A stretch of DNA of 64,000 nucleotides from Anaerolineales bacterium. Its GTDB lineage: Bacteria; Chloroflexota; Anaerolineae; Anaerolineales; Villigracilaceae. The position numbers were made by a program, and so were the translations under genes. The notes under the pieces are model-generated. The model was not told the origin of the DNA and searched no databases. It saw only the letters and a list, made by a program, of their open reading frames with translations. The DNA is taken from assembly GCA_014379595.1 (NCBI GenBank), contig JACMLM010000055.1:1-64000 (forward strand). Direction: 5' to 3'. Below are positions 1 to 64,000 of the stretch, piece after piece (position 1 is the first letter of the stretch; the number at the start of each line of letters is the position of its first letter).

Positions 1-66
1 CATACAAGCGCGTTTTCCTGTATGCTTATCCCAACAGATTATTTCATATATTCACAGGAGAAAAAA

Positions 67-465
67 ATGGCAACTTTATATGGAAGCATTGGCGGGCCCG
101 CAGCTATAACCAGGCGCAGCACATCAAGTTGGGATCAGATCAAGGATTTTTTAGGAAAGGTGGCGGCGCATGTCCCCTCTGAGGTGATCGCCATTTACAC
201 TATCGGCAAAACGATGAGCTCCGGTCAGGGCGGGCTCGAACCGATCTGGACCTTGATCTGCTGGGTGCTTTCAATATTTTTACGCTGGATGGGAACGGAC
301 GGGGAAGGGAAGCGCATGAATGTGGTCTTGAGCGCCATTGCTTTCCCGATCTGGGCAGCGGCCATGGGTGGCACTATTCTAGGCTGGGCACCACCCGAAC
401 CAATTCCTGGTTGGGCCATCCTCATCTTTTCTGTGATCGCAGGCGCTTTGTATAACGATAAGTAA
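67..465 (+). CDS. small integral membrane protein, unknown function
   Basis: Encodes 132 residues. The ATG at 67 is preferred over an in-frame ATG at 22 because an AGGAG ribosome-binding site lies at 56-60, 6 nt upstream of it. The N-terminal 45 residues look soluble. Three hydrophobic segments follow (around residues 55-72, 82-105 and 112-130), the last ending almost at the C-terminus. No motif points to a reaction or substrate. The protein has the size and helix layout of small holin-like or accessory membrane proteins, but I do not recognise a family. It is followed by an unrelated promoter and hairpin, so it appears to be the last gene of whatever unit lies upstream of the window. Confidence 0.7.
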   Translation: MATLYGSIGGPAAITRRSTSSWDQIKDFLGKVAAHVPSEVIAIYTIGKTMSSGQGGLEPIWTLICWVLSIFLRWMGTDGEGKRMNVVLSAIAFPIWAAAMGGTILGWAPPEPIPGWAILIFSVIAGALYNDK

Positions 466-481
466 TCTCTATAAACAACAC

Positions 482-509
482 TTGCATCATTCAAAAAATT
501 ATGTATAAT
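482..509 (+). promoter_or_regulatory. sigma-70-type promoter
   Basis: TTGCAT (482-487) and a perfect TATAAT (504-509) are separated by 16 bp. The expected transcription start is near 515-517, the first base of the perfect hairpin at 515-555, so a transcript would begin inside that stem. It would drive the small membrane protein at 575. Confidence 0.6.
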
Positions 510-514
510 ATGAA

Positions 515-555
515 TGTCTGTTGGTAGGATGCCCCCCTCATCCTACCAACAGACA
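515..555 (+). terminator. perfect 16-bp inverted repeat, terminator or 5'-leader hairpin
   Basis: Arms 515-530 (TGTCTGTTGGTAGGAT) and 540-555 are exact reverse complements around a 9-nt C-rich loop, followed by TTTTG. It could terminate the gene ending at 465. It also sits exactly where transcripts from the promoter at 482-509 should start, with the ribosome-binding site (565-569) only 10 nt after the stem. Confidence 0.6.
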
Positions 556-574
556 TTTTGTTTAAGGAGAACAT

Positions 575-856
575 ATGAAACTTAACCTTGCAGGGAAATC
601 ATTGTTATTATTCGGTTTATCTATAGTGTTCTTGATTGCGCTCACGTTATTCGAGTCGGCTTTGACGGGTACATCACTTGGCATGGAAAGACTGATTACT
701 TTTCTGTTGTTGATTCTGCCATCGGGAGCAGGAGCTATGCTGGGTGTGATGAGTCTGTTCCGCAAAGAAGGTCGGGCTTTGATAGCTTTTCTTGCCATTA
801 TGTTAAATACTTTATTCGCATTATTTCATTTGACCATCTTGCTCTTTGCCGGGTAA
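575..856 (+). CDS. small membrane protein, unknown function
   Basis: Encodes 93 residues. The start is set by AGGAG at 565-569, 5 nt before the ATG. There are three hydrophobic helices at about residues 8-28, 37-58 and 70-92, joined by short charged loops. The protein is therefore almost entirely membrane-embedded. The hydrophobic pattern resembles generic three-helix DUF-type inner-membrane proteins. No catalytic or transport motif is visible and I do not assign a function. It is monocistronic: the promoter at 482-509 lies upstream and the terminator at 887-925 downstream. Confidence 0.65.
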   Translation: MKLNLAGKSLLLFGLSIVFLIALTLFESALTGTSLGMERLITFLLLILPSGAGAMLGVMSLFRKEGRALIAFLAIMLNTLFALFHLTILLFAG

Positions 857-886
857 CAGCGCGTCCGCAACGGAATAGTAATGGTC

Positions 887-925
887 AACCCCATATCTCA
901 GAGTCAGATGTGGGGTTTTGTTTTT
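887..925 (+). terminator. rho-independent terminator
   Basis: Arms 887-900 and 904-917 form a 14-bp stem with one G-T and one C-C/G imperfection, followed immediately by a T-rich run (TTTTGTTTTT). It ends the 575-856 gene. Confidence 0.7.
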
Positions 926-968
926 CATAGCAATATTATTCCTTTGTTTGAAAAAAGAGAGGCTCACT

Positions 969-1538
969 ATGTTCGTCAAGAAAATTACTCAAACCCTGAT
1001 CGTATTCGCAATTTTATTTTCAGCTTTTGCTTTCACAGGCAGTGCACGGGCATGGAGTTGCAGCAGTACGGTCACTGTGCAGTGGGGAGATACGCTAAGT
1101 AGTATTGCACGGATATGCGGTACAACAGTTGCAGCTATACAAGCCGCGAACCCTGGCCTGGGCACATGGATTTATGCAGGACAGACCTTATATATCCCAA
1201 CTGGCTACCCATCCGATCCTGTTTATTATCCGCCTGTATACGGTGGTACTTACGTGGTGCAAAAGGGAGATACGCTCTTCAGCATCGCTCGAAGTGCTGG
1301 GTCAAGCGTCAGTGATTTGCTTGCTGCCAACCCAACGATCTGGAATGCAAGCTATATCTATGCTGGCCAAGTCATTAGTATCCCTGCCGCGCCCGTTTAC
1401 TACACCATCCAAAGTGGAGATACCCTCCGCATTATTGCAGGGCGATATGGAACCACCGTTTCCAGGCTGCAGTCCCTCAACCCACAAATCTACAATGTAA
1501 ACTGGATCTACACAGGGCAAATCATTCGTGTGAGTTAA
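969..1538 (+). CDS. secreted protein with three LysM peptidoglycan-binding domains
   Basis: Encodes 189 residues from the ATG at 969, preceded by AAGAGAGG at 955-962. An in-frame ATG at 918 is rejected because it lies in the upstream terminator tail. Residues 1-28 are a Sec signal peptide (KK, hydrophobic core, SARA cleavage site before Trp29). Three LysM repeats follow at about 32-78, 92-140 and 142-189. Each has the family signature xVQxGDTLxxIA ... AANP/LNP ... IYxGQxIxIP. LysM binds N-acetylglucosamine-containing glycans. With no catalytic domain, the protein is probably a wall or sheath-binding adaptor, or binds chitin-like polymers outside the cell. It stands alone between two hairpins. 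Confidence 0.92.
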   Translation: MFVKKITQTLIVFAILFSAFAFTGSARAWSCSSTVTVQWGDTLSSIARICGTTVAAIQAANPGLGTWIYAGQTLYIPTGYPSDPVYYPPVYGGTYVVQKGDTLFSIARSAGSSVSDLLAANPTIWNASYIYAGQVISIPAAPVYYTIQSGDTLRIIAGRYGTTVSRLQSLNPQIYNVNWIYTGQIIRVS

Positions 1539-1547
1539 CCGATTTCA

Positions 1548-1581
1548 CCTCTCCCAAATACTCTGTCATGTTTGGGAGAGG
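1548..1581 (+). terminator. hairpin after the LysM gene
   Basis: Perfect 11-bp arms CCTCTCCCAAA (1548-1558) and TTTGGGAGAGG (1571-1581) enclose a 12-nt loop. There is no T-tract afterwards, so this may be a stabilising or weak termination structure rather than a canonical terminator. Confidence 0.5.
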
Positions 1582-1616
1582 CGTCTGTGAATACAGGCGG
1601 TTAGGGTAGGGCGGGT

Positions 1617-1622
1617 TATAAT
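1617..1622 (+). promoter_or_regulatory. -10 box of the sensor kinase cassette
   Basis: A perfect TATAAT lies 14 nt before the ATG at 1637, implying a leader of about 7 nt. No convincing -35 hexamer and no Shine-Dalgarno sequence are seen, consistent with (near-)leaderless initiation. Confidence 0.5.
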
Positions 1623-1636
1623 TCGTAACAATCACC

Positions 1637-4234
1637 ATGCAAACTGAAACAGGCATTGAAACTCAACTCAAAGAAGCCACTCAACTTTCTGAAGCGGTTT
1701 GGTCTGTACTTGCAGAGCGCGTGGGCGGCGCATGGACGCTGCGTTCGGTTTATCGCCTTAACAAGTCCGCGCAAAATGATTTGATGACTCTGCTTGCAAA
1801 GCAGGTCATTGACACATGGTTGTGCGGTGCACTTAGTGGGGGATATGCACGCTCCAGCGCCATTCCTGATGGAAACAATCTCGGCGTAAAACGTTTTTTT
1901 GCGTTTCCTATTGCTGGAACTTCCCAAGCTATTTTAGTAGGGTCAGATGAACAATCTACAAACGCACAACGTATCTGGAAATTAACAGCCTCACTCTTAT
2001 CAGGAAATTCCCTTTCTCCCAATCAGCCGTTTCTTCCGGACCTGCAATCTGGTCTGGCTTCCGATCTGCCGCTTGCTATCGAAAAGATATTAAGTACCTT
2101 CGTCCAGTCAGTGACTTGTCAAGGGGCATGGCTGGCAATCCGTCGCGGAGAGTCGCTTGATATTCAGGCGGAGTGGAACGACACAAAAGCTAAAGGGCTA
2201 TCCCTGCTGATTGATACGAACCCTATTCTCCGTCGTGTGAATCGTTCATTATCCGATGTCATCATTACACGCGGCCAACCTAACTGGGATAATCTTCCAT
2301 ATGGCTCGCTCAAATCTGGGACAAAAGTTTGGATATGCCTGCCACTGATTATTGGCCAGCGCTTGATCGGCGTTGTAACACTTTGGCGACAAAAAGAATT
2401 TTCACGCGCCGAGTTGGGACAGTTGCGTGAATTGGCTTCACGCGTTTCACCTTCTGTAGAAGTGTTGGTCACATTTTCTGAAATGGCCGCGCACCTGCGC
2501 AGGCTTGGTTTGTTAAACGATTTTGTTCTCACGGTTTCATCTGCGCAAAATCTGGATCAGATCGCAAGGCGCATGTTTGGTTTGCTTTCGCGTGCCTTCA
2601 ATACTGAATTGATCACGCTTTTTCTGCGTTCCAGTGATGGGCGCGTATTGCGTGATTATCGTCTGTTTGATGGCAAGATGAATGTGATCATTGTTTCTGT
2701 TGATGGGCATTCGATACAACCTGCGCTTAAAGAAGGGCGTGTGCGCCGCGTAGCAGATACGATTAAAGAAGGTCTTGTGCCGATAAACAAAGGCGCGCGC
2801 TCCGAGTTGATCGTCCCACTCAAATATCGCGGACAAGTCATTGGTGTGCTTATTATTGAAAGCTTGCGCGCCGAAGCTTTTGGTCAATATGATGAACATC
2901 TGATGGTGGTGATTGCCAGTCATTTGGCGGGATTGATCGAATATACACGTCTGCGTGAAGAAGCCGAAGGCAGAGCGCGTAGTTTGGGCTTGATTCATGA
3001 AGTGGTGCAGCAAGTTATTGGTTTGAACGATAAAGGAGAAGTTGCAACCATCACTGCTGAACTTGTAGCACAATATTTTAAATATGAACTGGCTGCTATT
3101 TTACTTTTTGATGATGATCGCAAATTTTCGATTCAAGGCATTGGTGGCAGTCATGCGGAAACAGTCAGGCGGGCATTAGCAGGTGAGGACTTTGTAGTAA
3201 CAGATGGTGTCACTGGGCGTGTCTCCCAAACTGGTGAAAGCCTTTTGATCAACGATACCAGAACAGATAAAATCTATCGGCCCCTCAAAGGTTGGGAAGC
3301 ACGCTCTGAAATTTGTGTGGCAATAAAAGATGGCGAAAATATTCTCGGTATTATTGATGTGGAAAGCAGGGAACAAAACGCTTTCTCGCATAACGACCTC
3401 ATCGCCATGGAGTCCCTGGCTGGTATTCTTGCCGCTGTGGTTTCAAGTGCGAATCAATACCAAAAATTACAAGAGACGATTCGTCAATTGCGTACAACAG
3501 AGATCGAATTGAATGATCGTATGGAAGCTCAGCGCTCTGCAGAAAACCGTTTACTACAAGCTGCCAAGCTGGCTGCAGTTGGTGAAATGGCCGCAGGTAT
3601 TGCGCACGAGTTAAACAATCCGCTTACATCAGTGACAGGTTTCTCAGAACTTGTTTTGGATGAACTACCTGCGGACTCTCCGCATCGAAACGAATTAGAA
3701 ATGGTCTTGCGTGAAGCACGCCGTGCCAGTGATGTTGTACGCCGGCTGCTTAATTTTTCACGCCAGGGTGAACGTGTCCGTGCCAGTGCTGACTTGAACG
3801 AAGTGGTGAATGACGTGATCGCACTTACAAGGCATCTTATCCACACCAACAGTGTTAACTTGTTCATCGAACTCGATACTACGCTGCCTTGGATTTTGAT
3901 TGATCACAATCAAATGAAACAAGTTCTTCTAAATCTTATTCACAATGCTTTGCAGGCCATGCCTCATGGCGGCGAGTTGACGGTCAGTACTAGTATTGCA
4001 GAGCGCGATGAACGTAAGTGGGTAGTCATGGCAGTAAAAGACAGCGGTATTGGTATTAAGCCAGATGAACAAAATAGAATCTTCGAACCATTCTTTACTA
4101 CAAAAGGAGATAGCGGCGGCACAGGTCTTGGTCTCTCAGTGACCTATGGAATTGTTACTGATCATGCAGGGATCATAGAAGTTACAAGCGAACCGAATCT
4201 AGGTTCCACTTTTGCAGTCTGGCTCCCGATCTAA
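1637..4234 (+). CDS. soluble multi-GAF sensor histidine kinase
   Basis: Encodes 865 residues with no transmembrane segment. It begins with a degenerate GAF-like region (about 1-130), followed by three GAF domains (about 150-265, 290-430 and 445-600), a short coiled coil, HisKA with phospho-acceptor His657 in an AHELNNPL motif, and a HATPase_c domain with N box (NLIHNALQAM), G1 (DSGIGI), F box (FEPFFTTK) and G2 (GGTGLGL). It should autophosphorylate in response to ligands bound by the GAF domains; none is identifiable from sequence. The next two genes follow by a 1-nt gap and a 4-nt overlap, so the kinase is expected to phosphorylate one or both of their receivers. Initiation appears nearly leaderless. 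Confidence 0.93.
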   Translation: MQTETGIETQLKEATQLSEAVWSVLAERVGGAWTLRSVYRLNKSAQNDLMTLLAKQVIDTWLCGALSGGYARSSAIPDGNNLGVKRFFAFPIAGTSQAILVGSDEQSTNAQRIWKLTASLLSGNSLSPNQPFLPDLQSGLASDLPLAIEKILSTFVQSVTCQGAWLAIRRGESLDIQAEWNDTKAKGLSLLIDTNPILRRVNRSLSDVIITRGQPNWDNLPYGSLKSGTKVWICLPLIIGQRLIGVVTLWRQKEFSRAELGQLRELASRVSPSVEVLVTFSEMAAHLRRLGLLNDFVLTVSSAQNLDQIARRMFGLLSRAFNTELITLFLRSSDGRVLRDYRLFDGKMNVIIVSVDGHSIQPALKEGRVRRVADTIKEGLVPINKGARSELIVPLKYRGQVIGVLIIESLRAEAFGQYDEHLMVVIASHLAGLIEYTRLREEAEGRARSLGLIHEVVQQVIGLNDKGEVATITAELVAQYFKYELAAILLFDDDRKFSIQGIGGSHAETVRRALAGEDFVVTDGVTGRVSQTGESLLINDTRTDKIYRPLKGWEARSEICVAIKDGENILGIIDVESREQNAFSHNDLIAMESLAGILAAVVSSANQYQKLQETIRQLRTTEIELNDRMEAQRSAENRLLQAAKLAAVGEMAAGIAHELNNPLTSVTGFSELVLDELPADSPHRNELEMVLREARRASDVVRRLLNFSRQGERVRASADLNEVVNDVIALTRHLIHTNSVNLFIELDTTLPWILIDHNQMKQVLLNLIHNALQAMPHGGELTVSTSIAERDERKWVVMAVKDSGIGIKPDEQNRIFEPFFTTKGDSGGTGLGLSVTYGIVTDHAGIIEVTSEPNLGSTFAVWLPI

Positions 4235-4235
4235 T

Positions 4236-5816
4236 ATGGAAACACCTTTTGTATTTATCGTTGATGATGAACCCGGCATTGCGCTGTTGTGCAAACGTCT
4301 GCTTACGCGCGCGGGTTATAAGACTGAATCAAAAACTGAACCGCGTAAAGCGATTGAGTTTCTTAAGGAAAATAAGATCGATCTTTTGCTGGTTGATATT
4401 CGTATGCCAGAAGTGGATGGATTTGAAGTTATTCAACATGCCCAGCGCCTTCAACCTGATGCCGCCATTTTGATCATGACGGGCCACGGTACAGTTGAAA
4501 CAGCCATTCGCGCCCTCAGGCAGGGTGTTGATGGTCTGTTACTTAAACCTTTTGATCAAGGGAGCGAGTTAATTGATGCAGTCAAACTTGCACTTGCAGA
4601 TAGTCAGCAAAAGCGTGACGCCGCGCGTACACAGGCATTACGTCCACTTTTTTCTGTAACAGAATCTTTGCTTTCTGAAACACGCCGCGAGCCTTTGCTT
4701 GATCTAATCGTCAAGGCCATTTGCGAGCATATGCATTGTTCACATGCAGCTTGTTATCAACGAAATCCTGAAACATTGGATTTTATTTTATTAAGTTCAC
4801 ATGGTCTAAATCTTTCACATGAACATCAGGATTTGATCTCTCATGTGGATGCATCTGCTACGCCCCTACTGATCAATGCCAATGGGCCAGGCGACTCTAA
4901 ACTAAAATCGCTTCTTACCGACCTGAAACTGGGTGCAGCGATTCTTGTGCCGATCCTTCACCCTAACTTGCGTATGGTGTTATATGCAGCTCGCGCTGTG
5001 AACGAACCTCCATTTCGCGAATCAGACCTTGAAATGTTCCAGATTCTTGCGCGTCAGTCAGCGGCAGCATTGGAGAACGCTCGTTTGTATGCTGAGCAAT
5101 TGGATTATGTTCGTAAGGTGGAAGAATCTCAGAAAGCCTTGCTTCAAGCTGAAAAGATGGCAGCGGCTGGGCGGTTAAGCGCATCCATTGCGCATGAAGT
5201 TAATAACCCATTACAGGCTGTGCAAAATTGTCTTCATCTCGCAGGCCGCGAAGATCTACCAGCAGAAAAGCGAAAGGAATATTTTGATCTCGCACGTACA
5301 GAACTTGAAAGATTAACTCTTACGGTCCGCCGCATGTTGGATTTTTACAGACCGGGCACATCGGCACTTGAAGAGGTGGATCTGGCCGAGATGCTACAAT
5401 ATATTCTGAACTTAATGTCGAAGCAGCTTTCAGAAGCAAATGTAAATATCGCAGTTGATTTTCTTGATACCATTCCAACCATTATGGCCGTCGGCAGCCA
5501 GATACAACAAGTTTTCATTAACATGATTCTAAATGCAGCTGATGCAATGCCTGATGGCGGCAGATTGAACGTTACAGCAGGAACTTATAAAGATGGCGTT
5601 GAGATTCTGTTTCAAGATCATGGCACTGGAATACCGAAAGAAAAACAGTCTAATATTTTTGAGCCATTCTTCAGTACAAAAGAAGGTGGTACTGGACTAG
5701 GACTGACAGTGAGTTACAATATAGTTACCGCGCACGGAGGTACACTGGAATTACTTCCGGAACGCGGCCCCGGCGCTTGTTTTCGTATATTCTTGCCTCT
5801 AGGAGTGGAACAATGA
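4236..5816 (+). CDS. REC-GAF-histidine kinase
   Basis: Encodes 526 residues. The ATG at 4236 is taken because it follows the previous stop codon by one base; an upstream in-frame alternative lies inside the neighbour. Domains: an N-terminal receiver (1-125; acidic pocket Asp10/Asp11, phospho-acceptor Asp54 in VDIRMP, Lys in LKPFD), GAF (about 145-285), HisKA with His320 in AHEVNNPLQA, and HATPase_c with all ATP-binding boxes (NMILNAADAM, DHGTGI, FEPFFSTK, GGTGLGL). A receiver placed before a kinase core usually makes the kinase responsive to another kinase. Here the likely donor is the kinase encoded immediately upstream. This gives a possible kinase-to-kinase relay ending at the OmpR-type regulator whose gene overlaps the end of this one. 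Confidence 0.92.
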   Translation: METPFVFIVDDEPGIALLCKRLLTRAGYKTESKTEPRKAIEFLKENKIDLLLVDIRMPEVDGFEVIQHAQRLQPDAAILIMTGHGTVETAIRALRQGVDGLLLKPFDQGSELIDAVKLALADSQQKRDAARTQALRPLFSVTESLLSETRREPLLDLIVKAICEHMHCSHAACYQRNPETLDFILLSSHGLNLSHEHQDLISHVDASATPLLINANGPGDSKLKSLLTDLKLGAAILVPILHPNLRMVLYAARAVNEPPFRESDLEMFQILARQSAAALENARLYAEQLDYVRKVEESQKALLQAEKMAAAGRLSASIAHEVNNPLQAVQNCLHLAGREDLPAEKRKEYFDLARTELERLTLTVRRMLDFYRPGTSALEEVDLAEMLQYILNLMSKQLSEANVNIAVDFLDTIPTIMAVGSQIQQVFINMILNAADAMPDGGRLNVTAGTYKDGVEILFQDHGTGIPKEKQSNIFEPFFSTKEGGTGLGLTVSYNIVTAHGGTLELLPERGPGACFRIFLPLGVEQ

Positions 5817-6541
5817 AGTCAAATGTTCTTGTGGTGGATGATGAACCCGTTGCGCGTCAATCGCTGACGGATATTCTGAAACTTGAAGGATACATCGTAA
5901 CCTCTGCTCCGAATGGGCAGGCGGCTGTTGAATATGTCCGTACTCATCCAATTGATTTGATGATCGTAGATCTAAGAATGCCTGGCATGGATGGACTTGA
6001 AGTGGTGCAGGTTGTGAATCAGGTTTCTCCTGAAACCGAGGTGATATTGCTGACTGCATTTGGTTCCACTGAAACAGCCATTCAAGCATTGCGCTTACGC
6101 ATTCATGATTATTTGCTAAAGCCAGCTTCTCCTGCGCAGATCCTTGCGAGCGTAAAGAAGGGCTTGTCACGCCGTTCATCGAAAACGCGTGTTAGTGTTA
6201 CCTCTGCTGACATGGATGATGCGATAGAATTGGTTACCTTGAAAGATGGTACAACGGTTGATCTTTCGCGCCGTCAGATAAAGCATAAGAGCAAGGTTGA
6301 ACATCTCACTCCTGCGGAGGGCAGGTTGTTAAGAATTTTGATGGAGAATGAGGGCAAGGTTTTCTCACATCGTGAGTTGGTCTTGCTTGTGCAAGGGTAT
6401 GATACATCTCAACGGGAAGCGCCGGAGATATTACGTCCACTCGTGAGTCGCTTGCGACATAAATTGGAACAATTCCCATCTCTATCTGAAAAAGTGGTCA
6501 GTGTGCGTGGCACTGGTTATTTGTACGAAGGGAATAAATAA
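5813..6541 (+). CDS. OmpR/PhoB-family response regulator
   Basis: Encodes 243 residues. The ATG overlaps the previous stop (ATGA) and is preceded by AGGAGTGG, so the in-frame ATG at 5777 is rejected. The N-terminal receiver (1-120) has Asp9/Asp10, phospho-acceptor Asp53 (VDLRMPGMDG), Thr in LLTAFG and the conserved Lys in LKPAS. The C-terminus (about 150-243) is a winged-helix Trans_reg_C domain with the typical LTPAEGRLLRIL and VRGTGYLYE elements. It is a DNA-binding transcription regulator and the presumed output of the two kinases in front. An unusual helical linker of about 30 residues containing LKDGTTVDLSRRQ resembles the start of the beta-platform of the effector domain. No target site could be assigned. 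Confidence 0.93.
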   Translation: MKSNVLVVDDEPVARQSLTDILKLEGYIVTSAPNGQAAVEYVRTHPIDLMIVDLRMPGMDGLEVVQVVNQVSPETEVILLTAFGSTETAIQALRLRIHDYLLKPASPAQILASVKKGLSRRSSKTRVSVTSADMDDAIELVTLKDGTTVDLSRRQIKHKSKVEHLTPAEGRLLRILMENEGKVFSHRELVLLVQGYDTSQREAPEILRPLVSRLRHKLEQFPSLSEKVVSVRGTGYLYEGNK

Positions 6542-6547
6542 CAATTA

Positions 6548-6580
6548 TAAAAAAGACCGTCATCATGACGGTCTTTTTTA
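6548..6580. terminator. bidirectional terminator between convergent genes
   Basis: A perfect palindrome with 16-bp arms (6548-6563 and 6565-6580), GACCGTCAT core and A/T runs on both sides. It ends both the OmpR cassette (+) and the 36-kb sensory operon (-). The last codon of the EamA gene overlaps its right edge. Confidence 0.9.
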
Positions 6581-7525
6581 TTCATAAGGCCCAAACATAT
6601 CCTTCGGCAAACCCGGCGCACGGATCCAGGAGAGCCACCCGGTTTTCCCACTATGCATCGGCGCTGACGGACTCTCGTACATAACAAGAATCAAGCTGAG
6701 GCCGAGTCCGAACGCGCCAAGCCACTGAAGGGGAGAAAAACTCTCGCCCAGTAAAATGTTGCTAAAGATGATAGCGATCAATAATTCAGCAAGTCCAAGT
6801 AAGGCGGTTTGCATTCCGCCGATCTTTTTTACACCAAGAAAAAGTGCAATGCGTGAAAAAACTGTTACAAAGGTTAAACCTATCACTGGCAGCCAGGGTA
6901 TTTCGCCCGAGGGCCAAACCCTGTCAAATAGTAAATAGGCCGGTACAACAACTGCACTCATGGCAAGAAGTGTATAGAGTGCAACCGTGGGTGCCGGCAC
7001 TTCATAAAGTACGCGTTGATTAATAGGCAGGTGCATTGCATATAATACAGCGGCACCGATCATCATAAGAATTCCGATTGGGTCTGTGGAACGGTCAGGA
7101 ACGCTGGTAAGCAATACCACAGCTATTGTGGCGAGCCCGATACGAAAGAATGTAAGGCGGCTTGGAGGTTGATGATCGAGAACCAGCCAAAGTGCAACGA
7201 AGAATGGATAAAGTGAATATAGTAATTGACCAACGCTGGCATCTAACCTGGATAATGCGAGGTAATAAAGAAGGGAACCCAATCCATTGATTGAGCCTGC
7301 GAGGATACATCCAACTAGTCCCACTGGGAAAATATAAAGGTATTGGCGATAGAAAAGCACAATGACAATTAATAATATGGTGGCTGCGAAACTGGTACGC
7401 AATGCTACAACTGCAAATGGTGTGAAGCCTTGTGTGATGGCGAGCTTGCCAAACACAGGAGCCATCCCAAGAAATATTGCTGAACTAAAAGCAGCCCATA
7501 TTCCAGCTGTTTGTTTTTTTTGCAA
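6578..7525 (-). CDS. EamA/DMT-family transporter
   Basis: Encodes 315 residues with ten predicted transmembrane helices arranged as two five-helix EamA halves (about 8-140 and 155-285). This is the usual drug/metabolite transporter architecture and length. DMT proteins typically export amino acids or other small metabolites. The start codon is TTG at 7525, preceded at a suitable distance by AAAGG. The gene is the last of the long minus-strand run, 37 nt after the threonine synthase-REC gene, so export of threonine or a related amino acid is an attractive guess. That is inference from position only. The C-terminal 30 residues are hydrophilic and rich in Pro and Gly. Confidence 0.85.
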   Translation of the reverse strand: MQKKQTAGIWAAFSSAIFLGMAPVFGKLAITQGFTPFAVVALRTSFAATILLIVIVLFYRQYLYIFPVGLVGCILAGSINGLGSLLYYLALSRLDASVGQLLYSLYPFFVALWLVLDHQPPSRLTFFRIGLATIAVVLLTSVPDRSTDPIGILMMIGAAVLYAMHLPINQRVLYEVPAPTVALYTLLAMSAVVVPAYLLFDRVWPSGEIPWLPVIGLTFVTVFSRIALFLGVKKIGGMQTALLGLAELLIAIIFSNILLGESFSPLQWLGAFGLGLSLILVMYESPSAPMHSGKTGWLSWIRAPGLPKDMFGPYE

Positions 7526-7562
7526 AGATACCAGCCTTTATGGTTACTCTTGCGAGAAGCGG

Positions 7563-9221
7563 TTACTTTATTAATGCCTTAACTTCTTCAAGGAATTCGT
7601 CGTTAAGAAAATCACCTTTTTGCATAAGAGCTTGGATTTGCCCGCCAAGTCTGCTCTTTTCATCTTGTGTAAGTTCTTTGGCAGTTGCAACGATGACAGG
7701 GATGGTTGCCGTTTCCGGGTTTGCACGCAAAGCCTCAATGACAGTGAAGCCATCCATTTCTGGCATCATCAGGTCTAGAATAACCAGGTCTGGTAGTTCG
7801 CGTTGGATCAATTCAAGACCCTCGCGGCCATTTACTGCTTCAAGGATGGTGAAATTACCTTGCGATTGTAAAATACGCCGGATAAGGCGGCGGGCTTCGG
7901 TAGTATCTTCTACAATTGCGATCTTGGGGAAACGTTCTGGTGCAACTTGTGAAAGCGCGGAAAGCAAACCTTCCTGCGGAGTTGCATCCACACTTGGGAA
8001 TTTCACATCACGTGACCAGTTATCTCCAAGGATACTTGGATCAGCCGGCATGGTGTGCCCGGTGCAATTCACAACGACAGTATCGCTGGGTTTGATAATT
8101 CCAGCGCGGATTAATTTGAACAACCCGGCAAATGCCACGCCAGCGGCAGGTTCGGCAGAGATGCCTTCCATTTTGGCAAGCACATGCATGGCTCGAAAAG
8201 CATCTTCATCTGGTACGCTTTCAAAGACTCCATTTGTGCTATTTACATACTCACGCAGAAATTCATAAGCACGTCCAGGGTCACCGGTTGCCAATGTTTC
8301 AATACGTGTCATAGGGGAGGTGACAGGTTCTGCTTTTTCCAAACCCTTTTTCCAACTGTTCACCATCGGCGCGCAGCCTTCTGCTTGAATGGGAGCAAAG
8401 GCAGGGATGCGGTCTGTCCACCCCATTTGTTTCATTTCGCGAAACCCCTTGTAAACCCCAATCGGTCCCATGCCACCGCTAATGGCTTGCACATACCAAT
8501 CCGGTGTGCGCCAGGGAGCATCAACCTCAGCATCAGGGTCTTGAATTGCTGTCATTTGTTCTGAGATTTCAAAAGCAATTGTTTTCATCGCTTCAATGGA
8601 TGTGATCGTACGTGCGCCCATATCCTGATATAAGTTGCGCTGTCGTGCAAATTCAGAAGCGACTTGTTTGCACTGATCATAGGAACCGGTGATCTTGATC
8701 ACCTGGCTTCCATACAATGCGATCTCACGCATTTTTACAGCAGGCACAAGGCTGGTAACAAATGCCCAAAGTTTCATCCCAGCTCGTGAAGCATAAGCTG
8801 AATAGGATATCGCAACATTTCCTGTGGATGCTGCCACCATTTCTGTGATGCCAGCTTCTTTCAACGCAGCAATCGTAACTGATGCCTGTCTATCCTTGAA
8901 TGAAGAGGTCGGCCCCTGACGCTCATCCTTAATATATATGTTTGGGCATCCCAGCATCATGCCTAAATTTACTGCACGAATCAGTGGAGTTCCACCCTCG
9001 CCGAGAGATAAGCTTACGTTTGGATTACGAACAGGTAACAGCTCCCGATACCGCCAAAGGCCGGAGCGTCTTTTTGCCAATTTGGAGCGTAACGTCTTTC
9101 CGATTATTTCATAATCGTACTCTGCTTCACGCCATTGACTGTTGCACTTCGGGCATGTAGTAGATGTTGGATAGTATGGTGCATTGTGGCCGCAATCAAG
9201 GCATTTGATGATAAAAGACAC
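7563..9221 (-). CDS. threonine synthase fused to a C-terminal response-regulator receiver domain
   Basis: Encodes 552 residues from a GTG start with AGGAG 7 nt upstream. Residues 1-30 hold a Cys4 zinc ribbon (CLDC ... CPKC) as in type-I threonine synthases. Residues about 60-425 are a fold-type II PLP enzyme with the PLP lysine Lys109 in SSFKDRQ and a serine/glycine-rich phosphate loop. The expected reaction is O-phosphohomoserine to threonine plus phosphate. Residues 431-552 form a complete receiver domain: VEDTTEARR acidic start, phospho-acceptor Asp483 in LDLMMPEMDG, TAK switch region, and a terminal MQKGDF lysine. That last receiver segment closely resembles the second receiver of the neighbouring hybrid kinase (LLSKGSF), suggesting duplication from it and phosphorylation by it. 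Fusion of a biosynthetic enzyme to REC is unusual. The frame is continuous across the junction. Confidence 0.9.
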   Translation of the reverse strand: MSFIIKCLDCGHNAPYYPTSTTCPKCNSQWREAEYDYEIIGKTLRSKLAKRRSGLWRYRELLPVRNPNVSLSLGEGGTPLIRAVNLGMMLGCPNIYIKDERQGPTSSFKDRQASVTIAALKEAGITEMVAASTGNVAISYSAYASRAGMKLWAFVTSLVPAVKMREIALYGSQVIKITGSYDQCKQVASEFARQRNLYQDMGARTITSIEAMKTIAFEISEQMTAIQDPDAEVDAPWRTPDWYVQAISGGMGPIGVYKGFREMKQMGWTDRIPAFAPIQAEGCAPMVNSWKKGLEKAEPVTSPMTRIETLATGDPGRAYEFLREYVNSTNGVFESVPDEDAFRAMHVLAKMEGISAEPAAGVAFAGLFKLIRAGIIKPSDTVVVNCTGHTMPADPSILGDNWSRDVKFPSVDATPQEGLLSALSQVAPERFPKIAIVEDTTEARRLIRRILQSQGNFTILEAVNGREGLELIQRELPDLVILDLMMPEMDGFTVIEALRANPETATIPVIVATAKELTQDEKSRLGGQIQALMQKGDFLNDEFLEEVKALIK

Positions 9222-9234
9222 TTAAAAGCTCCTA

Positions 9235-12200
9235 TTATTTTTTCATTTGTATTCGTTCCAATGCGCGCTGGATCGATGTTAATAACTCTGTTTCGCTGAA
9301 TGATCCCTTGGACAAAAGACGCTGACCAAACTCGTTTAGTTGGACCTTTTGTTCCGCTGTTACTTCGAGTCCGCTGATCACGATTACGGGAATATCTCGT
9401 AATTTTTTATCTGACTGCATATTTTCCAGAATTTGGAAACCGTTCATTTCAGGCATGAACAGATCAATAATTATAGCGTGAGGGGGGTTTCCGGAGGATA
9501 TGATATTCCAACCACTTTTACCGCCTTCAGCAAGAATGGCTTTATATCTTCCATCCTGGTTTAATATTTTTCCGATCAGGCGCAGGTCATCTGGGTTATC
9601 GTCAATGACAAGCACTTCGCGAATCGAGCCGTCTGCATTTAAGCGGTCAAGAGCATTGACGATATCATCCTCTAAAATAGGTTTAACCAGATAATCGGAT
9701 GCGCCAAGGTTGAAACCTTTCTCCAAGTCTTCGATGATACTACAAACTATGACTGGTGTATCGCGTGTTTCCGGGTCAGCTTTTAAATTATCCAAAACTT
9801 GCCAACCGTCAATACCGGGCATCATAATATCCAAAGTGACAGCAAAAGGTTTAAGCTGTTTTACACGTTCCACTGCACGTGATGGGTCAGTTAATGGAGT
9901 GACTTGATACCCTTGCGGATGCAAATAGCGTTCATACAATCCGATCACTTGCGGGTCGTCATCAATTGCAAGGATGATCTTGTTGCCATTGGCTGCAATA
10001 CCTTCGTTTTCCTTATGGAAAAGCGGAAGAGTAAAGTGGAATTTACTTCCCTTACCGACTTCACTTTCAACCCAAATTCGCCCACCATGCATGTTGATAA
10101 GTTCCTGACAGATCGAGAGTCCAAGTCCTGTGCCGCCTGTTTTGCGTGTGGGGGAGTCGTCCACTTGTGAGAAGGCTTGAAATAGTTTTGTTTGATCTTC
10201 TCTTGATATACCAGGGCCGGTATCTGTAACAGTTACCATTACTTCGGTGCGCCCTGTGGTTCCAAGCGCCGTGCGGACTTCAACAAGGATATCACCCTCA
10301 TCTGTGAATTTAGATGCATTGGAGAGCAGGTTGATCATTACCTGGCGAATACGAATCGCATCTGCTCTAACCGTTGGCAGGTTCGGCTCAATGATGCGTT
10401 TCAACTCAACCGGTCTGTCTTTAACCAATCCGCTCATGGTAGACATAACACTGCTGGTCACATCTGCCATATTAACTTCGTCGAATGCCAATTCCATCTT
10501 TCCAGCTTCGATCTTGGCAAGGTCAAGAACATCATTGATAAGACCCAACAAGTGCTGGCCTGAATTGTAAATGGCTGTAAGATCTTGCTGTTGTAATTCG
10601 GTTACCGGCCCGTCTATTCCTTTTAAGATCACCCGCGAAAAACCAATGATGGAATTAAGGGGAGTGCGTAGTTCATGACTCATATTTGCCAGAAATTGAC
10701 TCTTCAACCTATCGATCTCGCGCATTTCCATCACTGCCTGTTGAGACAGCTCAAAGGAACGAGCATTATCAATGGCTACAGCTACCTGGTCCGCAAGGGT
10801 TTGCAATACAGCAATATTATCTTCTGTAAAGGCACCCTCATTTACGGCATGGATATCGAGCGCACCGATAACTCGGTTCCCAATTCGTAGAGGGATGGCA
10901 GCTTCCGCTTTTGTATCAGGAAGTAGATCACTCGGTATAAAAAGAGGATCGGCCGCCACATTGTTTACAACTACAGGTTGACCTTCAGATGCAACCTTGC
11001 CTACAACCGATTTTGCATTCACTTGTTGAGTATGCTTTTGTTTCTTCAGTTCAGCGCCAGCGGCGCCCGTGCCTTCTCGTAAAATGGCATTGAAGCCTGT
11101 TTCTTCTACAATATAAATACTGGCGTAATAGAAATTAAATCTGTCATTGATAAGGTTTACCGTTCGCGCAAAGATTGCATTCAAATCCAATGTGGATGTG
11201 ACCAGTTTGCCGATCTCTGCGGATACTGCCAAATACTCATTCCTACGGCGAATTGCATCCTCTGCGATTTTGCGGTCTGTAATATCCCGTGCAACCCAAA
11301 AGACGTTTTCATTATCCAACTTTGTCAAGTTGGCGAGAAACCAATAGATTTCATCTCCAATAGGAAGTTTATATTCGATTTGAACCGATTCATTGGTGGT
11401 TAATGTCTTGGTGACGGCTTCTTCAAATTGATCTGCAGTTTCTGCATCTACTACTACATCTCTCATGAGTTGGCCTACCAATTCATCAGGCGGGCGAAGC
11501 AGCAGTGATGGATTTGTGGGAGCAATGCGAACGTAGCGGGCGTCTTTATCCACAACAAGCACAACGTCTTCCATGGAAGAAAACAGGACACGCAAGTCGG
11601 CTTCTGATTTTGAGAGAGCTTCTTGATTTTTAGCACGATCCAGTGCGCTGAAAGCAATTTGCCCAAACAAGCGCAGTGTGACAATATCTTCTTCTGTCCA
11701 GTTTTTTCGGTGATTCACCGAATCAAGACCAACAAAACCAACGGAGCGATTCTGTAAAGCAATTGGAGCGCATAAAATAGATTGTATGCCTTCTCTCAGA
11801 TATTCGTCTCTTTCTGCTGAAGCAGTATCGGGTATATCAAGGATATTTGATACTGCAAAAGGTTCCATGCGGGTTAGAGATTGCATCATATAAGGCAATG
11901 CACTTAAGGGGACGTTATGGAAATCATTGATGTAAGAAGCAATACCTGGCTTTCTCCATTCATGAGTATTGTCCATGCTATCGTGCGTACCGGCCGTAGC
12001 TTGGTTATTATCATTAAAAAGAAATATATAGGCACGGTCGATGGATAAAAATGTTCCCAGTTTTCCAAGGCTGCGATTGACCACTTCATCAATAAATTGC
12101 GGATCGTTGACATTCAAGAAGTCTGTCGCAATGTCATTGATTAGATTTTCAGCTTCGGCGCGGTAGCGGGTACTTTCAAGGGCCTGCTGTGTTTCCTGGA

Positions 12201-12606
12201 ACAGGCGCGCATTCTCAAGTGCTAATGATAGTTGGTCAATGACCTGCCTGATCAGCAGCTGTTCATCCTGTGTCCAATCCCGTTGTTGAGTTTCATCCAA
12301 CACGCGTAAAGTGGACCAATCCCGGCTGCCAGTTTGGAAATTTACAGCATAACTTGATTCTGTCTGATTTCCATCTTGTGGATTTACAGATATTACTTCA
12401 CTTGGAAGAATTGAGGCAGGTTTCTCTTTAAGCAGCCGAGGAGTGATAGCTGCTTCGGATTTTTTTAGAGCAGGCTTCGGGTCAGTCTGAGGCGCCGCTT
12501 CTTTCTCAACCTTTGAACTGCGCTTCGTCTTCGAGGCGTTTTCTTCAGGCTGAATATCCTTGAAGAGCTTGTCAAGCCGCTTGTCTATTTTCGGTTTCTT
12601 TGGCAT
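9235..12606 (-). CDS. soluble multi-domain hybrid histidine kinase (GAF-PAS-GAF-HisKA-HATPase-REC-REC)
   Basis: Encodes about 1123 residues. The ATG at 12606 is chosen; a TTG at 12612 is also possible, both behind AGGAG, and the gene overlaps parA. A Lys/Glu/Pro-rich tail (1-70) leads into an isolated C-terminal half of a GAF domain (about 75-130) resembling that of the sensors. Next come GAF (150-310), PAS (330-450), GAF (460-620), HisKA with His644 (NMSHELRTPLN), HATPase_c (NLLSNASKF, DTGPGI, GGTGLGLSI) and two tandem receivers (about 875-990 with LDIMMPGIDG; 1000-1120 with IDLFMPEMNG). No membrane segment is present. It is the only kinase in a 19-gene run containing twelve sensors without output domains. 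The simplest inference is that it is their shared kinase, passing phosphate to its own receivers, the two stand-alone receivers and the threonine synthase receiver. Confidence 0.92.
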   Translation of the reverse strand: MPKKPKIDKRLDKLFKDIQPEENASKTKRSSKVEKEAAPQTDPKPALKKSEAAITPRLLKEKPASILPSEVISVNPQDGNQTESSYAVNFQTGSRDWSTLRVLDETQQRDWTQDEQLLIRQVIDQLSLALENARLFQETQQALESTRYRAEAENLINDIATDFLNVNDPQFIDEVVNRSLGKLGTFLSIDRAYIFLFNDNNQATAGTHDSMDNTHEWRKPGIASYINDFHNVPLSALPYMMQSLTRMEPFAVSNILDIPDTASAERDEYLREGIQSILCAPIALQNRSVGFVGLDSVNHRKNWTEEDIVTLRLFGQIAFSALDRAKNQEALSKSEADLRVLFSSMEDVVLVVDKDARYVRIAPTNPSLLLRPPDELVGQLMRDVVVDAETADQFEEAVTKTLTTNESVQIEYKLPIGDEIYWFLANLTKLDNENVFWVARDITDRKIAEDAIRRRNEYLAVSAEIGKLVTSTLDLNAIFARTVNLINDRFNFYYASIYIVEETGFNAILREGTGAAGAELKKQKHTQQVNAKSVVGKVASEGQPVVVNNVAADPLFIPSDLLPDTKAEAAIPLRIGNRVIGALDIHAVNEGAFTEDNIAVLQTLADQVAVAIDNARSFELSQQAVMEMREIDRLKSQFLANMSHELRTPLNSIIGFSRVILKGIDGPVTELQQQDLTAIYNSGQHLLGLINDVLDLAKIEAGKMELAFDEVNMADVTSSVMSTMSGLVKDRPVELKRIIEPNLPTVRADAIRIRQVMINLLSNASKFTDEGDILVEVRTALGTTGRTEVMVTVTDTGPGISREDQTKLFQAFSQVDDSPTRKTGGTGLGLSICQELINMHGGRIWVESEVGKGSKFHFTLPLFHKENEGIAANGNKIILAIDDDPQVIGLYERYLHPQGYQVTPLTDPSRAVERVKQLKPFAVTLDIMMPGIDGWQVLDNLKADPETRDTPVIVCSIIEDLEKGFNLGASDYLVKPILEDDIVNALDRLNADGSIREVLVIDDNPDDLRLIGKILNQDGRYKAILAEGGKSGWNIISSGNPPHAIIIDLFMPEMNGFQILENMQSDKKLRDIPVIVISGLEVTAEQKVQLNEFGQRLLSKGSFSETELLTSIQRALERIQMKK

Positions 12607-13360
12607 ATTCAATTAGCTCCTGGGCAAGGACGCGATATTGTGTGGAACCGCGTGCGCCAGATTTGTAACGTGTGATGGGCATGCCCGCAATTGGGCTTTC
12701 GCGCAATTTTGTGTCTATTTCAATAACCGTGTTGAAAACACCTTCGCCAAATGTGGCGCGAAGCTGCTCATGAATATTACGGTGCGTACGATTTCTTCGA
12801 TCCAGCATGGTTACAAGAATTCGATATGCAAGATTAGGGTTATCTGCCTCTCGAATATTACGAATAAGAGTCATCATGTTGCGCAGGGCGTATGCGGAAA
12901 AATATTCCGCTTGTGTTGGGATGAGCAGAAGATCTGCTGCAGCGAGTGCATTTTTTGTAATTGCGCCAAGTGCCGGGGGACAATCAAGGATGATGTAATC
13001 ATACGATGTATTGGTTGAGTTAGCAATTGCACGCTGGAGTATGGTGGTGTAATTCGTGCGCACAGGCAGAAATTGCTCGGATGATTCTATACGCGAACTG
13101 GATGGAACAAGATCAAGATTTTCAACATCGGTTTTGCGACATGCACTTATTAAAGGCGCGCCATCAAGCATGATGTCACTGGATGTGCGTTCTGCTTCGC
13201 CCGGTTCAAAACCAAGGGAAAGTGTTAAGTTAGCTTGAGCGTCCAAATCGATCAATAAGACCCGATATCCATGATCTACAAGGGCAGCTCCAAGAGAGAT
13301 CGTGGTGGTTGTTTTTGCCACGCCGCCTTTTTCGTTTGATATAGCAATTGTTTTTAACAT
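12572..13360 (-). CDS. ParA/Soj-family ATPase
   Basis: Encodes 262 residues with the deviant Walker A KGGVAKTT (signature Lys11, Lys16), the switch I motif LIDLDAQANLT, and Walker B with the CPP motif (YIILDCPPALGAI). These are hallmarks of the MinD/ParA group, which forms ATP-dependent dimers that bind non-specific DNA and position cargo. No parB, parS-like cluster or chromosome-origin gene is nearby. The gene sits between a membrane sensor (18-nt gap) and the hybrid kinase (about 35-nt overlap). ParA-like proteins that place chemoreceptor arrays (ParC, PpfA) offer a precedent for positioning of sensory complexes. That role here is inference; orphan chromosome-partition function is the alternative. 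Confidence 0.9.
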   Translation of the reverse strand: MLKTIAISNEKGGVAKTTTTISLGAALVDHGYRVLLIDLDAQANLTLSLGFEPGEAERTSSDIMLDGAPLISACRKTDVENLDLVPSSSRIESSEQFLPVRTNYTTILQRAIANSTNTSYDYIILDCPPALGAITKNALAAADLLLIPTQAEYFSAYALRNMMTLIRNIREADNPNLAYRILVTMLDRRNRTHRNIHEQLRATFGEGVFNTVIEIDTKLRESPIAGMPITRYKSGARGSTQYRVLAQELIEYAKETENRQAA

Positions 13361-13378
13361 AGTGTTCTCAATTCGTAT

Positions 13379-16186
13379 TTATCTATCTGGTGAAGGTGAA
13401 TTTTTTTGCGGAACGATCTCAACACGTGTAGCTCCTAAAGCGCGTTGTAACTCTTCTACTGCAGTTTTAATCATTTCCTGTGGATCGTTAGTACCGCGGA
13501 TCCTGGTTGTAATATCTGCAACAAGCCTTTCGCGTGAAGCACGCGTTGATGTTTCTTCAAATAAACGGGCATTATCCAAGGCCAGGCCAAGGCGTTCTGT
13601 AATGGCCTGGGCAATACTAACATCATCTGTATTCCATGTTTTATCGCCATTGCTAGGGCGAATATTAATTGTGCCGATCACTTGTTCGCGTACAAGAATC
13701 GGTATGGCCAGTGTGCCATCTTCGTTTTTGGACGGCGTATTGGTTTGGTTAGTGTGGTTGTTGGCAGTGATCACTGTTCCGCCGGCGTTTGTTTGATAAT
13801 AGCCAATGACCCCAGATTCGGATTTCTTATGCCATGCCTCAGAAAGATATTGGCTGAAAACAGATTCTGATTCGGCTAAGGCTTTTTGGGCATCTTCAAG
13901 CAAGCGCACATTGTCAATGGCGATGGCCACCTGGTCTGCCAAAAGGCTGATGATCGATACATCCGCTTCTGTAAATGCATTTGGAATTGTGCTTTGCACA
14001 TCCAATGCGCCGATGATCGTTCCGCGCGCAATAAGAGGAAGCGCCATTTCAGAGCGTGTTCCTGGCAGGTCGGGATTGTTGAAGTAGGTGGCATCTGCAC
14101 CTGTATCCAATGCGATACGGGGAGATCCAGTAGATGTTACATTTCCCACAATGCCCGTGAAACCAACTTCAAGTTTGTGCTGTCTGCGAAGCATTGCCTG
14201 ACCGCCAGTACTATTGGCTGCACGAAGGATAGCAAAACTCTTGTTTTCATTGAGCAGGAAGATACCTACATGATAAAAACCAAATCTTTCACTCACTGTG
14301 CGAGTTACCAGCGGAAGCAGGCTCTCAATATCTTTCTCAGTTGAAATATAGCGCGCAATTTCAGCAATTGTCTGCAAGTCTTGTGCGCGCTTTTGGTTTT
14401 GATTGCTGGTCTCTTCTAACTGTGCAGTACGCTGCTCTACACGTTGCTCAAGATTTCCGACCAATTCTTGAATTTGATCTGTCATGTTATTAAAGGTCCG
14501 ACCAAGAACTCCGATCTCGTCATTGCCGCCGATGTTTGCTTTTTGTGTGAGATCACCAGCGGATATGTTTTCAGCGACACGAGTAAGTTGAATAATAGGG
14601 TTTGTGAAAAAGTTGGATGCAAAAAGAGCGATCAAAGCTGCGATCACGGTGATAATGACGCCCACGATCACATTTGCACGCGTCTGAGTTTGTATGATAT
14701 CGGAAATTGTACTCACTGGTTGAGATGCAACCACGATCCAATTTGCATTTGCCAGACGTACCGCAACGGACTCTGTTAATTCACCACTATGAGATGGAGC
14801 CTGAAAACCATTTGTAGCTTCCATATTACTTAATGCTGCAACAATTTCAGGCTGAGGAATAACGAGCGCGCTCAATCTATCTTGACCTATTCCATCTCGT
14901 TCTTGAACCTTCACTAATCGTGGATCATTAATGTCCAGATACGTTTTGTACAGTAGATCAACCCGGTTCGTATGTGCAAGTATAAAGTAACTGTTTCCAT
15001 CGATTAAATATGTATATTCAGTAGTTGCTGCGGCAGCCGCATTGGCTCTCAGCATTGCGTCAATTATGGTTTGAATGACATTTGAGTTATAGGTAACGAC
15101 ATAGACACCGGAAAGCTCGCCTGAGCTCGAAGTAACTGGACTAGCAAAATATACGTTGTGACCGCCACTTGGCAGTGTTATCAAACCAGAGACATAGCTG
15201 GTCTTTTTGGAAATTACAACTGTAAAGAATTCATGTTCCGCAAAGCTGGTTCCAATTCTAGAACTGTCTGTATCGAGTATATCAACACCGTTATTATCCA
15301 AAAGTGTGTAAGATCTAATATAACTTGGTTTGGTTTTGGCAAAGGTTTCCAGTTTGTCGTACACCAGGGCTTCTTTTGCAGAACCTTCTCGTTGAGATTC
15401 AGGCATACTCATATACTCGATTATTTCTGAAGCACGCGCCTGGTTACGGACAATACTGATATGGGAATCCAGAAAATCCTGGACTTCGGTACTGGTAGCC
15501 AGCGAACTTCTAAGAATATCATCTTTGATCTGCTCTTCTACGATGTCAGTTGTTATCGAGTAGGTTTGCCAGCCTAAAATTAGCAGAGGCACAATGGTAA
15601 GAAGCAGAAAGCCAATAATGAGTTTGGTGCGAAGTGGAAAATTTGGAAATTGTATGGCGATTACAAACATATAGAGTACACCAACAGTGGCTGAGATGCC
15701 CGTTACATATTGCGAAGATGGTGATTGTGGAATGCCAGTGGTGTATAGGTCTGCAATGATCGTAAATACTGCTGTGATAAATGCAAATATCACACTTCGT
15801 CCCACCCAATTAGATGGAAGCGTATAAACAGCTATGCTGGATATCAAAACAATGTAGACAATGCCTATTTGAATTGATAACCCCTTTTGAATAAACACAC
15901 GGGAGACGACGATCAATGTTAAAGTGACAATATTTAAGATCGTACCAAGAGTGTTTCTGTTGTGCTTGCTCAACCAGGCACTCACTCCAAAAACAATAGC
16001 CCCGGCTGCCAGGGTAATGAGCGCAACGGGATCTGTCGTGAATGACCCATTCACGACAATGGTTATCACGAGCAGCAAGCCGAGCAATATTGCCGTGCCA
16101 ATACTAATGTTAAAGGCGTTTATAGCCCGTTGCTCGTCGCTCAGGCTGCTGTCAATATTGGTAACAGGAGTGGAGTACTTTTGCAT
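13379..16186 (-). CDS. membrane sensor, 7TM-Cache-HAMP-GAF-GAF, no output domain
   Basis: Encodes 935 residues. About seven transmembrane helices occupy residues 27-208. A large extracellular Cache-like domain (210-500), another TM helix (505-527), HAMP (528-580) and a short coiled coil follow. The shared C-terminal module is GAF (605-765; FYHVGIFLL and RIALDTG motifs), a degenerate second GAF (775-880) and a truncated GAF start (885-925). The protein ends there: no HisKA, HATPase, GGDEF, phosphatase or MCP hairpin. It has the most complex of three N-terminal designs in the operon. It should sense an extracellular ligand and an intracellular one. Signalling must go through a partner, presumably the kinase two genes downstream. 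Confidence 0.88.
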   Translation of the reverse strand: MQKYSTPVTNIDSSLSDEQRAINAFNISIGTAILLGLLLVITIVVNGSFTTDPVALITLAAGAIVFGVSAWLSKHNRNTLGTILNIVTLTLIVVSRVFIQKGLSIQIGIVYIVLISSIAVYTLPSNWVGRSVIFAFITAVFTIIADLYTTGIPQSPSSQYVTGISATVGVLYMFVIAIQFPNFPLRTKLIIGFLLLTIVPLLILGWQTYSITTDIVEEQIKDDILRSSLATSTEVQDFLDSHISIVRNQARASEIIEYMSMPESQREGSAKEALVYDKLETFAKTKPSYIRSYTLLDNNGVDILDTDSSRIGTSFAEHEFFTVVISKKTSYVSGLITLPSGGHNVYFASPVTSSSGELSGVYVVTYNSNVIQTIIDAMLRANAAAAATTEYTYLIDGNSYFILAHTNRVDLLYKTYLDINDPRLVKVQERDGIGQDRLSALVIPQPEIVAALSNMEATNGFQAPSHSGELTESVAVRLANANWIVVASQPVSTISDIIQTQTRANVIVGVIITVIAALIALFASNFFTNPIIQLTRVAENISAGDLTQKANIGGNDEIGVLGRTFNNMTDQIQELVGNLEQRVEQRTAQLEETSNQNQKRAQDLQTIAEIARYISTEKDIESLLPLVTRTVSERFGFYHVGIFLLNENKSFAILRAANSTGGQAMLRRQHKLEVGFTGIVGNVTSTGSPRIALDTGADATYFNNPDLPGTRSEMALPLIARGTIIGALDVQSTIPNAFTEADVSIISLLADQVAIAIDNVRLLEDAQKALAESESVFSQYLSEAWHKKSESGVIGYYQTNAGGTVITANNHTNQTNTPSKNEDGTLAIPILVREQVIGTINIRPSNGDKTWNTDDVSIAQAITERLGLALDNARLFEETSTRASRERLVADITTRIRGTNDPQEMIKTAVEELQRALGATRVEIVPQKNSPSPDR

Positions 16187-16232
16187 CTTAATATTCCTGG
16201 AAATACAATGTTTTACACGTCATCTTAAATAT

Positions 16233-18722
16233 TTACCTGGTTTCATCACCATTATCTTTATTTTGCGCATCCAGCTTTATTAGAATATCTGCGCCGTTAA
16301 GGATCTGACTTAATTCCTGGGCTGTTGTTTGCAGGATGCTTTCTGTGCGGACGGATGTTCCGATCTTGCCTGCAATATCAGAGATAATTCTTTCGCGTTC
16401 TGCGCGGCGGGTTGTCTCTTCAAACAGGCGCGCATTTTCGGCAGACAAGGCAACGCGTTCTGCAACGGCTTTGATCAAGTCTACCTGGTCTGTGCCCACA
16501 TGTTCACTTTTTGGAACTTGCACAGAGAGTGTACCGATCTTTTCGCCGCGTAAGATGATGGGCACGCTGATCTCTTGTCTATTTTTATTTTCATCGCTTT
16601 CAATAAGTTCCGTGTTTTCATCCAATGGAATCGCGCCTGCAATTGAATAACGGTATCCAGTTAGCTTTTCCTCTTTTGGAAGGCGGCTCCACGTTTCACG
16701 AATGTATTGACGTTGAATTGCCTCGGCCTCAACAAGTGTTTTCTGAGTTTGATCGAACAGGCGGGCATTTTCAATTGCCAGGCTGATCTGGTCAGACAAT
16801 GTAGATAAAACTTCCACATCTTCTTTTGAGAAAGCATTTGGTTCCGTACTCTGAACATCCAGTGCGCCAATGATCTTTCCAGTTATTTTCAGCGGTAACG
16901 CCATTTCAGAATGTGTTTCCGGCAGGTCTGGATTATTGAAAAAGACAACGTCTTCACCTACATCAAGAGCAATGCGCGGATTACCAGTACCTGTGACATA
17001 ACCTACGATTCCTTGTTCTCCAATTTTTAACTGGTGACCGCGCTTGAGCATTCGCTTTCCGCCCGGGCTGTTTGCTGCACCAAGAACCGCATATTGATTG
17101 CTGGCGTCATTGATGAAAATTCCAACATGATAAAACCCAAAATATTCGCTTACTACATTGGAAATTTGAGGAAGAAGATCCTGTAAATTTTGTGTGGCAC
17201 TAATCGCTTGAGAAACCTTTGCTATCGCCTCGAACTGTTTCCCGCGGACTTCGCCTCTTACTAATTCGTCTTTTAGTTCGGATGTTCGTTCTGTTACACG
17301 TTCTTCCAGTGATCTGACCAGACTCTTGAAATTGGATGTCATGATATTCAGGGTTTCGGCAAGCGTCCCGAGTTCATCACGATTTTCAATTTCTGCTTTT
17401 GCATCAAAGTTGCCGTGAATAATTTCATTCGCCACACCCGTCAGAGATTTCAAAGGCGTTGTTAGTCTGTTCGCAATTCCAAGTGTGGCAAAGGAAGCGA
17501 CAGCCAAAATCAGAGCAACTAATAAAATACTTACTGTTATGGTGTTTCTGGTTTCCTCAGCAATTTGTGCTCTTACTGCTGCTGATTCAGTGAGCAATTC
17601 TTCAGTGGGAACAATGATGGCAAGACTGTAATCTACTTCCGGTATTTGTTGAGAAATAATAAACCGATCCACACCACCAAGATTTACAGTTAATATGCTG
17701 TTATTGGATTCTGGTAGGTTGTTTAGAATATCAATTAATGTAGGCGACATACTCGTCAAGGTAGCTGGATCCAAAATTTCGCCGAGTGGGACCGCTTCTC
17801 CCGTGAATCCAAAATCGTTGTACCCAGCCCTGGGCAATGCGATCAGCCTGTTATCTTTATCAATAAGAAACGCGTAACCAGTTTCTCCAACTTTGATATT
17901 CGATATGATATTTGTAATTCTATTCAGTTGAATATCCATGGCAGCGACGCCTTGAAATTCTCCTTCCACATTCAAGACAGGTGTGCTGGTGGTGATCACA
18001 AGCCCATTAAGGGCCGCATCTTGATAGGGGGTTGACCAAACTATATTCTTATCTGGGTTATTTCCTGGGGCTGCATCTACAAACCATGGGCGGCCTGTGA
18101 CGTCAAAATCAGGAGGTACGATGGCTGCTAAGTCAATATTTGGGTAGTAGATGGTTTCTCGGAATGTACCGCCAAAATAAATGGCGATGATATCCGGGTT
18201 ACTGTCAAGAATGGAAGGCACCGTTAATTCTGTTTGCTTTAATACGTTGAGCTTGGATGAAAGTGCGTCTGTAAGTTCAACATCTGCGGGTATGAAAATT
18301 GATGCTACTTCTGTATTTGAGTTGTCCCAGCTTCCAGAAGCCAGGCGCGAGAGGGAGGTGGCTGCATCCCAAAATAGGCCGCTATTTAGAAGCGACTCTT
18401 GTGAAAGCATTCTTCCTTGTATCGTTCCTATTGTGGAAACATTCTCCCGCATGGAAGCAAAAAAATTGTCAAGAAGTGCTGCTTGTTCTTTTGTGGTGGT
18501 GAATAAGTCATTTTCAGCTTTACTGCGAACATTGTTCTCTAACTGATTTGCCAGCAGGGCATTTGACTCTTGCGCACGGAAGTATACGTAATATCCCATT
18601 CCTGTAATAGCCAGGAATGTAATGATCATATTGCCCAGTATTAACCGGGAGCGCAAACTGGTTAACCGTTCAGGTAATAGATCCTTAAAAAACGATAGTG
18701 CAGAAGTAGTTGATTTTTTCAT
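16233..18722 (-). CDS. membrane sensor, dCache-HAMP-GAF-GAF, no output domain
   Basis: Encodes 829 residues. One N-terminal TM helix (about 27-49) precedes a large extracellular dCache domain (50-395), recognisable by GRPWFVDA, the WSTPYQD segment and KVGETGYAFLID. A second TM (397-420), HAMP (421-473), coiled coil, GAF (500-660), degenerate GAF (675-770) and the truncated GAF stub follow. This N-terminal half is that of chemoreceptor-type sensors of amino acids, organic acids or polyamines, but the MCP signalling domain is replaced by the GAF module. The gaps are 12 nt after the upstream gene and 46 nt before the downstream gene. The ligand cannot be predicted. Confidence 0.88.
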   Translation of the reverse strand: MKKSTTSALSFFKDLLPERLTSLRSRLILGNMIITFLAITGMGYYVYFRAQESNALLANQLENNVRSKAENDLFTTTKEQAALLDNFFASMRENVSTIGTIQGRMLSQESLLNSGLFWDAATSLSRLASGSWDNSNTEVASIFIPADVELTDALSSKLNVLKQTELTVPSILDSNPDIIAIYFGGTFRETIYYPNIDLAAIVPPDFDVTGRPWFVDAAPGNNPDKNIVWSTPYQDAALNGLVITTSTPVLNVEGEFQGVAAMDIQLNRITNIISNIKVGETGYAFLIDKDNRLIALPRAGYNDFGFTGEAVPLGEILDPATLTSMSPTLIDILNNLPESNNSILTVNLGGVDRFIISQQIPEVDYSLAIIVPTEELLTESAAVRAQIAEETRNTITVSILLVALILAVASFATLGIANRLTTPLKSLTGVANEIIHGNFDAKAEIENRDELGTLAETLNIMTSNFKSLVRSLEERVTERTSELKDELVRGEVRGKQFEAIAKVSQAISATQNLQDLLPQISNVVSEYFGFYHVGIFINDASNQYAVLGAANSPGGKRMLKRGHQLKIGEQGIVGYVTGTGNPRIALDVGEDVVFFNNPDLPETHSEMALPLKITGKIIGALDVQSTEPNAFSKEDVEVLSTLSDQISLAIENARLFDQTQKTLVEAEAIQRQYIRETWSRLPKEEKLTGYRYSIAGAIPLDENTELIESDENKNRQEISVPIILRGEKIGTLSVQVPKSEHVGTDQVDLIKAVAERVALSAENARLFEETTRRAERERIISDIAGKIGTSVRTESILQTTAQELSQILNGADILIKLDAQNKDNGDETR

Positions 18723-18734
18723 GAGTAAATTCTC

Positions 18735-21554
18735 TTACTTCCCATTACCATTTGAGTCTTCGTTTTGAAATTTGATTAACACTTCCGAACCGGGCATGGC
18801 TCGTCCTAACTCTTCCACCGCCGTCTGTAATACATTCTTCAAGTTAATTGATGCACCAATCTTGCCGGTAACTTCACTGATCGTTTGCTCTTTGATTACC
18901 TGGCGTTGAGATTCCTGGATCAGGCGTGCATTTTCAAGCGCAAGCGAGAGACGCTCAGAGATAACCTCAGCAAGGTTGACCTCGTCATTTGTCCATCGGC
19001 GACCTTGAGTTGGAGCCTTTATATTCAATGCGCCAATAATTTGGCCGCGCAATTTGATCGGAACAACAATGGATGCATCCCGTGTGGTTTCATTTGCATT
19101 GAATACCAGAACATCTCCGCGGTTCATAGCTTGCCGAATCTCGTCTGTCTCAATCGGCGTCGTTAATTTCTTGCCGCCCCTAAGGCTTTGTTGATATCCA
19201 ATGGAAGCTTCTTCGCGGCTGAAACTGAGCCAGCCTTCTTGCAAATTTTGTCGGTATAGTGCTTGAGCTTCATTCAATGCTTGTTGGGTTTGAGTAAACA
19301 AACGCGCATTTTCAAGTGCGATGGCAACCTGATCAGCCAGAATGTTAAGAGTCTTTGCATCATCATCTGTAAAAGCACCAGGCCTTTCGCTTTGCACATC
19401 TAATACACCTACGATCCGATCACGAACCATAAGGGGCAGTGCCATTTCGGAACGTGTGTTTGGAAGGTCAGGATTGTCAAAGTAAACAGCATCAAGCCCT
19501 ACGTCTAGTGCGATGCGGGATGAACCAAATTTGGCGACATGTCCTACAATCCCGCTTCCACCGACCTGAAGCTTGTGACCGCGTTCGAGCATATTTTTTC
19601 CACCTTCGCTGTTGGCGGCTTGTAATACTGCAAATTGATTTGTTTCATCGATCAGGAAAATCCCTGTATGATAAAAGCCGAAACGTTCGCTCACAAGGCG
19701 TGAGATAAGGGGCAGCAGGTTTTCAAGTTTTTGTTCGCCTGTGATGACTTTCGCGATCTCGCCAATGGATTGCAATTCATTCGCGCGCTTTTCGCTTTGT
19801 TGTCGTGCCATTTCAAGATCTGTTGTACGTTCAGCCACACGTATTTCAAGATTATTAAAGGTTTGATTTAGTTCATCGGTCATTCGATTAAACGATGAAG
19901 AAAGCGCTCCAATTTCATCTTCTGTAGTTGCCTGGGCCCGTGCGTTGAAATCTCCTGCTGCGATTTTTTCGGCCACTTTTGCGAGGGTAATAAGGGGTAA
20001 TGTTAGAATCTGAGAAGCAAAAAGTCCGCCCGCTACACTTAAGATGATCAATCCTAAAGACACCAAAATGGTTACTCTATTTTGGTCACGCACAGGCTCA
20101 AGATAAACAGCAGTTGACTGGCGAATCAATGCAACCCATGGCTGTGTTTTAAGAAATACACCCGTGTTGATCGATTCTGAATTCAGAGAGTCGCTATTTG
20201 AATTAAAGAAAGGCTGTTGTTGTAGATTATCCAATCCTGCTACAGTTTCATCATCCGGTTCATCTATGGCATTCTCTTTTGGACCAGGCGGCAGACGGTT
20301 TTCCGCTTGCAGTGCTGCAACTTCGAGATCGGCAAAGTTTTTATATGATTTAAAGAGTTCATCACGATCATTGCCTGTATACCCCACACGCACATATGTA
20401 TTTGCATCGACAAGAGAAATAAGTGTGCCTGTGTCATCAGGAATGATCGGGCGAATAATGGATTGTATAACAGTCGCACGATACTCCACTCTTAGAAGGC
20501 CGATTGTTTCACCATTCTGTGTTTTAACCGGTGAGCTAAAATATATACTTTCTTCGCTATCATTAAAAATTACATTGGATGCATAGGGCAGACCTGTTTG
20601 AATTGGCCGTGTAAAATAAGCAAAGTTGCCTTCATTTTGACCCTGGTGCTCATCGAAGGTGTCGAGAATATTTTCTCCTTCTATATTCAGGATAGCGATT
20701 GAATGAATAAAGACGGGATCTTTACGTGTTAGGGAAAGAAGGACGAGGCGCGCATTTGTTTCTTTTTCATCACTCGCGGGTGATTGTATATATTCAATCA
20801 AGGATAATTGCTTTGCATCTGTGCGTATAGAATCAAGTTGAACGGCTATAAAATCGTCAACGGTATCGGCAACCACATTAGCAAGCGTGGTTAATTGTGT
20901 TTTGCTTTGAGCCTGCAGAGCACGCGCAGATAACTGGCTGTTGAAAAATCCCAATACAACTAATGGAATGATCGTGACCAGAATAAAGGCAATAACAATT
21001 TTTGTTTGCAGGGTGTATAAATTAAAGTTTCTTAGAAGAAAAAAAGCGTAAATAAGCGATGTAATGATTGCAATAATATTAGAGTAAGCTGGATTGGTAG
21101 ATAGCCCAAAATTGGGCAGATATAGATCGGTAAGTGTAATGAAAACTGCAATTACAAACGCACTGACAATGGCTCGTATAGCCCATGTGGATGTTAAAGT
21201 GGCTGAAGAAATTCCCGCGACTGTCACGAGAATCATAATGCCCAAAGCCAGTCCCTGTCCTCTTGCTACAATGGGAAGAGCAAAGGATAGTACTAAAATA
21301 GTTCCTATTAATATTCCTATCCCGAGCGTTACATTCCCGCGATGGATTATGAAGGATCCAATAAATGCAGCAATTGCCACCAGTGCTGTTATTGCGATGC
21401 CCCATAAGCCACTGACCCCGTTTTCGTTGTATGCAACAGGCCCTACAATCGCAACAACGATTGTAAACAGAATGCCGGTGACCAGACTGATTGCTAAAGC
21501 GTTTCGTCTGCGGCGTTCTTCCTGTTGTATAAGTTGCGGAACTGGGTTATTCAT
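18735..21554 (-). CDS. membrane sensor, 7TM-Cache-HAMP-GAF-GAF, no output domain
   Basis: Encodes 939 residues with the same layout as the sensor at 13379: about seven TM helices (22-210), extracellular Cache-like region (215-500), TM, HAMP (IAAGDFNARAQ segment), coiled coil, GAF (610-770), degenerate GAF and truncated GAF stub. The Cache regions of the two are clearly divergent (different spacing and a Pro/Asp/Glu-rich insertion near residue 430 here), so they probably recognise different ligands. The protein lies directly downstream of the solute-binding lipoprotein (24-nt gap), making it the best candidate partner for that lipoprotein. Confidence 0.87.
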   Translation of the reverse strand: MNNPVPQLIQQEERRRRNALAISLVTGILFTIVVAIVGPVAYNENGVSGLWGIAITALVAIAAFIGSFIIHRGNVTLGIGILIGTILVLSFALPIVARGQGLALGIMILVTVAGISSATLTSTWAIRAIVSAFVIAVFITLTDLYLPNFGLSTNPAYSNIIAIITSLIYAFFLLRNFNLYTLQTKIVIAFILVTIIPLVVLGFFNSQLSARALQAQSKTQLTTLANVVADTVDDFIAVQLDSIRTDAKQLSLIEYIQSPASDEKETNARLVLLSLTRKDPVFIHSIAILNIEGENILDTFDEHQGQNEGNFAYFTRPIQTGLPYASNVIFNDSEESIYFSSPVKTQNGETIGLLRVEYRATVIQSIIRPIIPDDTGTLISLVDANTYVRVGYTGNDRDELFKSYKNFADLEVAALQAENRLPPGPKENAIDEPDDETVAGLDNLQQQPFFNSNSDSLNSESINTGVFLKTQPWVALIRQSTAVYLEPVRDQNRVTILVSLGLIILSVAGGLFASQILTLPLITLAKVAEKIAAGDFNARAQATTEDEIGALSSSFNRMTDELNQTFNNLEIRVAERTTDLEMARQQSEKRANELQSIGEIAKVITGEQKLENLLPLISRLVSERFGFYHTGIFLIDETNQFAVLQAANSEGGKNMLERGHKLQVGGSGIVGHVAKFGSSRIALDVGLDAVYFDNPDLPNTRSEMALPLMVRDRIVGVLDVQSERPGAFTDDDAKTLNILADQVAIALENARLFTQTQQALNEAQALYRQNLQEGWLSFSREEASIGYQQSLRGGKKLTTPIETDEIRQAMNRGDVLVFNANETTRDASIVVPIKLRGQIIGALNIKAPTQGRRWTNDEVNLAEVISERLSLALENARLIQESQRQVIKEQTISEVTGKIGASINLKNVLQTAVEELGRAMPGSEVLIKFQNEDSNGNGK

Positions 21555-21578
21555 ACAAAGCTCTCTTAAGTTTCTCTT

Positions 21579-22550
21579 TTAAGGCAAATAGGATGGGTCG
21601 AGCAATTCAAGCGGATCGATCTGCTGGGCAACGGCGCCAATTGAAATTAAATATTCGGATGTAATTTTTGCAATTGCGTAGACCGAATTTTCATTCTCTA
21701 TGTTAAAGAACGCTTTATTATCATCCAAAGTTAGGATTTTTAGATTGTCATCAGGTTGCACTTTTTCGATGTCTATGCCAAGATAATTGGCTACAATTGA
21801 TCTGGTTTCCTGCGGATTTTGCAGGCGATAATCAACTGCTTCAAACCAGGCTTGCAGGAAGGCTTTAATATCATCGGGTCTTTCTTCAACAAGCGATTCG
21901 CGAAATACGATCATGTCCGGGAAAAGCCTTAATGAGCGATCTGTTGGGTAAATCACTTTGTTGCCATCTAAAATTGCATCAGATAAAAACGGCTCCCATG
22001 TAAAAACTGCTTGAACCCGGTTGTTCCTTAGCGCAACTGATGCATCTTCAGGATTCATTGCTACAACATTAACATCGTCAGCCTCCATGTTTGCGCTTCG
22101 TAACATTTCAGAAACCATTAATTCATATTGTGTGCCAATTAGAACGCCTATTGTTTTGCCCTTTAAGTCTTCTACCGTATTAATCTCTGGCCTTGCCATA
22201 ATTGACATAAAACTACCGTCATCAGATATCGCCAATATTTTCATATTAGCACTGCGATTGATATTGATGATGTCTCCTACTGCAATTAGTGCCCCGTCAA
22301 TTTGTCCGGAAGCCAGGTCTGGATATGTATCGGAGAATACTTCGTAATAGACAGGTTCTACTACCACTCCATACTTTTCAAAAAAACCTTTTTCCTGGGC
22401 AATGATCAGTGTGTAATCTCCCCACCATTGTGTGAATTCCACGCGGATAGGTTCCGCTGCGACTTCCTCAGGTTGAAATGCAGTACAAGCCACCAGAATA
22501 TTCATGATGACAAAAAGCATAATAGTCTTTAAAAAAAGGTTTTTCTTCAT
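21579..22550 (-). CDS. orphan ABC-type solute-binding lipoprotein (NMT1/SsuA-like)
   Basis: Encodes 323 residues. Residues 1-22 are a lipoprotein signal ending in the lipobox ILVAC (Cys22). The rest is a type-2 periplasmic-binding fold of the NMT1/THI5-SsuA group: an EFTQWWGDYTLI start, a GFFEKYGV segment, LASGQIDGALIAVGD, KGKTIGVLIGT and VFTWEPF. Family members bind sulfonates, nitrate, taurine or pyrimidine precursors. No permease or ATPase gene accompanies it, and it is embedded between two sensors with 14- and 24-nt gaps. It is therefore more likely a ligand-presenting subunit for sensing than part of a transporter. The ligand is not predictable from sequence. Confidence 0.9.
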   Translation of the reverse strand: MKKNLFLKTIMLFVIMNILVACTAFQPEEVAAEPIRVEFTQWWGDYTLIIAQEKGFFEKYGVVVEPVYYEVFSDTYPDLASGQIDGALIAVGDIININRSANMKILAISDDGSFMSIMARPEINTVEDLKGKTIGVLIGTQYELMVSEMLRSANMEADDVNVVAMNPEDASVALRNNRVQAVFTWEPFLSDAILDGNKVIYPTDRSLRLFPDMIVFRESLVEERPDDIKAFLQAWFEAVDYRLQNPQETRSIVANYLGIDIEKVQPDDNLKILTLDDNKAFFNIENENSVYAIAKITSEYLISIGAVAQQIDPLELLDPSYLP

Positions 22551-22564
22551 TAATTGATACCGTT

Positions 22565-24295
22565 TTAACCTGACATGCCTAATTCAACAGAAGCTGGTTC
22601 GATTTGTACAATTACATCTGATCCGCCCAGCGCACGACTGAGTTCTTGTGCGGCCGTTTGCAGGATCGTTTCAAAGCGGGTGGATGAACTGATCTTTGAA
22701 GAAATATCCGTCGTGACACGTTCAATATCAGCGCGGTGCTGAGTGGACTGGAGAAGAGTGGCAGTTTCAATGGCAAGTGAGAGACGGTCAGATACTGCTT
22801 CGGCGATATCAGCATCGTCACTTGTAATTTGACGGTTATTTTGTGTTCGCAGGTTCATTACACCAATCACCTGGCCGCGTAAGCGGATGGGAATGGCAAG
22901 GCTTGATGGCTCATTATGTTCATTGGATATGATCGACCTGCCTTTTGTGAGGGCCTCTTCAATATGATTGCCTTTAAGCGGCTGTGCCAATGGTGTAATT
23001 ATAGAATCTGTCAGTTGAAAGCCCAACCCCAATGATTTAGGGCGCAACACCATCCAGGACTCAAGAGTGGATTTGCCGATTGCAGATTTAGATTCGGCAA
23101 GCGTTTTTTGTGCTTCTTCTAGATTAAGTGTATTGTTGATCGCTATGGCAACCTGATCTGCAAGTGTGATCAAAATTTCAACGTCCTCCTGACTGAAAGC
23201 ATTTGATTCAGTGCTTTGTACATCCAGTGCGCCGATGACCTGCCCGCCATAACGAAGCGGCAAAGCGATTTCAGAGTGGGTGTTTGGGAGGTCTGGATTG
23301 TCAAAGAAAGCCGCATCAACTCCCACATCTAGAGCGATGCGCGGCTGACCCGTAGCTGTAACAAAGCCAACGATACCAGTCTGCCCGACCTGTAATTTGT
23401 GTCCGCGACTCAGCATTTTTTGGCCACCTTCACTGTTCGAGGCGCGCAGGACTGCAAATACGCGTTCGTTGTCCAATAAAAAGATGCCCGTATGATATGT
23501 ATTAAATTGCTCGCTGATCACTTCTGTGATACGAGGCAGAAGCGTATCAAGATCTTGAATGGAAGAGACAGCGCGGATTACTTGCGAGATAGCTTCAAAC
23601 TGGCGCGCACGGCGCAAATTGAAACGATTTGCCATATCCAATTCTGTTGTGCGTTGACTGACTCTTTCTTCCAGAGTTTGGTTAAGTTCCTGCAAATTTC
23701 GGTTTGACGAGAGCAAACTTTGTTCACTTTTATTTGCGCGCGTAATTGCATCTCTTAAACTTGTTGTGCTGAAATAGATTAATACCGCGATAGCGATGAA
23801 TATGAATGAGATATCGCGTGAAAAAGCAAATGGTTCCTGCACGCGCGGCGAAAGAAAACCATTCGATTCAAGAATTGCGAGGGTCCAGATCGCTCCGATG
23901 CTGAAAATAATAACGATACTTCCTATACGCCAGTTGATAACAATACTGGCTAACAGGCTGACTGCAATGTAAGCGACGATGATCACGTCTTTTACGCCAT
24001 CTGCTGTATAAGCCTGGATGCCTAGTGCCAACCAACCCAGCACTACTATGATCAATCCACTTATGTTTAAATTACGTCTGCGTAAAAAATAGAGCGAGGC
24101 AAACATAACTAGGATCAAGCCTGAAAGGACAAGAATGGTAGTGAATGCATTCGCGTCTGCGTTGGCTCCGAAGTTTGGGAGAATAGCGAATGCAGTAAGT
24201 ATGATGACACTCCACGCAAAACCATTGATGAATTTCGCGCGGAAATTATCTTCGTCTCTTTCGAAATTTGGCGGGCTAAACAATCTTCTGATCAT
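22565..24295 (-). CDS. membrane sensor, multi-TM-coiled coil-GAF-GAF, no output domain
   Basis: Encodes 576 residues. Six predicted TM helices (24-190) have only short loops and no extracellular domain. A coiled coil (190-225) then leads straight into the common module: GAF (245-405, with YHTGIFLL and RIALDVG), degenerate GAF (415-515) and truncated GAF stub. There is no HAMP. This is the compact design also used by the genes at 27254, 31329, 35095 and 36770. The start overlaps the upstream stop by ATGA. The TM bundle may sense membrane state or a lipophilic ligand. Confidence 0.87.
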   Translation of the reverse strand: MIRRLFSPPNFERDEDNFRAKFINGFAWSVIILTAFAILPNFGANADANAFTTILVLSGLILVMFASLYFLRRRNLNISGLIIVVLGWLALGIQAYTADGVKDVIIVAYIAVSLLASIVINWRIGSIVIIFSIGAIWTLAILESNGFLSPRVQEPFAFSRDISFIFIAIAVLIYFSTTSLRDAITRANKSEQSLLSSNRNLQELNQTLEERVSQRTTELDMANRFNLRRARQFEAISQVIRAVSSIQDLDTLLPRITEVISEQFNTYHTGIFLLDNERVFAVLRASNSEGGQKMLSRGHKLQVGQTGIVGFVTATGQPRIALDVGVDAAFFDNPDLPNTHSEIALPLRYGGQVIGALDVQSTESNAFSQEDVEILITLADQVAIAINNTLNLEEAQKTLAESKSAIGKSTLESWMVLRPKSLGLGFQLTDSIITPLAQPLKGNHIEEALTKGRSIISNEHNEPSSLAIPIRLRGQVIGVMNLRTQNNRQITSDDADIAEAVSDRLSLAIETATLLQSTQHRADIERVTTDISSKISSSTRFETILQTAAQELSRALGGSDVIVQIEPASVELGMSG

Positions 24296-27261
24296 TCAGG
24301 TTCCTGATCTTTCTTGAACTGGATTGCGATGTTTGTATTGGGCATCGTAACACCTAATTCTTGAATTGCTGTTTGCACTATGTTTTCAATATTTACCAAA
24401 CCGCCGATCTTGGCCGAAATCTCTCCGATAGCGCGTTCCTTGGATGCACGTTTTTGGGCTTCCTGGAGTAAACGAGCATTTTCGAGGGCAAGGGCGGTAC
24501 GTTCAGCGGCAGCTTGTGCCAGTGCAATTTCGTCATCTGTCCAGGCGCGATTATTATCCGGTGCACTGAGCTTGAGAATACCCACACGTGTGCCGCGTAC
24601 AGTTAATGGAATAGCGAGGCTGTGAGCACGCTGTTTATCTGATGACTTTAATGTATTGGTATTCACGCCATCAAAATAGTAGCCTTCCACAGTTTGTTTT
24701 GTAAAGTATTGCTGCCATTGTTGTCCGCTCAATTGAACGGATGCAGCATCTGCCTGGGCAAGCGCTTCACTTGTTTGTTGATAAGAGCGTGCGTTTTGAA
24801 TAGCGATACTAACTTGATCTGCCAAAGTGGAAAGAATGTTTACATCTTCCAGGGAGAATGCATTAATTTCTGTGCTTTGTACATCCAATGCGCCAAATAT
24901 CTCAGTACCAATGCGGAGGGGCAGGGCGATCTCGGAGTGCGTGTTTGGAAGGTCAGGATTGTTGAAGTAAGCCGCATCCAGTCCCACGTCTAGTGCGATG
25001 CGTGGTTGGCCGGTATTGGTCACATATGCTACGATGCCAGCTCCGCCAACGAGCAGGCGGTGATTGCGTTCAAGCATCTTCTTTCCGCCTTCACTATTTG
25101 CAGCTACAAGTACAGCATACTCTCGGCGAGTATCCAAAAGAAAAATACCAACATGATAAAAATTGAATTGAGCCGAAATGGTTTCTGCAATTTGAGGCAA
25201 CAGCGCATCTAGGGTTTTTGTGGAGCTGATGGTACGCGAGATCTGCGCGATGGATTCGAACTGGGTAGCGCGGCGTACATTTTTTTCGTTGGCGCCTTTA
25301 AGTGCTTCTGTTCTTTCGTGGACGCGCACCTCAAGGCTTTGAAGCGTGTCACTTAATTTCTCTGTCATAATATTGAAGGATGTGGCAAGAACGCCAGTTT
25401 CATCCAATGCTTCCACATTGGCACGTGCATTGAGATCGCCATCGGTGATCGTTTTAACTGTTTGTGTAAGCCGTACGAGCGGCCCTGTGATAAGCTGGCC
25501 AACCCATAAGCTTATGGCAATTGCTCCAACAAGCAACACAATAAGGATAATGATAATTCCCTGCAGTGTGGATTGTATTCCCTGCTCAGTCTCATTTTTT
25601 GAAGTGATGAAATCACCTGCAAATTCAGTCTCAGGTGCGATAACTGCCAGTCGATAATTTGGTGTTAGTAGAGGAGCAAAGGCAATATAGTTGTTTGAAT
25701 TATTTGCTGGGAAAGTCGCAATACCAGTTTCGCCGTTGATCATTCTGGCAGTAGCAATTTGCAGTTCATTTGATCCTTTTGCCAAAACAGATTGTGTAGG
25801 CGATGAGTTTGCAGGTATCTCTTCAGGCTGCAGTTCATAAAGAGCATACGCCTGTGATGGCATTGCAAGAATACTCCCCGCTTGATCCACAAGAAATGAA
25901 TAGCCAGTTTCGCCTACCTTGATATTTGCAATATTCTGGGCGATTTTCGCAAGCAATACATCAGCGCTCATTACGCCGCGGAAAGTGTTATTAATATATA
26001 CAGGAATGGACAGCGTGGTAATTAATCCGCTTCCATCTGGGCTTTGACGTGCTTCCGTCCAGCGTGGTTCACGCTGCGGATTATTTTGAGGATCTGCCAT
26101 CGTATAGAAAAGCTCTTGAGTGGCATCAAAACCTAATGGTGAATTACGGGCCAGGTTGATGTTTGGATAATAAGTTACTGCGCCTGTTCTGCTGACATAA
26201 TAAACAGAAGCTATTTCGGGATGAGACTTGATGAAGTTGGGTGCGTAAAAATCAAGATAGGCCGTAGTATTCAGATCATTCAGAAGGTCTTCGTCCAGAA
26301 TAGTTTCGGCTGGAACAAATACGGATGCGATGTCTGTTGATGGATTGCCATACTGTCCATTCGCTAGTTGAAGCAGGCTGGTTTCAGCATCCCAATACAA
26401 ACCTTCACCAAATGTTCTATCCTGGCTTTCAAGGCTCGCACGATAGTCTGCAACTGCTGTAAGGTCATTTACGATCTGAGCAAATAGTGCATCAATATTT
26501 TCCGCATCAGTTTTGGCAATTCCAATGAGCTCTGATTCGATCTTATTGTTAGAAACTTCTTCATATCTTTGATTAAGATCCGTGACGATATGTTCTGTAC
26601 GATTTAAACCATACGAAACAAGCATAGTTACAATCATGCCGCCCGTGATCAAAATTGCAAGAGCGATCTTAATTCTGAGGCTGAATCTGTTGAATTGGCG
26701 GTAAGTAAAAATAATGAAGAAGAGCATGAAGCCAATGACAATAAAGGGAGTTGTTCTCTCCAGTTCAGGAACACTCAACCGTTCAGAGCTCAGAATAATA
26801 TAGTCTAGTAAAAGAGCCAACAGACCAACAGCCACGCCAAAAATTAGGCCAAATGAAATATATTTGTTTGGCATGGCCAAACCTGTAATTGCAATGATAA
26901 GTATAAATACGGATAGGGCAATTACAATTCCGAGGCCTTGCACAAAGAATAGTGTTGCAACAAAAGTAATGGCGAGATTTGCAATGACGATCATCATTGC
27001 CTGGGTGGAGCGACCTTGCCGAATTAGATATAAGGTGTAGATAGTACTGAGGCTGGCGGCTACCAAAATGCCAGCAATAGCTAAAATTTGCCAGGCATCG
27101 ATGAGCAAGCCGTAATAGAGAAATAAACCAATGCTTGGAACTGTCGCAATGAGAAGCATAATAACGATGCTGTATGCATTGCGCGCCATTGCAGGATCGG
27201 TCACTTCTGTTTCCGATATTTCGGAATTGGATTTAATGATCGGTTCCATGCGATTATTCAT
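24292..27261 (-). CDS. membrane sensor, 7TM-dCache-HAMP-GAF-GAF, no output domain
   Basis: Encodes 989 residues from the ATG at 27261, whose first eight bases overlap the upstream stop (ATGAATAA). An in-frame start at 27309 is less likely. About seven TM helices (30-240) precede a dCache domain (about 255-575; ESQDRTFGEGLYWDAE, KVGETGYSFLVD). TM, HAMP (GDLNARANVEA), GAF (660-820), degenerate GAF and stub follow. The dCache resembles that of the 829-residue sensor at 16233, so the two may have swapped or duplicated ligand domains while their membrane parts differ. Confidence 0.88.
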   Translation of the reverse strand: MNNRMEPIIKSNSEISETEVTDPAMARNAYSIVIMLLIATVPSIGLFLYYGLLIDAWQILAIAGILVAASLSTIYTLYLIRQGRSTQAMMIVIANLAITFVATLFFVQGLGIVIALSVFILIIAITGLAMPNKYISFGLIFGVAVGLLALLLDYIILSSERLSVPELERTTPFIVIGFMLFFIIFTYRQFNRFSLRIKIALAILITGGMIVTMLVSYGLNRTEHIVTDLNQRYEEVSNNKIESELIGIAKTDAENIDALFAQIVNDLTAVADYRASLESQDRTFGEGLYWDAETSLLQLANGQYGNPSTDIASVFVPAETILDEDLLNDLNTTAYLDFYAPNFIKSHPEIASVYYVSRTGAVTYYPNINLARNSPLGFDATQELFYTMADPQNNPQREPRWTEARQSPDGSGLITTLSIPVYINNTFRGVMSADVLLAKIAQNIANIKVGETGYSFLVDQAGSILAMPSQAYALYELQPEEIPANSSPTQSVLAKGSNELQIATARMINGETGIATFPANNSNNYIAFAPLLTPNYRLAVIAPETEFAGDFITSKNETEQGIQSTLQGIIIILIVLLVGAIAISLWVGQLITGPLVRLTQTVKTITDGDLNARANVEALDETGVLATSFNIMTEKLSDTLQSLEVRVHERTEALKGANEKNVRRATQFESIAQISRTISSTKTLDALLPQIAETISAQFNFYHVGIFLLDTRREYAVLVAANSEGGKKMLERNHRLLVGGAGIVAYVTNTGQPRIALDVGLDAAYFNNPDLPNTHSEIALPLRIGTEIFGALDVQSTEINAFSLEDVNILSTLADQVSIAIQNARSYQQTSEALAQADAASVQLSGQQWQQYFTKQTVEGYYFDGVNTNTLKSSDKQRAHSLAIPLTVRGTRVGILKLSAPDNNRAWTDDEIALAQAAAERTALALENARLLQEAQKRASKERAIGEISAKIGGLVNIENIVQTAIQELGVTMPNTNIAIQFKKDQEPE

Positions 27262-28966
27262 TCTCGCTTCCCATCTCAACCGATATCTGGGCTCCGCTGA
27301 TTTGAGCACCCAGCTCGCGGACAGTGGTTCTCAAGATGTCTTCGATCTCTGTCCCTGCGCCAATCCTGATGGACATTTCACCAATGGTTTGTTCAAGCGA
27401 GGCGCGTCTTTGAGACTCGTCCAGCAGACGCGCGTTATCAATGGAGAGGGCAGCACGTTCAATGATGGCGGTGATGATATCAATTTCGTCCACAGTCCAT
27501 TCGCGGTTGTTATCTGTTTTCACATTTAGAATACCGACAACCTCTCCGCGTAATTTCATAGGTACTGTCATTTGAGAAAACTTGTTATTAATATCCGCCT
27601 GCTTTTTATATATATTTCCTGAACGAGTCACTTCTAGTGCTCCGGGCAAATCCATGGGTTCGAGCAGCAAGTTTGATCTCGTTTCATGCCTGCGAATGCC
27701 TGAGAGCTTTTGTGCGCGTGTGAATTTCATCCATCCTGATTGAACGTCACGACGGTAGAGTGTTTCAGATTCAAGAAGAGCCTTTTGTGTCTCTTCATAA
27801 AGACGTGCATTAGAAATAGCAATCGAAACCTGGTCAGCTAGCGTGGTAAGGATTTGAATGTCATCCTGTCCGAATGCATTTGGCTGTATACTTTGCACGT
27901 CAATTACACCAATTAGTTGCTGACCGGTACGAAAGAGGGGGAGTGCCATTTCGGAACGGGTCTCTGGAAGGTCAGGATTGTTAAAGTAAATAGCATCTGC
28001 GCCAGTATCCAGTGCGATGCGGGGAACACTTGTCCCTGCTACATTCCCTACTATGCCTACCTGCCCAACCTTCAATTTATGATTGCGAGCCAACATCTTC
28101 TTTCCGCCTTCACTGTTTGAAGCGACAAGAACTGCATACTCGTTATTTGTATCCAATAGAAAGATGCCCACATGATAAAAATTAAATTGCTGATTGATCA
28201 CTTCAGTAATCTTTGGTAGCAGACTCTGTAAATTCTGTGTTTGGTTGATTGCGCGTGATACCTGGCCGATTGCTTCAAATTGTCTCGCACGATGTTCATT
28301 GCGTTGATTGGCACGGTCAAGTTCGGATGTGCGTGCTTCCACTAGTGCTTCAAGCTTGGTACTAAGCGTCTGCAGTTCCTCGTTGCGTTCAAACACTTCT
28401 CTTTCGCTGGTACGCGCACGCTGCGCGCTATCATTTAATAAATTGATAAGCGCTCTTTGTATAAATGTTATCGCTAGAACAACAATGGATATTGCTATTG
28501 GTGAGATAGGTATTGTCAATGAACTCGTGGGCGATACAATAATGCCGCGCATTTCTGCAATACCAATACCAAATACAGCCAGGATGATCAGGAAGGCAAA
28601 TGCGAATGCACCTCTTTGACCCAGAGTAAGGCCAGCCAGGCTTATCACCACTGCATAAGCTAGAAGGTTAATATCGTGAAGTCCGTATCCAGGAGGAAAA
28701 GCAATGATATAAGTCAACCCAACAAATAATGATGATGGCAGAAGGACTTGAGCAGGGAAGGGGTTTCCGCGTAATAGAAAAAATAAACTAATGACAGCAA
28801 GGACCAAAAGAGCTCCGATTGGAATGGTATACTGCGGCCCAAATTCACCAATCCAGGATGCTATCAATGCGGCCACATCCGTAATTATTAGGATAATAGT
28901 TAGACTTCGCAATAATGCATTTGTTGAATGCGTCTGGCTTTGATTGGAATATTGTTTTGATCTCAT
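27254..28966 (-). CDS. membrane sensor, multi-TM-coiled coil-GAF-GAF, no output domain
   Basis: Encodes 570 residues from the ATG at 28966, behind GGTGAG and 10 nt after the upstream stop. A longer in-frame version from 29035 would overlap the upstream gene by 59 bp and is rejected. Six TM helices (about 18-180), a coiled coil rich in Glu/Arg (185-240), GAF (240-400; FYHVGIFLL, RIALDTG), degenerate GAF and truncated stub. Same compact class as the sensor at 22565. No signalling output is encoded. Confidence 0.86.
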   Translation of the reverse strand: MRSKQYSNQSQTHSTNALLRSLTIILIITDVAALIASWIGEFGPQYTIPIGALLVLAVISLFFLLRGNPFPAQVLLPSSLFVGLTYIIAFPPGYGLHDINLLAYAVVISLAGLTLGQRGAFAFAFLIILAVFGIGIAEMRGIIVSPTSSLTIPISPIAISIVVLAITFIQRALINLLNDSAQRARTSEREVFERNEELQTLSTKLEALVEARTSELDRANQRNEHRARQFEAIGQVSRAINQTQNLQSLLPKITEVINQQFNFYHVGIFLLDTNNEYAVLVASNSEGGKKMLARNHKLKVGQVGIVGNVAGTSVPRIALDTGADAIYFNNPDLPETRSEMALPLFRTGQQLIGVIDVQSIQPNAFGQDDIQILTTLADQVSIAISNARLYEETQKALLESETLYRRDVQSGWMKFTRAQKLSGIRRHETRSNLLLEPMDLPGALEVTRSGNIYKKQADINNKFSQMTVPMKLRGEVVGILNVKTDNNREWTVDEIDIITAIIERAALSIDNARLLDESQRRASLEQTIGEMSIRIGAGTEIEDILRTTVRELGAQISGAQISVEMGSENE

Positions 28967-28976
28967 AAACTCACCG

Positions 28977-31283
28977 TTATTTCTCAGCCTTTGGGTCATT
29001 ATCTGTTTGAAATTGAAGAATGACTTCCGCGCCACTTAATACGCGTTCCAATTCTTCCGCCGTTGCTTGAAGGATATTTTCGATATTTACAGCTGAACCT
29101 ATACGTGCTGTTGCTTCAAAAATGGTACGTTCTTTCACAGCACGCCGCTGACTTTCTTCGAGGAGACGGGCATTTTCGAGTGTAAGGGCCGCACGGTTCG
29201 CAGCAGCTTGAGCAACGGCGATTTCTTCATCGGTCCAGGTACGATTCGCATCTTCCTGTTCCAATCCGATCACACCAATGACCTGATTGAACACCATTAA
29301 AGGAATTATCAGCGTATTTTTCTTGGCATCCGTATTTACGATGACAGGCTTGCCATTTTCGAGTTGTTTTAACAGGTCGCTTGGCAGATTCTGCGGTACG
29401 GCCTTCACTTGCAAGCCATCATATTCATAGGCGGGGTGGGCACGCTCACTAATAGCAGAATGCCATGTCTCCTGTGACTGCAAACGATTTGCATTTGTTA
29501 GCTCGCGTAAAGTTCCTTCCACTTGGTGTACCAGCTGTGCGTTTTCAATGGCAGCGGCCAGCTGATCTGCAAGTATTTGAAGCGTTTGAGTGTCTCGTTC
29601 ATTAAATGCTGCGGGAATGTTTGCCTGGATGTCTAATGCGCCAATTGTGATACTGTGACTGCGCAAAGGCAATGTGATCTCCGAACGTGTTTCTGGCAGG
29701 AGCGGGTTTTCGAAATGAAAAGCATCTGTGCCAACATCCAACGCAATATATGCCTTTCCTGTTCTGGTTACATTACCGACCAGCCCCGTTTGCCCGACTC
29801 GTAATTTATAGTTGCTTTCCATTAATTGATCTGCTGCTACACTGCTGGCAGCGCGCAGAATGGCGTATTCACCGCGTTCGTCTATCAGGAAGATGCCAAC
29901 ATGATAATAGCTTAATCGTTCACGAATGAGACTTGCAGATACATTAAGAAGCGTATCCAGATCGCGGATGGTTGCAATCTCACGGGCAACATCTGCTATG
30001 GTTTCGAGTTCCAGTTTGCTTTTTTGCAGATCAGCTGTACGTTCAGAAATACGTTCTTCCAGCCCAACCAGCGTGGACTGAAGCTGATCCGTCATTGAGT
30101 TAAAGGCTGATGCGAGCGTTCCAATTTCATCTGAGTTATTAATTTGAGCGCGTGCGCTTAAGTCGCCTTGTGAAATTGAATTTGCAGTTTTTGTAAGGGA
30201 GATAATGGGATTGGTAAAACTTCTGGCAACCAATGTAGCAACAATCGCTATAATAATTGAGGTGAAAGTAACCAAAATAATATTTGTACGAGTTTGGCTT
30301 TCAACATCTGCAAGGAAAATGGCTGTTGGACGGCTGTATGTAACAACCCAGGGCTGAGTTTTCATAAACGCTACAGCGATGGTGTCATCCCCGGGAGTCT
30401 TTGGGGTAATCTCAGCTCTAAAAAATGGCTGGGTTACTGCATTATCAAGAGCTAATTCAAAATCGAGATAATCGGTGGCTTGTTCTTCGCGGGGAAGATC
30501 CAAAAAGCGCTTTGTATCCACTGCAAGTAAATAATCAATCAATTCAAGTGGAACGATTGATTGTAAAACAAGGTCGGGATTTTGGTTGTCTGCCATGCGA
30601 ATATTGAGTTGATCCAAGAGCAGGATAGATGTATCAGGTACTGCTCCTGCGCTGCTTGTAATCACATCCTGTAAAATGCGTGAATTATATGTAGCGCGCA
30701 GAATGCCTACATAATCGCCATTAATGTTAATGATCTTGCTTGCGAATGATATACTGGTTGTTTTATCGTCTGAATAAGTGACAGCCGTTACTATAGGTTT
30801 GTCGTTAAACCGTACTTGTGGAAAATATGATTCTCCTGACTCGTTATTTCCTATGTTAATTCCCACAGTATCGAGCAGAACAGTTCCATTTGCGTCTACA
30901 ATTGCATAGGAAATAATATTGGGGTTTGATTTATCTCTTAATGCATTAAGAAGATCGAAAGCGCGTGCCTGTACAATTGGCGGTGCTGACGGTGATAATG
31001 TTAAATAGGTTGTGAAATCAATGAATTTTGCTTCAGCACCAACTGTATCCAGTGTTGTCTGGATAAAAGTATCAATGCTGTTAGCTGTTTGTGCTGCACT
31101 GGATTTTAATGAGATTTCTGCGCTATTCGTTAGCGCCTCTTGGGTTTGGAGAATGTCACGTGTTGCAATAATGATAAGAGGAACCAAAGATATGAACAAT
31201 ACAAATAGAACCAGTCGCGCTTGAAGCGATAGGTTTCTTCCGCCTGAAATATTTTTTGTTTGTTCTGATCTACTTTGACTCAT
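28977..31283 (-). CDS. membrane sensor, Cache-HAMP-GAF-GAF, no output domain
   Basis: Encodes 768 residues. TM1 (about 22-44), an extracellular Cache-like domain (45-340), TM2 (345-365), HAMP (QGDLSARAQIN), coiled coil, GAF (440-600), degenerate GAF and truncated stub. The second GAF keeps the LIIPLMVFNQVIGVI strand and a typical WTDEEIA helix. AAGG lies upstream of the ATG. It resembles an MCP in which the cytoplasmic hairpin has been replaced by the common GAF module. It differs from the 829-residue sensor in having a shorter Cache domain with a VDANGTVLLDTVG segment. Confidence 0.87.
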   Translation of the reverse strand: MSQSRSEQTKNISGGRNLSLQARLVLFVLFISLVPLIIIATRDILQTQEALTNSAEISLKSSAAQTANSIDTFIQTTLDTVGAEAKFIDFTTYLTLSPSAPPIVQARAFDLLNALRDKSNPNIISYAIVDANGTVLLDTVGINIGNNESGESYFPQVRFNDKPIVTAVTYSDDKTTSISFASKIININGDYVGILRATYNSRILQDVITSSAGAVPDTSILLLDQLNIRMADNQNPDLVLQSIVPLELIDYLLAVDTKRFLDLPREEQATDYLDFELALDNAVTQPFFRAEITPKTPGDDTIAVAFMKTQPWVVTYSRPTAIFLADVESQTRTNIILVTFTSIIIAIVATLVARSFTNPIISLTKTANSISQGDLSARAQINNSDEIGTLASAFNSMTDQLQSTLVGLEERISERTADLQKSKLELETIADVAREIATIRDLDTLLNVSASLIRERLSYYHVGIFLIDERGEYAILRAASSVAADQLMESNYKLRVGQTGLVGNVTRTGKAYIALDVGTDAFHFENPLLPETRSEITLPLRSHSITIGALDIQANIPAAFNERDTQTLQILADQLAAAIENAQLVHQVEGTLRELTNANRLQSQETWHSAISERAHPAYEYDGLQVKAVPQNLPSDLLKQLENGKPVIVNTDAKKNTLIIPLMVFNQVIGVIGLEQEDANRTWTDEEIAVAQAAANRAALTLENARLLEESQRRAVKERTIFEATARIGSAVNIENILQATAEELERVLSGAEVILQFQTDNDPKAEK

Positions 31284-31328
31284 ATCAACCTTTGAAATTT
31301 CGAGAATTACTGATAAAAAGCCGTTTTG

Positions 31329-33062
31329 TTATTTTTTATTTCCATTTTCAGATGGTGTTCCCAGCTGAATAAATGAACGTGATGCACCCAATGCCTGCCC
31401 AAGTTCCTGAATGGTGGTTTGCAGAATACGGTTGAAGTCAGTGGATGCACCGATCTGCGAAGTAACATGCGCAATGGTCTCTTCCTGTTCTGCGCGGCGC
31501 GCCGTCTCTTCAAACAAGCGGGCATTTTCCAAGGCAAAACCAGCACGGTCTGAAATGGCCTGTACCATTGCTATTTCATCTTCTGTCCATCTTCTATTTC
31601 CTTCGGTAGCTTCGATGTGAATAATACCGATCACCTGATCTCGGAATTTGACGGGAACAGCCAAAACGGCTGGATTGCTTTTCGAAGGCTGAACCAGCAT
31701 CACAGTTTCGCCAGATTCGATGGCTTGATCGACAATGGCGCTGTTTGCAGGAAGTGCAGTCGAAATTGTGCCATCCGGATGATAGGAATATCCGCCTTGC
31801 TTTTGCTTGTGAGTGATTTGTTTGCTGGCTTTATTTCCTCTTTGTGAAGCAAGTGGAAATTCGGAGCGTTCGTTAATAAGTACGGTTTTAATCACGATGG
31901 CGATCTGGTTGGCAAGTGTGCTTAATAGATTTGCATCTTCATCTTTGAATGCGGCAGAAAGGGTGCTTTGCACATCCAACACGCCAATTACCTGAGTGCC
32001 ATACTTAAGTGGCAATGCGATTTCAGACTTTGTCTGCGGCAGGTCAGGATTATTAAAGAAAACTGCATCCGAACCCGTATCAAGTGCAATGCGGGGACGC
32101 CCGCCTTGAGATACATATCCTACAATTCCCGTACCGCCGACTTTCAATTGATGATGTCGTTCAAGCATCCGCTGACCACCCTGACTATTCGCGGCGCGCA
32201 ATACTGCGTATTCGCTGTTCTCATCTAACAGGAATATGCCTACATGATAAAAACCAAGTTTTTCACTGATCGATTGCGTAATACGATTAAGTAGTTCTTT
32301 GGGTTGTTGATCTACGTCTGAAGAGATCTCCTGTGAAATTTCGGAGATGATCTGAAAACGTGTGGCTCGTTCCTGAACTTGTTGATTGGCTTCATTTAAT
32401 TCAAAAGTTCGCGTTTTAATGCGTTCCTCAAGATTTGCTGTGATATCTTCCAGCTCACGATTTGATTGAGTCAATTCTTGAAGCTGCTCTTTATCCAAAT
32501 TTGCGCGGAAAATCTGAATGCCATAAAGTATGGCACCAATGGAGAATACGATTCCAGTTGTGCTCCCTAAATTTTCTGATGACATATTGGAATAGTAAGG
32601 AGCAGTAATGGTTGCCAAAGTAGACAGGATGACCAGAGTTAAGAAGCCTCTTTGTGAAAGCAGCACGCTTGAAAAGACGAGAGCGATATGTACTGTTGTG
32701 GTAATGGATAATTCAATCGAATCAGTGGTGCTTTGATAAATCCTGATATATCCGATCGCGGTAAATGCATAGGCAAAAATGTAGGTTCCCAATCGATAGT
32801 ATCGAGTCTTACTCAGTGCATAAGAAAGTAACGTGATGCCTGCGAATGCAAAGAATACCCCAACACTGCTTGGGCGAAAAAGTAGTGCAAAGATAAATAA
32901 TACGCTTAATATTAATGTGAGAATAGAAAGCAGTTGTGCACGACGAAATTCACCGATCTCTTTTATAGATGGGTGAGGCGCAGTCAGCTTTTGCCATACT
33001 TGCTTGAAACGTTCGGTGAAAGATTGCTTTGGATTATTCAAAGGTGTTTGGGAAATATTCAT
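31329..33062 (-). CDS. membrane sensor, multi-TM-coiled coil-GAF-GAF, no output domain
   Basis: Encodes 577 residues, 2 nt after the upstream stop, with GAGGG as ribosome-binding site. Six TM helices (about 45-190), a coiled coil (190-245), GAF (245-405; FYHVGIFLL, RIALDTG), degenerate GAF and truncated stub ending in a Ser/Asn/Lys tail. It belongs to the compact class. Its GAF1 is among the most similar to the operon consensus. Confidence 0.86.
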   Translation of the reverse strand: MNISQTPLNNPKQSFTERFKQVWQKLTAPHPSIKEIGEFRRAQLLSILTLILSVLFIFALLFRPSSVGVFFAFAGITLLSYALSKTRYYRLGTYIFAYAFTAIGYIRIYQSTTDSIELSITTTVHIALVFSSVLLSQRGFLTLVILSTLATITAPYYSNMSSENLGSTTGIVFSIGAILYGIQIFRANLDKEQLQELTQSNRELEDITANLEERIKTRTFELNEANQQVQERATRFQIISEISQEISSDVDQQPKELLNRITQSISEKLGFYHVGIFLLDENSEYAVLRAANSQGGQRMLERHHQLKVGGTGIVGYVSQGGRPRIALDTGSDAVFFNNPDLPQTKSEIALPLKYGTQVIGVLDVQSTLSAAFKDEDANLLSTLANQIAIVIKTVLINERSEFPLASQRGNKASKQITHKQKQGGYSYHPDGTISTALPANSAIVDQAIESGETVMLVQPSKSNPAVLAVPVKFRDQVIGIIHIEATEGNRRWTEDEIAMVQAISDRAGFALENARLFEETARRAEQEETIAHVTSQIGASTDFNRILQTTIQELGQALGASRSFIQLGTPSENGNKK

Positions 33063-33064
33063 AT

Positions 33065-35050
33065 TTATTCCCTCGCCTTTCTGGGGATAGTCGGTGTTTC
33101 ACTTGACGCTAACTTATCCTTTGACGGGTTTAGGACTCCAGTATCAGCCTGTCTCCGTCCATCGAATTCATCCAGCAGTTGGAAAGTGACCGAGGCATTG
33201 CCAAGCGCCTGGCCAAGTTCCTGTACTGTTTCACGGACAATATTATCCACGCGAGAGATGGAGGTAATTCGAGCAGAAATATCTGAAACTAACGATTCTC
33301 GCGCAACACGCTGCTGCGACTCTTGATAGAGGCGTGCACTTTCCAACGCACCGCTTAGTTGATCTGATAATGCGATGGCAAGGTTGGTTTCTTCCTGTGT
33401 CCATGCTTCGGCGATTTCAGTCTTCTTCAAGCGGATAGCTCCAATCGCTTGTCCGCGGACTTTAATTGGCAGGCTGATCGTTAAGTTATCACTGGCTAAA
33501 ATCAAATCACCAGTTTCAAATGCTTTTGCCAGAGTGGGTTCAAGAGTTTGAGAATATGTTTGTAGTGTTGCTGGGGGAGTAGCAATAAAACCCACGCGAG
33601 GTTGGTTACGTAGTATCTTGCTCCATGCCTCGCGACTAACTTCACCATATCCAATGCGCGAAGCCTCAAGAGTTTTTTCAATTTCAGTGAACAAGTTTGC
33701 ATTTTGAATAGCTATTGCTAATTGTTCGGCTAAAATTTGAAGAATGGCACTATCTTCATCTGAAAACGCTTGAGATTCTGTACTTTGCACATCTAAAGCA
33801 CCTAGAATTTGTCCGCCTGCAACGAGCGGAAGAGCCATCTCTGAGCGTGTTTCAGGAAGGTCGGGATTATCAAAGTAAACAGCATCCTTTCCAACGTCCA
33901 GCGCGATGCGGGCTTTTGCATATTCAATCACATACCCAACAATTCCGGTTTCACCTACTTTGAGTTGATGTTTTCTTTCCAACATACGTCGTCCACCCTC
34001 GCTATTGGCGGCAGTAAGAATAGCATATTGTTTGCGGTCATCTAGCAAGAAAATACCTATATGATAATAACCAAATCTTTCGTGAATTAAATAGGTGGTC
34101 TGTTGTAATAAATCTAGCAAGTTACGATAAGAAGTAATAGATCTACCAACATCTGCTACAGCTTGTAATTGAGCATTGCGTTTGTCCAGTGATTGAGTTC
34201 TATCCAAAACCCTTGACTCAAAATCGGCAATAAGGTTCCTTAACCTTGAAGTCATATCATTGAATGAACTTGCAAGTTTGCCAATTTCATCTTTGCTTTC
34301 AACAACTGCTTGCGTTTGTAAATTGCCACCTATAATTTGTTCAGCACTGTTGGTTAGCTGTAGGATTGGTCTAGAGATAGATCGAGATATCGTAATCGCT
34401 GACACAAGCGATAACAAAACTGTCATTACAGCAATGCCAAACAAAAAAACTCTTTGTTGATTTACCAACTTCTGTGTTGCAGTTTGGTCTTCTGCTAACT
34501 CGGCTCTCTGTTTGCTAACAATTTGATCGATAAGTAAACGATGATGTTCATATAGGGGTTCAAGTTCAGTATGCAAAATATGGTGAGCTGTTTCAAAATC
34601 ATTGTTTTGAATAGCGGGTATAAACTCATTGTTGAAAATCGAAAAATACTCGCTTGCTGGTTTGTATGAGTCTGTTACAAGAATTTGAATAATTTCTAAA
34701 TCATCTTCACTCGCATTAATTTGCAACCAATATTCATGACGGGTTTGATAATCGCTTTGAAGTTGTTGAGCTTTTTTAATTAATCCATCTATTTGGCTGA
34801 CATCCCCTTCTTCTGCTTCCTGAAAAATCTGTATAGACACTAAATGTGATTCGACAATGTATAAAGGAGGAGGCAGAATATCTGCAATTAATTCATTATC
34901 TCTTTGAATATCTTGGTAAGCTGGGCTATTTGCATCAATTGTGTTAATTACAATAAATGTGTAGCTTGCAACAGATATTAACCCTAATGTAAAGATTAGG
35001 ATTAATACGATTAACTTTGTGCCAATGCGAAGATTCTTAAGAATAGACAT
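33065..35050 (-). CDS. membrane sensor, 4-helix-bundle-HAMP-GAF-GAF, no output domain
   Basis: Encodes 661 residues. TM1 (about 14-34), a mostly helical extracellular region of about 165 residues with the look of a four-helix-bundle (4HB_MCP-like) sensor, TM2 (about 200-222), HAMP (GGNLQTQAVVES), coiled coil, GAF (335-495), degenerate GAF, then the truncated stub plus a charged tail of about 30 residues. It is the only protein in the operon with a helical rather than Cache-type external domain. Confidence 0.85.
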   Translation of the reverse strand: MSILKNLRIGTKLIVLILIFTLGLISVASYTFIVINTIDANSPAYQDIQRDNELIADILPPPLYIVESHLVSIQIFQEAEEGDVSQIDGLIKKAQQLQSDYQTRHEYWLQINASEDDLEIIQILVTDSYKPASEYFSIFNNEFIPAIQNNDFETAHHILHTELEPLYEHHRLLIDQIVSKQRAELAEDQTATQKLVNQQRVFLFGIAVMTVLLSLVSAITISRSISRPILQLTNSAEQIIGGNLQTQAVVESKDEIGKLASSFNDMTSRLRNLIADFESRVLDRTQSLDKRNAQLQAVADVGRSITSYRNLLDLLQQTTYLIHERFGYYHIGIFLLDDRKQYAILTAANSEGGRRMLERKHQLKVGETGIVGYVIEYAKARIALDVGKDAVYFDNPDLPETRSEMALPLVAGGQILGALDVQSTESQAFSDEDSAILQILAEQLAIAIQNANLFTEIEKTLEASRIGYGEVSREAWSKILRNQPRVGFIATPPATLQTYSQTLEPTLAKAFETGDLILASDNLTISLPIKVRGQAIGAIRLKKTEIAEAWTQEETNLAIALSDQLSGALESARLYQESQQRVARESLVSDISARITSISRVDNIVRETVQELGQALGNASVTFQLLDEFDGRRQADTGVLNPSKDKLASSETPTIPRKARE

Positions 35051-35094
35051 AATTAAATACTTTTCATTGATTCATTTGATATGCTCTGGCCTTT

Positions 35095-36777
35095 TTACTT
35101 TAACCTTAAAGCGCCTGTGCTCTTTCTGATAGGTGCGGCCTCTGCTTGAGGAGAACCGATGCTGATCTCTGCTTCTTTTAAGTCAAACACTCTGCGTAAT
35201 TCTGTGGCAGCAGTACGGACTACAGATTCCACGTCTAATGTTTCACGAACGCGGTTCGAAATATTTGCGATCATTTGATCACGCAAAGCGCCTTTCTGTG
35301 CTTCGTCTACTAGACGGCTGTTTTCGAGAGCTAAAGCTACCTGATCGGCAATCTTTTCTACAAGAGTGCGCTCCCGTTCAGACCATTCTTTAGCATCACC
35401 TTTTCTTTTCAGCTTAATAGTACCGATATTTTGGCCATATAGAATTAAAGGTATACGCAATCCATCTTCGCCATCTTGTTTGTCAGTTGAAAAAACAGGA
35501 CGCACGCCTGCAGGAGTATATTGATAAGCTGATTTGCGGCGGCTGGTTAGTTTTGACCATATCTCACGAGTCTGAAATGATGTATTGATTTCCAATTGAT
35601 TAACCAGATTTTTTGTTTCATTTAGCAGACGGACGTTATCAAAGGAGATCGCCACCAAATCAGAAAGTGTTTGCAGGATTTCAGCATCTTGCATGTTGAA
35701 GGCCTGAGTCTGATCCGAATGTATATCCAGTATGCCGATGACATTTCCACGAACTGCAAGAGGCAATGTCATACGTGAGCGAGTGATCGGGAAGTTTACA
35801 TCTCGAACAAAATTTGCATTGCCATCTGAAGAAATATAAGGACGGTTTTGTTCTACGACAGTATTGATTGCATTTCGCCTATCTGGTTCTATGCGAAATC
35901 CCTGGCCAACAAGCTGCTTTCCAATTGCAGAAGATGCGGCTTGTAGGAATGCAGTTTTTTTGTACTCATCCAAAATATATAATCCGACATGATAATACTC
36001 AAACTTTTCTGATATTAGCTTGGTCACGGTTTCCATTAATTCGGAAATATTTTGAATTTCAGCAACGATCCGAGCTACGCTGGTTGAAGTGCGTAGCTGT
36101 TTTGTTTGCATTTCTAATTCTTCAGTGCGTTGATGTACTCTGTCTTCCAGTTGCGTGCGCTCAGATGTGAGCGTGTTAAAGGTGCTTTGCATTTCCTGGA
36201 TCACGCGCGTGAATTCTTCTTTGAACTGGCCAATTGCCACAACGATCAAGATACCCGCAATCGAAAAATCAATGAGAAAGAAGGCCCAATCTTTGAATTC
36301 GATAGTGGGTGCTCTGGCGTTTATTAAGGAAAAAATTTCCAGCTGCTGCAGGGTTGCTATTGTCAGAATGGCAATAATATTGATGCCGAATACAATAATA
36401 TCTATTCGCCGAGAGAATAATAAAGATGATAAAACAACAGTTACCAAAAGGAATAGGCTCCCATCACTCCAAACACCCCAGTTCAAGATCGTGTACATTC
36501 CAATGGCAAAATTTGCTGCCAGCAAAATCACGGCGCGTATTCGATAGGGGGCAGGCAATATAGTGACTGCAACTAGGACAGCATACAAACTAATGAATGA
36601 AATACGTTCGCCAGATGTGGCCGCCGTATAAGAGGCAACAATTAAAGCAATGCCCAAAACACAAGCAATACGGAGAACGGTTAGAATGAATTGTTCACGC
36701 CAACCCTCATAATTGAAGGCAGCTGAATAGGTGTTCCCTTGATCAAATGATTTAGGAACTCGAGGCTTGCTATTCAT
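35095..36777 (-). CDS. membrane sensor, multi-TM-coiled coil-GAF-GAF, no output domain
   Basis: Encodes 560 residues from the ATG at 36777, overlapping the upstream stop as ATGAATAG. Earlier in-frame starts (36786, 36801) are possible but deeper inside the neighbour. Six TM helices (about 25-190), coiled coil, GAF (225-385) with YYHVGLYIL, degenerate GAF and truncated stub. GAF1 departs from the operon consensus: the RIALDVG segment reads RPYISSDG. It may therefore bind a different ligand. Confidence 0.85.
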   Translation of the reverse strand: MNSKPRVPKSFDQGNTYSAAFNYEGWREQFILTVLRIACVLGIALIVASYTAATSGERISFISLYAVLVAVTILPAPYRIRAVILLAANFAIGMYTILNWGVWSDGSLFLLVTVVLSSLLFSRRIDIIVFGINIIAILTIATLQQLEIFSLINARAPTIEFKDWAFFLIDFSIAGILIVVAIGQFKEEFTRVIQEMQSTFNTLTSERTQLEDRVHQRTEELEMQTKQLRTSTSVARIVAEIQNISELMETVTKLISEKFEYYHVGLYILDEYKKTAFLQAASSAIGKQLVGQGFRIEPDRRNAINTVVEQNRPYISSDGNANFVRDVNFPITRSRMTLPLAVRGNVIGILDIHSDQTQAFNMQDAEILQTLSDLVAISFDNVRLLNETKNLVNQLEINTSFQTREIWSKLTSRRKSAYQYTPAGVRPVFSTDKQDGEDGLRIPLILYGQNIGTIKLKRKGDAKEWSERERTLVEKIADQVALALENSRLVDEAQKGALRDQMIANISNRVRETLDVESVVRTAATELRRVFDLKEAEISIGSPQAEAAPIRKSTGALRLK

Positions 36778-38362
36778 TTTTGTCATCCATTGAAAGTTCA
36801 ATAATTACTTCTGCAGCTTCCAGCGTACGGCCTAATTCCCTGGCAGTGGTTTGAAGGATATTATCCATATTGGTGGAGGCCCAGATCTTTGAGATCAGTT
36901 CATTTGCCAGTCTTTCCCGTGTAGCAATAGACTGACTCTCTTCTACAAGGCGGGCATTTTCCAATGCAAGGGTGGCTTGTGTTGCAATCGCCTCAATCAA
37001 ATTTTTCTGTTCATGTGTCCATGCAGATGAACTTTCGAGGCTAATCTGTCCAATAACCTGATCTCGTAGCGCGAGTGCAACATTAATCTCTTTGTTGTTT
37101 GCCAGATCATTGTCTCCAAGCGAGTACTCGAGGTTTTGATCCGATGTAAGGGATGACCATGCACCTTGCAGATATTGTCGCTGCGTGGCTCGCATTTCAG
37201 ATAAGCTTTGTTGTGCCTCTCGAAACAGGTGTGAATTTTCGAGAGCAATCGCAATTTCGTTTGCCATATTCTGGTATGTATCCACGTCTTGCTGGGAGAA
37301 CGCATTTTCCTTGGTGGAGTGCATTTCTAAAGCACCAAGCACACGCTCACCAACAGTGAGTGGAATTGCAATTTGGGAACGGGTATAAGGCAGTAGGGGA
37401 TTATCAAATCGGACGGGTTCAGCTCCAGTGTCCAGAGCGATGCGTGCCTGCTTTGTGCGTATCGCAGCCGCTACGGCACTCTTTCCGCCCAGATCGAGAC
37501 GATACTTATTGTCTCGTAACACCCGGCCGGCATCGCCGGTTGCATCTTTAAGTTCAGCCCACTGTCCTGTTGCATCGAGTAAAAAGAAAGCTGTGTAATA
37601 ACATTCAAACTCACTTTCAATTAAATGCGCGGCGCGTGAGATCAACTCATCTGGATCAAGAATCGACGTGATCGTTCTGCCGATTTGATTTACGCGGCGT
37701 AATTGAAGAGTACGCTCAGATACTTTGCTTTCAAGGTTGTTACGCTCATCTTTAAGAGCATTTAGAGATGAGTCAATTTGTATTTGTGCTTCAAGAAATT
37801 GGTTTTCCAAACGTTGAAAACCAATAATGATCACTACTCCGAACATGATGATCGCAGCGCCGGCACTAATCCAATCCTCAATTTTTGCTGGAGGCGCATT
37901 AGGATTAAGCAAAAGGATATGCTCGTTCAATATTAGAAAGCCAAACAAAATAAATGTAGTAATGTCCATAACGATCATAGCAATACCTGCTCTTGGAGAA
38001 AGCAGGATCGTGGAAAAAATTATGAGTGCGAGAAAAAAGAACAGACTATCGCCCAGGATGCCATGTGTGATTAGCTCTCCCATGCCAAGTACATAAACGC
38101 TGAGCAGAAATACGCTCATGCGTACTGTATACGAAAAACGTATAACTGTAACGATGGCTGTTAGTACATAAGATGCAATAAAGATTGTATCTAGGATTAT
38201 GCTTTGAGAACTGATCACCGCGGGGACAAGTGCAACCGCCCCAAATATGAGAATGCCAAGAAGAAGAGGTATTGCAAGCCCCTCGCGCCAGTTCTTATAC
38301 AGTTGGCGGGTGGCTTCTTGCGGATTTGCCGATGCATCCCTGGAAAAATTACTATTCATCAT
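36770..38362 (-). CDS. membrane sensor, multi-TM-coiled coil-GAF-GAF, no output domain
   Basis: Encodes 530 residues, overlapping the upstream stop by ATGA. Six TM helices (about 28-185), a coiled coil (190-225), GAF (200-360), a shortened degenerate GAF and the truncated stub. It is the shortest sensor. Its GAF1 carries CYYTAFFLL where most other sensors have FYHVGIFLL, so the otherwise near-invariant histidine is replaced by threonine, although the RIALDTG segment is retained. Compact class, no output domain. Confidence 0.85.
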   Translation of the reverse strand: MMNSNFSRDASANPQEATRQLYKNWREGLAIPLLLGILIFGAVALVPAVISSQSIILDTIFIASYVLTAIVTVIRFSYTVRMSVFLLSVYVLGMGELITHGILGDSLFFFLALIIFSTILLSPRAGIAMIVMDITTFILFGFLILNEHILLLNPNAPPAKIEDWISAGAAIIMFGVVIIIGFQRLENQFLEAQIQIDSSLNALKDERNNLESKVSERTLQLRRVNQIGRTITSILDPDELISRAAHLIESEFECYYTAFFLLDATGQWAELKDATGDAGRVLRDNKYRLDLGGKSAVAAAIRTKQARIALDTGAEPVRFDNPLLPYTRSQIAIPLTVGERVLGALEMHSTKENAFSQQDVDTYQNMANEIAIALENSHLFREAQQSLSEMRATQRQYLQGAWSSLTSDQNLEYSLGDNDLANNKEINVALALRDQVIGQISLESSSAWTHEQKNLIEAIATQATLALENARLVEESQSIATRERLANELISKIWASTNMDNILQTTARELGRTLEAAEVIIELSMDDKNE

Positions 38363-41300
38363 TGCGATTCTTCCCGGTCAGGATCACTTAGCGGCTTGAC
38401 ATGAATTTTTGCATAACGTGCCCCGGTGATCCGCGTTAATTCGCTTGCGGTCGTCATCAAAATGGATTGAATGTCTGTTGATCTGCGGATTTTGCTGGTA
38501 ACTTCATAGATCAAGCGCTCACGCTCAGCCTGAATGCGAATCTGTTCAAGCAGACGTGCATTTGCAATGATGGCTGCCAGGCTTCCGCCAAGTGTCCCCA
38601 GCATTTCCTCATCATTTTCATTATAGGCATCCACTTGTTCGCTTTCAACATTTAAGACACCCAGTAATTCATTACGATAAATAAGCGGGATGGCTAATTC
38701 GGACCGGGTATTTGAACTCATTTGTATGTAACGTGGGTCTTCATACACATCTCTCACACTTAACAGACGCTTGTGTGCTGCCACCCAACCAGTGACTCCG
38801 CTGCCAATTGCGAATTGCAAAGATGTAACATCCTCTGCATAGCCTGTGGATGCTTTAACTTCAAGAATTTTTTTCTCTCGATCTGCAAGAAGGATCATAA
38901 CGCGGTCGCCGCCAAGTGTTACTTGCAGGCCATTTACTGCGCTTTCAAGAGCTTCTTCAAGTGTTTTACCGGAAGCTGCAGTTGTGGTGATGTGATGCAA
39001 GAGACGATGCTGAGATAGGTGTTCCTGAGTCTCAGCAAATAATTCTGTATTTACCACTGCAATCGCTAATTGATCGGCAAGAATTTGCAGGCTGCGCAAG
39101 TTGTCTGTAGAGAATGCATAAGGTTTAGTACTTTGTACATCCATTGCACCAAGAATCCGTTCACCCACCTTGAGCGGTATGGCAGCTTCTGAACGTGTAT
39201 CAGGCAATAAGGGATTAGCATAGTAGGTGGCATCTTTGGCAGTATCATTCACTACCAGTTGTTCGCCGCGGCTGCTTACAAATCCCACAATTGACTTAGA
39301 ACCAATACCGATCTTATGCCCTGCACGTTTCATTTGTGCGCCGGCTTCACCAGTTGCCTCACGGATAATGGCGAATTCGCCGGGCAAATCATGAAGGAAT
39401 ATGGATGCGTGATAAAAGTCAAAGCGTTCGCGAATAAAGTTGACAGCTTTTATCAACAGCTCGTCAAGATTGAGCGATGCACTGATATCTCGTGCGATTT
39501 CTGCAGTGGTTTCAAGTTGAATTGCTCTATGCTGGCTTTCATGTAATAGATTGATATTATTAATCGCCCCTGCCACCTGGCCAGCAAGAGTAGTAAAGAA
39601 ATGCAGATCATCAATGTCAAAGGCATGTTCATTTTCAAGATCCTGGATAATCAATGCTCCAATGGGATTATTTTTTACGAGCATCGGCGCACCCATCCAT
39701 GACCGTGCGGGTTTGCCAGCTAATTTGGCTCCCATTTCAAGAGCTTTGCGTTCTGTATCTTCAACCAACATTAATGGATGACGTGTACGAATTAAAATGG
39801 ATGTTAATCCCTCGCCCAAGGGAAAGGATTCTATTGTTGTTATTTTTTCGTTTTCGTAGTTGAAAGGAATACTGATCGTATTGCTCTTTTCATCATACAA
39901 TGCGACGATCATACTGTAATGCCCAATGATCTGATGAACTCTGCCAAGCAATTCCTTGAAAAAGCTTTGAATATCTGATGTTGTTGAGATCAATTCATTG
40001 ATGGATGCAAGTGCTTCCATCTCGCGTAGATGCTTTTGTGCTTGTTTGATGGCACTTACTTTTTCCAATGTGATCGACATCAGATCAACCAGGTTCGTGT
40101 AAGGCTGGATCGCCGCGTTTGAGAGCTCTTGTTTTTGAGAGCCAAGCATGATAATGGCAACAAGTAATTCATGCTTTCTTACCGGTAGAAATGCAGCATT
40201 TTCCAATTTTAAGCTTTGTACGATATCCATGAAAGCGCCAGGGATACTATTTCTGCTAGCTTGCGCAATAACTGGTCCTCGAAGCAGGTAATGATTGATC
40301 TCTTCAGCATTCGCTTCGATATATTTCGGCAAGCCCGTAATGGATGCAGGCTTTTTTGTCGAATCAGTTGAGGTGAGTACCTCCAGCCGATTTCCTTCTA
40401 AATGAAGCATGGCAACAGAGTAGGGAGCTGCTTCAAGGATCTGGCCACTAATTTTTAGCACATCATCTTCACTATCTGCTTCCGCGATCAATCGGCTTGA
40501 CCGATAGAGCCGCTCAATTTCTTGGAAGTTAACATGGCTTGATTCGCTCAGGCCCATGGTCTGGATTGCGGCAGCGATCTGGCTTGCGAGAGTTTGCAGC
40601 AATACAATAGTTTCCGGGCTGAATGCATTTGTTTGTGTGCTTTGTACATCTAAAACGCCCAGGACCAAATTCCCAATGGAAATTGGCACGCTGGCTTCTG
40701 AATGAGCATCTGAAAGGAGTTCATTTTTTAAATTTAGATCATCATCCAGAATATCTGAAGCAATACGCGACTGGTTGTTTTTACTTACCCAGCCAATAAT
40801 GGAGGATGAGCCGACTTCAAGCCTATCTTTCTTTTCGGCCAGATTTTTCGTTGCTGATCCAAATCCTGTTTTAAACTCAATGTACCTGCCGCTGCGCTCA
40901 AGCATATAAACGCTTGCTTGATGAAAGCCAAACTGCTGTACGATCAATTCAGCAGTTTTATTTAACATTTCATCAATATTTGAAATTGTCGTAATATTTT
41001 GAGCAACTTCTGCGGCGGTATATATCTGTCGCGTACGCTCATCAACTTTTTGTTCAAGGGAGTGATAACTTTTGCTTAGTTCATCTGCCATATCGTTGAA
41101 TGAACTTGCTAACAAGCCAACCTCATCATTACTCAACACTTCTGCCCGCCGATTCCAATCTCCATCAGCGAATCCTCGTGTAATTTCAGACAAGGAACGT
41201 AGTGGCTTGATGATGCGATTAATGCCGAATACTAATACAAGTCCTGTGGCAAAGAGAGTTCCAAGAACGAGAAAAACAGTAAATGGAGCAAGGCTTGAAA

Positions 41301-42243
41301 TTTGACCATATATGTCAGATGAATTCACTTCAAGCACAATGCCTGAATGCATTTGAGGAAACCATTGGAGTTGAGCCAAAACTGATTCGCCGTTTGGGTC
41401 AGTGATGTCTAGTGCTTCTGGTCTTGGTTGTTCCTCTTGCATAAGACCAGAAAGTTTGGCGATAAGCTCATTTTGCGACGGGGAAGAGCTATCGACAAGT
41501 GTAAATTCCCCTGTATTGGGATTGCTATAAATAAACTTATTATCTGAAAGCAGAAAATAAGTACTTGCTAAAGGAGAAAGCCCATTAAGTGGCTGAATAA
41601 GTTCTTGTAAATTTTCTTTTTCTGTGATTCCCACGATTGAGCCAAGCGTAGAACCACTCTCAGTTTGATAATTCACTATAGTGGCAAGAATGAACTGATT
41701 GTTATAGATAGGGGAAAGCCCATAAAGGGCGAGAGTACGAAATTCAGTTGATGTTTGGTCAAGAATAGATGAATCAAGAATTTCCCCGCGCCATTCATCA
41801 TTGCTTGAAATTTTAATATTTCCATCAGGATCAATTAGTAAAAATTGATTGAAAACAGGTTTATTTTCCTGTGTGTTTATAGTTTGGAGTTCTTTAATAA
41901 AGTCATTACGAATCGTAAGGAATTGACTACTTTGAGGATTGGCATGTAAAGCAAGCTCGATCAAAGCTGTAAAGTCTTCATTTGCAACCTGACGTTCAAG
42001 CAGGTCTTCTTTGTTATTTATTTCGCGGTTAATAATCTTGAGTTGATTGGTCAGTAGGTTTTCTGATTGTTCAACTGCCTGCTCTCGTAAAAGAGTACGC
42101 GCCCTAAAATAAGCAGCCCCTGCCATTAAGGCAAGGGGAATGAAGGTAAAGATTAAGAGTGTTCTTACAAGTGTCCCTGTCAGACTGCCCTTAAATCTTT
42201 TTTGTGTAGTACCAAGTGCGGGCGTCGTTTGATTCGTTGCCAT
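38359..42243 (-). CDS. large membrane sensor, Cache-HAMP with five GAF domains, no output domain
   Basis: Encodes 1294 residues and is the first sensor transcribed. TM1 (27-47), extracellular Cache-like domain (48-320), TM2 (322-345), HAMP (345-400; DGDWNRRAEV), then GAF domains at about 405-565, 580-735, 745-890, 895-1060 and 1070-1230, ending in the same truncated GAF stub as the shorter sensors. GAF4 (FYHASIFLH) is closest to the third GAF of the hybrid kinase (FYYASIYIV). The protein thus looks like a bridge between sensors and kinase, perhaps a scaffold, though that is inference. Confidence 0.88.
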   Translation of the reverse strand: MATNQTTPALGTTQKRFKGSLTGTLVRTLLIFTFIPLALMAGAAYFRARTLLREQAVEQSENLLTNQLKIINREINNKEDLLERQVANEDFTALIELALHANPQSSQFLTIRNDFIKELQTINTQENKPVFNQFLLIDPDGNIKISSNDEWRGEILDSSILDQTSTEFRTLALYGLSPIYNNQFILATIVNYQTESGSTLGSIVGITEKENLQELIQPLNGLSPLASTYFLLSDNKFIYSNPNTGEFTLVDSSSPSQNELIAKLSGLMQEEQPRPEALDITDPNGESVLAQLQWFPQMHSGIVLEVNSSDIYGQISSLAPFTVFLVLGTLFATGLVLVFGINRIIKPLRSLSEITRGFADGDWNRRAEVLSNDEVGLLASSFNDMADELSKSYHSLEQKVDERTRQIYTAAEVAQNITTISNIDEMLNKTAELIVQQFGFHQASVYMLERSGRYIEFKTGFGSATKNLAEKKDRLEVGSSSIIGWVSKNNQSRIASDILDDDLNLKNELLSDAHSEASVPISIGNLVLGVLDVQSTQTNAFSPETIVLLQTLASQIAAAIQTMGLSESSHVNFQEIERLYRSSRLIAEADSEDDVLKISGQILEAAPYSVAMLHLEGNRLEVLTSTDSTKKPASITGLPKYIEANAEEINHYLLRGPVIAQASRNSIPGAFMDIVQSLKLENAAFLPVRKHELLVAIIMLGSQKQELSNAAIQPYTNLVDLMSITLEKVSAIKQAQKHLREMEALASINELISTTSDIQSFFKELLGRVHQIIGHYSMIVALYDEKSNTISIPFNYENEKITTIESFPLGEGLTSILIRTRHPLMLVEDTERKALEMGAKLAGKPARSWMGAPMLVKNNPIGALIIQDLENEHAFDIDDLHFFTTLAGQVAGAINNINLLHESQHRAIQLETTAEIARDISASLNLDELLIKAVNFIRERFDFYHASIFLHDLPGEFAIIREATGEAGAQMKRAGHKIGIGSKSIVGFVSSRGEQLVVNDTAKDATYYANPLLPDTRSEAAIPLKVGERILGAMDVQSTKPYAFSTDNLRSLQILADQLAIAVVNTELFAETQEHLSQHRLLHHITTTAASGKTLEEALESAVNGLQVTLGGDRVMILLADREKKILEVKASTGYAEDVTSLQFAIGSGVTGWVAAHKRLLSVRDVYEDPRYIQMSSNTRSELAIPLIYRNELLGVLNVESEQVDAYNENDEEMLGTLGGSLAAIIANARLLEQIRIQAERERLIYEVTSKIRRSTDIQSILMTTASELTRITGARYAKIHVKPLSDPDREESQ

Positions 42244-42252
42244 TGAAAAGAA

Positions 42253-42705
42253 TTAACTAAACTCCCAGACAGGCTCTCCACTTAAGATGCGGCGAATTTG
42301 GTCAGGGAAGCGGTCTGGGTCAAGAGGCTTGCCTAGAAATCCGTCAAAGCCTGAATCTCGAGCCTTCTTCATTTGTTCTGTGCTGGCCTCTGCAGTGACA
42401 GCAATGATCGGCACGGTTTTAAATCTTTCAGAGGCACGGATCTTCTTTAATGCACCATATCCGTCTTCATACGGAAGTCGTATATCCATAAGAATAAGGT
42501 CAAGCCGTGGAAGTGTATCTGCATACTCCACAACCTCATAGCCTGAAGTTTTCCATTCACAATGAATTCCCAAATACCCCAACATGCGCGCAATTAAAAC
42601 AAAGTTGGAGACATTGTCTTCTACAACCAGTACCGCAGCATCTTTTGGTATATTTGGCTTCTTAATAGGTTGTGTGTCAGAAACAGTAGGTGTCGGGTCA
42701 GACAT
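42253..42705 (-). CDS. single-domain response regulator (CheY-like) with N-terminal extension
   Basis: Encodes 150 residues. A Pro/Lys-rich tail of 21 residues precedes one receiver domain: acidic pair Glu29/Asp30, phospho-acceptor Asp74 (LMDIRLP), Thr in AVTAEAS and Lys in GKPLD. There is no effector domain. Its start overlaps the preceding receiver stop (TAATG). The receiver is of the Spo0F/DivK type found as a phosphorelay intermediate or diffusible output. It is probably phosphorylated by the hybrid kinase at the far end of the operon. Confidence 0.92.
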   Translation of the reverse strand: MSDPTPTVSDTQPIKKPNIPKDAAVLVVEDNVSNFVLIARMLGYLGIHCEWKTSGYEVVEYADTLPRLDLILMDIRLPYEDGYGALKKIRASERFKTVPIIAVTAEASTEQMKKARDSGFDGFLGKPLDPDRFPDQIRRILSGEPVWEFS

Positions 42706-43094
42706 TAGTTAGTGCTCCTTATAATGAATCGCTCGATCTGCTGGGCGAGTGTATCAATGTCGATTGGTTTTTGTATGTAGCCATCGCATCCCGCTTCCAG
42801 TGATTTTTCGCGATCGCCGCGCATTACATTTGCAGTAACCGCAACAATAGGAATTTTTGTAAATTTTTGAATCGCTTTGATCTTTGCTGTAAGGGTATAA
42901 CCATCCATGTCCGGCATGTTAATATCCATCAGGACCAGATCAATATGATTTCCCTCAAGTTTTTCGATCGCCTGTTCAGCATTAACAGCGTCTACAACAG
43001 AATAACCATCCGCGCCTAATACCCTGCGAATGAGATTTCTATTATCTGGATTATCTTCCACGTACAGTATAGTACCTTTTACTTCTTGCGTCAT
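42705..43094 (-). CDS. single-domain response regulator (CheY/DivK-like)
   Basis: Encodes 129 residues, a minimal receiver: Glu13/Asp14, phospho-acceptor Asp57 (LMDINMPDMDG), Thr in AVTANVM and Lys in QKPID. It is the first gene of the 36.5-kb minus-strand run. GGAG lies 12 nt upstream of the ATG. With no effector domain it must act by protein contact or as a phosphate shuttle. Its closest relative in the window is the next receiver, suggesting tandem duplication followed by divergence. Confidence 0.93.
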   Translation of the reverse strand: MTQEVKGTILYVEDNPDNRNLIRRVLGADGYSVVDAVNAEQAIEKLEGNHIDLVLMDINMPDMDGYTLTAKIKAIQKFTKIPIVAVTANVMRGDREKSLEAGCDGYIQKPIDIDTLAQQIERFIIRSTN

Positions 43095-43134
43095 ACCGGT
43101 TTTTATCTCCGGACTGAATTTTACTCGGAAGGCA

Positions 43135-43163
43135 AAATTACCGACATAACAGCAACCTTACAA
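43135..43163 (-). promoter_or_regulatory. candidate promoter of the sensory operon
   Basis: On the minus strand TTGTAA (43158-43163) and TAATTT (43135-43140) are 17 bp apart, giving a leader of about 34 nt. A second -10-like TATACT lies at 43166-43171. Both are imperfect; this is the only intergenic space ahead of the run. Confidence 0.4.
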
Positions 43164-43178
43164 ATAGTATAACAAATA

Positions 43179-43200
43179 ATCGAGGCTTCACAGCCTCGAT
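43179..43200 (-). terminator. terminator after tRNA-Gly
   Basis: Perfect 9-bp arms ATCGAGGCT and AGCCTCGAT (43179-43187, 43192-43200) with a 4-nt loop, followed on the minus strand by a T-rich stretch. It separates the tRNA from the sensory operon promoter. Confidence 0.75.
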
Positions 43201-43205
43201 TTGCT

Positions 43206-43279
43206 TGGAGCGGGTAGCGGGAATCGAACCCGCGTATCGTGCTTGGGAAGCACGTGTTCTACCACTGAACTACACCCGC
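43206..43279 (-). tRNA. tRNA-Gly (anticodon CCC)
   Basis: A 74-nt cloverleaf on the minus strand with encoded CCA. Acceptor stem GCGGGTG/TACCCGC (one G-U), D arm AGTTCAGTGGTAGAAC, anticodon stem CGTGC/GCACG with loop TTCCCAA giving anticodon CCC, and T arm with GGTTCGATTCC. It reads GGG codons. It closely resembles bacterial tRNA-Gly(CCC) sequences. Confidence 0.97.
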
Positions 43280-43359
43280 TTGATGAACAAAATGGATTAT
43301 ACGCTACGCGGAAAAGGCGTGTCAAGCTTGATGAAAAGAGTGGATCTTTCTTAATCTGT

Positions 43360-44394
43360 TTATTGTTTCCGTTTAAGAAGCATATTCGCCAATTTGAGTA
43401 TGGACTCGCCTGCCTCGCCTTGTGGATTCGCATCTTCCAGATATGAAAGAGCTTTTTGAGTCTCTTTCTCAGAGACATCTTCAGCATATTTTCTAGCTCC
43501 TTCACTTTCAAGTTGTGACGCTGCTCTTCCTACTTCACTTGCTGTGATCGGTCCTTGCTGCCATCTTTCAGCAAATTTCCCATTTTTACCAAGTGCATAA
43601 AGTACAGGCAGAGAATTTTTTCCTTCCACCAGGTCGCTTGCTGCAGATTTTCCTGTAATGGATTCATCGCCCCAAATGCCGAGGATGTCATCCTGTACTT
43701 GAAATGCAAGCCCAAGGTGATAACCAAACTGACGGTAAGCTTCCTGCGCAGCCTCTCCTGCATTCCCAAGTAAAGCACCGATGTGAGTACATGCGGAGAG
43801 TAGGGCGGATGTTTTTCCTCCGATCATTGGCCAGTAATCTTCAATGCTTAGATCTTTACGTTCTTCATATGACATATCTAAAAATTGACCGCATGTTAAA
43901 TCTAAACAGCAATTGTTTAATATGCTTGCTGCTTTAACAACGACATCGGCAGGATAGTGTTTGGCTAAATCCAGAACGGACTGATTAGCAATTACAAATA
44001 ATGCATCACCAACATTGATCGCCATTGGCTGACCCCATTTGACCCAAACAGTCTTTCTTCCACGGCGCTTATCAGAATTATCTTGAATATCATCATGAAC
44101 AAGAGAAAAGTTATGAATAAGTTCTATAGCTGCAGCTGCTGATTTTGCGTGTAGCCAATTATTCCTATTAGTATTATTACTTTTTGTTTCTTCATATAAA
44201 GAGGAAGTAGTTAATAAAACAAGTAGTGGGCGTATGCGTTTACCTGCTGCTTCTGGACCTGAGCCTTCTCCTGCCCAACCCATGTGATAGGTGAGCATCT
44301 CATGGAATTGTTTTGTACGCGGTTGATCGAGCCGTGACACCTGATGTTGTAGTTCTTCTTCGATGGCTTGCAGCATAGTTTCCTGGAGAGACAT
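43360..44394 (-). CDS. polyprenyl (farnesyl/geranylgeranyl) diphosphate synthase
   Basis: Encodes 344 residues of the all-helical trans-prenyltransferase family. The GKRIRPLL substrate-binding motif is at 51-58, the first aspartate-rich motif DDIQD at 101-105, and the second, DDILG, at 235-239. A Phe five residues before the first Asp fits a short-chain (C15-C20) product. It condenses isopentenyl diphosphate onto allylic diphosphates for quinones, carotenoids or membrane lipids. GAGG precedes the ATG. The HAD hydrolase gene lies 16 nt upstream and is probably co-transcribed. Confidence 0.92.
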   Translation of the reverse strand: MSLQETMLQAIEEELQHQVSRLDQPRTKQFHEMLTYHMGWAGEGSGPEAAGKRIRPLLVLLTTSSLYEETKSNNTNRNNWLHAKSAAAAIELIHNFSLVHDDIQDNSDKRRGRKTVWVKWGQPMAINVGDALFVIANQSVLDLAKHYPADVVVKAASILNNCCLDLTCGQFLDMSYEERKDLSIEDYWPMIGGKTSALLSACTHIGALLGNAGEAAQEAYRQFGYHLGLAFQVQDDILGIWGDESITGKSAASDLVEGKNSLPVLYALGKNGKFAERWQQGPITASEVGRAASQLESEGARKYAEDVSEKETQKALSYLEDANPQGEAGESILKLANMLLKRKQ

Positions 44395-44410
44395 ATTGAG
44401 TTCCTCTATT

Positions 44411-45028
44411 TTATGGAGTTGTGGTGAGATATGTTTTTAAATCCTCTTCCAATTGTTCAGGAGATTGGAAATGGATTGTATTGAAACCTAATTGATTGGC
44501 AGTCTCTATATTAGGAATGGAGTCATCAATGAATAAACATTCGTGCGCTTCACGTTTGATCTTTTTCAGCGTGAGTTGAAAAATAGCTGGATCTGGTTTA
44601 ATCAGTTTATGCTCACCTGAAATAATCATGTCGTCAAAGATATCCAAAAAGGGATAACGCTTTAGCATAAGCGGGAATTTTTCTGCTGAAAAATTGCTGA
44701 GTAAATAGAGAGGCCAGCCTGCTTCTTTTAATTTTTGTGCGATCTCTATTGTTCCTTCAATGGTTTCTGTAATGCTTTCGCCCCAGTAAGTGTCATAAGC
44801 TTGGATCAGTTCAGTGTATTGTGGAAACTGACTTGAGAGTTCAACAATACCATCGCTGAATGAACGACCAGCATCTTGATGGGCGTTCCATTCAGCGAAG
44901 TGTATTTCTTCCAGAAAAGAGTCAACAGCTTCGGGCGTAGGGAGGAAACGTTTGTATAAGGCGTGAGCATCCCATTTAACAAAAACATTTCCAAAGTCAA
45001 AAATTATGGTTGTGATAGGCGATGTCAT
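44411..45028 (-). CDS. HAD-superfamily hydrolase, subfamily IA (YihX-like)
   Basis: Encodes 205 residues. Motif I is FDFGNV (nucleophile Asp11) with Gly13 where most HAD phosphatases have the acid-base Asp, as in the YihX alpha-glucose-1-phosphatase branch. Motif II is LLSNFS, motif III has Lys in KLIKPD, and motif IV is FIDDSIPN. The cap is the small helical type (residues 18-85). A sugar phosphatase or related dehalogenase-fold hydrolase is likely; the substrate is not determinable. It is divergent from the small + strand gene and followed by the prenyl synthase gene. Confidence 0.88.
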   Translation of the reverse strand: MTSPITTIIFDFGNVFVKWDAHALYKRFLPTPEAVDSFLEEIHFAEWNAHQDAGRSFSDGIVELSSQFPQYTELIQAYDTYWGESITETIEGTIEIAQKLKEAGWPLYLLSNFSAEKFPLMLKRYPFLDIFDDMIISGEHKLIKPDPAIFQLTLKKIKREAHECLFIDDSIPNIETANQLGFNTIHFQSPEQLEEDLKTYLTTTP

Positions 45029-45062
45029 ATTGATCGATATATTTTATCTTATAGAATGAAAC

Positions 45063-45106
45063 TTGTGACGAATTGAAATTGGGCGGTATAATCCCGCACT
45101 TATAAT
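45063..45106 (+). promoter_or_regulatory. tandem promoter elements
   Basis: Two perfect TATAAT boxes at 45087-45092 (TTGTGA 18 bp upstream at 45063-45068) and 45101-45106 (TTGGGC 16 bp upstream), both pointing to the gene at 45130. Confidence 0.5.
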
Positions 45107-45129
45107 TACTTTGAACTGGAGAATTTGCC

Positions 45130-45552
45130 TTGAGCCGCGTGATAAACCCTGATTCTGTTGGAAAAGAAAGAACCCGTTTAACAAAAGGTATTGTATTGTG
45201 TATTCGTGAATTGGCAAAACAAGCTAGTATCACATCAGATGCAAAAGATCTGGCTGCATATATCGCATTAGCTTTGCAAGCCATCTCGGAAGGAATTGAT
45301 GTTTCTGTCGCTGCCTGGGAGAAACGCGATTACTGGGTGAAAGCCGACAAGTTCCGCATGGAATGGATGTGGGCGGGTCAGTTGGCGGCAAAAATGAAAA
45401 CGGCTGTACTGGAAGATGATTGGGCGACGATTGCAAGTCTTATGCCGCAGATCGCATCACGTTTTAGCAAGATCGAAGTTTCAGATAACCATCGCCTAGG
45501 AAAACCATGGACAGGTGCATATACACTTTTGGCTCTGCATCGGAAATTATGA
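45130..45552 (+). CDS. conserved-looking small soluble protein, unknown function
   Basis: Encodes 140 residues from a TTG start preceded by GGAG (45117-45120). Mostly helical with no membrane segment. A Trp/Lys/Met-rich middle (WEKRDYWVKADKFRMEWMW, residues about 82-100) is followed by a C-terminal segment ending in ALHRKL. No catalytic motif is recognised. The gene has its own promoter and a strong terminator, so it is a stand-alone unit. Codon use and composition match the surrounding housekeeping genes. Confidence 0.75.
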   Translation: MSRVINPDSVGKERTRLTKGIVLCIRELAKQASITSDAKDLAAYIALALQAISEGIDVSVAAWEKRDYWVKADKFRMEWMWAGQLAAKMKTAVLEDDWATIASLMPQIASRFSKIEVSDNHRLGKPWTGAYTLLALHRKL

Positions 45553-45556
45553 TAAT

Positions 45557-45590
45557 AAAAAATGCTCCGCAATCTTGCGGAGCATTTTTT
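45557..45590. terminator. bidirectional terminator
   Basis: Perfect 16-bp arms AAAAAATGCTCCGCAA (45557-45572) and 45575-45590 with A/T runs on both sides. It serves the + gene ending at 45552 and the convergent SET-domain gene. Confidence 0.92.
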
Positions 45591-45592
45591 AT

Positions 45593-46081
45593 TTAAGCGC
45601 TGTGCAGTTTCTTCAAATGCGTTTTTGTGTTATTGAGTAATTCGATCATCATCTCGCGAATATGCTTATTGAGAAAATGATTCTCAAGCGTGGAGAGCGG
45701 AAGGAAGCGTGCACCCGCAACAACGTGAATGCAGTTCGCTGAGCCGCACAAACAAATGAATGGCGCTTGCATCTCCCATTCTGTAGCGGGATAGAAGAAG
45801 GATAGTTCTTCGCCTTTCTCAATATCACGGCGTGCGATCATTGTCATGTTTTCGGTGTCCAATACTACATTGGGATCACATGAGTGATTGAGTGCGGCAA
45901 GTTTGCCGACATGCGTATGCCTATCTTTTGAGATCTGCACCGTGAAGCGATTGGGTTTATCCATAATATTTTCGCTTGGCATGGCGCATATCACTTCACC
46001 CATTTTGTATGCCTGTTTTGTAATGAGTGTTCTAAATTTATTTTCAGTTTTAATTGAAAGTGTTTCCATTGTTGAAACCAT
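45593..46081 (-). CDS. bacterial SET-domain protein, putative lysine methyltransferase
   Basis: Encodes 162 residues. The SET core is present: the SAM/catalytic knot NHSCDPN (Asn65-Asn71), the GEELSFFYP strand with catalytic Tyr97, and a post-SET zinc-binding segment CLCGSANC (Cys110, Cys112, Cys117) that with Cys68 could bind one zinc. It is shorter than eukaryotic enzymes but carries both SET halves. It would transfer methyl groups from SAM to a protein lysine. The target is unknown; DNA-binding proteins and ribosomal proteins are family precedents. AAGGAG lies upstream, and a palindrome and promoter sit in the divergent intergenic region. Confidence 0.87.
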   Translation of the reverse strand: MVSTMETLSIKTENKFRTLITKQAYKMGEVICAMPSENIMDKPNRFTVQISKDRHTHVGKLAALNHSCDPNVVLDTENMTMIARRDIEKGEELSFFYPATEWEMQAPFICLCGSANCIHVVAGARFLPLSTLENHFLNKHIREMMIELLNNTKTHLKKLHSA

Positions 46082-46101
46082 TTTTTATGTTACTCCTTTT
46101 A

Positions 46102-46121
46102 TTACGATATACGAATCGTAA
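46102..46121 (-). promoter_or_regulatory. operator-like palindrome upstream of the SET gene
   Basis: TTACGAT (46102-46108) and ATCGTAA (46115-46121) are perfect 7-bp arms around a 6-bp centre. It lies just downstream of the expected SET transcription start, a position where a repressor would block elongation. Confidence 0.45.
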
Positions 46122-46132
46122 ATATAATGTTT

Positions 46133-46160
46133 AGTATAGCGGTAATGAATTTAATTACAA
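46133..46160 (-). promoter_or_regulatory. candidate promoter of the SET gene
   Basis: On the minus strand TTGTAA (46155-46160) and TATACT (46133-46138) are 16 bp apart, about 50 nt before the ATG. The rest of the AT-rich divergent region (46139-46314) shows no further clear element. Confidence 0.4.
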
Positions 46161-46314
46161 GGGTTGAACGGGGAATATAATAATATTTTAAGGTTTCGTA
46201 TATATGGATAATAAAACATATAATTCATGCATAACCAAAAAAATGTCGAAACCAAACAAGGCAGGCGGGGTTATGTACATTTGAATGATATAGTGATAAA
46301 AGGAGTAAATCAAT

Positions 46315-47547
46315 ATGACTGAAAACCATTCGTTTTTTCAAAAACCAAATACTAAAAAAGAAATCCTCCAAATAGGAAATGGGACTCCTTTTGGGTTTGA
46401 ACGTGTTACCAATTCGGCGTTGGGCATCGGCGGCGCGTACGGTACGTGGGGTGAAGAATATGACAATAATCGAGTGCGAGAATTTGCATCCTTCCGCCTG
46501 GGTCACTCACTAAAAGATGAAGATGCCATGAATCTTTCTGAATTGGGATTTCTCAGCCGCCATCATATTTTAGACTTAAGTGAGGCTGATGACCTTGAAT
46601 TGGAAATCCAAGTTGGATCGCGTATTTTAAAAGAAGCTGCCCTTGCGAATGGTTGGGAACCTGAAGATGTAGATGCCGTATTAATCGGTATGAGCGGACC
46701 TGTTTCAGATGATTATGTGCCGTTGATATGTGAGCGTGCAGGTATTCCTGAAAGCGCAATAAAAGTCAGTGTACATAAGGCATGTGATGGATCTACTGCT
46801 GGTTTGAATCTTATCTTGAATCCTGGTCTGGCGCGCGAAGGGAAGCTTAACCTTGCCGAAGAATTAAAGGGAAAGAAGGTTTTGGTTGGCGGCATTGAGG
46901 GTTTGAGCCGCTTCACAGGTCGCGCGCGTGATAAATATGCTTTGCAATTGTTTGGTAATGCGGCTGGTGTGATTGGCGTAATCCCTGGTGAAACCTTTAA
47001 GTTTTTGGTGGGCAAGGAGCACGAGGCGTTTGATGGGGAAGGGGTATTGGCAGTGCGTATGTATTACCCTCACTCTCGCCAAGCCGAAAATGGATCACTC
47101 GTTGAATTTTCACAGGAAACTACATCTCATTTCCGTGTAGCTGGATTGATGCATGAACCTGCAGATGGTTCTGCCATTTCCATGGCGGGGCCAATGGGGA
47201 TGGTTAAGCTGTTTGTTCGTACGGGGGTGCAAGTGGTTACTGAAGTGTTTAATGAATATGCAGCTTTGATGAATAAACTGGGTACACCTGAAAAACAAAT
47301 TTCAGTGGGTATTGTGCATCATGCAAATTACAAGATCAACCAACTCAAAGCGAGACATTTACAAAACGCAGGTATTCAATTCCCCATGCCGTGGCTGTTA
47401 AGTGACTTTGGCAATGTGAGCGCAGCAAGTAATATGATCGCCTTCCTTCGTCAGTTGCCTTTTATTAAGCCAGGTGACAATGTTCTATTCGATGGTTTCG
47501 GTGCTGGCACTTATTATGATGTGCTGGCTGTACAGATGGGTAAGTAG
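46315..47547 (+). CDS. KASIII-like 3-oxoacyl-ACP synthase (thiolase fold)
   Basis: Encodes 410 residues with AAGGAG 11 nt before the ATG. It has the FabH-type catalytic triad: Cys157 (KACDGSTAG), His335/336 (IVHHANYK) and Asn367 (FGNVSAASN), plus the C-terminal glycine-rich GFGAGT. It is longer than FabH (about 320) because of N-terminal and central insertions, and lacks the exact FabH motifs. It condenses an acyl-CoA or acyl-ACP with a malonyl unit, or performs a related Claisen or acyl-transfer reaction. No other fatty-acid gene is nearby, so a specialised acyl chain or secondary metabolite is possible. Confidence 0.88.
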   Translation: MTENHSFFQKPNTKKEILQIGNGTPFGFERVTNSALGIGGAYGTWGEEYDNNRVREFASFRLGHSLKDEDAMNLSELGFLSRHHILDLSEADDLELEIQVGSRILKEAALANGWEPEDVDAVLIGMSGPVSDDYVPLICERAGIPESAIKVSVHKACDGSTAGLNLILNPGLAREGKLNLAEELKGKKVLVGGIEGLSRFTGRARDKYALQLFGNAAGVIGVIPGETFKFLVGKEHEAFDGEGVLAVRMYYPHSRQAENGSLVEFSQETTSHFRVAGLMHEPADGSAISMAGPMGMVKLFVRTGVQVVTEVFNEYAALMNKLGTPEKQISVGIVHHANYKINQLKARHLQNAGIQFPMPWLLSDFGNVSAASNMIAFLRQLPFIKPGDNVLFDGFGAGTYYDVLAVQMGK

Positions 47548-47559
47548 TAAAAAGCCAAA

Positions 47560-48717
47560 TTAAAATAATGCCAGTTGTAAGGCGGCTTTGCGGCCATCCA
47601 ATAATAAATATGGTGCTGCTCGCTCGGCGAGGATGCCAAGTTTCTTTAATGAAGAAAGGTCCTGCAATTTACTAATTCTGCGGGCAGACAAGATAGCATC
47701 TGCACCTTTTAGACCAATGCCGGGAATGCGAATCAGATCGCGTTTCCCGGCATTATTTATTTCAAGCGGCTTATGAAGCAAATTGATCTCGGCCCAAGCT
47801 TGCTTTGGGTCGGCGTGCAGAGGAAGATTGCTTAAATCTGTGAATGGTAGATCTTCAAGATCAAAACCATAATCGCGTAATAAAAACGAGGCTTGATATA
47901 AACGATGTTCACGCATGGGGTCTACTGCGGTTTTGTTTTCAAGTGGCGTATCCCGAATTGGATGGAATGCAGAAAAATAGGCGCGCCTCAAACTTACATT
48001 TTTATTCAACCAATTGGTAATGGAAAGCAATTCGAGATCGCTCTCATCTGAGCCGCCGGCCACAAATTGTGTAACCGTTGAAGGATATCGTCCATTCCAG
48101 AATTTAAAGGCTGGGACTGTTCTTCGTATTTCCTCCACCCATTTCAAAGGCTGTAGTAACTCTTCGATGAATATTTTATGCGGCGCAAGCTTTGCGAGCC
48201 GCTCTGTGCTTGGCGCTTCCAAGTTAACAGATACTCTGTCGGCCAGCTGCATGGCGCGATAGACCTGACCTTTTTCTGCGCCTGGCATGATTTTTAAATG
48301 AAGATAGCCACGGTATTGATGTTTCTTGCGCAAGATCTCTGCAGTGTCGAGAAGTTTATCCTGTGTCCGAACACCGCCTCCTGCTATGCCTGAGCTGAGG
48401 AATACACCTTCAGCTAGTCCGCCCTGACTCATTTTACTGAACAAGCCTGCAAATTCATCAGGCTTAAAAGTGGCACGGCGGAAATCTCTGCCAGCTCTGA
48501 ACGGACAATAGAAACAATCCCGTTCACATGCTGAGGATAGCAGAGTTTTGAGGAGCACAATCTTCTGTCCGTTGGGGAGTTGGGCAGGATGTGTTATTGC
48601 GTGATTTTTTTCTTTCGGACTGAAACAGGTTGGGGGTGGGGAGGAGACGCGTGGTTCTCCATCCGCTTCAAAAGACATTTGATCGCTTAAGTCATTAAGT
48701 TTGCTTAAAGCATCCAT
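47560..48717 (-). CDS. radical SAM protein with C-terminal helix-hairpin-helix
   Basis: Encodes 385 residues from the ATG at 48717. The longer in-frame start at 48735 is rejected because a near-consensus promoter occupies those codons. The radical SAM cluster motif is CX3CX2C (Cys64, Cys68, Cys71 in ACERDCFYCPF), followed by a TIM-barrel-type domain. The C-terminus (about 320-375) carries a helix-hairpin-helix (IPGIGLKGADAIL), a non-specific DNA-binding unit. This pairing matches the putative DNA modification/repair radical SAM family that often neighbours uracil-DNA glycosylase genes. No glycosylase gene is present here, so a nucleic-acid role is inferred from the HhH alone. Confidence 0.88.
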   Translation of the reverse strand: MDALSKLNDLSDQMSFEADGEPRVSSPPPTCFSPKEKNHAITHPAQLPNGQKIVLLKTLLSSACERDCFYCPFRAGRDFRRATFKPDEFAGLFSKMSQGGLAEGVFLSSGIAGGGVRTQDKLLDTAEILRKKHQYRGYLHLKIMPGAEKGQVYRAMQLADRVSVNLEAPSTERLAKLAPHKIFIEELLQPLKWVEEIRRTVPAFKFWNGRYPSTVTQFVAGGSDESDLELLSITNWLNKNVSLRRAYFSAFHPIRDTPLENKTAVDPMREHRLYQASFLLRDYGFDLEDLPFTDLSNLPLHADPKQAWAEINLLHKPLEINNAGKRDLIRIPGIGLKGADAILSARRISKLQDLSSLKKLGILAERAAPYLLLDGRKAALQLALF

Positions 48718-48723
48718 CTCTTG

Positions 48724-48752
48724 ATTATAGAACATATTTTCTATTTTATCAA
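48724..48752 (-). promoter_or_regulatory. near-consensus promoter for a leaderless transcript
   Basis: On the minus strand TTGATA (48747-48752), a 17-bp spacer and TATAAT (48724-48729). The ATG at 48717 begins 6 nt after the -10 box, so transcription should start at or within a base or two of the start codon. Confidence 0.75.
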
Positions 48753-48783
48753 GAGATGAATGCTTCTGCGATATATAATTCGA

Positions 48784-50010
48784 CTATGTCTGCATCACGG
48801 GTTCAACAGGAGAGGGAGGAGCAGCTACGGGTGGATTGACAGTAACGAAGCGATTCTTCTTTTTCTCACGGATCGCCTGCTCATACACATCGAGAAGTTT
48901 TTCCGTTAGAGATTCAATATTAAAGGATTGTGCTCTTTTATATGCTGCTTCTGCAAAGCGCTGCATTCTCTCTGGATTTGCCAGAAGCTTGATAACCCCA
49001 GCGGCTAATGCTTCAGCATCATTTTCGACAAGATATCCCTGCTGACCATGTTTGAGGATATCGCGCGTGCCACTTGCATCGACAGCAACGACGGGGAGGC
49101 CGGCTGCCATGGCTTCCAGTGTTGCCAGTCCCTGCGTTTCTGTTACAGATGCAAAACCGAATAAATTGGCGGCTTTCATATAAGATGGAGTTTCTGAAAA
49201 GGGAAGCGAGCCAGTAAAGGTAACTTTTTTTCGAATACCCAGCTCTTTTGCAAGAGCTTCAAGGTTTTTTCTTTCAGGACCATCTCCGATCAAAACAAAA
49301 CGGAAATGAGGATGCTCTTTCAAAATAGTGGCTGTGGCATGTAATAGGAGCGGCCAGTTTTTTTCTGGGGCGAGCCTGCCTACCGAAATCATCACTGTTT
49401 CTTTTTCCCAACGACGTTTGCGGCGGATCTTTTCTCCGCTGGCAGTCGTGTATGCCTCAAGGTCAATGCCCGTTGGAATTACTGTATAGTTATTTTTCAA
49501 GCCATATTGATTAACCAACGTATCACGCATGCTCTCTGATGGAATAATGATATGCTGACAGCGGCGCATAAAATCCTGCAGCCAGCGGTCAACAGTATTC
49601 TTTAGGAAATTCTGCACTGTATCCGTTGGAAAGGGAATGTAGTGGGTGTATTCACGATATTGGGTATGGAATGTAAATATCAATGGCAGGTTAAGCTCCT
49701 GGGCTTTTGAGGCAGCTGTTTGACCAAGTAGAAATGGATGATGCGTATGAATCACATCCAGCTTGACAGCAGGGAGCAGGCGATCCATAAAGGGGGAGAG
49801 GGGAATCGCGGCTGGAATATCCACGCCAATTGGCAATGGCAGGCTTGGATAGCGAAAGATGAACGGATCTTCGTCTACATAATCTGCTTCCTGAGCAAAG
49901 ATGAATACATTGTGACCTTGACGAGTCAATTCATCTCGAAAAGAACGTATCGAGCGGACAACCCCGCTGATGACTGGAAGATAGGTGTTCGTGAAGTTGG
50001 CAATATGCAT
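48784..50010 (-). CDS. GT4-family glycosyltransferase (diacylglycerol glucosyltransferase-like)
   Basis: Encodes 408 residues with a GT-B fold. The N-terminal acceptor domain starts HIANFTNTYLPVISGVVRS and contains THHPFLLG. The C-terminal nucleotide-sugar domain has SVGRLAPEKNWPLLLHA, FVLIGDGPERKNL and the donor-site E-x7-E (TETQGLATLEAMAAGLPVV). The overall look, including the TFHTQYREYTHY segment, is that of 1,2-diacylglycerol glucosyltransferases that make membrane glycolipids; other GT4 acceptors cannot be excluded. The upstream gene ends 11 nt before it, so both are probably one unit. Confidence 0.88.
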   Translation of the reverse strand: MHIANFTNTYLPVISGVVRSIRSFRDELTRQGHNVFIFAQEADYVDEDPFIFRYPSLPLPIGVDIPAAIPLSPFMDRLLPAVKLDVIHTHHPFLLGQTAASKAQELNLPLIFTFHTQYREYTHYIPFPTDTVQNFLKNTVDRWLQDFMRRCQHIIIPSESMRDTLVNQYGLKNNYTVIPTGIDLEAYTTASGEKIRRKRRWEKETVMISVGRLAPEKNWPLLLHATATILKEHPHFRFVLIGDGPERKNLEALAKELGIRKKVTFTGSLPFSETPSYMKAANLFGFASVTETQGLATLEAMAAGLPVVAVDASGTRDILKHGQQGYLVENDAEALAAGVIKLLANPERMQRFAEAAYKRAQSFNIESLTEKLLDVYEQAIREKKKNRFVTVNPPVAAPPSPVEPVMQT

Positions 50011-50021
50011 GACCAGTCCTT

Positions 50022-51410
50022 TTACTCTTTGCTGACAGAGGAGACGATATCGGTTTTTGGTTTCATAAAATATTCAAGAACATAGTAGGAATATACAACC
50101 ATGCCGGCATTCCATGTGAGCGGCGCTTCAGACTTATACCAAAAACTGGATAATGGTTTCCCGTTGGGTCCATAGACTTCATGCACCTGCTGATCGCGCA
50201 CAATAACTTCTGCAATACGCGAAAGGATACCATGTGCTTCCTCGACGCGCCCACTACGTGCGAGCGCAACCACATGCCAGGCACCGATCCAAAGCCAGGC
50301 GGCATCAATATGATAATTTGCTACACCACCCAAGCGGTTTTCAATTGCAATCAAGTGAAGGGGGTAGGCTGGATAAGCAACTTTGGTTGGAACGGGGCTG
50401 GCCATGCCGGTAACAATGATCGTATCCATGATGGAATTAGCTTGATCTTTAGATGCCAAGCCCCAGGCAATTGCCAACAGATTCCCGCTGCTGGTTAGTT
50501 GATCGAGCGTGTCGCTAGCGGCGTAGTACCCTAGGGTTGGGCGCCAAAAATGTGCTTGAATTGCCAGTGCGACCTGCTCCGCCTTTTTTGAATAAAAAGA
50601 GATTTGATCTTTCAACCCAAAATGGGTGGCGGCTTCAGCCATCTCTTGGAGCGCTTTCCAGTATGTTACATTTGTATAAAGTACACATCCAATGTGGGCA
50701 ATGCTGTCTGCCCAATCCGCAAAGGCTCCCTGAGTGAGCAGACCGTCTGTACTATCCTTGACCGATCTCTCTGTCCAGGAAATGGCTTTGACAAGAGCAT
50801 CCCAATGTGTTTTTAGAAATTCATGATCTTCTGTTTGAAAGCTGTAGTGAATGGCTGCGATCACCATCAGGCATTGACCATCCAATGAGATCGTGCCATG
50901 TCCGCTCAGGTACTTGGGGCGCATAGGGGTTTCAGTTGGCTGTTCTCTTCCGAAAAGGGAGTGCATAAAGCGGGTGACCATTCCAAAGGAATGTAATTTG
51001 ATCGGGAACTGACCTTCAGGAGTTTGGTGATCGAGAAATGCTTCCAGTGTGTCTTTTACTACCTTGACTTCCTTTACAGCGAGCAGCCCAAACGACGCAA
51101 AACTAAAGTCACGCGCCCAGCTCTCGCGGAAGTTGCGATAGCCAGCTTGCAGGATCTCTCTTGTTTTGTGATTTCCAAAGCGACGAACTTCAATTGCCGA
51201 GCGAAGATTATCTGCCGCGATAAACAGGGCACGCGCCTCGATCGTATCAAAATCCTCGGCTTTGGATAACACAGCACGCGACATGAGCCGCGGCTGTTTG
51301 ATGATGGCGTGTATATATTGATACGCAATCAAGGATGCAATGCCTGTAGCTGCACCAACGGCAATGCCTTTTATGAAGCTGGGAAGGTCTAGATTCTTTT
51401 GGGGATTCAT
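50022..51410 (-). CDS. membrane-anchored six-hairpin glycosidase-like protein
   Basis: Encodes 462 residues. One hydrophobic segment (about 12-32) may anchor the protein or act as an uncleaved signal. The rest shows the repeated aromatic helices of (alpha/alpha)6-barrel glycosidases: ESWARDFSFASFG (Arg-Asp pair), YLSGHGTISLDGQ, TQGAFADWADS and HIDAAWLWIGAWHV. It resembles GH100 neutral invertases and glycogen-debranching C-terminal domains. Catalytic acids cannot be fixed from sequence alone. It could act on a glucoside made or handled with the adjacent glycosyltransferase. TATAAT 6 nt before the ATG and no Shine-Dalgarno sequence suggest leaderless translation. Confidence 0.75.
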   Translation of the reverse strand: MNPQKNLDLPSFIKGIAVGAATGIASLIAYQYIHAIIKQPRLMSRAVLSKAEDFDTIEARALFIAADNLRSAIEVRRFGNHKTREILQAGYRNFRESWARDFSFASFGLLAVKEVKVVKDTLEAFLDHQTPEGQFPIKLHSFGMVTRFMHSLFGREQPTETPMRPKYLSGHGTISLDGQCLMVIAAIHYSFQTEDHEFLKTHWDALVKAISWTERSVKDSTDGLLTQGAFADWADSIAHIGCVLYTNVTYWKALQEMAEAATHFGLKDQISFYSKKAEQVALAIQAHFWRPTLGYYAASDTLDQLTSSGNLLAIAWGLASKDQANSIMDTIIVTGMASPVPTKVAYPAYPLHLIAIENRLGGVANYHIDAAWLWIGAWHVVALARSGRVEEAHGILSRIAEVIVRDQQVHEVYGPNGKPLSSFWYKSEAPLTWNAGMVVYSYYVLEYFMKPKTDIVSSVSKE

Positions 51411-51416
51411 AGGGAT

Positions 51417-51422
51417 ATTATA
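51417..51422 (-). promoter_or_regulatory. -10 box adjacent to a start codon
   Basis: TATAAT on the minus strand ends 6 nt before the ATG at 51410. No clear -35 hexamer. The intergenic stretch to 51629 holds only AT-rich sequence apart from the ribosome-binding site of the next gene. Confidence 0.45.
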
Positions 51423-51629
51423 ACTTTTTTATCTAAAGCACTTGCATAAAGATGACTTCGCCTCTACAATATTAGTAATTGGCTATTTGGTAGTTAACGA
51501 AATATGTGTACGGTTTGTTATTATGAACAGGGAAAATTATGAACAATAAACCGATTGCCTCTCGATCAAAATTCGAAAATGAAAAAGTGACTTGCCAAAA
51601 GCTTTGCCATAATTAGGAGGAATATTTAC

Positions 51630-54600
51630 ATGGCAATTTTATTGAAGTTACGCGAGGAAGCTGGAGAACTGGTTGTCACATTTGACGACCAGACTGTAAA
51701 GACTGCGCTAGATAAAATTCCAGCGATTGACCGATTGCAAGCCGACCCGTACACGAACGGACAGGTTCTGACTGCCGCGCTGGGGGGCAATGAGCTGTTG
51801 AAGCGGCTCGCTGATGACCCAGATAATTTAATTTTGTTGGATTGCGACGATACAGCCGATGCCTTTGCATGGGAATTTGCCACGCTTCTTCGTGACCGTC
51901 AGTTTTTGTGCGTGAAAGCGGGAATGCTGCGGTTGGTTAATAAGACTTCCGAAGTTTTAAAAACTTCGGAAGTCTCGTCTTTGAATTTCATCGCATTGGC
52001 GGCTGACCCGTTGGTGGATGAAAGCGGCAATCCACGCGAGAGATATCGACTCGATCTGGATAATGAGATGCGTTCCATCCGCGAGACTTTGCAGAACAGC
52101 GGAAAGAATCTCACGGGGCGCAGAATTCCGCCAACGCGCGAACATCTCAACCGCGCTTTGCGGCAGGGACCCGCTGTGCTGCATCTGACCTGTCATGGGA
52201 ATGTGGTGGATACGCCGACGGGCAAGCTGGCGGTGTTGGCGCTTGAAAATAAAGATGGAAGCATTGACCCGCTAACAGGCGCGGATTTGTTGAACATGTC
52301 GCCACGCGGGGTGCTGCGGATGGTGTTGTTGAGTTCGTGCATGACCGCCACTGGCTCACAAGCGAATCTGGCGCGGGCGTTGGCGTTGAACGGTGTGCCG
52401 TTTGCAGTCGGGATGCAGGAATCTTTCCCTGACCCATTGAGCGATGATCTGGCGGTGGCGTTATATGACAGTCTGTTCTCAGGTTTGAGCATTGGCGAGG
52501 CGCTGCGTCAGGCACGGATGAGTTTGGCGCGTCACCCTCAAAGCGTGGGACTGCCCGTCGGGTATGTATCAGCTAACGGGTGGAGCGAAGCGTTTCCCAT
52601 CCAGCAGGGGACGCCCTCGGTGAGCGGACTCGGCAAGCCTGGCGAATCCGCTCTCGGCGGAGAAATCCAGCCGCCGCGCCCGTTGTTGGGACGCAACCTG
52701 GAACTGCATCAAATTGCAAAACATTTTGCCGACGGAGGCAAGGTGATCACAGTGGCGGGGACGGGCGGCATGGGCAAGACCGCACTGGCGGCTGCGTTTG
52801 CCGAACGCTTCGCGTGGATGTGGGCGCGCGGCGTTAGCGGCTATTCGTTTGCCAACGAGGTCAACGCAGCGAATTTCAGGTACGCGCTGATACGTGTGTT
52901 ATTGGGCGATGAGGGAGCGCAGCAGGGCGCGAGCCTGAGCGAGAGCCAGCAGCGCGAAGACATTTTAAAAGCGGCGCGCGAGTGGAACGGCTTGTGGCTG
53001 TTCGATAATTACGAGAGTATTATTCAGGGCATACAGGAAAAACAGCCCGAAGCCGAAAACATCCACAGGCTGATCGCCGACCTTGCCAACGGCGACTCGA
53101 ACATGCTGTTGACTAGCCGCGAACAACCCGCAGGCTTGAGAAATGAACGCCTCTTTCCCGACGGCAATCATTCCCTGCACGGTTTGCGCGACCAGGCCGG
53201 CGTGGAATTATTTTTTCAACATAGCGTAAAGGCAAACGAAAACCCCGAGACTCATATTCAGTTTGCGTTTGATATTCAACATGCGGCAGAGGGGCACCCT
53301 CTGGCTATCGCGCTCTTAGCGGGGGAGTACGACGTGAGCGCGGTGCCGATGCAGGCTTTCCTAGGTAACTGGCAGGATGAACTCGCCAGCGCACGCCGAG
53401 GCGGACTGGCGGGACATCACGCCACCTTCACCATCGCCTTCGAGCGCAGTTATTCACATCTCTCCAAAGACTTGCAGGAAAAATTGGCACTGTTGAGCAT
53501 TTTCCCATTTCCGTTTTTTGCGCATGGCGCAGTAATGAGTTGGGATGGTTCCCAACTCCCTGATGGAGAAGAAGAGATAGATGCTAAGGTGAATGCAACA
53601 CAGCAGAATTTAAGCGAATTTACACGTCGTAGTTTATTGGAAGTGGATGCTAGATACGGTGACGATACCCCCGCGACGTACCGCTTCCAACCCGCCCTGA
53701 GGCAGGAAGCCGCGCGCAGGTTGGATTCTTCACTGACGGCGAGTCAGCAAGTTGGCTACGCCGCATATGGCGCATGGGTGGCAAAGCGTGGGTATCTTGA
53801 CATTCACAGCAACATTGCGCTCAACCGCGTTGTGCGCCTTTCAATGGACGCGATGGAAAAGGCCACCGATTCTTTACAGGGCACGGAACGTCTTTGGCAT
53901 ATCCGCAGGCTGGCGTGGTTGAAGAACGCTTGGGGCGAGACGCGCCTTGCCTTTGACTTAGTGAACTCCGCGATTTCTGAAATCCTGCCCAATGTTGAAA
54001 CCGACCCCGAAAGCGCCAAAGTGGACAGTTCCCTGCGCTATGAGTTGGCTGGTATTTATGTGACGCGCGGCGACCTCGACCGCGCCCTTAGTTTGTATCA
54101 AGAAAGCCTTGCGTCTCTTGAGCAACTCGGCGATAAACAGGGCAAAGCCGCTTCACTCTCTGCTATAGCTAACATTTATGTCACACGTGGTGAACTTGAG
54201 AATGCCCTTGAACTCTACAAGAAAAGTGTAAAAATCCAAAAGCAACTTGACGATAAAGGGGAATTGGCTAGAACACTACACCAAATGGCATATATTTATG
54301 TTACTCGGGGAAATCTGAATCTTGCTCTCGAACTCTATGAAGAAAGTCTGCAACTAAAAGAGCAAATCGGTGATAAACGTGGCAAAGCCAACTCACTGAC
54401 AATGATGGCGAAGATTTTCCTTATCCGCGGCGATCTCGATCGCGCATTACAGATCTTTCAAGAAAGCCTGAAACTTTTTGAGCAACTGGGCGATACACAA
54501 GGCAAGACCAGTCTACTCGCTTTGATGGCGCAGGTCTTCCTGAAACGTGGCGACCTCGACCAGGCTCTCACACTCTACCAAGAAAGTCTTGAATTTTGCG

Positions 54601-55829
54601 AGCAACTCGGCGACAAACAGAATAAAGCTCACACGCTTGGAAATATGGCGCAAGTCTTCCAAATGCGCGGCGACCTCGACCGCGCATTACAGATCCTTCA
54701 AGAGAGCCTGCAAATTCTTAATCAGCTTGGCGATAAAAAGGATAAAGCCGCAATATTGGGGAACATGGCAAATATTTACATGACCCGAAAAGACTGGGAA
54801 CAAGCCGAGAAATTATTACTTGAGGCGCTTGAACTAGTCAAAGCAATCGGTGAGCCGCCCGCTTTTGAAATTATTAAACTTGGTCAGCTTGCTCAGGTAC
54901 GCGGTGACAAGGATACTGCCTTATCTCGTTATCGCGAAGGGCTGGTTATTTTTGAAAGCATGGGCATGCCAGAAGCTCAGGAAGTGCGTGAAATGATTAC
55001 TAGTCTTGAAGGAGGCGCGGTATCCAGTGACGATTCGTTGGCTCAAGTCCTCGCACTGGCGCGGGCCGCAAGTCAACGTGGGGATGTGCAGTCTGCGATT
55101 CAATATCAAGAGCAGGCGGCGTCCCTGGCAAGAGGGGCAGGGGAGAGGCGCGAAGCATTGGTTGCGTTGAGTGTAATTTTATACAACCTTGCTGGTTTTT
55201 ATCAAAAAGCAGAACGCCATGGTGAAGCGGTCAAAGCAATGGAAGAAGTGGTTGCAATTGACAAGCAAACGGGACATCAGGATTTAGAGTCGGATCGTAA
55301 AGCACTTGAAACCTTGCGCCGTATTGCGTCACTCAGGCCAGAAGAACGCGAACAATTGAGACAACAAACTGAGAAAGAACAAGAGCTGCCTAGTGGGGAA
55401 GATGGTTTTGAAGCGCAATTACAGGCGCAACTGGCTCAACTCCCGCCAGAAAAACGTGCGCAGGCAGAGACGCAAATCCGTAAAGCGTATGAAGAATTCC
55501 AGCGTATGACTCCCGAAGAACAGGCTAGAACGCTTCAAGTTGCCAATGACCAAAGCAATCGTGCTCAAATTGACAAAGCCGCCAATCAGGCGCGCGATGC
55601 AGGCTTGGCGTATATTCGCAAACAAGCACCGAAGAAAGACATCCTTGGGTACCTCGATGACATGGCGCAGAAATCCGCAGATGGTGAAGAACCTGGTTCT
55701 CCGTGGCTGGAGGTCGCCGCATTGTGTAATGCATTGATTGCGTTGATCAAAGAAGAAGCTGTCCCACCCGTGCCAGCCGCATATGCGTCCCATTTTTCGG
55801 CGGTACAGAGTGAGATGAAGGAGGAGTAA
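51630..55829 (+). CDS. CHAT protease-STAND NTPase-TPR protein
   Basis: Encodes 1399 residues; AGGAGG lies 9 nt before the ATG. Residues 1-330 are a CHAT (caspase-like) protease domain with the His-Cys dyad His189 (HLTCHG) and Cys237 (LLSSCMT). Residues about 350-640 are an NB-ARC/STAND NTPase: Walker A GTGGMGKT (Lys383), Walker B-like LWLFDNY and sensor LLTSREQP, followed by a winged-helix-like region. Residues 803-1115 contain eight TPRs with a strict 40-residue period. A charged Glu/Gln helical tail ends the protein. This is the layout of NLR-like immune sensors in which TPRs detect a trigger, the STAND ATPase oligomerises and the protease is the effector. The reading frame continues into a zinc-ribbon gene 2 nt later. 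Composition of the first half looks G+C-richer than the flanks, compatible with transfer. Confidence 0.92.
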   Translation: MAILLKLREEAGELVVTFDDQTVKTALDKIPAIDRLQADPYTNGQVLTAALGGNELLKRLADDPDNLILLDCDDTADAFAWEFATLLRDRQFLCVKAGMLRLVNKTSEVLKTSEVSSLNFIALAADPLVDESGNPRERYRLDLDNEMRSIRETLQNSGKNLTGRRIPPTREHLNRALRQGPAVLHLTCHGNVVDTPTGKLAVLALENKDGSIDPLTGADLLNMSPRGVLRMVLLSSCMTATGSQANLARALALNGVPFAVGMQESFPDPLSDDLAVALYDSLFSGLSIGEALRQARMSLARHPQSVGLPVGYVSANGWSEAFPIQQGTPSVSGLGKPGESALGGEIQPPRPLLGRNLELHQIAKHFADGGKVITVAGTGGMGKTALAAAFAERFAWMWARGVSGYSFANEVNAANFRYALIRVLLGDEGAQQGASLSESQQREDILKAAREWNGLWLFDNYESIIQGIQEKQPEAENIHRLIADLANGDSNMLLTSREQPAGLRNERLFPDGNHSLHGLRDQAGVELFFQHSVKANENPETHIQFAFDIQHAAEGHPLAIALLAGEYDVSAVPMQAFLGNWQDELASARRGGLAGHHATFTIAFERSYSHLSKDLQEKLALLSIFPFPFFAHGAVMSWDGSQLPDGEEEIDAKVNATQQNLSEFTRRSLLEVDARYGDDTPATYRFQPALRQEAARRLDSSLTASQQVGYAAYGAWVAKRGYLDIHSNIALNRVVRLSMDAMEKATDSLQGTERLWHIRRLAWLKNAWGETRLAFDLVNSAISEILPNVETDPESAKVDSSLRYELAGIYVTRGDLDRALSLYQESLASLEQLGDKQGKAASLSAIANIYVTRGELENALELYKKSVKIQKQLDDKGELARTLHQMAYIYVTRGNLNLALELYEESLQLKEQIGDKRGKANSLTMMAKIFLIRGDLDRALQIFQESLKLFEQLGDTQGKTSLLALMAQVFLKRGDLDQALTLYQESLEFCEQLGDKQNKAHTLGNMAQVFQMRGDLDRALQILQESLQILNQLGDKKDKAAILGNMANIYMTRKDWEQAEKLLLEALELVKAIGEPPAFEIIKLGQLAQVRGDKDTALSRYREGLVIFESMGMPEAQEVREMITSLEGGAVSSDDSLAQVLALARAASQRGDVQSAIQYQEQAASLARGAGERREALVALSVILYNLAGFYQKAERHGEAVKAMEEVVAIDKQTGHQDLESDRKALETLRRIASLRPEEREQLRQQTEKEQELPSGEDGFEAQLQAQLAQLPPEKRAQAETQIRKAYEEFQRMTPEEQARTLQVANDQSNRAQIDKAANQARDAGLAYIRKQAPKKDILGYLDDMAQKSADGEEPGSPWLEVAALCNALIALIKEEAVPPVPAAYASHFSAVQSEMKEE
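51943..51975. repeat. in-frame palindromic element inside the CHAT coding region
   Basis: A perfect palindrome, arms AGACTTCCGAAGTTTT (51943-51958) and 51960-51975 around a single A. It encodes KTSEV-L-KTSEV, which interrupts the CHAT domain between LRLVN and SSLNFIAL. Both the symmetry and the duplicated peptide point to insertion of a short palindromic element. Confidence 0.7.
54036..54990 (+). repeat. tandem 120-bp TPR-coding repeats
   Basis: Eight consecutive units of about 120 bp encode TPRs. The motif RGDLDRALQI-F/L-QESL recurs nearly unchanged in units 4 and 6 and, with small changes, in units 1 and 5, so some copies are likely products of recent duplication or gene conversion. Confidence 0.8.
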
Positions 55830-55831
55830 TA

Positions 55832-56020
55832 ATGAGCGATAAGATCAAGATTAAATGTCCGCGTTGTGGACATAAATGGGAAAAATCTCTGTCCGAATTG
55901 GAAATCGATCAAACTATTTATCGTGAGATAAATAAAAAACCAGATGTGAAGGTTGTTAAGTATCGAGCATATTGCCCTAATGATGGTACTGTCATCATCA
56001 TCGAAGTTCAGGAGGATTAG
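55832..56020 (+). CDS. small zinc-ribbon protein
   Basis: Encodes 62 residues, starting 2 nt after the CHAT gene stop and behind GGAGGAG. A CPRCGHKW knuckle (residues 9-16) and a later CPND pair (about 48-51) form a three- or four-ligand zinc ribbon, the fourth ligand possibly being His or Asp. The remainder is strongly charged. The position suggests a regulator or accessory of the CHAT-STAND protein. No function is recognised. Confidence 0.8.
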   Translation: MSDKIKIKCPRCGHKWEKSLSELEIDQTIYREINKKPDVKVVKYRAYCPNDGTVIIIEVQED

Positions 56021-56023
56021 TCC

Positions 56024-56467
56024 ATGCCAAAAATCCTGTCCATCCGTGAAGAGAATACTGAAGAAAAGAAACTACGTGAGTGGTTTGAAACTCAATCACT
56101 CGAATCTCCAAAGAATCTTGAAGATGCTGCGCGGCTGTTGATCGGTTTGGTCACTGGTTTGCTTGGCGCGTTATTCGGCGTGTTGACAGTATCTGCTGAA
56201 ACTTTACCCGCGTATCTGTCATTGCCAGCTGTTAAATGGTGTGGCATTCTAGCAGTTGTTTTGTGGCTATCGTCACTACTGTGCGGGCTAGTCGTGGTCA
56301 CGCCGCGCAAATGGCTATCCAATGCGGGCAAACCTGAAACACAAAGCCAGGTTTTCAAAGCGATGCTGAGTCACAAGTCACGGTGGCTGAAGGATGCGGT
56401 CACATTGTTTGCTGGTGGAGTCATTGCTCTGGGAGTTGTCTTAGTGATTGCGTTAGTTAGTATATAG
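56024..56467 (+). CDS. small membrane protein of the CHAT-STAND operon
   Basis: Encodes 147 residues, with AGGAGG 8 nt before the ATG and a 3-nt gap from the zinc-ribbon stop. The N-terminal 45 residues are soluble and acidic. Hydrophobic helices lie at about 38-62, 66-92 and 118-146. It may be the membrane effector or the protease substrate of the adjacent CHAT protein, by analogy with protease-gasdermin pairs, but there is no gasdermin signature and the idea rests on co-location alone. Confidence 0.75.
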   Translation: MPKILSIREENTEEKKLREWFETQSLESPKNLEDAARLLIGLVTGLLGALFGVLTVSAETLPAYLSLPAVKWCGILAVVLWLSSLLCGLVVVTPRKWLSNAGKPETQSQVFKAMLSHKSRWLKDAVTLFAGGVIALGVVLVIALVSI

Positions 56468-56613
56468 GTTTCTGTGTGTGGGGTGGGGGAAGCCGCGCTA
56501 TACGTGTGGATTTGGACATAATCCTAGCAACGAGTTTATAGTTATTAGGTGAAGGGCGCCTGCTTTCTTTGCACGGCGGTCGTAATTTATAGACTACGTT
56601 TTGCACAATAGGG

Positions 56614-56648
56614 GATTGCTTCGGCGAGGTGCATCGCCTCGCAATGAC
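56614..56648. repeat. fragment resembling a dispersed intergenic repeat
   Basis: GATTGCTTCGGCG and the reverse-facing CGCCTCGCAATGAC flank a 7-8 nt centre. This GATTGCTTCG...CGCAATGAC pattern is familiar from short interspersed palindromic repeats of many bacteria. Only one copy is seen in this window. Confidence 0.4.
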
Positions 56649-56658
56649 ATAATAATAT

Positions 56659-56692
56659 AATGCTTTCGATAAGTATTATTATCGAAAGCATT
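56659..56692. other. dif-like tyrosine-recombinase core site
   Basis: Perfect 14-bp inverted arms AATGCTTTCGATAA (56659-56672) and TTATCGAAAGCATT (56679-56692) are separated by a 6-bp centre (GTATTA). The inner ATAA-6bp-TTAT matches the layout of XerCD dif sites. The right arm overlaps the -35 box of the recombinase gene by 2 bp, so an operator role is also possible. Confidence 0.55.
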
Positions 56693-56718
56693 GACAAAAG
56701 TGAAAAACTTCGTATAAT
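56691..56718 (+). promoter_or_regulatory. consensus sigma-70 promoter of the recombinase gene
   Basis: TTGACA (56691-56696), 16-bp spacer, TATAAT (56713-56718): both hexamers are perfect. The ATG at 56726 follows the -10 box by 7 nt, so the transcript is expected to be leaderless. Confidence 0.85.
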
Positions 56719-56725
56719 GATCACT

Positions 56726-57760
56726 ATGGCAAAGCGAACTGATGCTCCAGTGATGATCACAGACGTGATGGCAAAGTATATTGACGTTGTAAAGCTCTCA
56801 CGCAGCGAGCATACAGCGCGTGCGTACAAGAATGCGCTCAAGGTTTTCAACAATGTATTGGTTGAAAAGTGGCTTGACCCTCAAATCACCCCCATTGAAA
56901 AGCTTACAGAAGATGTGCTCTCGCCATTTGCCATGTATCTCAAGACCTTTGCGCCAGCCACCGAGTTTTTGTATCTACAGGCTGTAAAAGGCTTTTATGA
57001 ATATGTAGACTCGGAGCGATATATTGAGGTCAATATATCACGTGTGCGTACGCTCATTCGTCAGCGTGCTCGCCGGCCTGGTATTCGTCTCCCCCAGTTT
57101 CCTGCGGATGATATTGAGCGTGTACTTGCTCATATCACTAAGCCATTGAACTTGGCACAGTACGAACAAAATGAGGTCCTATTAAGTGAACGGTTACGCG
57201 CAGTCCGCGACCGGGCTTTTTTGCTTATGCTAGCAGATACAGGCCTGCGCGTGCATGAGGCTTGTAAGTTAAGACGCGGTGATATAGATTGGAATGAAGG
57301 ACGTGCTGTCATTATTGGTAAGGGCGATAAACAAGCTGTCATCCGATTTACAAAGCGTTCCATGAAAGCGATCAAGGATTATTTATCGCTTCGCTCTCAA
57401 CTCGACGGCGGGTCGGGAAAACAATTGGCTGCCCTGCCCCTCTTCGCTCGCCACGACAAAGGTGCTGGCAAAAAGATAAAGCCGATCACACCCACAACTG
57501 GACGCAATATCGTTACTGAACGTGTAAGAGAAATTTTAGGCGAAGATGCAGTTGGCAAGATCACGCCCCACTCCTTCCGCCATTATTTTGTCACAACCAT
57601 TTTACGTGCGTCAGGGAATTTAAAATTAGCACAGGAACTTGCACGTCATAGCAACATCCAAGTCACTCAGCGCTATGCTCATTTGAGCGATGATGAGTTG
57701 GATAAAGGCTATTACGATATTTTTGAAGAAAGAGAAAAACGAAAAGATCAACTTAAATAA
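56726..57760 (+). CDS. tyrosine recombinase (XerC/D-like integrase family)
   Basis: Encodes 344 residues from the ATG at 56726; the longer in-frame start at 56660 lies in the inverted repeat and promoter and is rejected. Residues about 12-105 are a SAM-like core-binding domain. The catalytic domain has the full set Arg175 (TGLRVHE), Lys199 (IGKGDK), His282 and Arg285 (HSFRHYF), His308 (ARHSNI) and Tyr317 (RYAHL). Length and motif spacing fit Xer-type recombinases. A dif-like site immediately upstream suggests a single-recombinase system of the XerS/XerH kind. Integration of the neighbouring CHAT operon as a mobile unit is the alternative. Confidence 0.92.
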   Translation: MAKRTDAPVMITDVMAKYIDVVKLSRSEHTARAYKNALKVFNNVLVEKWLDPQITPIEKLTEDVLSPFAMYLKTFAPATEFLYLQAVKGFYEYVDSERYIEVNISRVRTLIRQRARRPGIRLPQFPADDIERVLAHITKPLNLAQYEQNEVLLSERLRAVRDRAFLLMLADTGLRVHEACKLRRGDIDWNEGRAVIIGKGDKQAVIRFTKRSMKAIKDYLSLRSQLDGGSGKQLAALPLFARHDKGAGKKIKPITPTTGRNIVTERVREILGEDAVGKITPHSFRHYFVTTILRASGNLKLAQELARHSNIQVTQRYAHLSDDELDKGYYDIFEEREKRKDQLK

Positions 57761-57800
57761 TTAGCCACAGAGCATTTGGTGAACTCTGTGGCTAATTATT
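57756..57800. terminator. bidirectional terminator
   Basis: Perfect 17-bp arms AATAATTAGCCACAGAG (57756-57772) and 57784-57800 with an 11-nt loop. It overlaps the recombinase stop codon and faces the convergent lipoprotein gene. Confidence 0.85.
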
Positions 57801-57808
57801 GTATTTAT

Positions 57809-58564
57809 CTACTTCACTGCTTGGGGTTCACCAAAAATAAAGTTGTCCATCACGGCTACATCTGTATCCTCTGTGCCATCGTCGGGTCCTAGTGCTCCTG
57901 TGCCATATTTAACTTCCACACGGTAAACAATTGCTTCGTCAAATGCCACGCCTAAAAACGATAATCCGTTGTCTGCGATGGGAGTTTCAAAACTTCCAAG
58001 TGAATTGCCATCCACATCAAAATATTCAAACGCAGTATGTGCTGTGTCTACATCCGTATAGACTGCGCCAAATCCGCGAATGGTTGCAGGTGTATTTGTG
58101 CCAGGCACGAAAAAGGTCATCACAACCAGATTGCTTCCAAGCGGTGAAAACAAGCGTTCTTCGCTAAATGTCTTGAAGATGTCAACATACTGCGGATTAA
58201 TATTCCCAAAGCGAGGTAATGTGCCATTCGGGTTATCACTGTCAGCACTAACCATCAGACCTTCGCCAGGTGTATTCAAAACAATTCCACGTGCACGAGG
58301 AGCTTCTGGACCATTGAAGAAATCAGATACATAAAAATAAGGCGCAGAGAATTCATCAGGCAGGCCATCCCAATTGATCTCACGATAACCATCAGGTCCT
58401 TTTGTACCCGGGCTGTCCCCATTATTAGCACCCAATAATGCCCGATACTGCTCTATTGAACTTGTAATATCACCGGCGCCTGTAATCACCTGTGGCTTAG
58501 GTGCGCCTCCACATGAAGACATAAAAATGGCTGCAAACAAAAGAAGCATAATTTTTCTGGACAT
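57809..58564 (-). CDS. secreted lipoprotein, unknown function
   Basis: Encodes 251 residues from the ATG at 58564, with GAGGAG 10 nt upstream; an in-frame start at 58588 is rejected for lack of a ribosome-binding site. The signal ends in the lipobox MSSC (Cys18). The C-terminal half (about 130-245) is a predicted all-beta domain with FGAVYTDVDTAH, FEYFDVDGNSLGSFETP, SFLGVAFDEAIVYRVEV and a closing DVAVMDNFIFGEP. Domains of this look occur in secreted proteins of unknown role, often in surface-associated or carbohydrate-related contexts. No catalytic residues are evident. Confidence 0.82.
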   Translation of the reverse strand: MSRKIMLLLFAAIFMSSCGGAPKPQVITGAGDITSSIEQYRALLGANNGDSPGTKGPDGYREINWDGLPDEFSAPYFYVSDFFNGPEAPRARGIVLNTPGEGLMVSADSDNPNGTLPRFGNINPQYVDIFKTFSEERLFSPLGSNLVVMTFFVPGTNTPATIRGFGAVYTDVDTAHTAFEYFDVDGNSLGSFETPIADNGLSFLGVAFDEAIVYRVEVKYGTGALGPDDGTEDTDVAVMDNFIFGEPQAVK

Positions 58565-58692
58565 GGTGTTTGATCTCCTCATCAACATAGTGCTTTGGCA
58601 TAAAGTGTTTCAATAAATTATACATAGCCAGCTAAATCCCACCACCTGACTTTGGTATGTTAAAGTGACGACTTTGGTATGAAGCAGGTCGA

Positions 58693-59517
58693 TTATTTGA
58701 TGATTTTCTCGCTTCTTTCCCCAACGTATACCTGATACGCTTGCGAAAGAGTCTTTACCCACACTCCAACCTTCCCATCCCCCACTAGCATATTGTCAAT
58801 GGAAATGATCGGCACCACGCCTCGTGAACTGGATGTAATAAATGCTTCGTCAAATTTTTCATCCAGGCGCGGCCATCGATATTCGATAGACATCCCCTGC
58901 CCTCTTGCAAGCCTTAAGATAGCCCGTCTGGTCACGCCGGGCAAAATTCCGTGTTTAGCAGTGACTAAAGTTTTTCCTTTAATAATATAGAAATTGGATG
59001 TCATTCCCTCCAAAGCTTGTCCATTTTTGGTGAGCAAAATTTCAAAAACATCGCCTTCTACTTGTCCACGCTGGGCAATACTGGAAGAAATAAACCCTGT
59101 ATCCTTCACGCGCGGAACCTGACGCACCAACTCTGTTGTGATTACCTTTACGCCATTTTCATAAATTTTCTTCGAAAGCGGCTCAAATGGTTGAGCACCT
59201 ATATAAACTTCACCCTTGTTTTTCGTCAGGATCAATCGTATCCGTGATTCTTTTGGTAAATTCGACTTGGCAATTTGGGCGATCCTGTTACGCAAGGTGG
59301 GCTCGTCAACAGCAGGTGTAAGGTCATATTCCTGTGCAGGCTTATACAATCTCTGTAAATGTAATTTCAGTCCAAGTACTGTTGTCCCATGAGATAATGT
59401 ACCAAAGGTCGTATAAAATCCTTGTGGTAATTCCCGAGTCATTTCATCCAATGTAGTTGCCTGCGTTTCAAAAGGAATATTTCCTGTTTTGGCAAGGTGA
59501 TAAGCAATAATTTTCAT
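58693..59517 (-). CDS. class IV (branched-chain/D-amino acid-type) PLP aminotransferase
   Basis: Encodes 274 residues with fold-type IV features: the PLP lysine Lys138 in RVKDTGF, Glu170 in LEGMTSNFYI, and the phosphate-binding GILPGVTRRAIL. Candidates are branched-chain aminotransferase, D-alanine aminotransferase or aminodeoxychorismate lyase (PabC). The HGTTVLG segment after FGTLS and the length of about 275 leave all three open. It would act in the cytoplasm. Minus-strand TAGAAT (59524-59529) ends 6 nt before the ATG and no Shine-Dalgarno sequence is seen, so initiation is probably leaderless. Confidence 0.88.
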   Translation of the reverse strand: MKIIAYHLAKTGNIPFETQATTLDEMTRELPQGFYTTFGTLSHGTTVLGLKLHLQRLYKPAQEYDLTPAVDEPTLRNRIAQIAKSNLPKESRIRLILTKNKGEVYIGAQPFEPLSKKIYENGVKVITTELVRQVPRVKDTGFISSSIAQRGQVEGDVFEILLTKNGQALEGMTSNFYIIKGKTLVTAKHGILPGVTRRAILRLARGQGMSIEYRWPRLDEKFDEAFITSSSRGVVPIISIDNMLVGDGKVGVWVKTLSQAYQVYVGERSEKIIK

Positions 59518-59523
59518 AGAGTT

Positions 59524-59529
59524 ATTCTA
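59524..59529 (-). promoter_or_regulatory. -10 box of the aminotransferase gene
   Basis: TAGAAT on the minus strand, 6 nt before the ATG at 59517. No convincing -35. Confidence 0.4.
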
Positions 59530-59565
59530 CTATTACTCTCCAACTCCCATTAGACCGAAGTACAA

Positions 59566-59571
59566 TATAAT
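59566..59571 (+). promoter_or_regulatory. -10 box of the unknown protein-kinase pair
   Basis: A perfect TATAAT ends 9 nt before the ATG at 59581. No Shine-Dalgarno sequence separates them, implying an almost leaderless transcript. Confidence 0.5.
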
Positions 59572-59580
59572 CCATCGCCA

Positions 59581-61995
59581 ATGACCACTCAAAACAGCAA
59601 TTACCAGAAAGCATCGCAGCTCACAGCAAATGATTTACGAACGGTTGCCAACACAATCTCTGTTCAGCAGTTGACCCGTCTCTCGTTACCAGAGGTGGAT
59701 GCCGTTGTGGAATTAGTCTCGAAGGTTATCCCAGCTGGTAATGTACCAGGCATGATCTTAAGCGGGCTAGCCCGCCTGCCCGGACGTAGAATTCCAATCC
59801 AAAAAATGCAACAGGATGTGAATGCTCTGTTTAGTGGCGTAGAGCAAGTACTTGATCAGGCTATGTATGGAGCCTTCTTTGCCGGCCCAGCAGCCATCCT
59901 TTGGGGATATCAAAACTTATTAAAACTTGCAGGGAAAGACCCAGAGTCTGCATTCCCGGAAGGCGCATGGCAATTTTATGCGGGTTATGCCTTGCGTGAA
60001 GATACAGCGCGCCATACAAACGAAACCCATGGATTTGATACTCTTCTTAACCAACATAGTATCCATCTGGATGCTGTTGACCGACTCACCTCATGGTTTA
60101 TGTCGGCTGTAATGTGTTTGCATCAATACAATGCCTTGTTGGAAAACGAATGGCGTGAACGCGTTTGTATATCAACGTTGGAAGAAGCAGATTTTAAACG
60201 AGCTAAGCGTTTGTTTCGTGAATGGGAAGTAAAACGACCTTTTCGCCGCGAAGAAGAAGGCGCAGATTATGATTATCCAGCTTATCGCCGCTTGAAATTT
60301 GATCAATTCCTGAAAGCTAATCTGCAGTCACTGCCAACCTCTGCCTATCAAAAGTGGAATGCGAAATTTACAGCCCTCACACAGCAGGACCTGGCTGCTT
60401 ATCACAGGCAGATGTCAATTCTGGCATATCTGGAACCTGGCCTTTATGGTGAAACTCGTGTTCCGTTTAACCTAGCCGAAGCACAAATTGGGATCATCCA
60501 TGGGGATGGCTATTATCTGCTGCCAGTATGTGCACAAGGTTCTAATAGGCCGATTGATGTGCTCACTGCACGTGCACAGATTACTTCATTGTTATCATCA
60601 TATCCTTCGCCTTCACAACTCAGTAAGCTGGCAAATGTGCAACGCTCAGCATTGCCAGACCTGCGCAGCAAGTTAAGCCCTATGTTGGTAAATGACCTTG
60701 ATAACCTTCGTTTCGCACCAATTCTTATTTCGACAGATATTCGTTCGCGCTCACTTCCGCTTTCAGAACTGCGCCAAGCCGAGCGCGGAAGCGGTTCGCA
60801 TGCTCTGACAATTTTTGACACTGGTGAGACATTTGTTTTTGATCAATCACATATCTTTTTTGACGGTGCATGGGGCACGGCCTTAGCTGAGATCATGACA
60901 AATGAGGCACTGTCCTGGGCGAGATATCTGAGTCTGCTGTCTTCCCCTACCCCGACACCAGCGCGGATCTATACATCTCTTACACTTCAATTACAGCCTG
61001 AAGATGTTGAGCTTCTGCATCAAGCCCCACAGATTTCACCGGAAGCTGGTGCAGAGACGGACAAGGTAAACCTTATTGCCTGCCTCATGCTCCGCAAACA
61101 ATTCAAACAAAGAAGTGACTTGCTGAAATTAACGGTCAATGATTTTCTCGTGCTTTATAGGGCCATTCATGCCGCTACTTATAAGGCATCAACCAAACTA
61201 TATGCAGAAATAGATAAACTTGCATCAACCAAAGCCGACGTTTCTGAGAATCTGCTCAAGATGCTGGATGAGTCTAACAATGCCAACCCTGCGATTCTGA
61301 TTCCGATGGATGCCAGCCTCAAGGTCCCGCGTGAACGGGTGTACCCGCTGAATATTGAAGTTCCACTTGCAGAGCTTAATCTACTCGACCTACATGCAAG
61401 AACCGTAAAAATGTTGGATGCTTACGAAGCAGATAATTCCGTAGTGTATGAAGACTTTGATGATTTGCGCAAGTTGTACCTTGCTACTTTGGCTGGCTTT
61501 GGAGAATTTCTCAACAAAGCAAAAGAAATCGCTATTCAGGGAGAAAGCCCAAGTGTTGGTGCGATAAAATTGCTTGCTCATTTACCCATTCCTCTCCAAC
61601 GCCTTTTAGATAAAATTCCTGAACAGTTTGATCTATTAAATAATATTCTGAAGGGGCGTGAGATTATCTCAAACGTAGGTGCAGTTGTAGGCACAAGTAC
61701 GCTGACACGCTTCAACACGGCGAAAGATGACAGTACTCAGAAGCAGCTTGCCTGGGGTGTTTTAACGGATGCCAATTCGATCATGCATATCCATTTGCGA
61801 GATTTTCGCCCTCATGTAGCAACATTATTGTCAATTGGCCGCAAAGACCTTGCCAATCTGATCGCTCAAGATTATCTTGATGCATATGCTACTGGATTGA
61901 ACGTATTCATCCATGACCTTTCTCGCATTACTCTTGCCAATAGCAAAGCATTGAACACATCCACGACCGGAAAGCGAAACCTCAAAATTAAATGA
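59581..61995 (+). CDS. unknown 804-residue protein with an HxxxDG acyltransferase-like motif
   Basis: Encodes 804 residues with no signal peptide or clear TM helix. The N-terminal 260 residues are helical with an odd GYALREDTARHTNETHG segment. The middle contains DQSHIFFDGAWGTALAEI: His424, Asp428 and Gly429 make the HxxxDG motif of CoA-dependent acyltransferases (condensation domains, carnitine acyltransferases). The preceding RSRSLPLSEL stretch and the strand before the His fit that fold loosely. I do not recognise the family, and acyltransfer is a guess. The last 4 nt overlap the start of the Ser/Thr kinase gene (ATGA), so the two are translationally coupled and the protein may be a kinase substrate or partner. 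Confidence 0.8.
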   Translation: MTTQNSNYQKASQLTANDLRTVANTISVQQLTRLSLPEVDAVVELVSKVIPAGNVPGMILSGLARLPGRRIPIQKMQQDVNALFSGVEQVLDQAMYGAFFAGPAAILWGYQNLLKLAGKDPESAFPEGAWQFYAGYALREDTARHTNETHGFDTLLNQHSIHLDAVDRLTSWFMSAVMCLHQYNALLENEWRERVCISTLEEADFKRAKRLFREWEVKRPFRREEEGADYDYPAYRRLKFDQFLKANLQSLPTSAYQKWNAKFTALTQQDLAAYHRQMSILAYLEPGLYGETRVPFNLAEAQIGIIHGDGYYLLPVCAQGSNRPIDVLTARAQITSLLSSYPSPSQLSKLANVQRSALPDLRSKLSPMLVNDLDNLRFAPILISTDIRSRSLPLSELRQAERGSGSHALTIFDTGETFVFDQSHIFFDGAWGTALAEIMTNEALSWARYLSLLSSPTPTPARIYTSLTLQLQPEDVELLHQAPQISPEAGAETDKVNLIACLMLRKQFKQRSDLLKLTVNDFLVLYRAIHAATYKASTKLYAEIDKLASTKADVSENLLKMLDESNNANPAILIPMDASLKVPRERVYPLNIEVPLAELNLLDLHARTVKMLDAYEADNSVVYEDFDDLRKLYLATLAGFGEFLNKAKEIAIQGESPSVGAIKLLAHLPIPLQRLLDKIPEQFDLLNNILKGREIISNVGAVVGTSTLTRFNTAKDDSTQKQLAWGVLTDANSIMHIHLRDFRPHVATLLSIGRKDLANLIAQDYLDAYATGLNVFIHDLSRITLANSKALNTSTTGKRNLKIK

Positions 61996-63635
61996 AAGAC
62001 CCACTCATCGGACAACAACTCGCAAATTTTCATGTGGAAGGCCTGCTCGGTCAGGGCGGAATGGCAACTGTTTATTATGGCCAGGATGTTAAACTTCAAC
62101 GCCCTGTAGCGATAAAAGTAATTGATAAACGCTATGGGAATGATACAGCCTCTACCAAACGCTTTGTGAATGAAGCGCGTATGATGGCTCAATGGCGTCA
62201 TGAGAATATTATCCAGATCTATTATGCCGACGATGAACAGGGGTTTTCATATTATGTAATGGAATATGTGGACGGACAGGACTTGTCCACTTTGATGGGC
62301 ATGCATGCAGAAGAAAATGAACTCATGCCTGTTGCAGATGTGCTACACATTGGTACTGCGGTAGCCAATGCGTTGGATTATGCACACAACCAGGGTGTAG
62401 TACATCGCGATATCAAACCTTCCAACATTTTACTTGCAAAAGATGGTCGTGTATTACTGGGCGACTTCGGTATGGCACTTGAAGTAGGCGATGGATCAAT
62501 GGGTAGCATTTTCGGAACACCTCACTACATATCGCCCGAACAGGCCCGTTGGTCAGCAGATGCGGTTCCACAATCCGATCTCTATTCGCTAGGGGTGATC
62601 CTATATGAGATGATCACAGGCGTCACACCTTTCAATGACCCCTCACCTGCAAGCATTGCACTTCAGCATATTTCAGAAGCACCTCCCCTTCCACGTAGTA
62701 TTAATCCAGAAATCAGTATTGAAGTTGAAGCTGTTCTGTTAAAAGCGCTGAAAAAGAATCCACAAGATCGCTATCAATCTGGCTCGAAACTGATGGCTGC
62801 ACTGGATGAAGCTTTCAATTCCACGGGTTCCTCGACAATACTATCATTGCCGCCTTTGCCTGTTGGTGTACCTACCATAAGAAGAAGCATTTCCACAGAA
62901 CAAATTGTAAAACGCAGACGTATTGATGATTTTCCTCTTACCTCTGCTCAGAAGAAAAAGAAAAATAGATGGGCATATATTTTATTCATTCTTCTTTTTC
63001 TGTTGGGAATCGGAGCATGGTACTGGACTAATAACTACCCTGCATCTATTGCAGAAATCTCCACTGCAACATTTACTCCTCCGCCTCCAGCCCAGATAGA
63101 TGTACCTGTTCTGGCAACTCAAACATTATCCACGCCTTTGGAGACAGCAACGCAGGAGTCTGCTACACCTGAACCATCCCAGACAACGGAAACGGCGTTT
63201 CCCATTCCTACGATTAAATATCCAGATGGTAACAACTTCACCTTGTTTTGGAATGAGACCAGTCTTATTCTATTAAATCGTTCGCGGACTCGCCGTAGTT
63301 ATTCGGGCTTTACTTTTGAACGGTTGGATGAAGATGGATTGCCAACAGATCGGTTTCATGGGTATGACTGGTTTGATGCCAACCTTAAACATCTCCCATC
63401 AAAAACCTGTTTGAGCATTTATGCGGTTGAAGAAAATAAAGATTTTGATTATCTACGATCTTCAGATTGTATTTACGGTATTTTGGCTATTGCCAGACCC
63501 AATTTTGTTAAAGAGCAGGAAAAGATCTTTTGGAGCACCAAGGATGGTTCAACCCAATTCCGTGTGCTGTGGTTGAACGAAGAAATTGTCCGCTGTGAAA
63601 TAGCTGCGGGCATATGTGAAGTATATATTCCCTGA
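61992..63635 (+). CDS. PknB-like transmembrane Ser/Thr protein kinase
   Basis: Encodes 547 residues. The kinase domain (1-275) has all Hanks motifs: glycine loop GQGGMATVY, Lys42 in VAIKV, HRDIKPSN with Asp140, DFG with Asp158, and GTPHYISPEQ. A basic juxtamembrane stretch leads to one TM helix (about 327-347), a Thr/Pro/Ser-rich stalk (about 355-415), and an extracellular domain of about 125 residues containing a conserved-looking pair of Cys and WFDANLKHLPS. It is not a PASTA domain. It should phosphorylate cytoplasmic proteins in response to an external signal. The 4-nt overlap with the upstream gene suggests a dedicated partner. Confidence 0.93.
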   Translation: MKDPLIGQQLANFHVEGLLGQGGMATVYYGQDVKLQRPVAIKVIDKRYGNDTASTKRFVNEARMMAQWRHENIIQIYYADDEQGFSYYVMEYVDGQDLSTLMGMHAEENELMPVADVLHIGTAVANALDYAHNQGVVHRDIKPSNILLAKDGRVLLGDFGMALEVGDGSMGSIFGTPHYISPEQARWSADAVPQSDLYSLGVILYEMITGVTPFNDPSPASIALQHISEAPPLPRSINPEISIEVEAVLLKALKKNPQDRYQSGSKLMAALDEAFNSTGSSTILSLPPLPVGVPTIRRSISTEQIVKRRRIDDFPLTSAQKKKKNRWAYILFILLFLLGIGAWYWTNNYPASIAEISTATFTPPPPAQIDVPVLATQTLSTPLETATQESATPEPSQTTETAFPIPTIKYPDGNNFTLFWNETSLILLNRSRTRRSYSGFTFERLDEDGLPTDRFHGYDWFDANLKHLPSKTCLSIYAVEENKDFDYLRSSDCIYGILAIARPNFVKEQEKIFWSTKDGSTQFRVLWLNEEIVRCEIAAGICEVYIP

Positions 63636-63689
63636 TCATTCATAACATTTTAGGGGACACCTGCAGGAACAGAGCCGTCATCTTACTGC

Positions 63690-63695
63690 TATAAT
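63690..63695 (+). promoter_or_regulatory. -10 box of the MATE gene
   Basis: A perfect TATAAT, 22 nt before the GTG start at 63718, with GGAGG (63709-63713) between. No strong -35. Confidence 0.4.
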
Positions 63696-63717
63696 CTCGC
63701 ATCACTTTGGAGGCTTT

Positions 63718-64000
63718 GTGCTGACTAAAGTCATTAATTATTATCGCGACCGGGAATACTTTATCAATATGTTTAAGATCGCCCTGCCGATTATTATCCA
63801 GCAGCTGGCTTTCGCAGGGTTGAACATGCTTGGCATTGTATTTGTGGGGCAAAAGGGCGAAACATCGGTCGCGGCTGTTGGTCTGGCAGGACAACTCGCA
63901 TTTTTATTGAACCTTGTACATTTTGGCATCATCAGTGGTGCAGCCATGTTTACAGCGCAATTCTGGGGAAAACAGGATATTCCAAATTTACGGCGTGTAT
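63718..64000 (+). CDS. MATE-family multidrug/metabolite efflux protein (5' part, runs off the window)
   Basis: An open frame from a GTG start (GGAGG 4 nt upstream) runs to the window end, giving 94 residues. The translation has the N-terminal pattern of MATE transporters: a basic start, then MFKIALPIIIQQLAFAGL, a GLNMLGIVFVGQKGETSVAAVG loop and a LAFLLNLVHFGIISGA helix, leading into TAQFWGKQD. MATE proteins export cationic compounds using Na+ or H+ gradients. Only the first two or three of twelve helices are present. Confidence 0.8.
   Translation, partial: MLTKVINYYRDREYFINMFKIALPIIIQQLAFAGLNMLGIVFVGQKGETSVAAVGLAGQLAFLLNLVHFGIISGAAMFTAQFWGKQDIPNLRRV

Follow-up and report, generated by a model that had tools for sequence, protein, structure and literature searches.

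A PLP enzyme of the threonine-synthase superfamily carrying a response-regulator receiver in Chloroflexota

Here we describe a protein in which a PLP enzyme of the threonine-synthase superfamily continues into a phospho-receiver. It is encoded on the minus strand (7563-9221) of the window, the 64,000-nucleotide stretch of an Anaerolineales bacterium contig (JACMLM010000055.1) analysed here. Judged from its sequence, the protein is a real enzyme-response regulator whose output domain is the PLP enzyme, and the cell probably controls the chemistry of this enzyme directly by signalling, not by gene switching. In the reading that we prefer, to which we assign a probability of roughly 0.6, phosphorylation controls the activity of the PLP enzyme, which would use a substrate other than O-phosphohomoserine and form the output of a many-sensor pathway.

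A PLP enzyme and a receiver in one reading frame

The fusion gene is a single open reading frame of 552 codons without a break. It starts with GTG, carries an AGGAG ribosome-binding site 7 nt upstream of this codon, and begins 13 nt past the end of a hybrid histidine kinase gene. The open reading frame, Pfam, the alignment of relatives and a predicted structure delimit a zinc ribbon (Cys7, Cys10, Cys23 and Cys26), a PLP domain (about residues 55-392; window 8046-9059), a linker (about 393-431) and a receiver (432-552; window 7566-7928), with the four zinc-ribbon-type cysteines lying N-terminal to the PLP domain. Pfam matched PALP (PF00291) to residues 72-388 (1.5e-63; 215.4 bits against a cut-off of 35) and Response_reg (PF00072) to residues 434-523 (3e-19). 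Both the PF00291 domain and the Schiff-base lysine of the PALP superfamily are present, the latter being Lys109 of the SFKDR motif (8895-8897, minus strand), whose role is taken from the family. The receiver holds the acidic pair Glu438 and Asp439 (Asp439 at 7905-7907, minus strand), the predicted phospho-acceptor Asp483 (7773-7775, minus strand), Thr513 and Lys535, which together make up the acidic pair, Asp, Thr/Ser and Lys of a response-regulator receiver. An earlier note on this DNA had proposed a complete PLP enzyme running in frame into a complete receiver, and the reading frame, the domain matches and the residues all agree with that proposal.

An AlphaFold model of the fused protein, made with 68 sequences, had a pLDDT of 82.1, with at least 85 in 31 of the first 39 ten-residue blocks and a poorly predicted stretch at the end of the receiver (514-544). 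Its best match in the PDB was the Arabidopsis threonine synthase (Z 43.9, rmsd 2.2, 374 residues aligned), followed by the cysteate synthase CapA2 (9k3c; Z 42.2, rmsd 2.5, 381 residues aligned), and both matches extend from residue 1 on. Sequence and fold appear to give the superfamily of the enzyme, not its substrate.

The fusion is conserved in Chloroflexota

After identical cores had been collapsed, 86 fused proteins left 67, the window's own among them. Lys109, the four zinc cysteines, Asp439 and Asp483 are kept in all 67 aligned proteins, as are the catalytic-core motifs SFKDR, STGN and SGGxGPxG; Thr/Ser513 and Lys535 are kept in 66 of 66, the sequence of L018 ending at a contig edge. This conservation rules out a degenerate receiver, and the alignment gives no sign of a degenerate PLP enzyme. 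The earlier note had considered that orthologues might lack the key receiver residues, which is not so, or that a sequencing error had joined two genes. An assembly error or a chance joining is ruled out by the 67 distinct fused proteins and by a pattern scan of genome contigs that found 15 fusions in named records with both domains covered (L018 being the one cut by a contig end), as well as by 55 matches in Chloroflexota and a second copy in the same genome. The named records come from Anaerolineales, Anaerolinea, Anaerolineaceae, Anaerolineae, Thermoflexales or Chloroflexi/Chloroflexota.

The 55 matches come from a search of 400 Chloroflexota genomes, that of the window included, with a profile built on the PLP part only. 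They lie above 500 bits (527.8 to 757.3 bits, the window's own included), occur in 41 genomes, and all sit in open frames of at least 549 residues; the next match, at 274.7 bits, marks the level where ordinary ThrC-like proteins begin. In Chloroflexota, members of this PLP clade are fused wherever their end was visible. All 24 genomes listed from the window's genus and family carry a match, while the non-matching genomes listed (20 of 227) are related to the window's genome at the level of the order onward. Two copies are present in 14 of the 41 genomes; the window's genome is one of these, its second fused copy being 48 percent identical. One fused protein, of 812 residues by the ORF call (L141:8172-10610), bears a second C-terminal receiver.

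Between the window gene and 13 relatives, dN was 0.035-0.112 for the PALP part and 0.038-0.155 for the receiver; synonymous differences amounted to 0.59-0.88 per site and were mostly saturated, so that dN/dS could be obtained for a minority of the 13 pairs only. Selection thus constrains the PLP part and the receiver about equally.

A tree of PLP domains was built from 68 fused rows, with the window's protein present twice, four relatives from the phylum of a cyanobacterium and eight other ThrC-like proteins. In it the fused proteins form one clade with a support of 0.974, which suggests that the fusion arose once in this sample. This clade groups with the four cyanobacterial-phylum relatives (support 0.766, long branch of 1.24), apart from the other ThrC-like proteins. 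The four were the only matches at E 1e-95 among 146 genomes of that phylum: L166, L167 and L168 are complete and unfused (398-420 residues), and L169 is cut by a contig end. The three complete sisters share the PLP clade of the fused proteins at 43-47 percent identity, and all four resemble them in carrying the D.G...MKT motif and in missing three residues of the Thermus threonine synthase discussed below; unlike the fused proteins, the three complete sisters have no receiver. Two unfused sisters score narrowly above the TIGR00260 cut-off of 167.1 (170.5 and 175.4). Near the unfused sisters, nothing resembled the window's kinases at E 1e-5. Six further phyla gave no match at E 1e-95 (0 of 199, 199, 199, 140, 249 and 150 genomes), a weak result as these sets contained no known positive, and in the 13 non-Chloroflexota among 19 genomes searched the top score was 250.5 bits, as expected of an ordinary ThrC.

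A GH3-like gene (L168:7093-8808; weak OlsH/GH3 match) adjoins the unfused sister in L168, a related GH3-like gene, recognised by eye, lies about 8 kb from that in L167 (L167:1-282), and an L-threonine 3-dehydrogenase gene about 6 kb from that in L166 (L166:16687-17835).

Substrate of the PLP enzyme

The earlier note had named the protein a threonine synthase, and this label is doubtful. On the two NCBIfam models for threonine synthase, the window protein scores 150.9 against TIGR00260 (cut-off 167.1) and 256.4 against PRK08197 (cut-off 303), below both. In alignments to five solved threonine synthases, Thermus Asn154, Ser155 and Arg160, which we take to be the residues that bind the substrate phosphate, are present in all five enzymes and align with residues 201, 202 and 208 of the fused protein. 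None of the 67 fused proteins keeps any of the three: position 201 is R, M, L, Q, K or A, position 202 is G, and position 208 is S, A, C, G or P, with an Arg one position further on, at 209, in 24 of the 67. The genome has other ThrC-like proteins. The canonical ThrC, on contig C55, scores 302.9 against TIGR00260 (cut-off 167.1), has all three residues (in NSINPFR), and is encoded divergently from the adjoining homoserine kinase gene thrB (TIGR00191, 244.1 against 168.25); the other, on contig C27, scores 181.2 against TIGR00260 and has Thr at the Arg position. The name threonine synthase thus appears to lack support, even though the activity may still be there. Calling the fused proteins threonine synthases by similarity is likely an over-annotation, as they lack residues that the solved enzymes share and the genome encodes a canonical ThrC elsewhere.

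We consider it unlikely, yet worth serious weight, that the protein is a true threonine synthase that uses O-phosphohomoserine and has its activity set by phosphorylation. Its closest solved relatives by sequence and its best match by structure are threonine synthases, and Lys163, which aligns with Thermus Lys116, is kept in all 67 fused proteins. Among six fused proteins scanned (those of the window, L002, L021, L119, L137 and L138), two narrowly pass TIGR00260 (170.6 and 168.9 against 167.1), which leaves room for threonine-synthase activity, but none reaches the PRK08197 cut-off, and the three phosphate positions, changed in every fused protein, are kept in the five solved enzymes and in the ThrC beside thrB. 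A ThrC-like gene also lies within two genes downstream of the fused gene in five loci of the second operon type described below (L125, L128, L130, L131 and L132), so the fused protein may serve threonine synthesis. The two of these ThrC-like proteins that were scored, in L125 and L128, pass PRK08197 (577.5 and 565.8 against 303), and the PRK08197-type proteins keep the Arg and are likewise without the Asn-Ser pair. The set of three residues would accordingly be a feature of TIGR00260-type enzymes, so that the residue test is not absolute; for this reason we weighed our preferred reading lower, and that of a true threonine synthase higher.

Compared with ThrC (TIGR00260 and PRK08197; Arabidopsis 2c2b, Bacillus 6nmx and Thermus 1v7c), the fused protein shares the fold and the PLP lysine motif, at 25-33 percent identity in structural alignments, and its N-terminal zinc ribbon is as in PRK08197-type ThrC; it differs by the absence of the three residues, by the window protein's score under both cut-offs and by the added receiver. 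Arabidopsis ThrC is controlled by a bound metabolite and is not known to be controlled by phosphorylation. CapA2 is matched in structure to a similar extent, but the identity is 23 percent, it ranks sixth in the alignments to solved proteins, and cysteate synthase is an unlikely identity because the score against NCBIfam TIGR03844 is 117.6, far below the cut-off of 324.9.

Under the preferred reading of an enzyme with a different substrate, the protein would most likely act on an amino acid other than O-phosphohomoserine, in a lyase, replacement or dehydratase-type reaction. A lyase-type reaction is plausible in this superfamily, as a study of Microcystis reports a ThrC that deaminates threonine too (PMC12172450).

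The receiver and the neighbouring hybrid kinase

The hybrid histidine kinase encoded just upstream of the fusion (9235-12612, minus strand; Pfam and tree) contains GAF and PAS domains, a HisKA/HATPase core with His646 (window 10675-10677), a first receiver (880-988) and a second receiver (about 999-1121). In a tree of 160 receivers from the loci, the fused receivers group nearest to the second receivers of the hybrid kinases, with a median distance to the nearest of 1.43 against at least 2.45 for other groups. The second receiver of L147 is nested among the fused ones. The clade of fused and second receivers has a support of 0.674, so the transfer may have gone in either direction. By plain score within the genome, the second receiver of the neighbouring kinase ranks second, at 61.3 bits against 64.7 for a receiver on contig C41. 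That the fused receiver is most like the second receiver of the kinase next door, as had been suggested earlier, is therefore borne out by the tree, though it comes second by score.

In 51 of 55 loci, one of the two genes just upstream encodes a histidine kinase on the same strand; L130 was dropped from the 56 loci for this count since the ORF filter preferred an overlapping frame there. The loci lacking a kinase among the two upstream genes are L023, L122, L127 and L129, of which L127 and L129 have called ORFs that overlap by about 300 bases, making the calls there doubtful.

Operon organization and proposed pathway

We compared the neighbourhoods of 56 loci, each covering 8-20 kb and in part non-independent (L013 and L159 do not differ in gene set, and some of L138-L145 are closely related). 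Two types of operon were seen. The type I operon, which is that of the window, contains kinase-less GAF sensors, a ParA gene, a kinase with usually two receivers, the fusion and an EamA gene, often with a convergent receiver-wHTH regulator and kinases. The type II operon, which is that of the paralogue, often contains kinase-less GAF sensors, followed by a receiver-less kinase, the fusion and usually then a single receiver. The single receivers of type II loci are nearest to the first receiver of the kinases, at a node of weak support (0.516).

In the window, 19 minus-strand genes run from 43094 down to 6578, over 36.5 kb, with gaps of -59 to +46 nt, and the fusion gene is next to last. The run begins with two single receivers, of 129 aa (42705-43094) and 150 aa (42253-42705), and continues with twelve kinase-less GAF sensors of various architectures (dCache-HAMP-GAF, MASE11-GAF, HAMP with four GAF, and others) and one NMT1-like binding protein (together 13379-42243, by Pfam). 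These are followed by a ParA-type ATPase (12572-13360; ORF call and Pfam), which has homologues in 23 of the 56 loci and may position the signalling complex, by the hybrid kinase and the fusion, and by an EamA-family transporter (6578-7525; Pfam and homologues), a possible exporter. EamA homologues occur downstream of the fusion in 30 of the 56 loci, so the EamA gene to which the earlier note had pointed recurs. Convergent to the run, on the plus strand, are a receiver-wHTH regulator (5777-6541), with related regulators in 20 of the 56 loci, a receiver-GAF-histidine kinase (4212-5816) and a GAF histidine kinase (1637-4234). In addition, homologues of a GNAT acetyltransferase (L089:16624-17523; Pfam on this one) are found in 8 of the 56 loci.

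We hypothesize that one kinase collects the input of the many sensors, membrane-bound and soluble, and would phosphorylate Asp483, either via its own receivers or directly. Phosphorylation would then alter the packing of the receiver on the PLP enzyme and turn its activity up or down, and EamA may export the product. The outcome would be control of metabolism by phosphorylation, or the making of a diffusible amino-acid-like product.

It is also conceivable, albeit improbable in our view, that the PLP part has no metabolic output: as a sensor or scaffold it would bind PLP or an amino acid and adjust the receiver or the kinase. PLP-fold domains act as sensors in MocR regulators, the setting is a run of signalling genes, and a separate ThrC-like gene lies nearby in the five type II loci named above; yet one would expect some of the SFKDR, STGN and SGGxGPxG motifs to have relaxed if the domain served for binding alone, and all of them are conserved throughout the fused proteins. 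That the receiver only tethers the enzyme to the kinase-sensor complex or directs its localisation, phosphorylation leaving the activity alone, is very improbable. In its favour, the genes for ParA and the kinase overlap in the window and in L009, among others; against it, the type II stretches examined showed no ParA, and the fused proteins there keep every phosphorylation residue.

Relation to known systems

Two-component regulators act mostly on genes. In CheB and other regulators with an enzyme output, the receiver sets the activity of the enzyme directly, CheB acting on signalling proteins; by comparison, the proposed target of the fused enzyme is a small molecule. Direct control by a receiver of a small-molecule enzyme on the same chain is, to our knowledge, rarely documented.

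A 2018 census treats the joining of receivers to metabolic enzymes as well established; its section on enzyme outputs names thioredoxin reductase, pyruvate phosphate dikinase, a BcsA-like glycosyltransferase and a KaiC-family NTPase, and in that section no PLP enzyme (PMC5847659). As in the regulators of that section, a complete receiver and an enzyme share one chain and the lineage range is narrow; what sets the present fusion apart is its PLP enzyme, which carries an N-terminal zinc ribbon, and its link to a kinase gene and an extensive sensor run. In the literature on receiver-enzyme fusions that we searched, we found no report of a PLP enzyme or a threonine synthase fused to a receiver, although surveys may contain an earlier mention. 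The fusion is stable across its clade, occurs in two operon types and lies on one chain, which makes a single protein sufficient for testing whether phosphorylation controls a metabolic enzyme.

Kinase-less sensors and a possible split GAF domain

Pfam shows no kinase domain in the twelve GAF sensors of the window. Eight other type I genomes, followed for up to 20 kb upstream, have between 4 and 8 such sensors ahead of the kinase at each locus, giving 63 sensors of at least 400 residues in nine loci, including the window. In 62 of the 63, 47-80 residues follow the final GAF match and form a conserved tail similar to the beginning of a further GAF domain. All 63 tails were compared with the GAF profile; 62 gave any match, 34 of which align from the start of the profile. 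The median score was 0.55 bits, while shuffled tails, 49 of which matched, had a median of -1.0. Near the N-terminus of the kinase, a C-terminal GAF piece was found by profile in four of nine kinases (those of the window, L171, L174 and L176) and by eye in L170, L172, L173 and L177, L175 being the one kinase where it was not seen.

Sensor tails that look like the start of a GAF domain and a kinase N-terminus that looks like its end give a weak hint of split-GAF docking. In the full form of this idea, which we regard as doubtful, the pathway would have a metabolite as its main output: a dozen kinase-less sensors would dock on a single hybrid kinase by completing a split GAF domain, and this kinase would switch a PLP enzyme of a new kind, whose product, an amino-acid-like messenger, is exported. 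We also considered a basic motif at the kinase N-terminus (MxKK...RLxxLF) as a ParA-docking peptide and rejected it, similar motifs being present in some type II kinases without ParA. Within the sensor run of the window, the NMT1/THI5-like binding protein (21579-22550, minus strand) is possibly a ligand-binding partner of one of the sensors.
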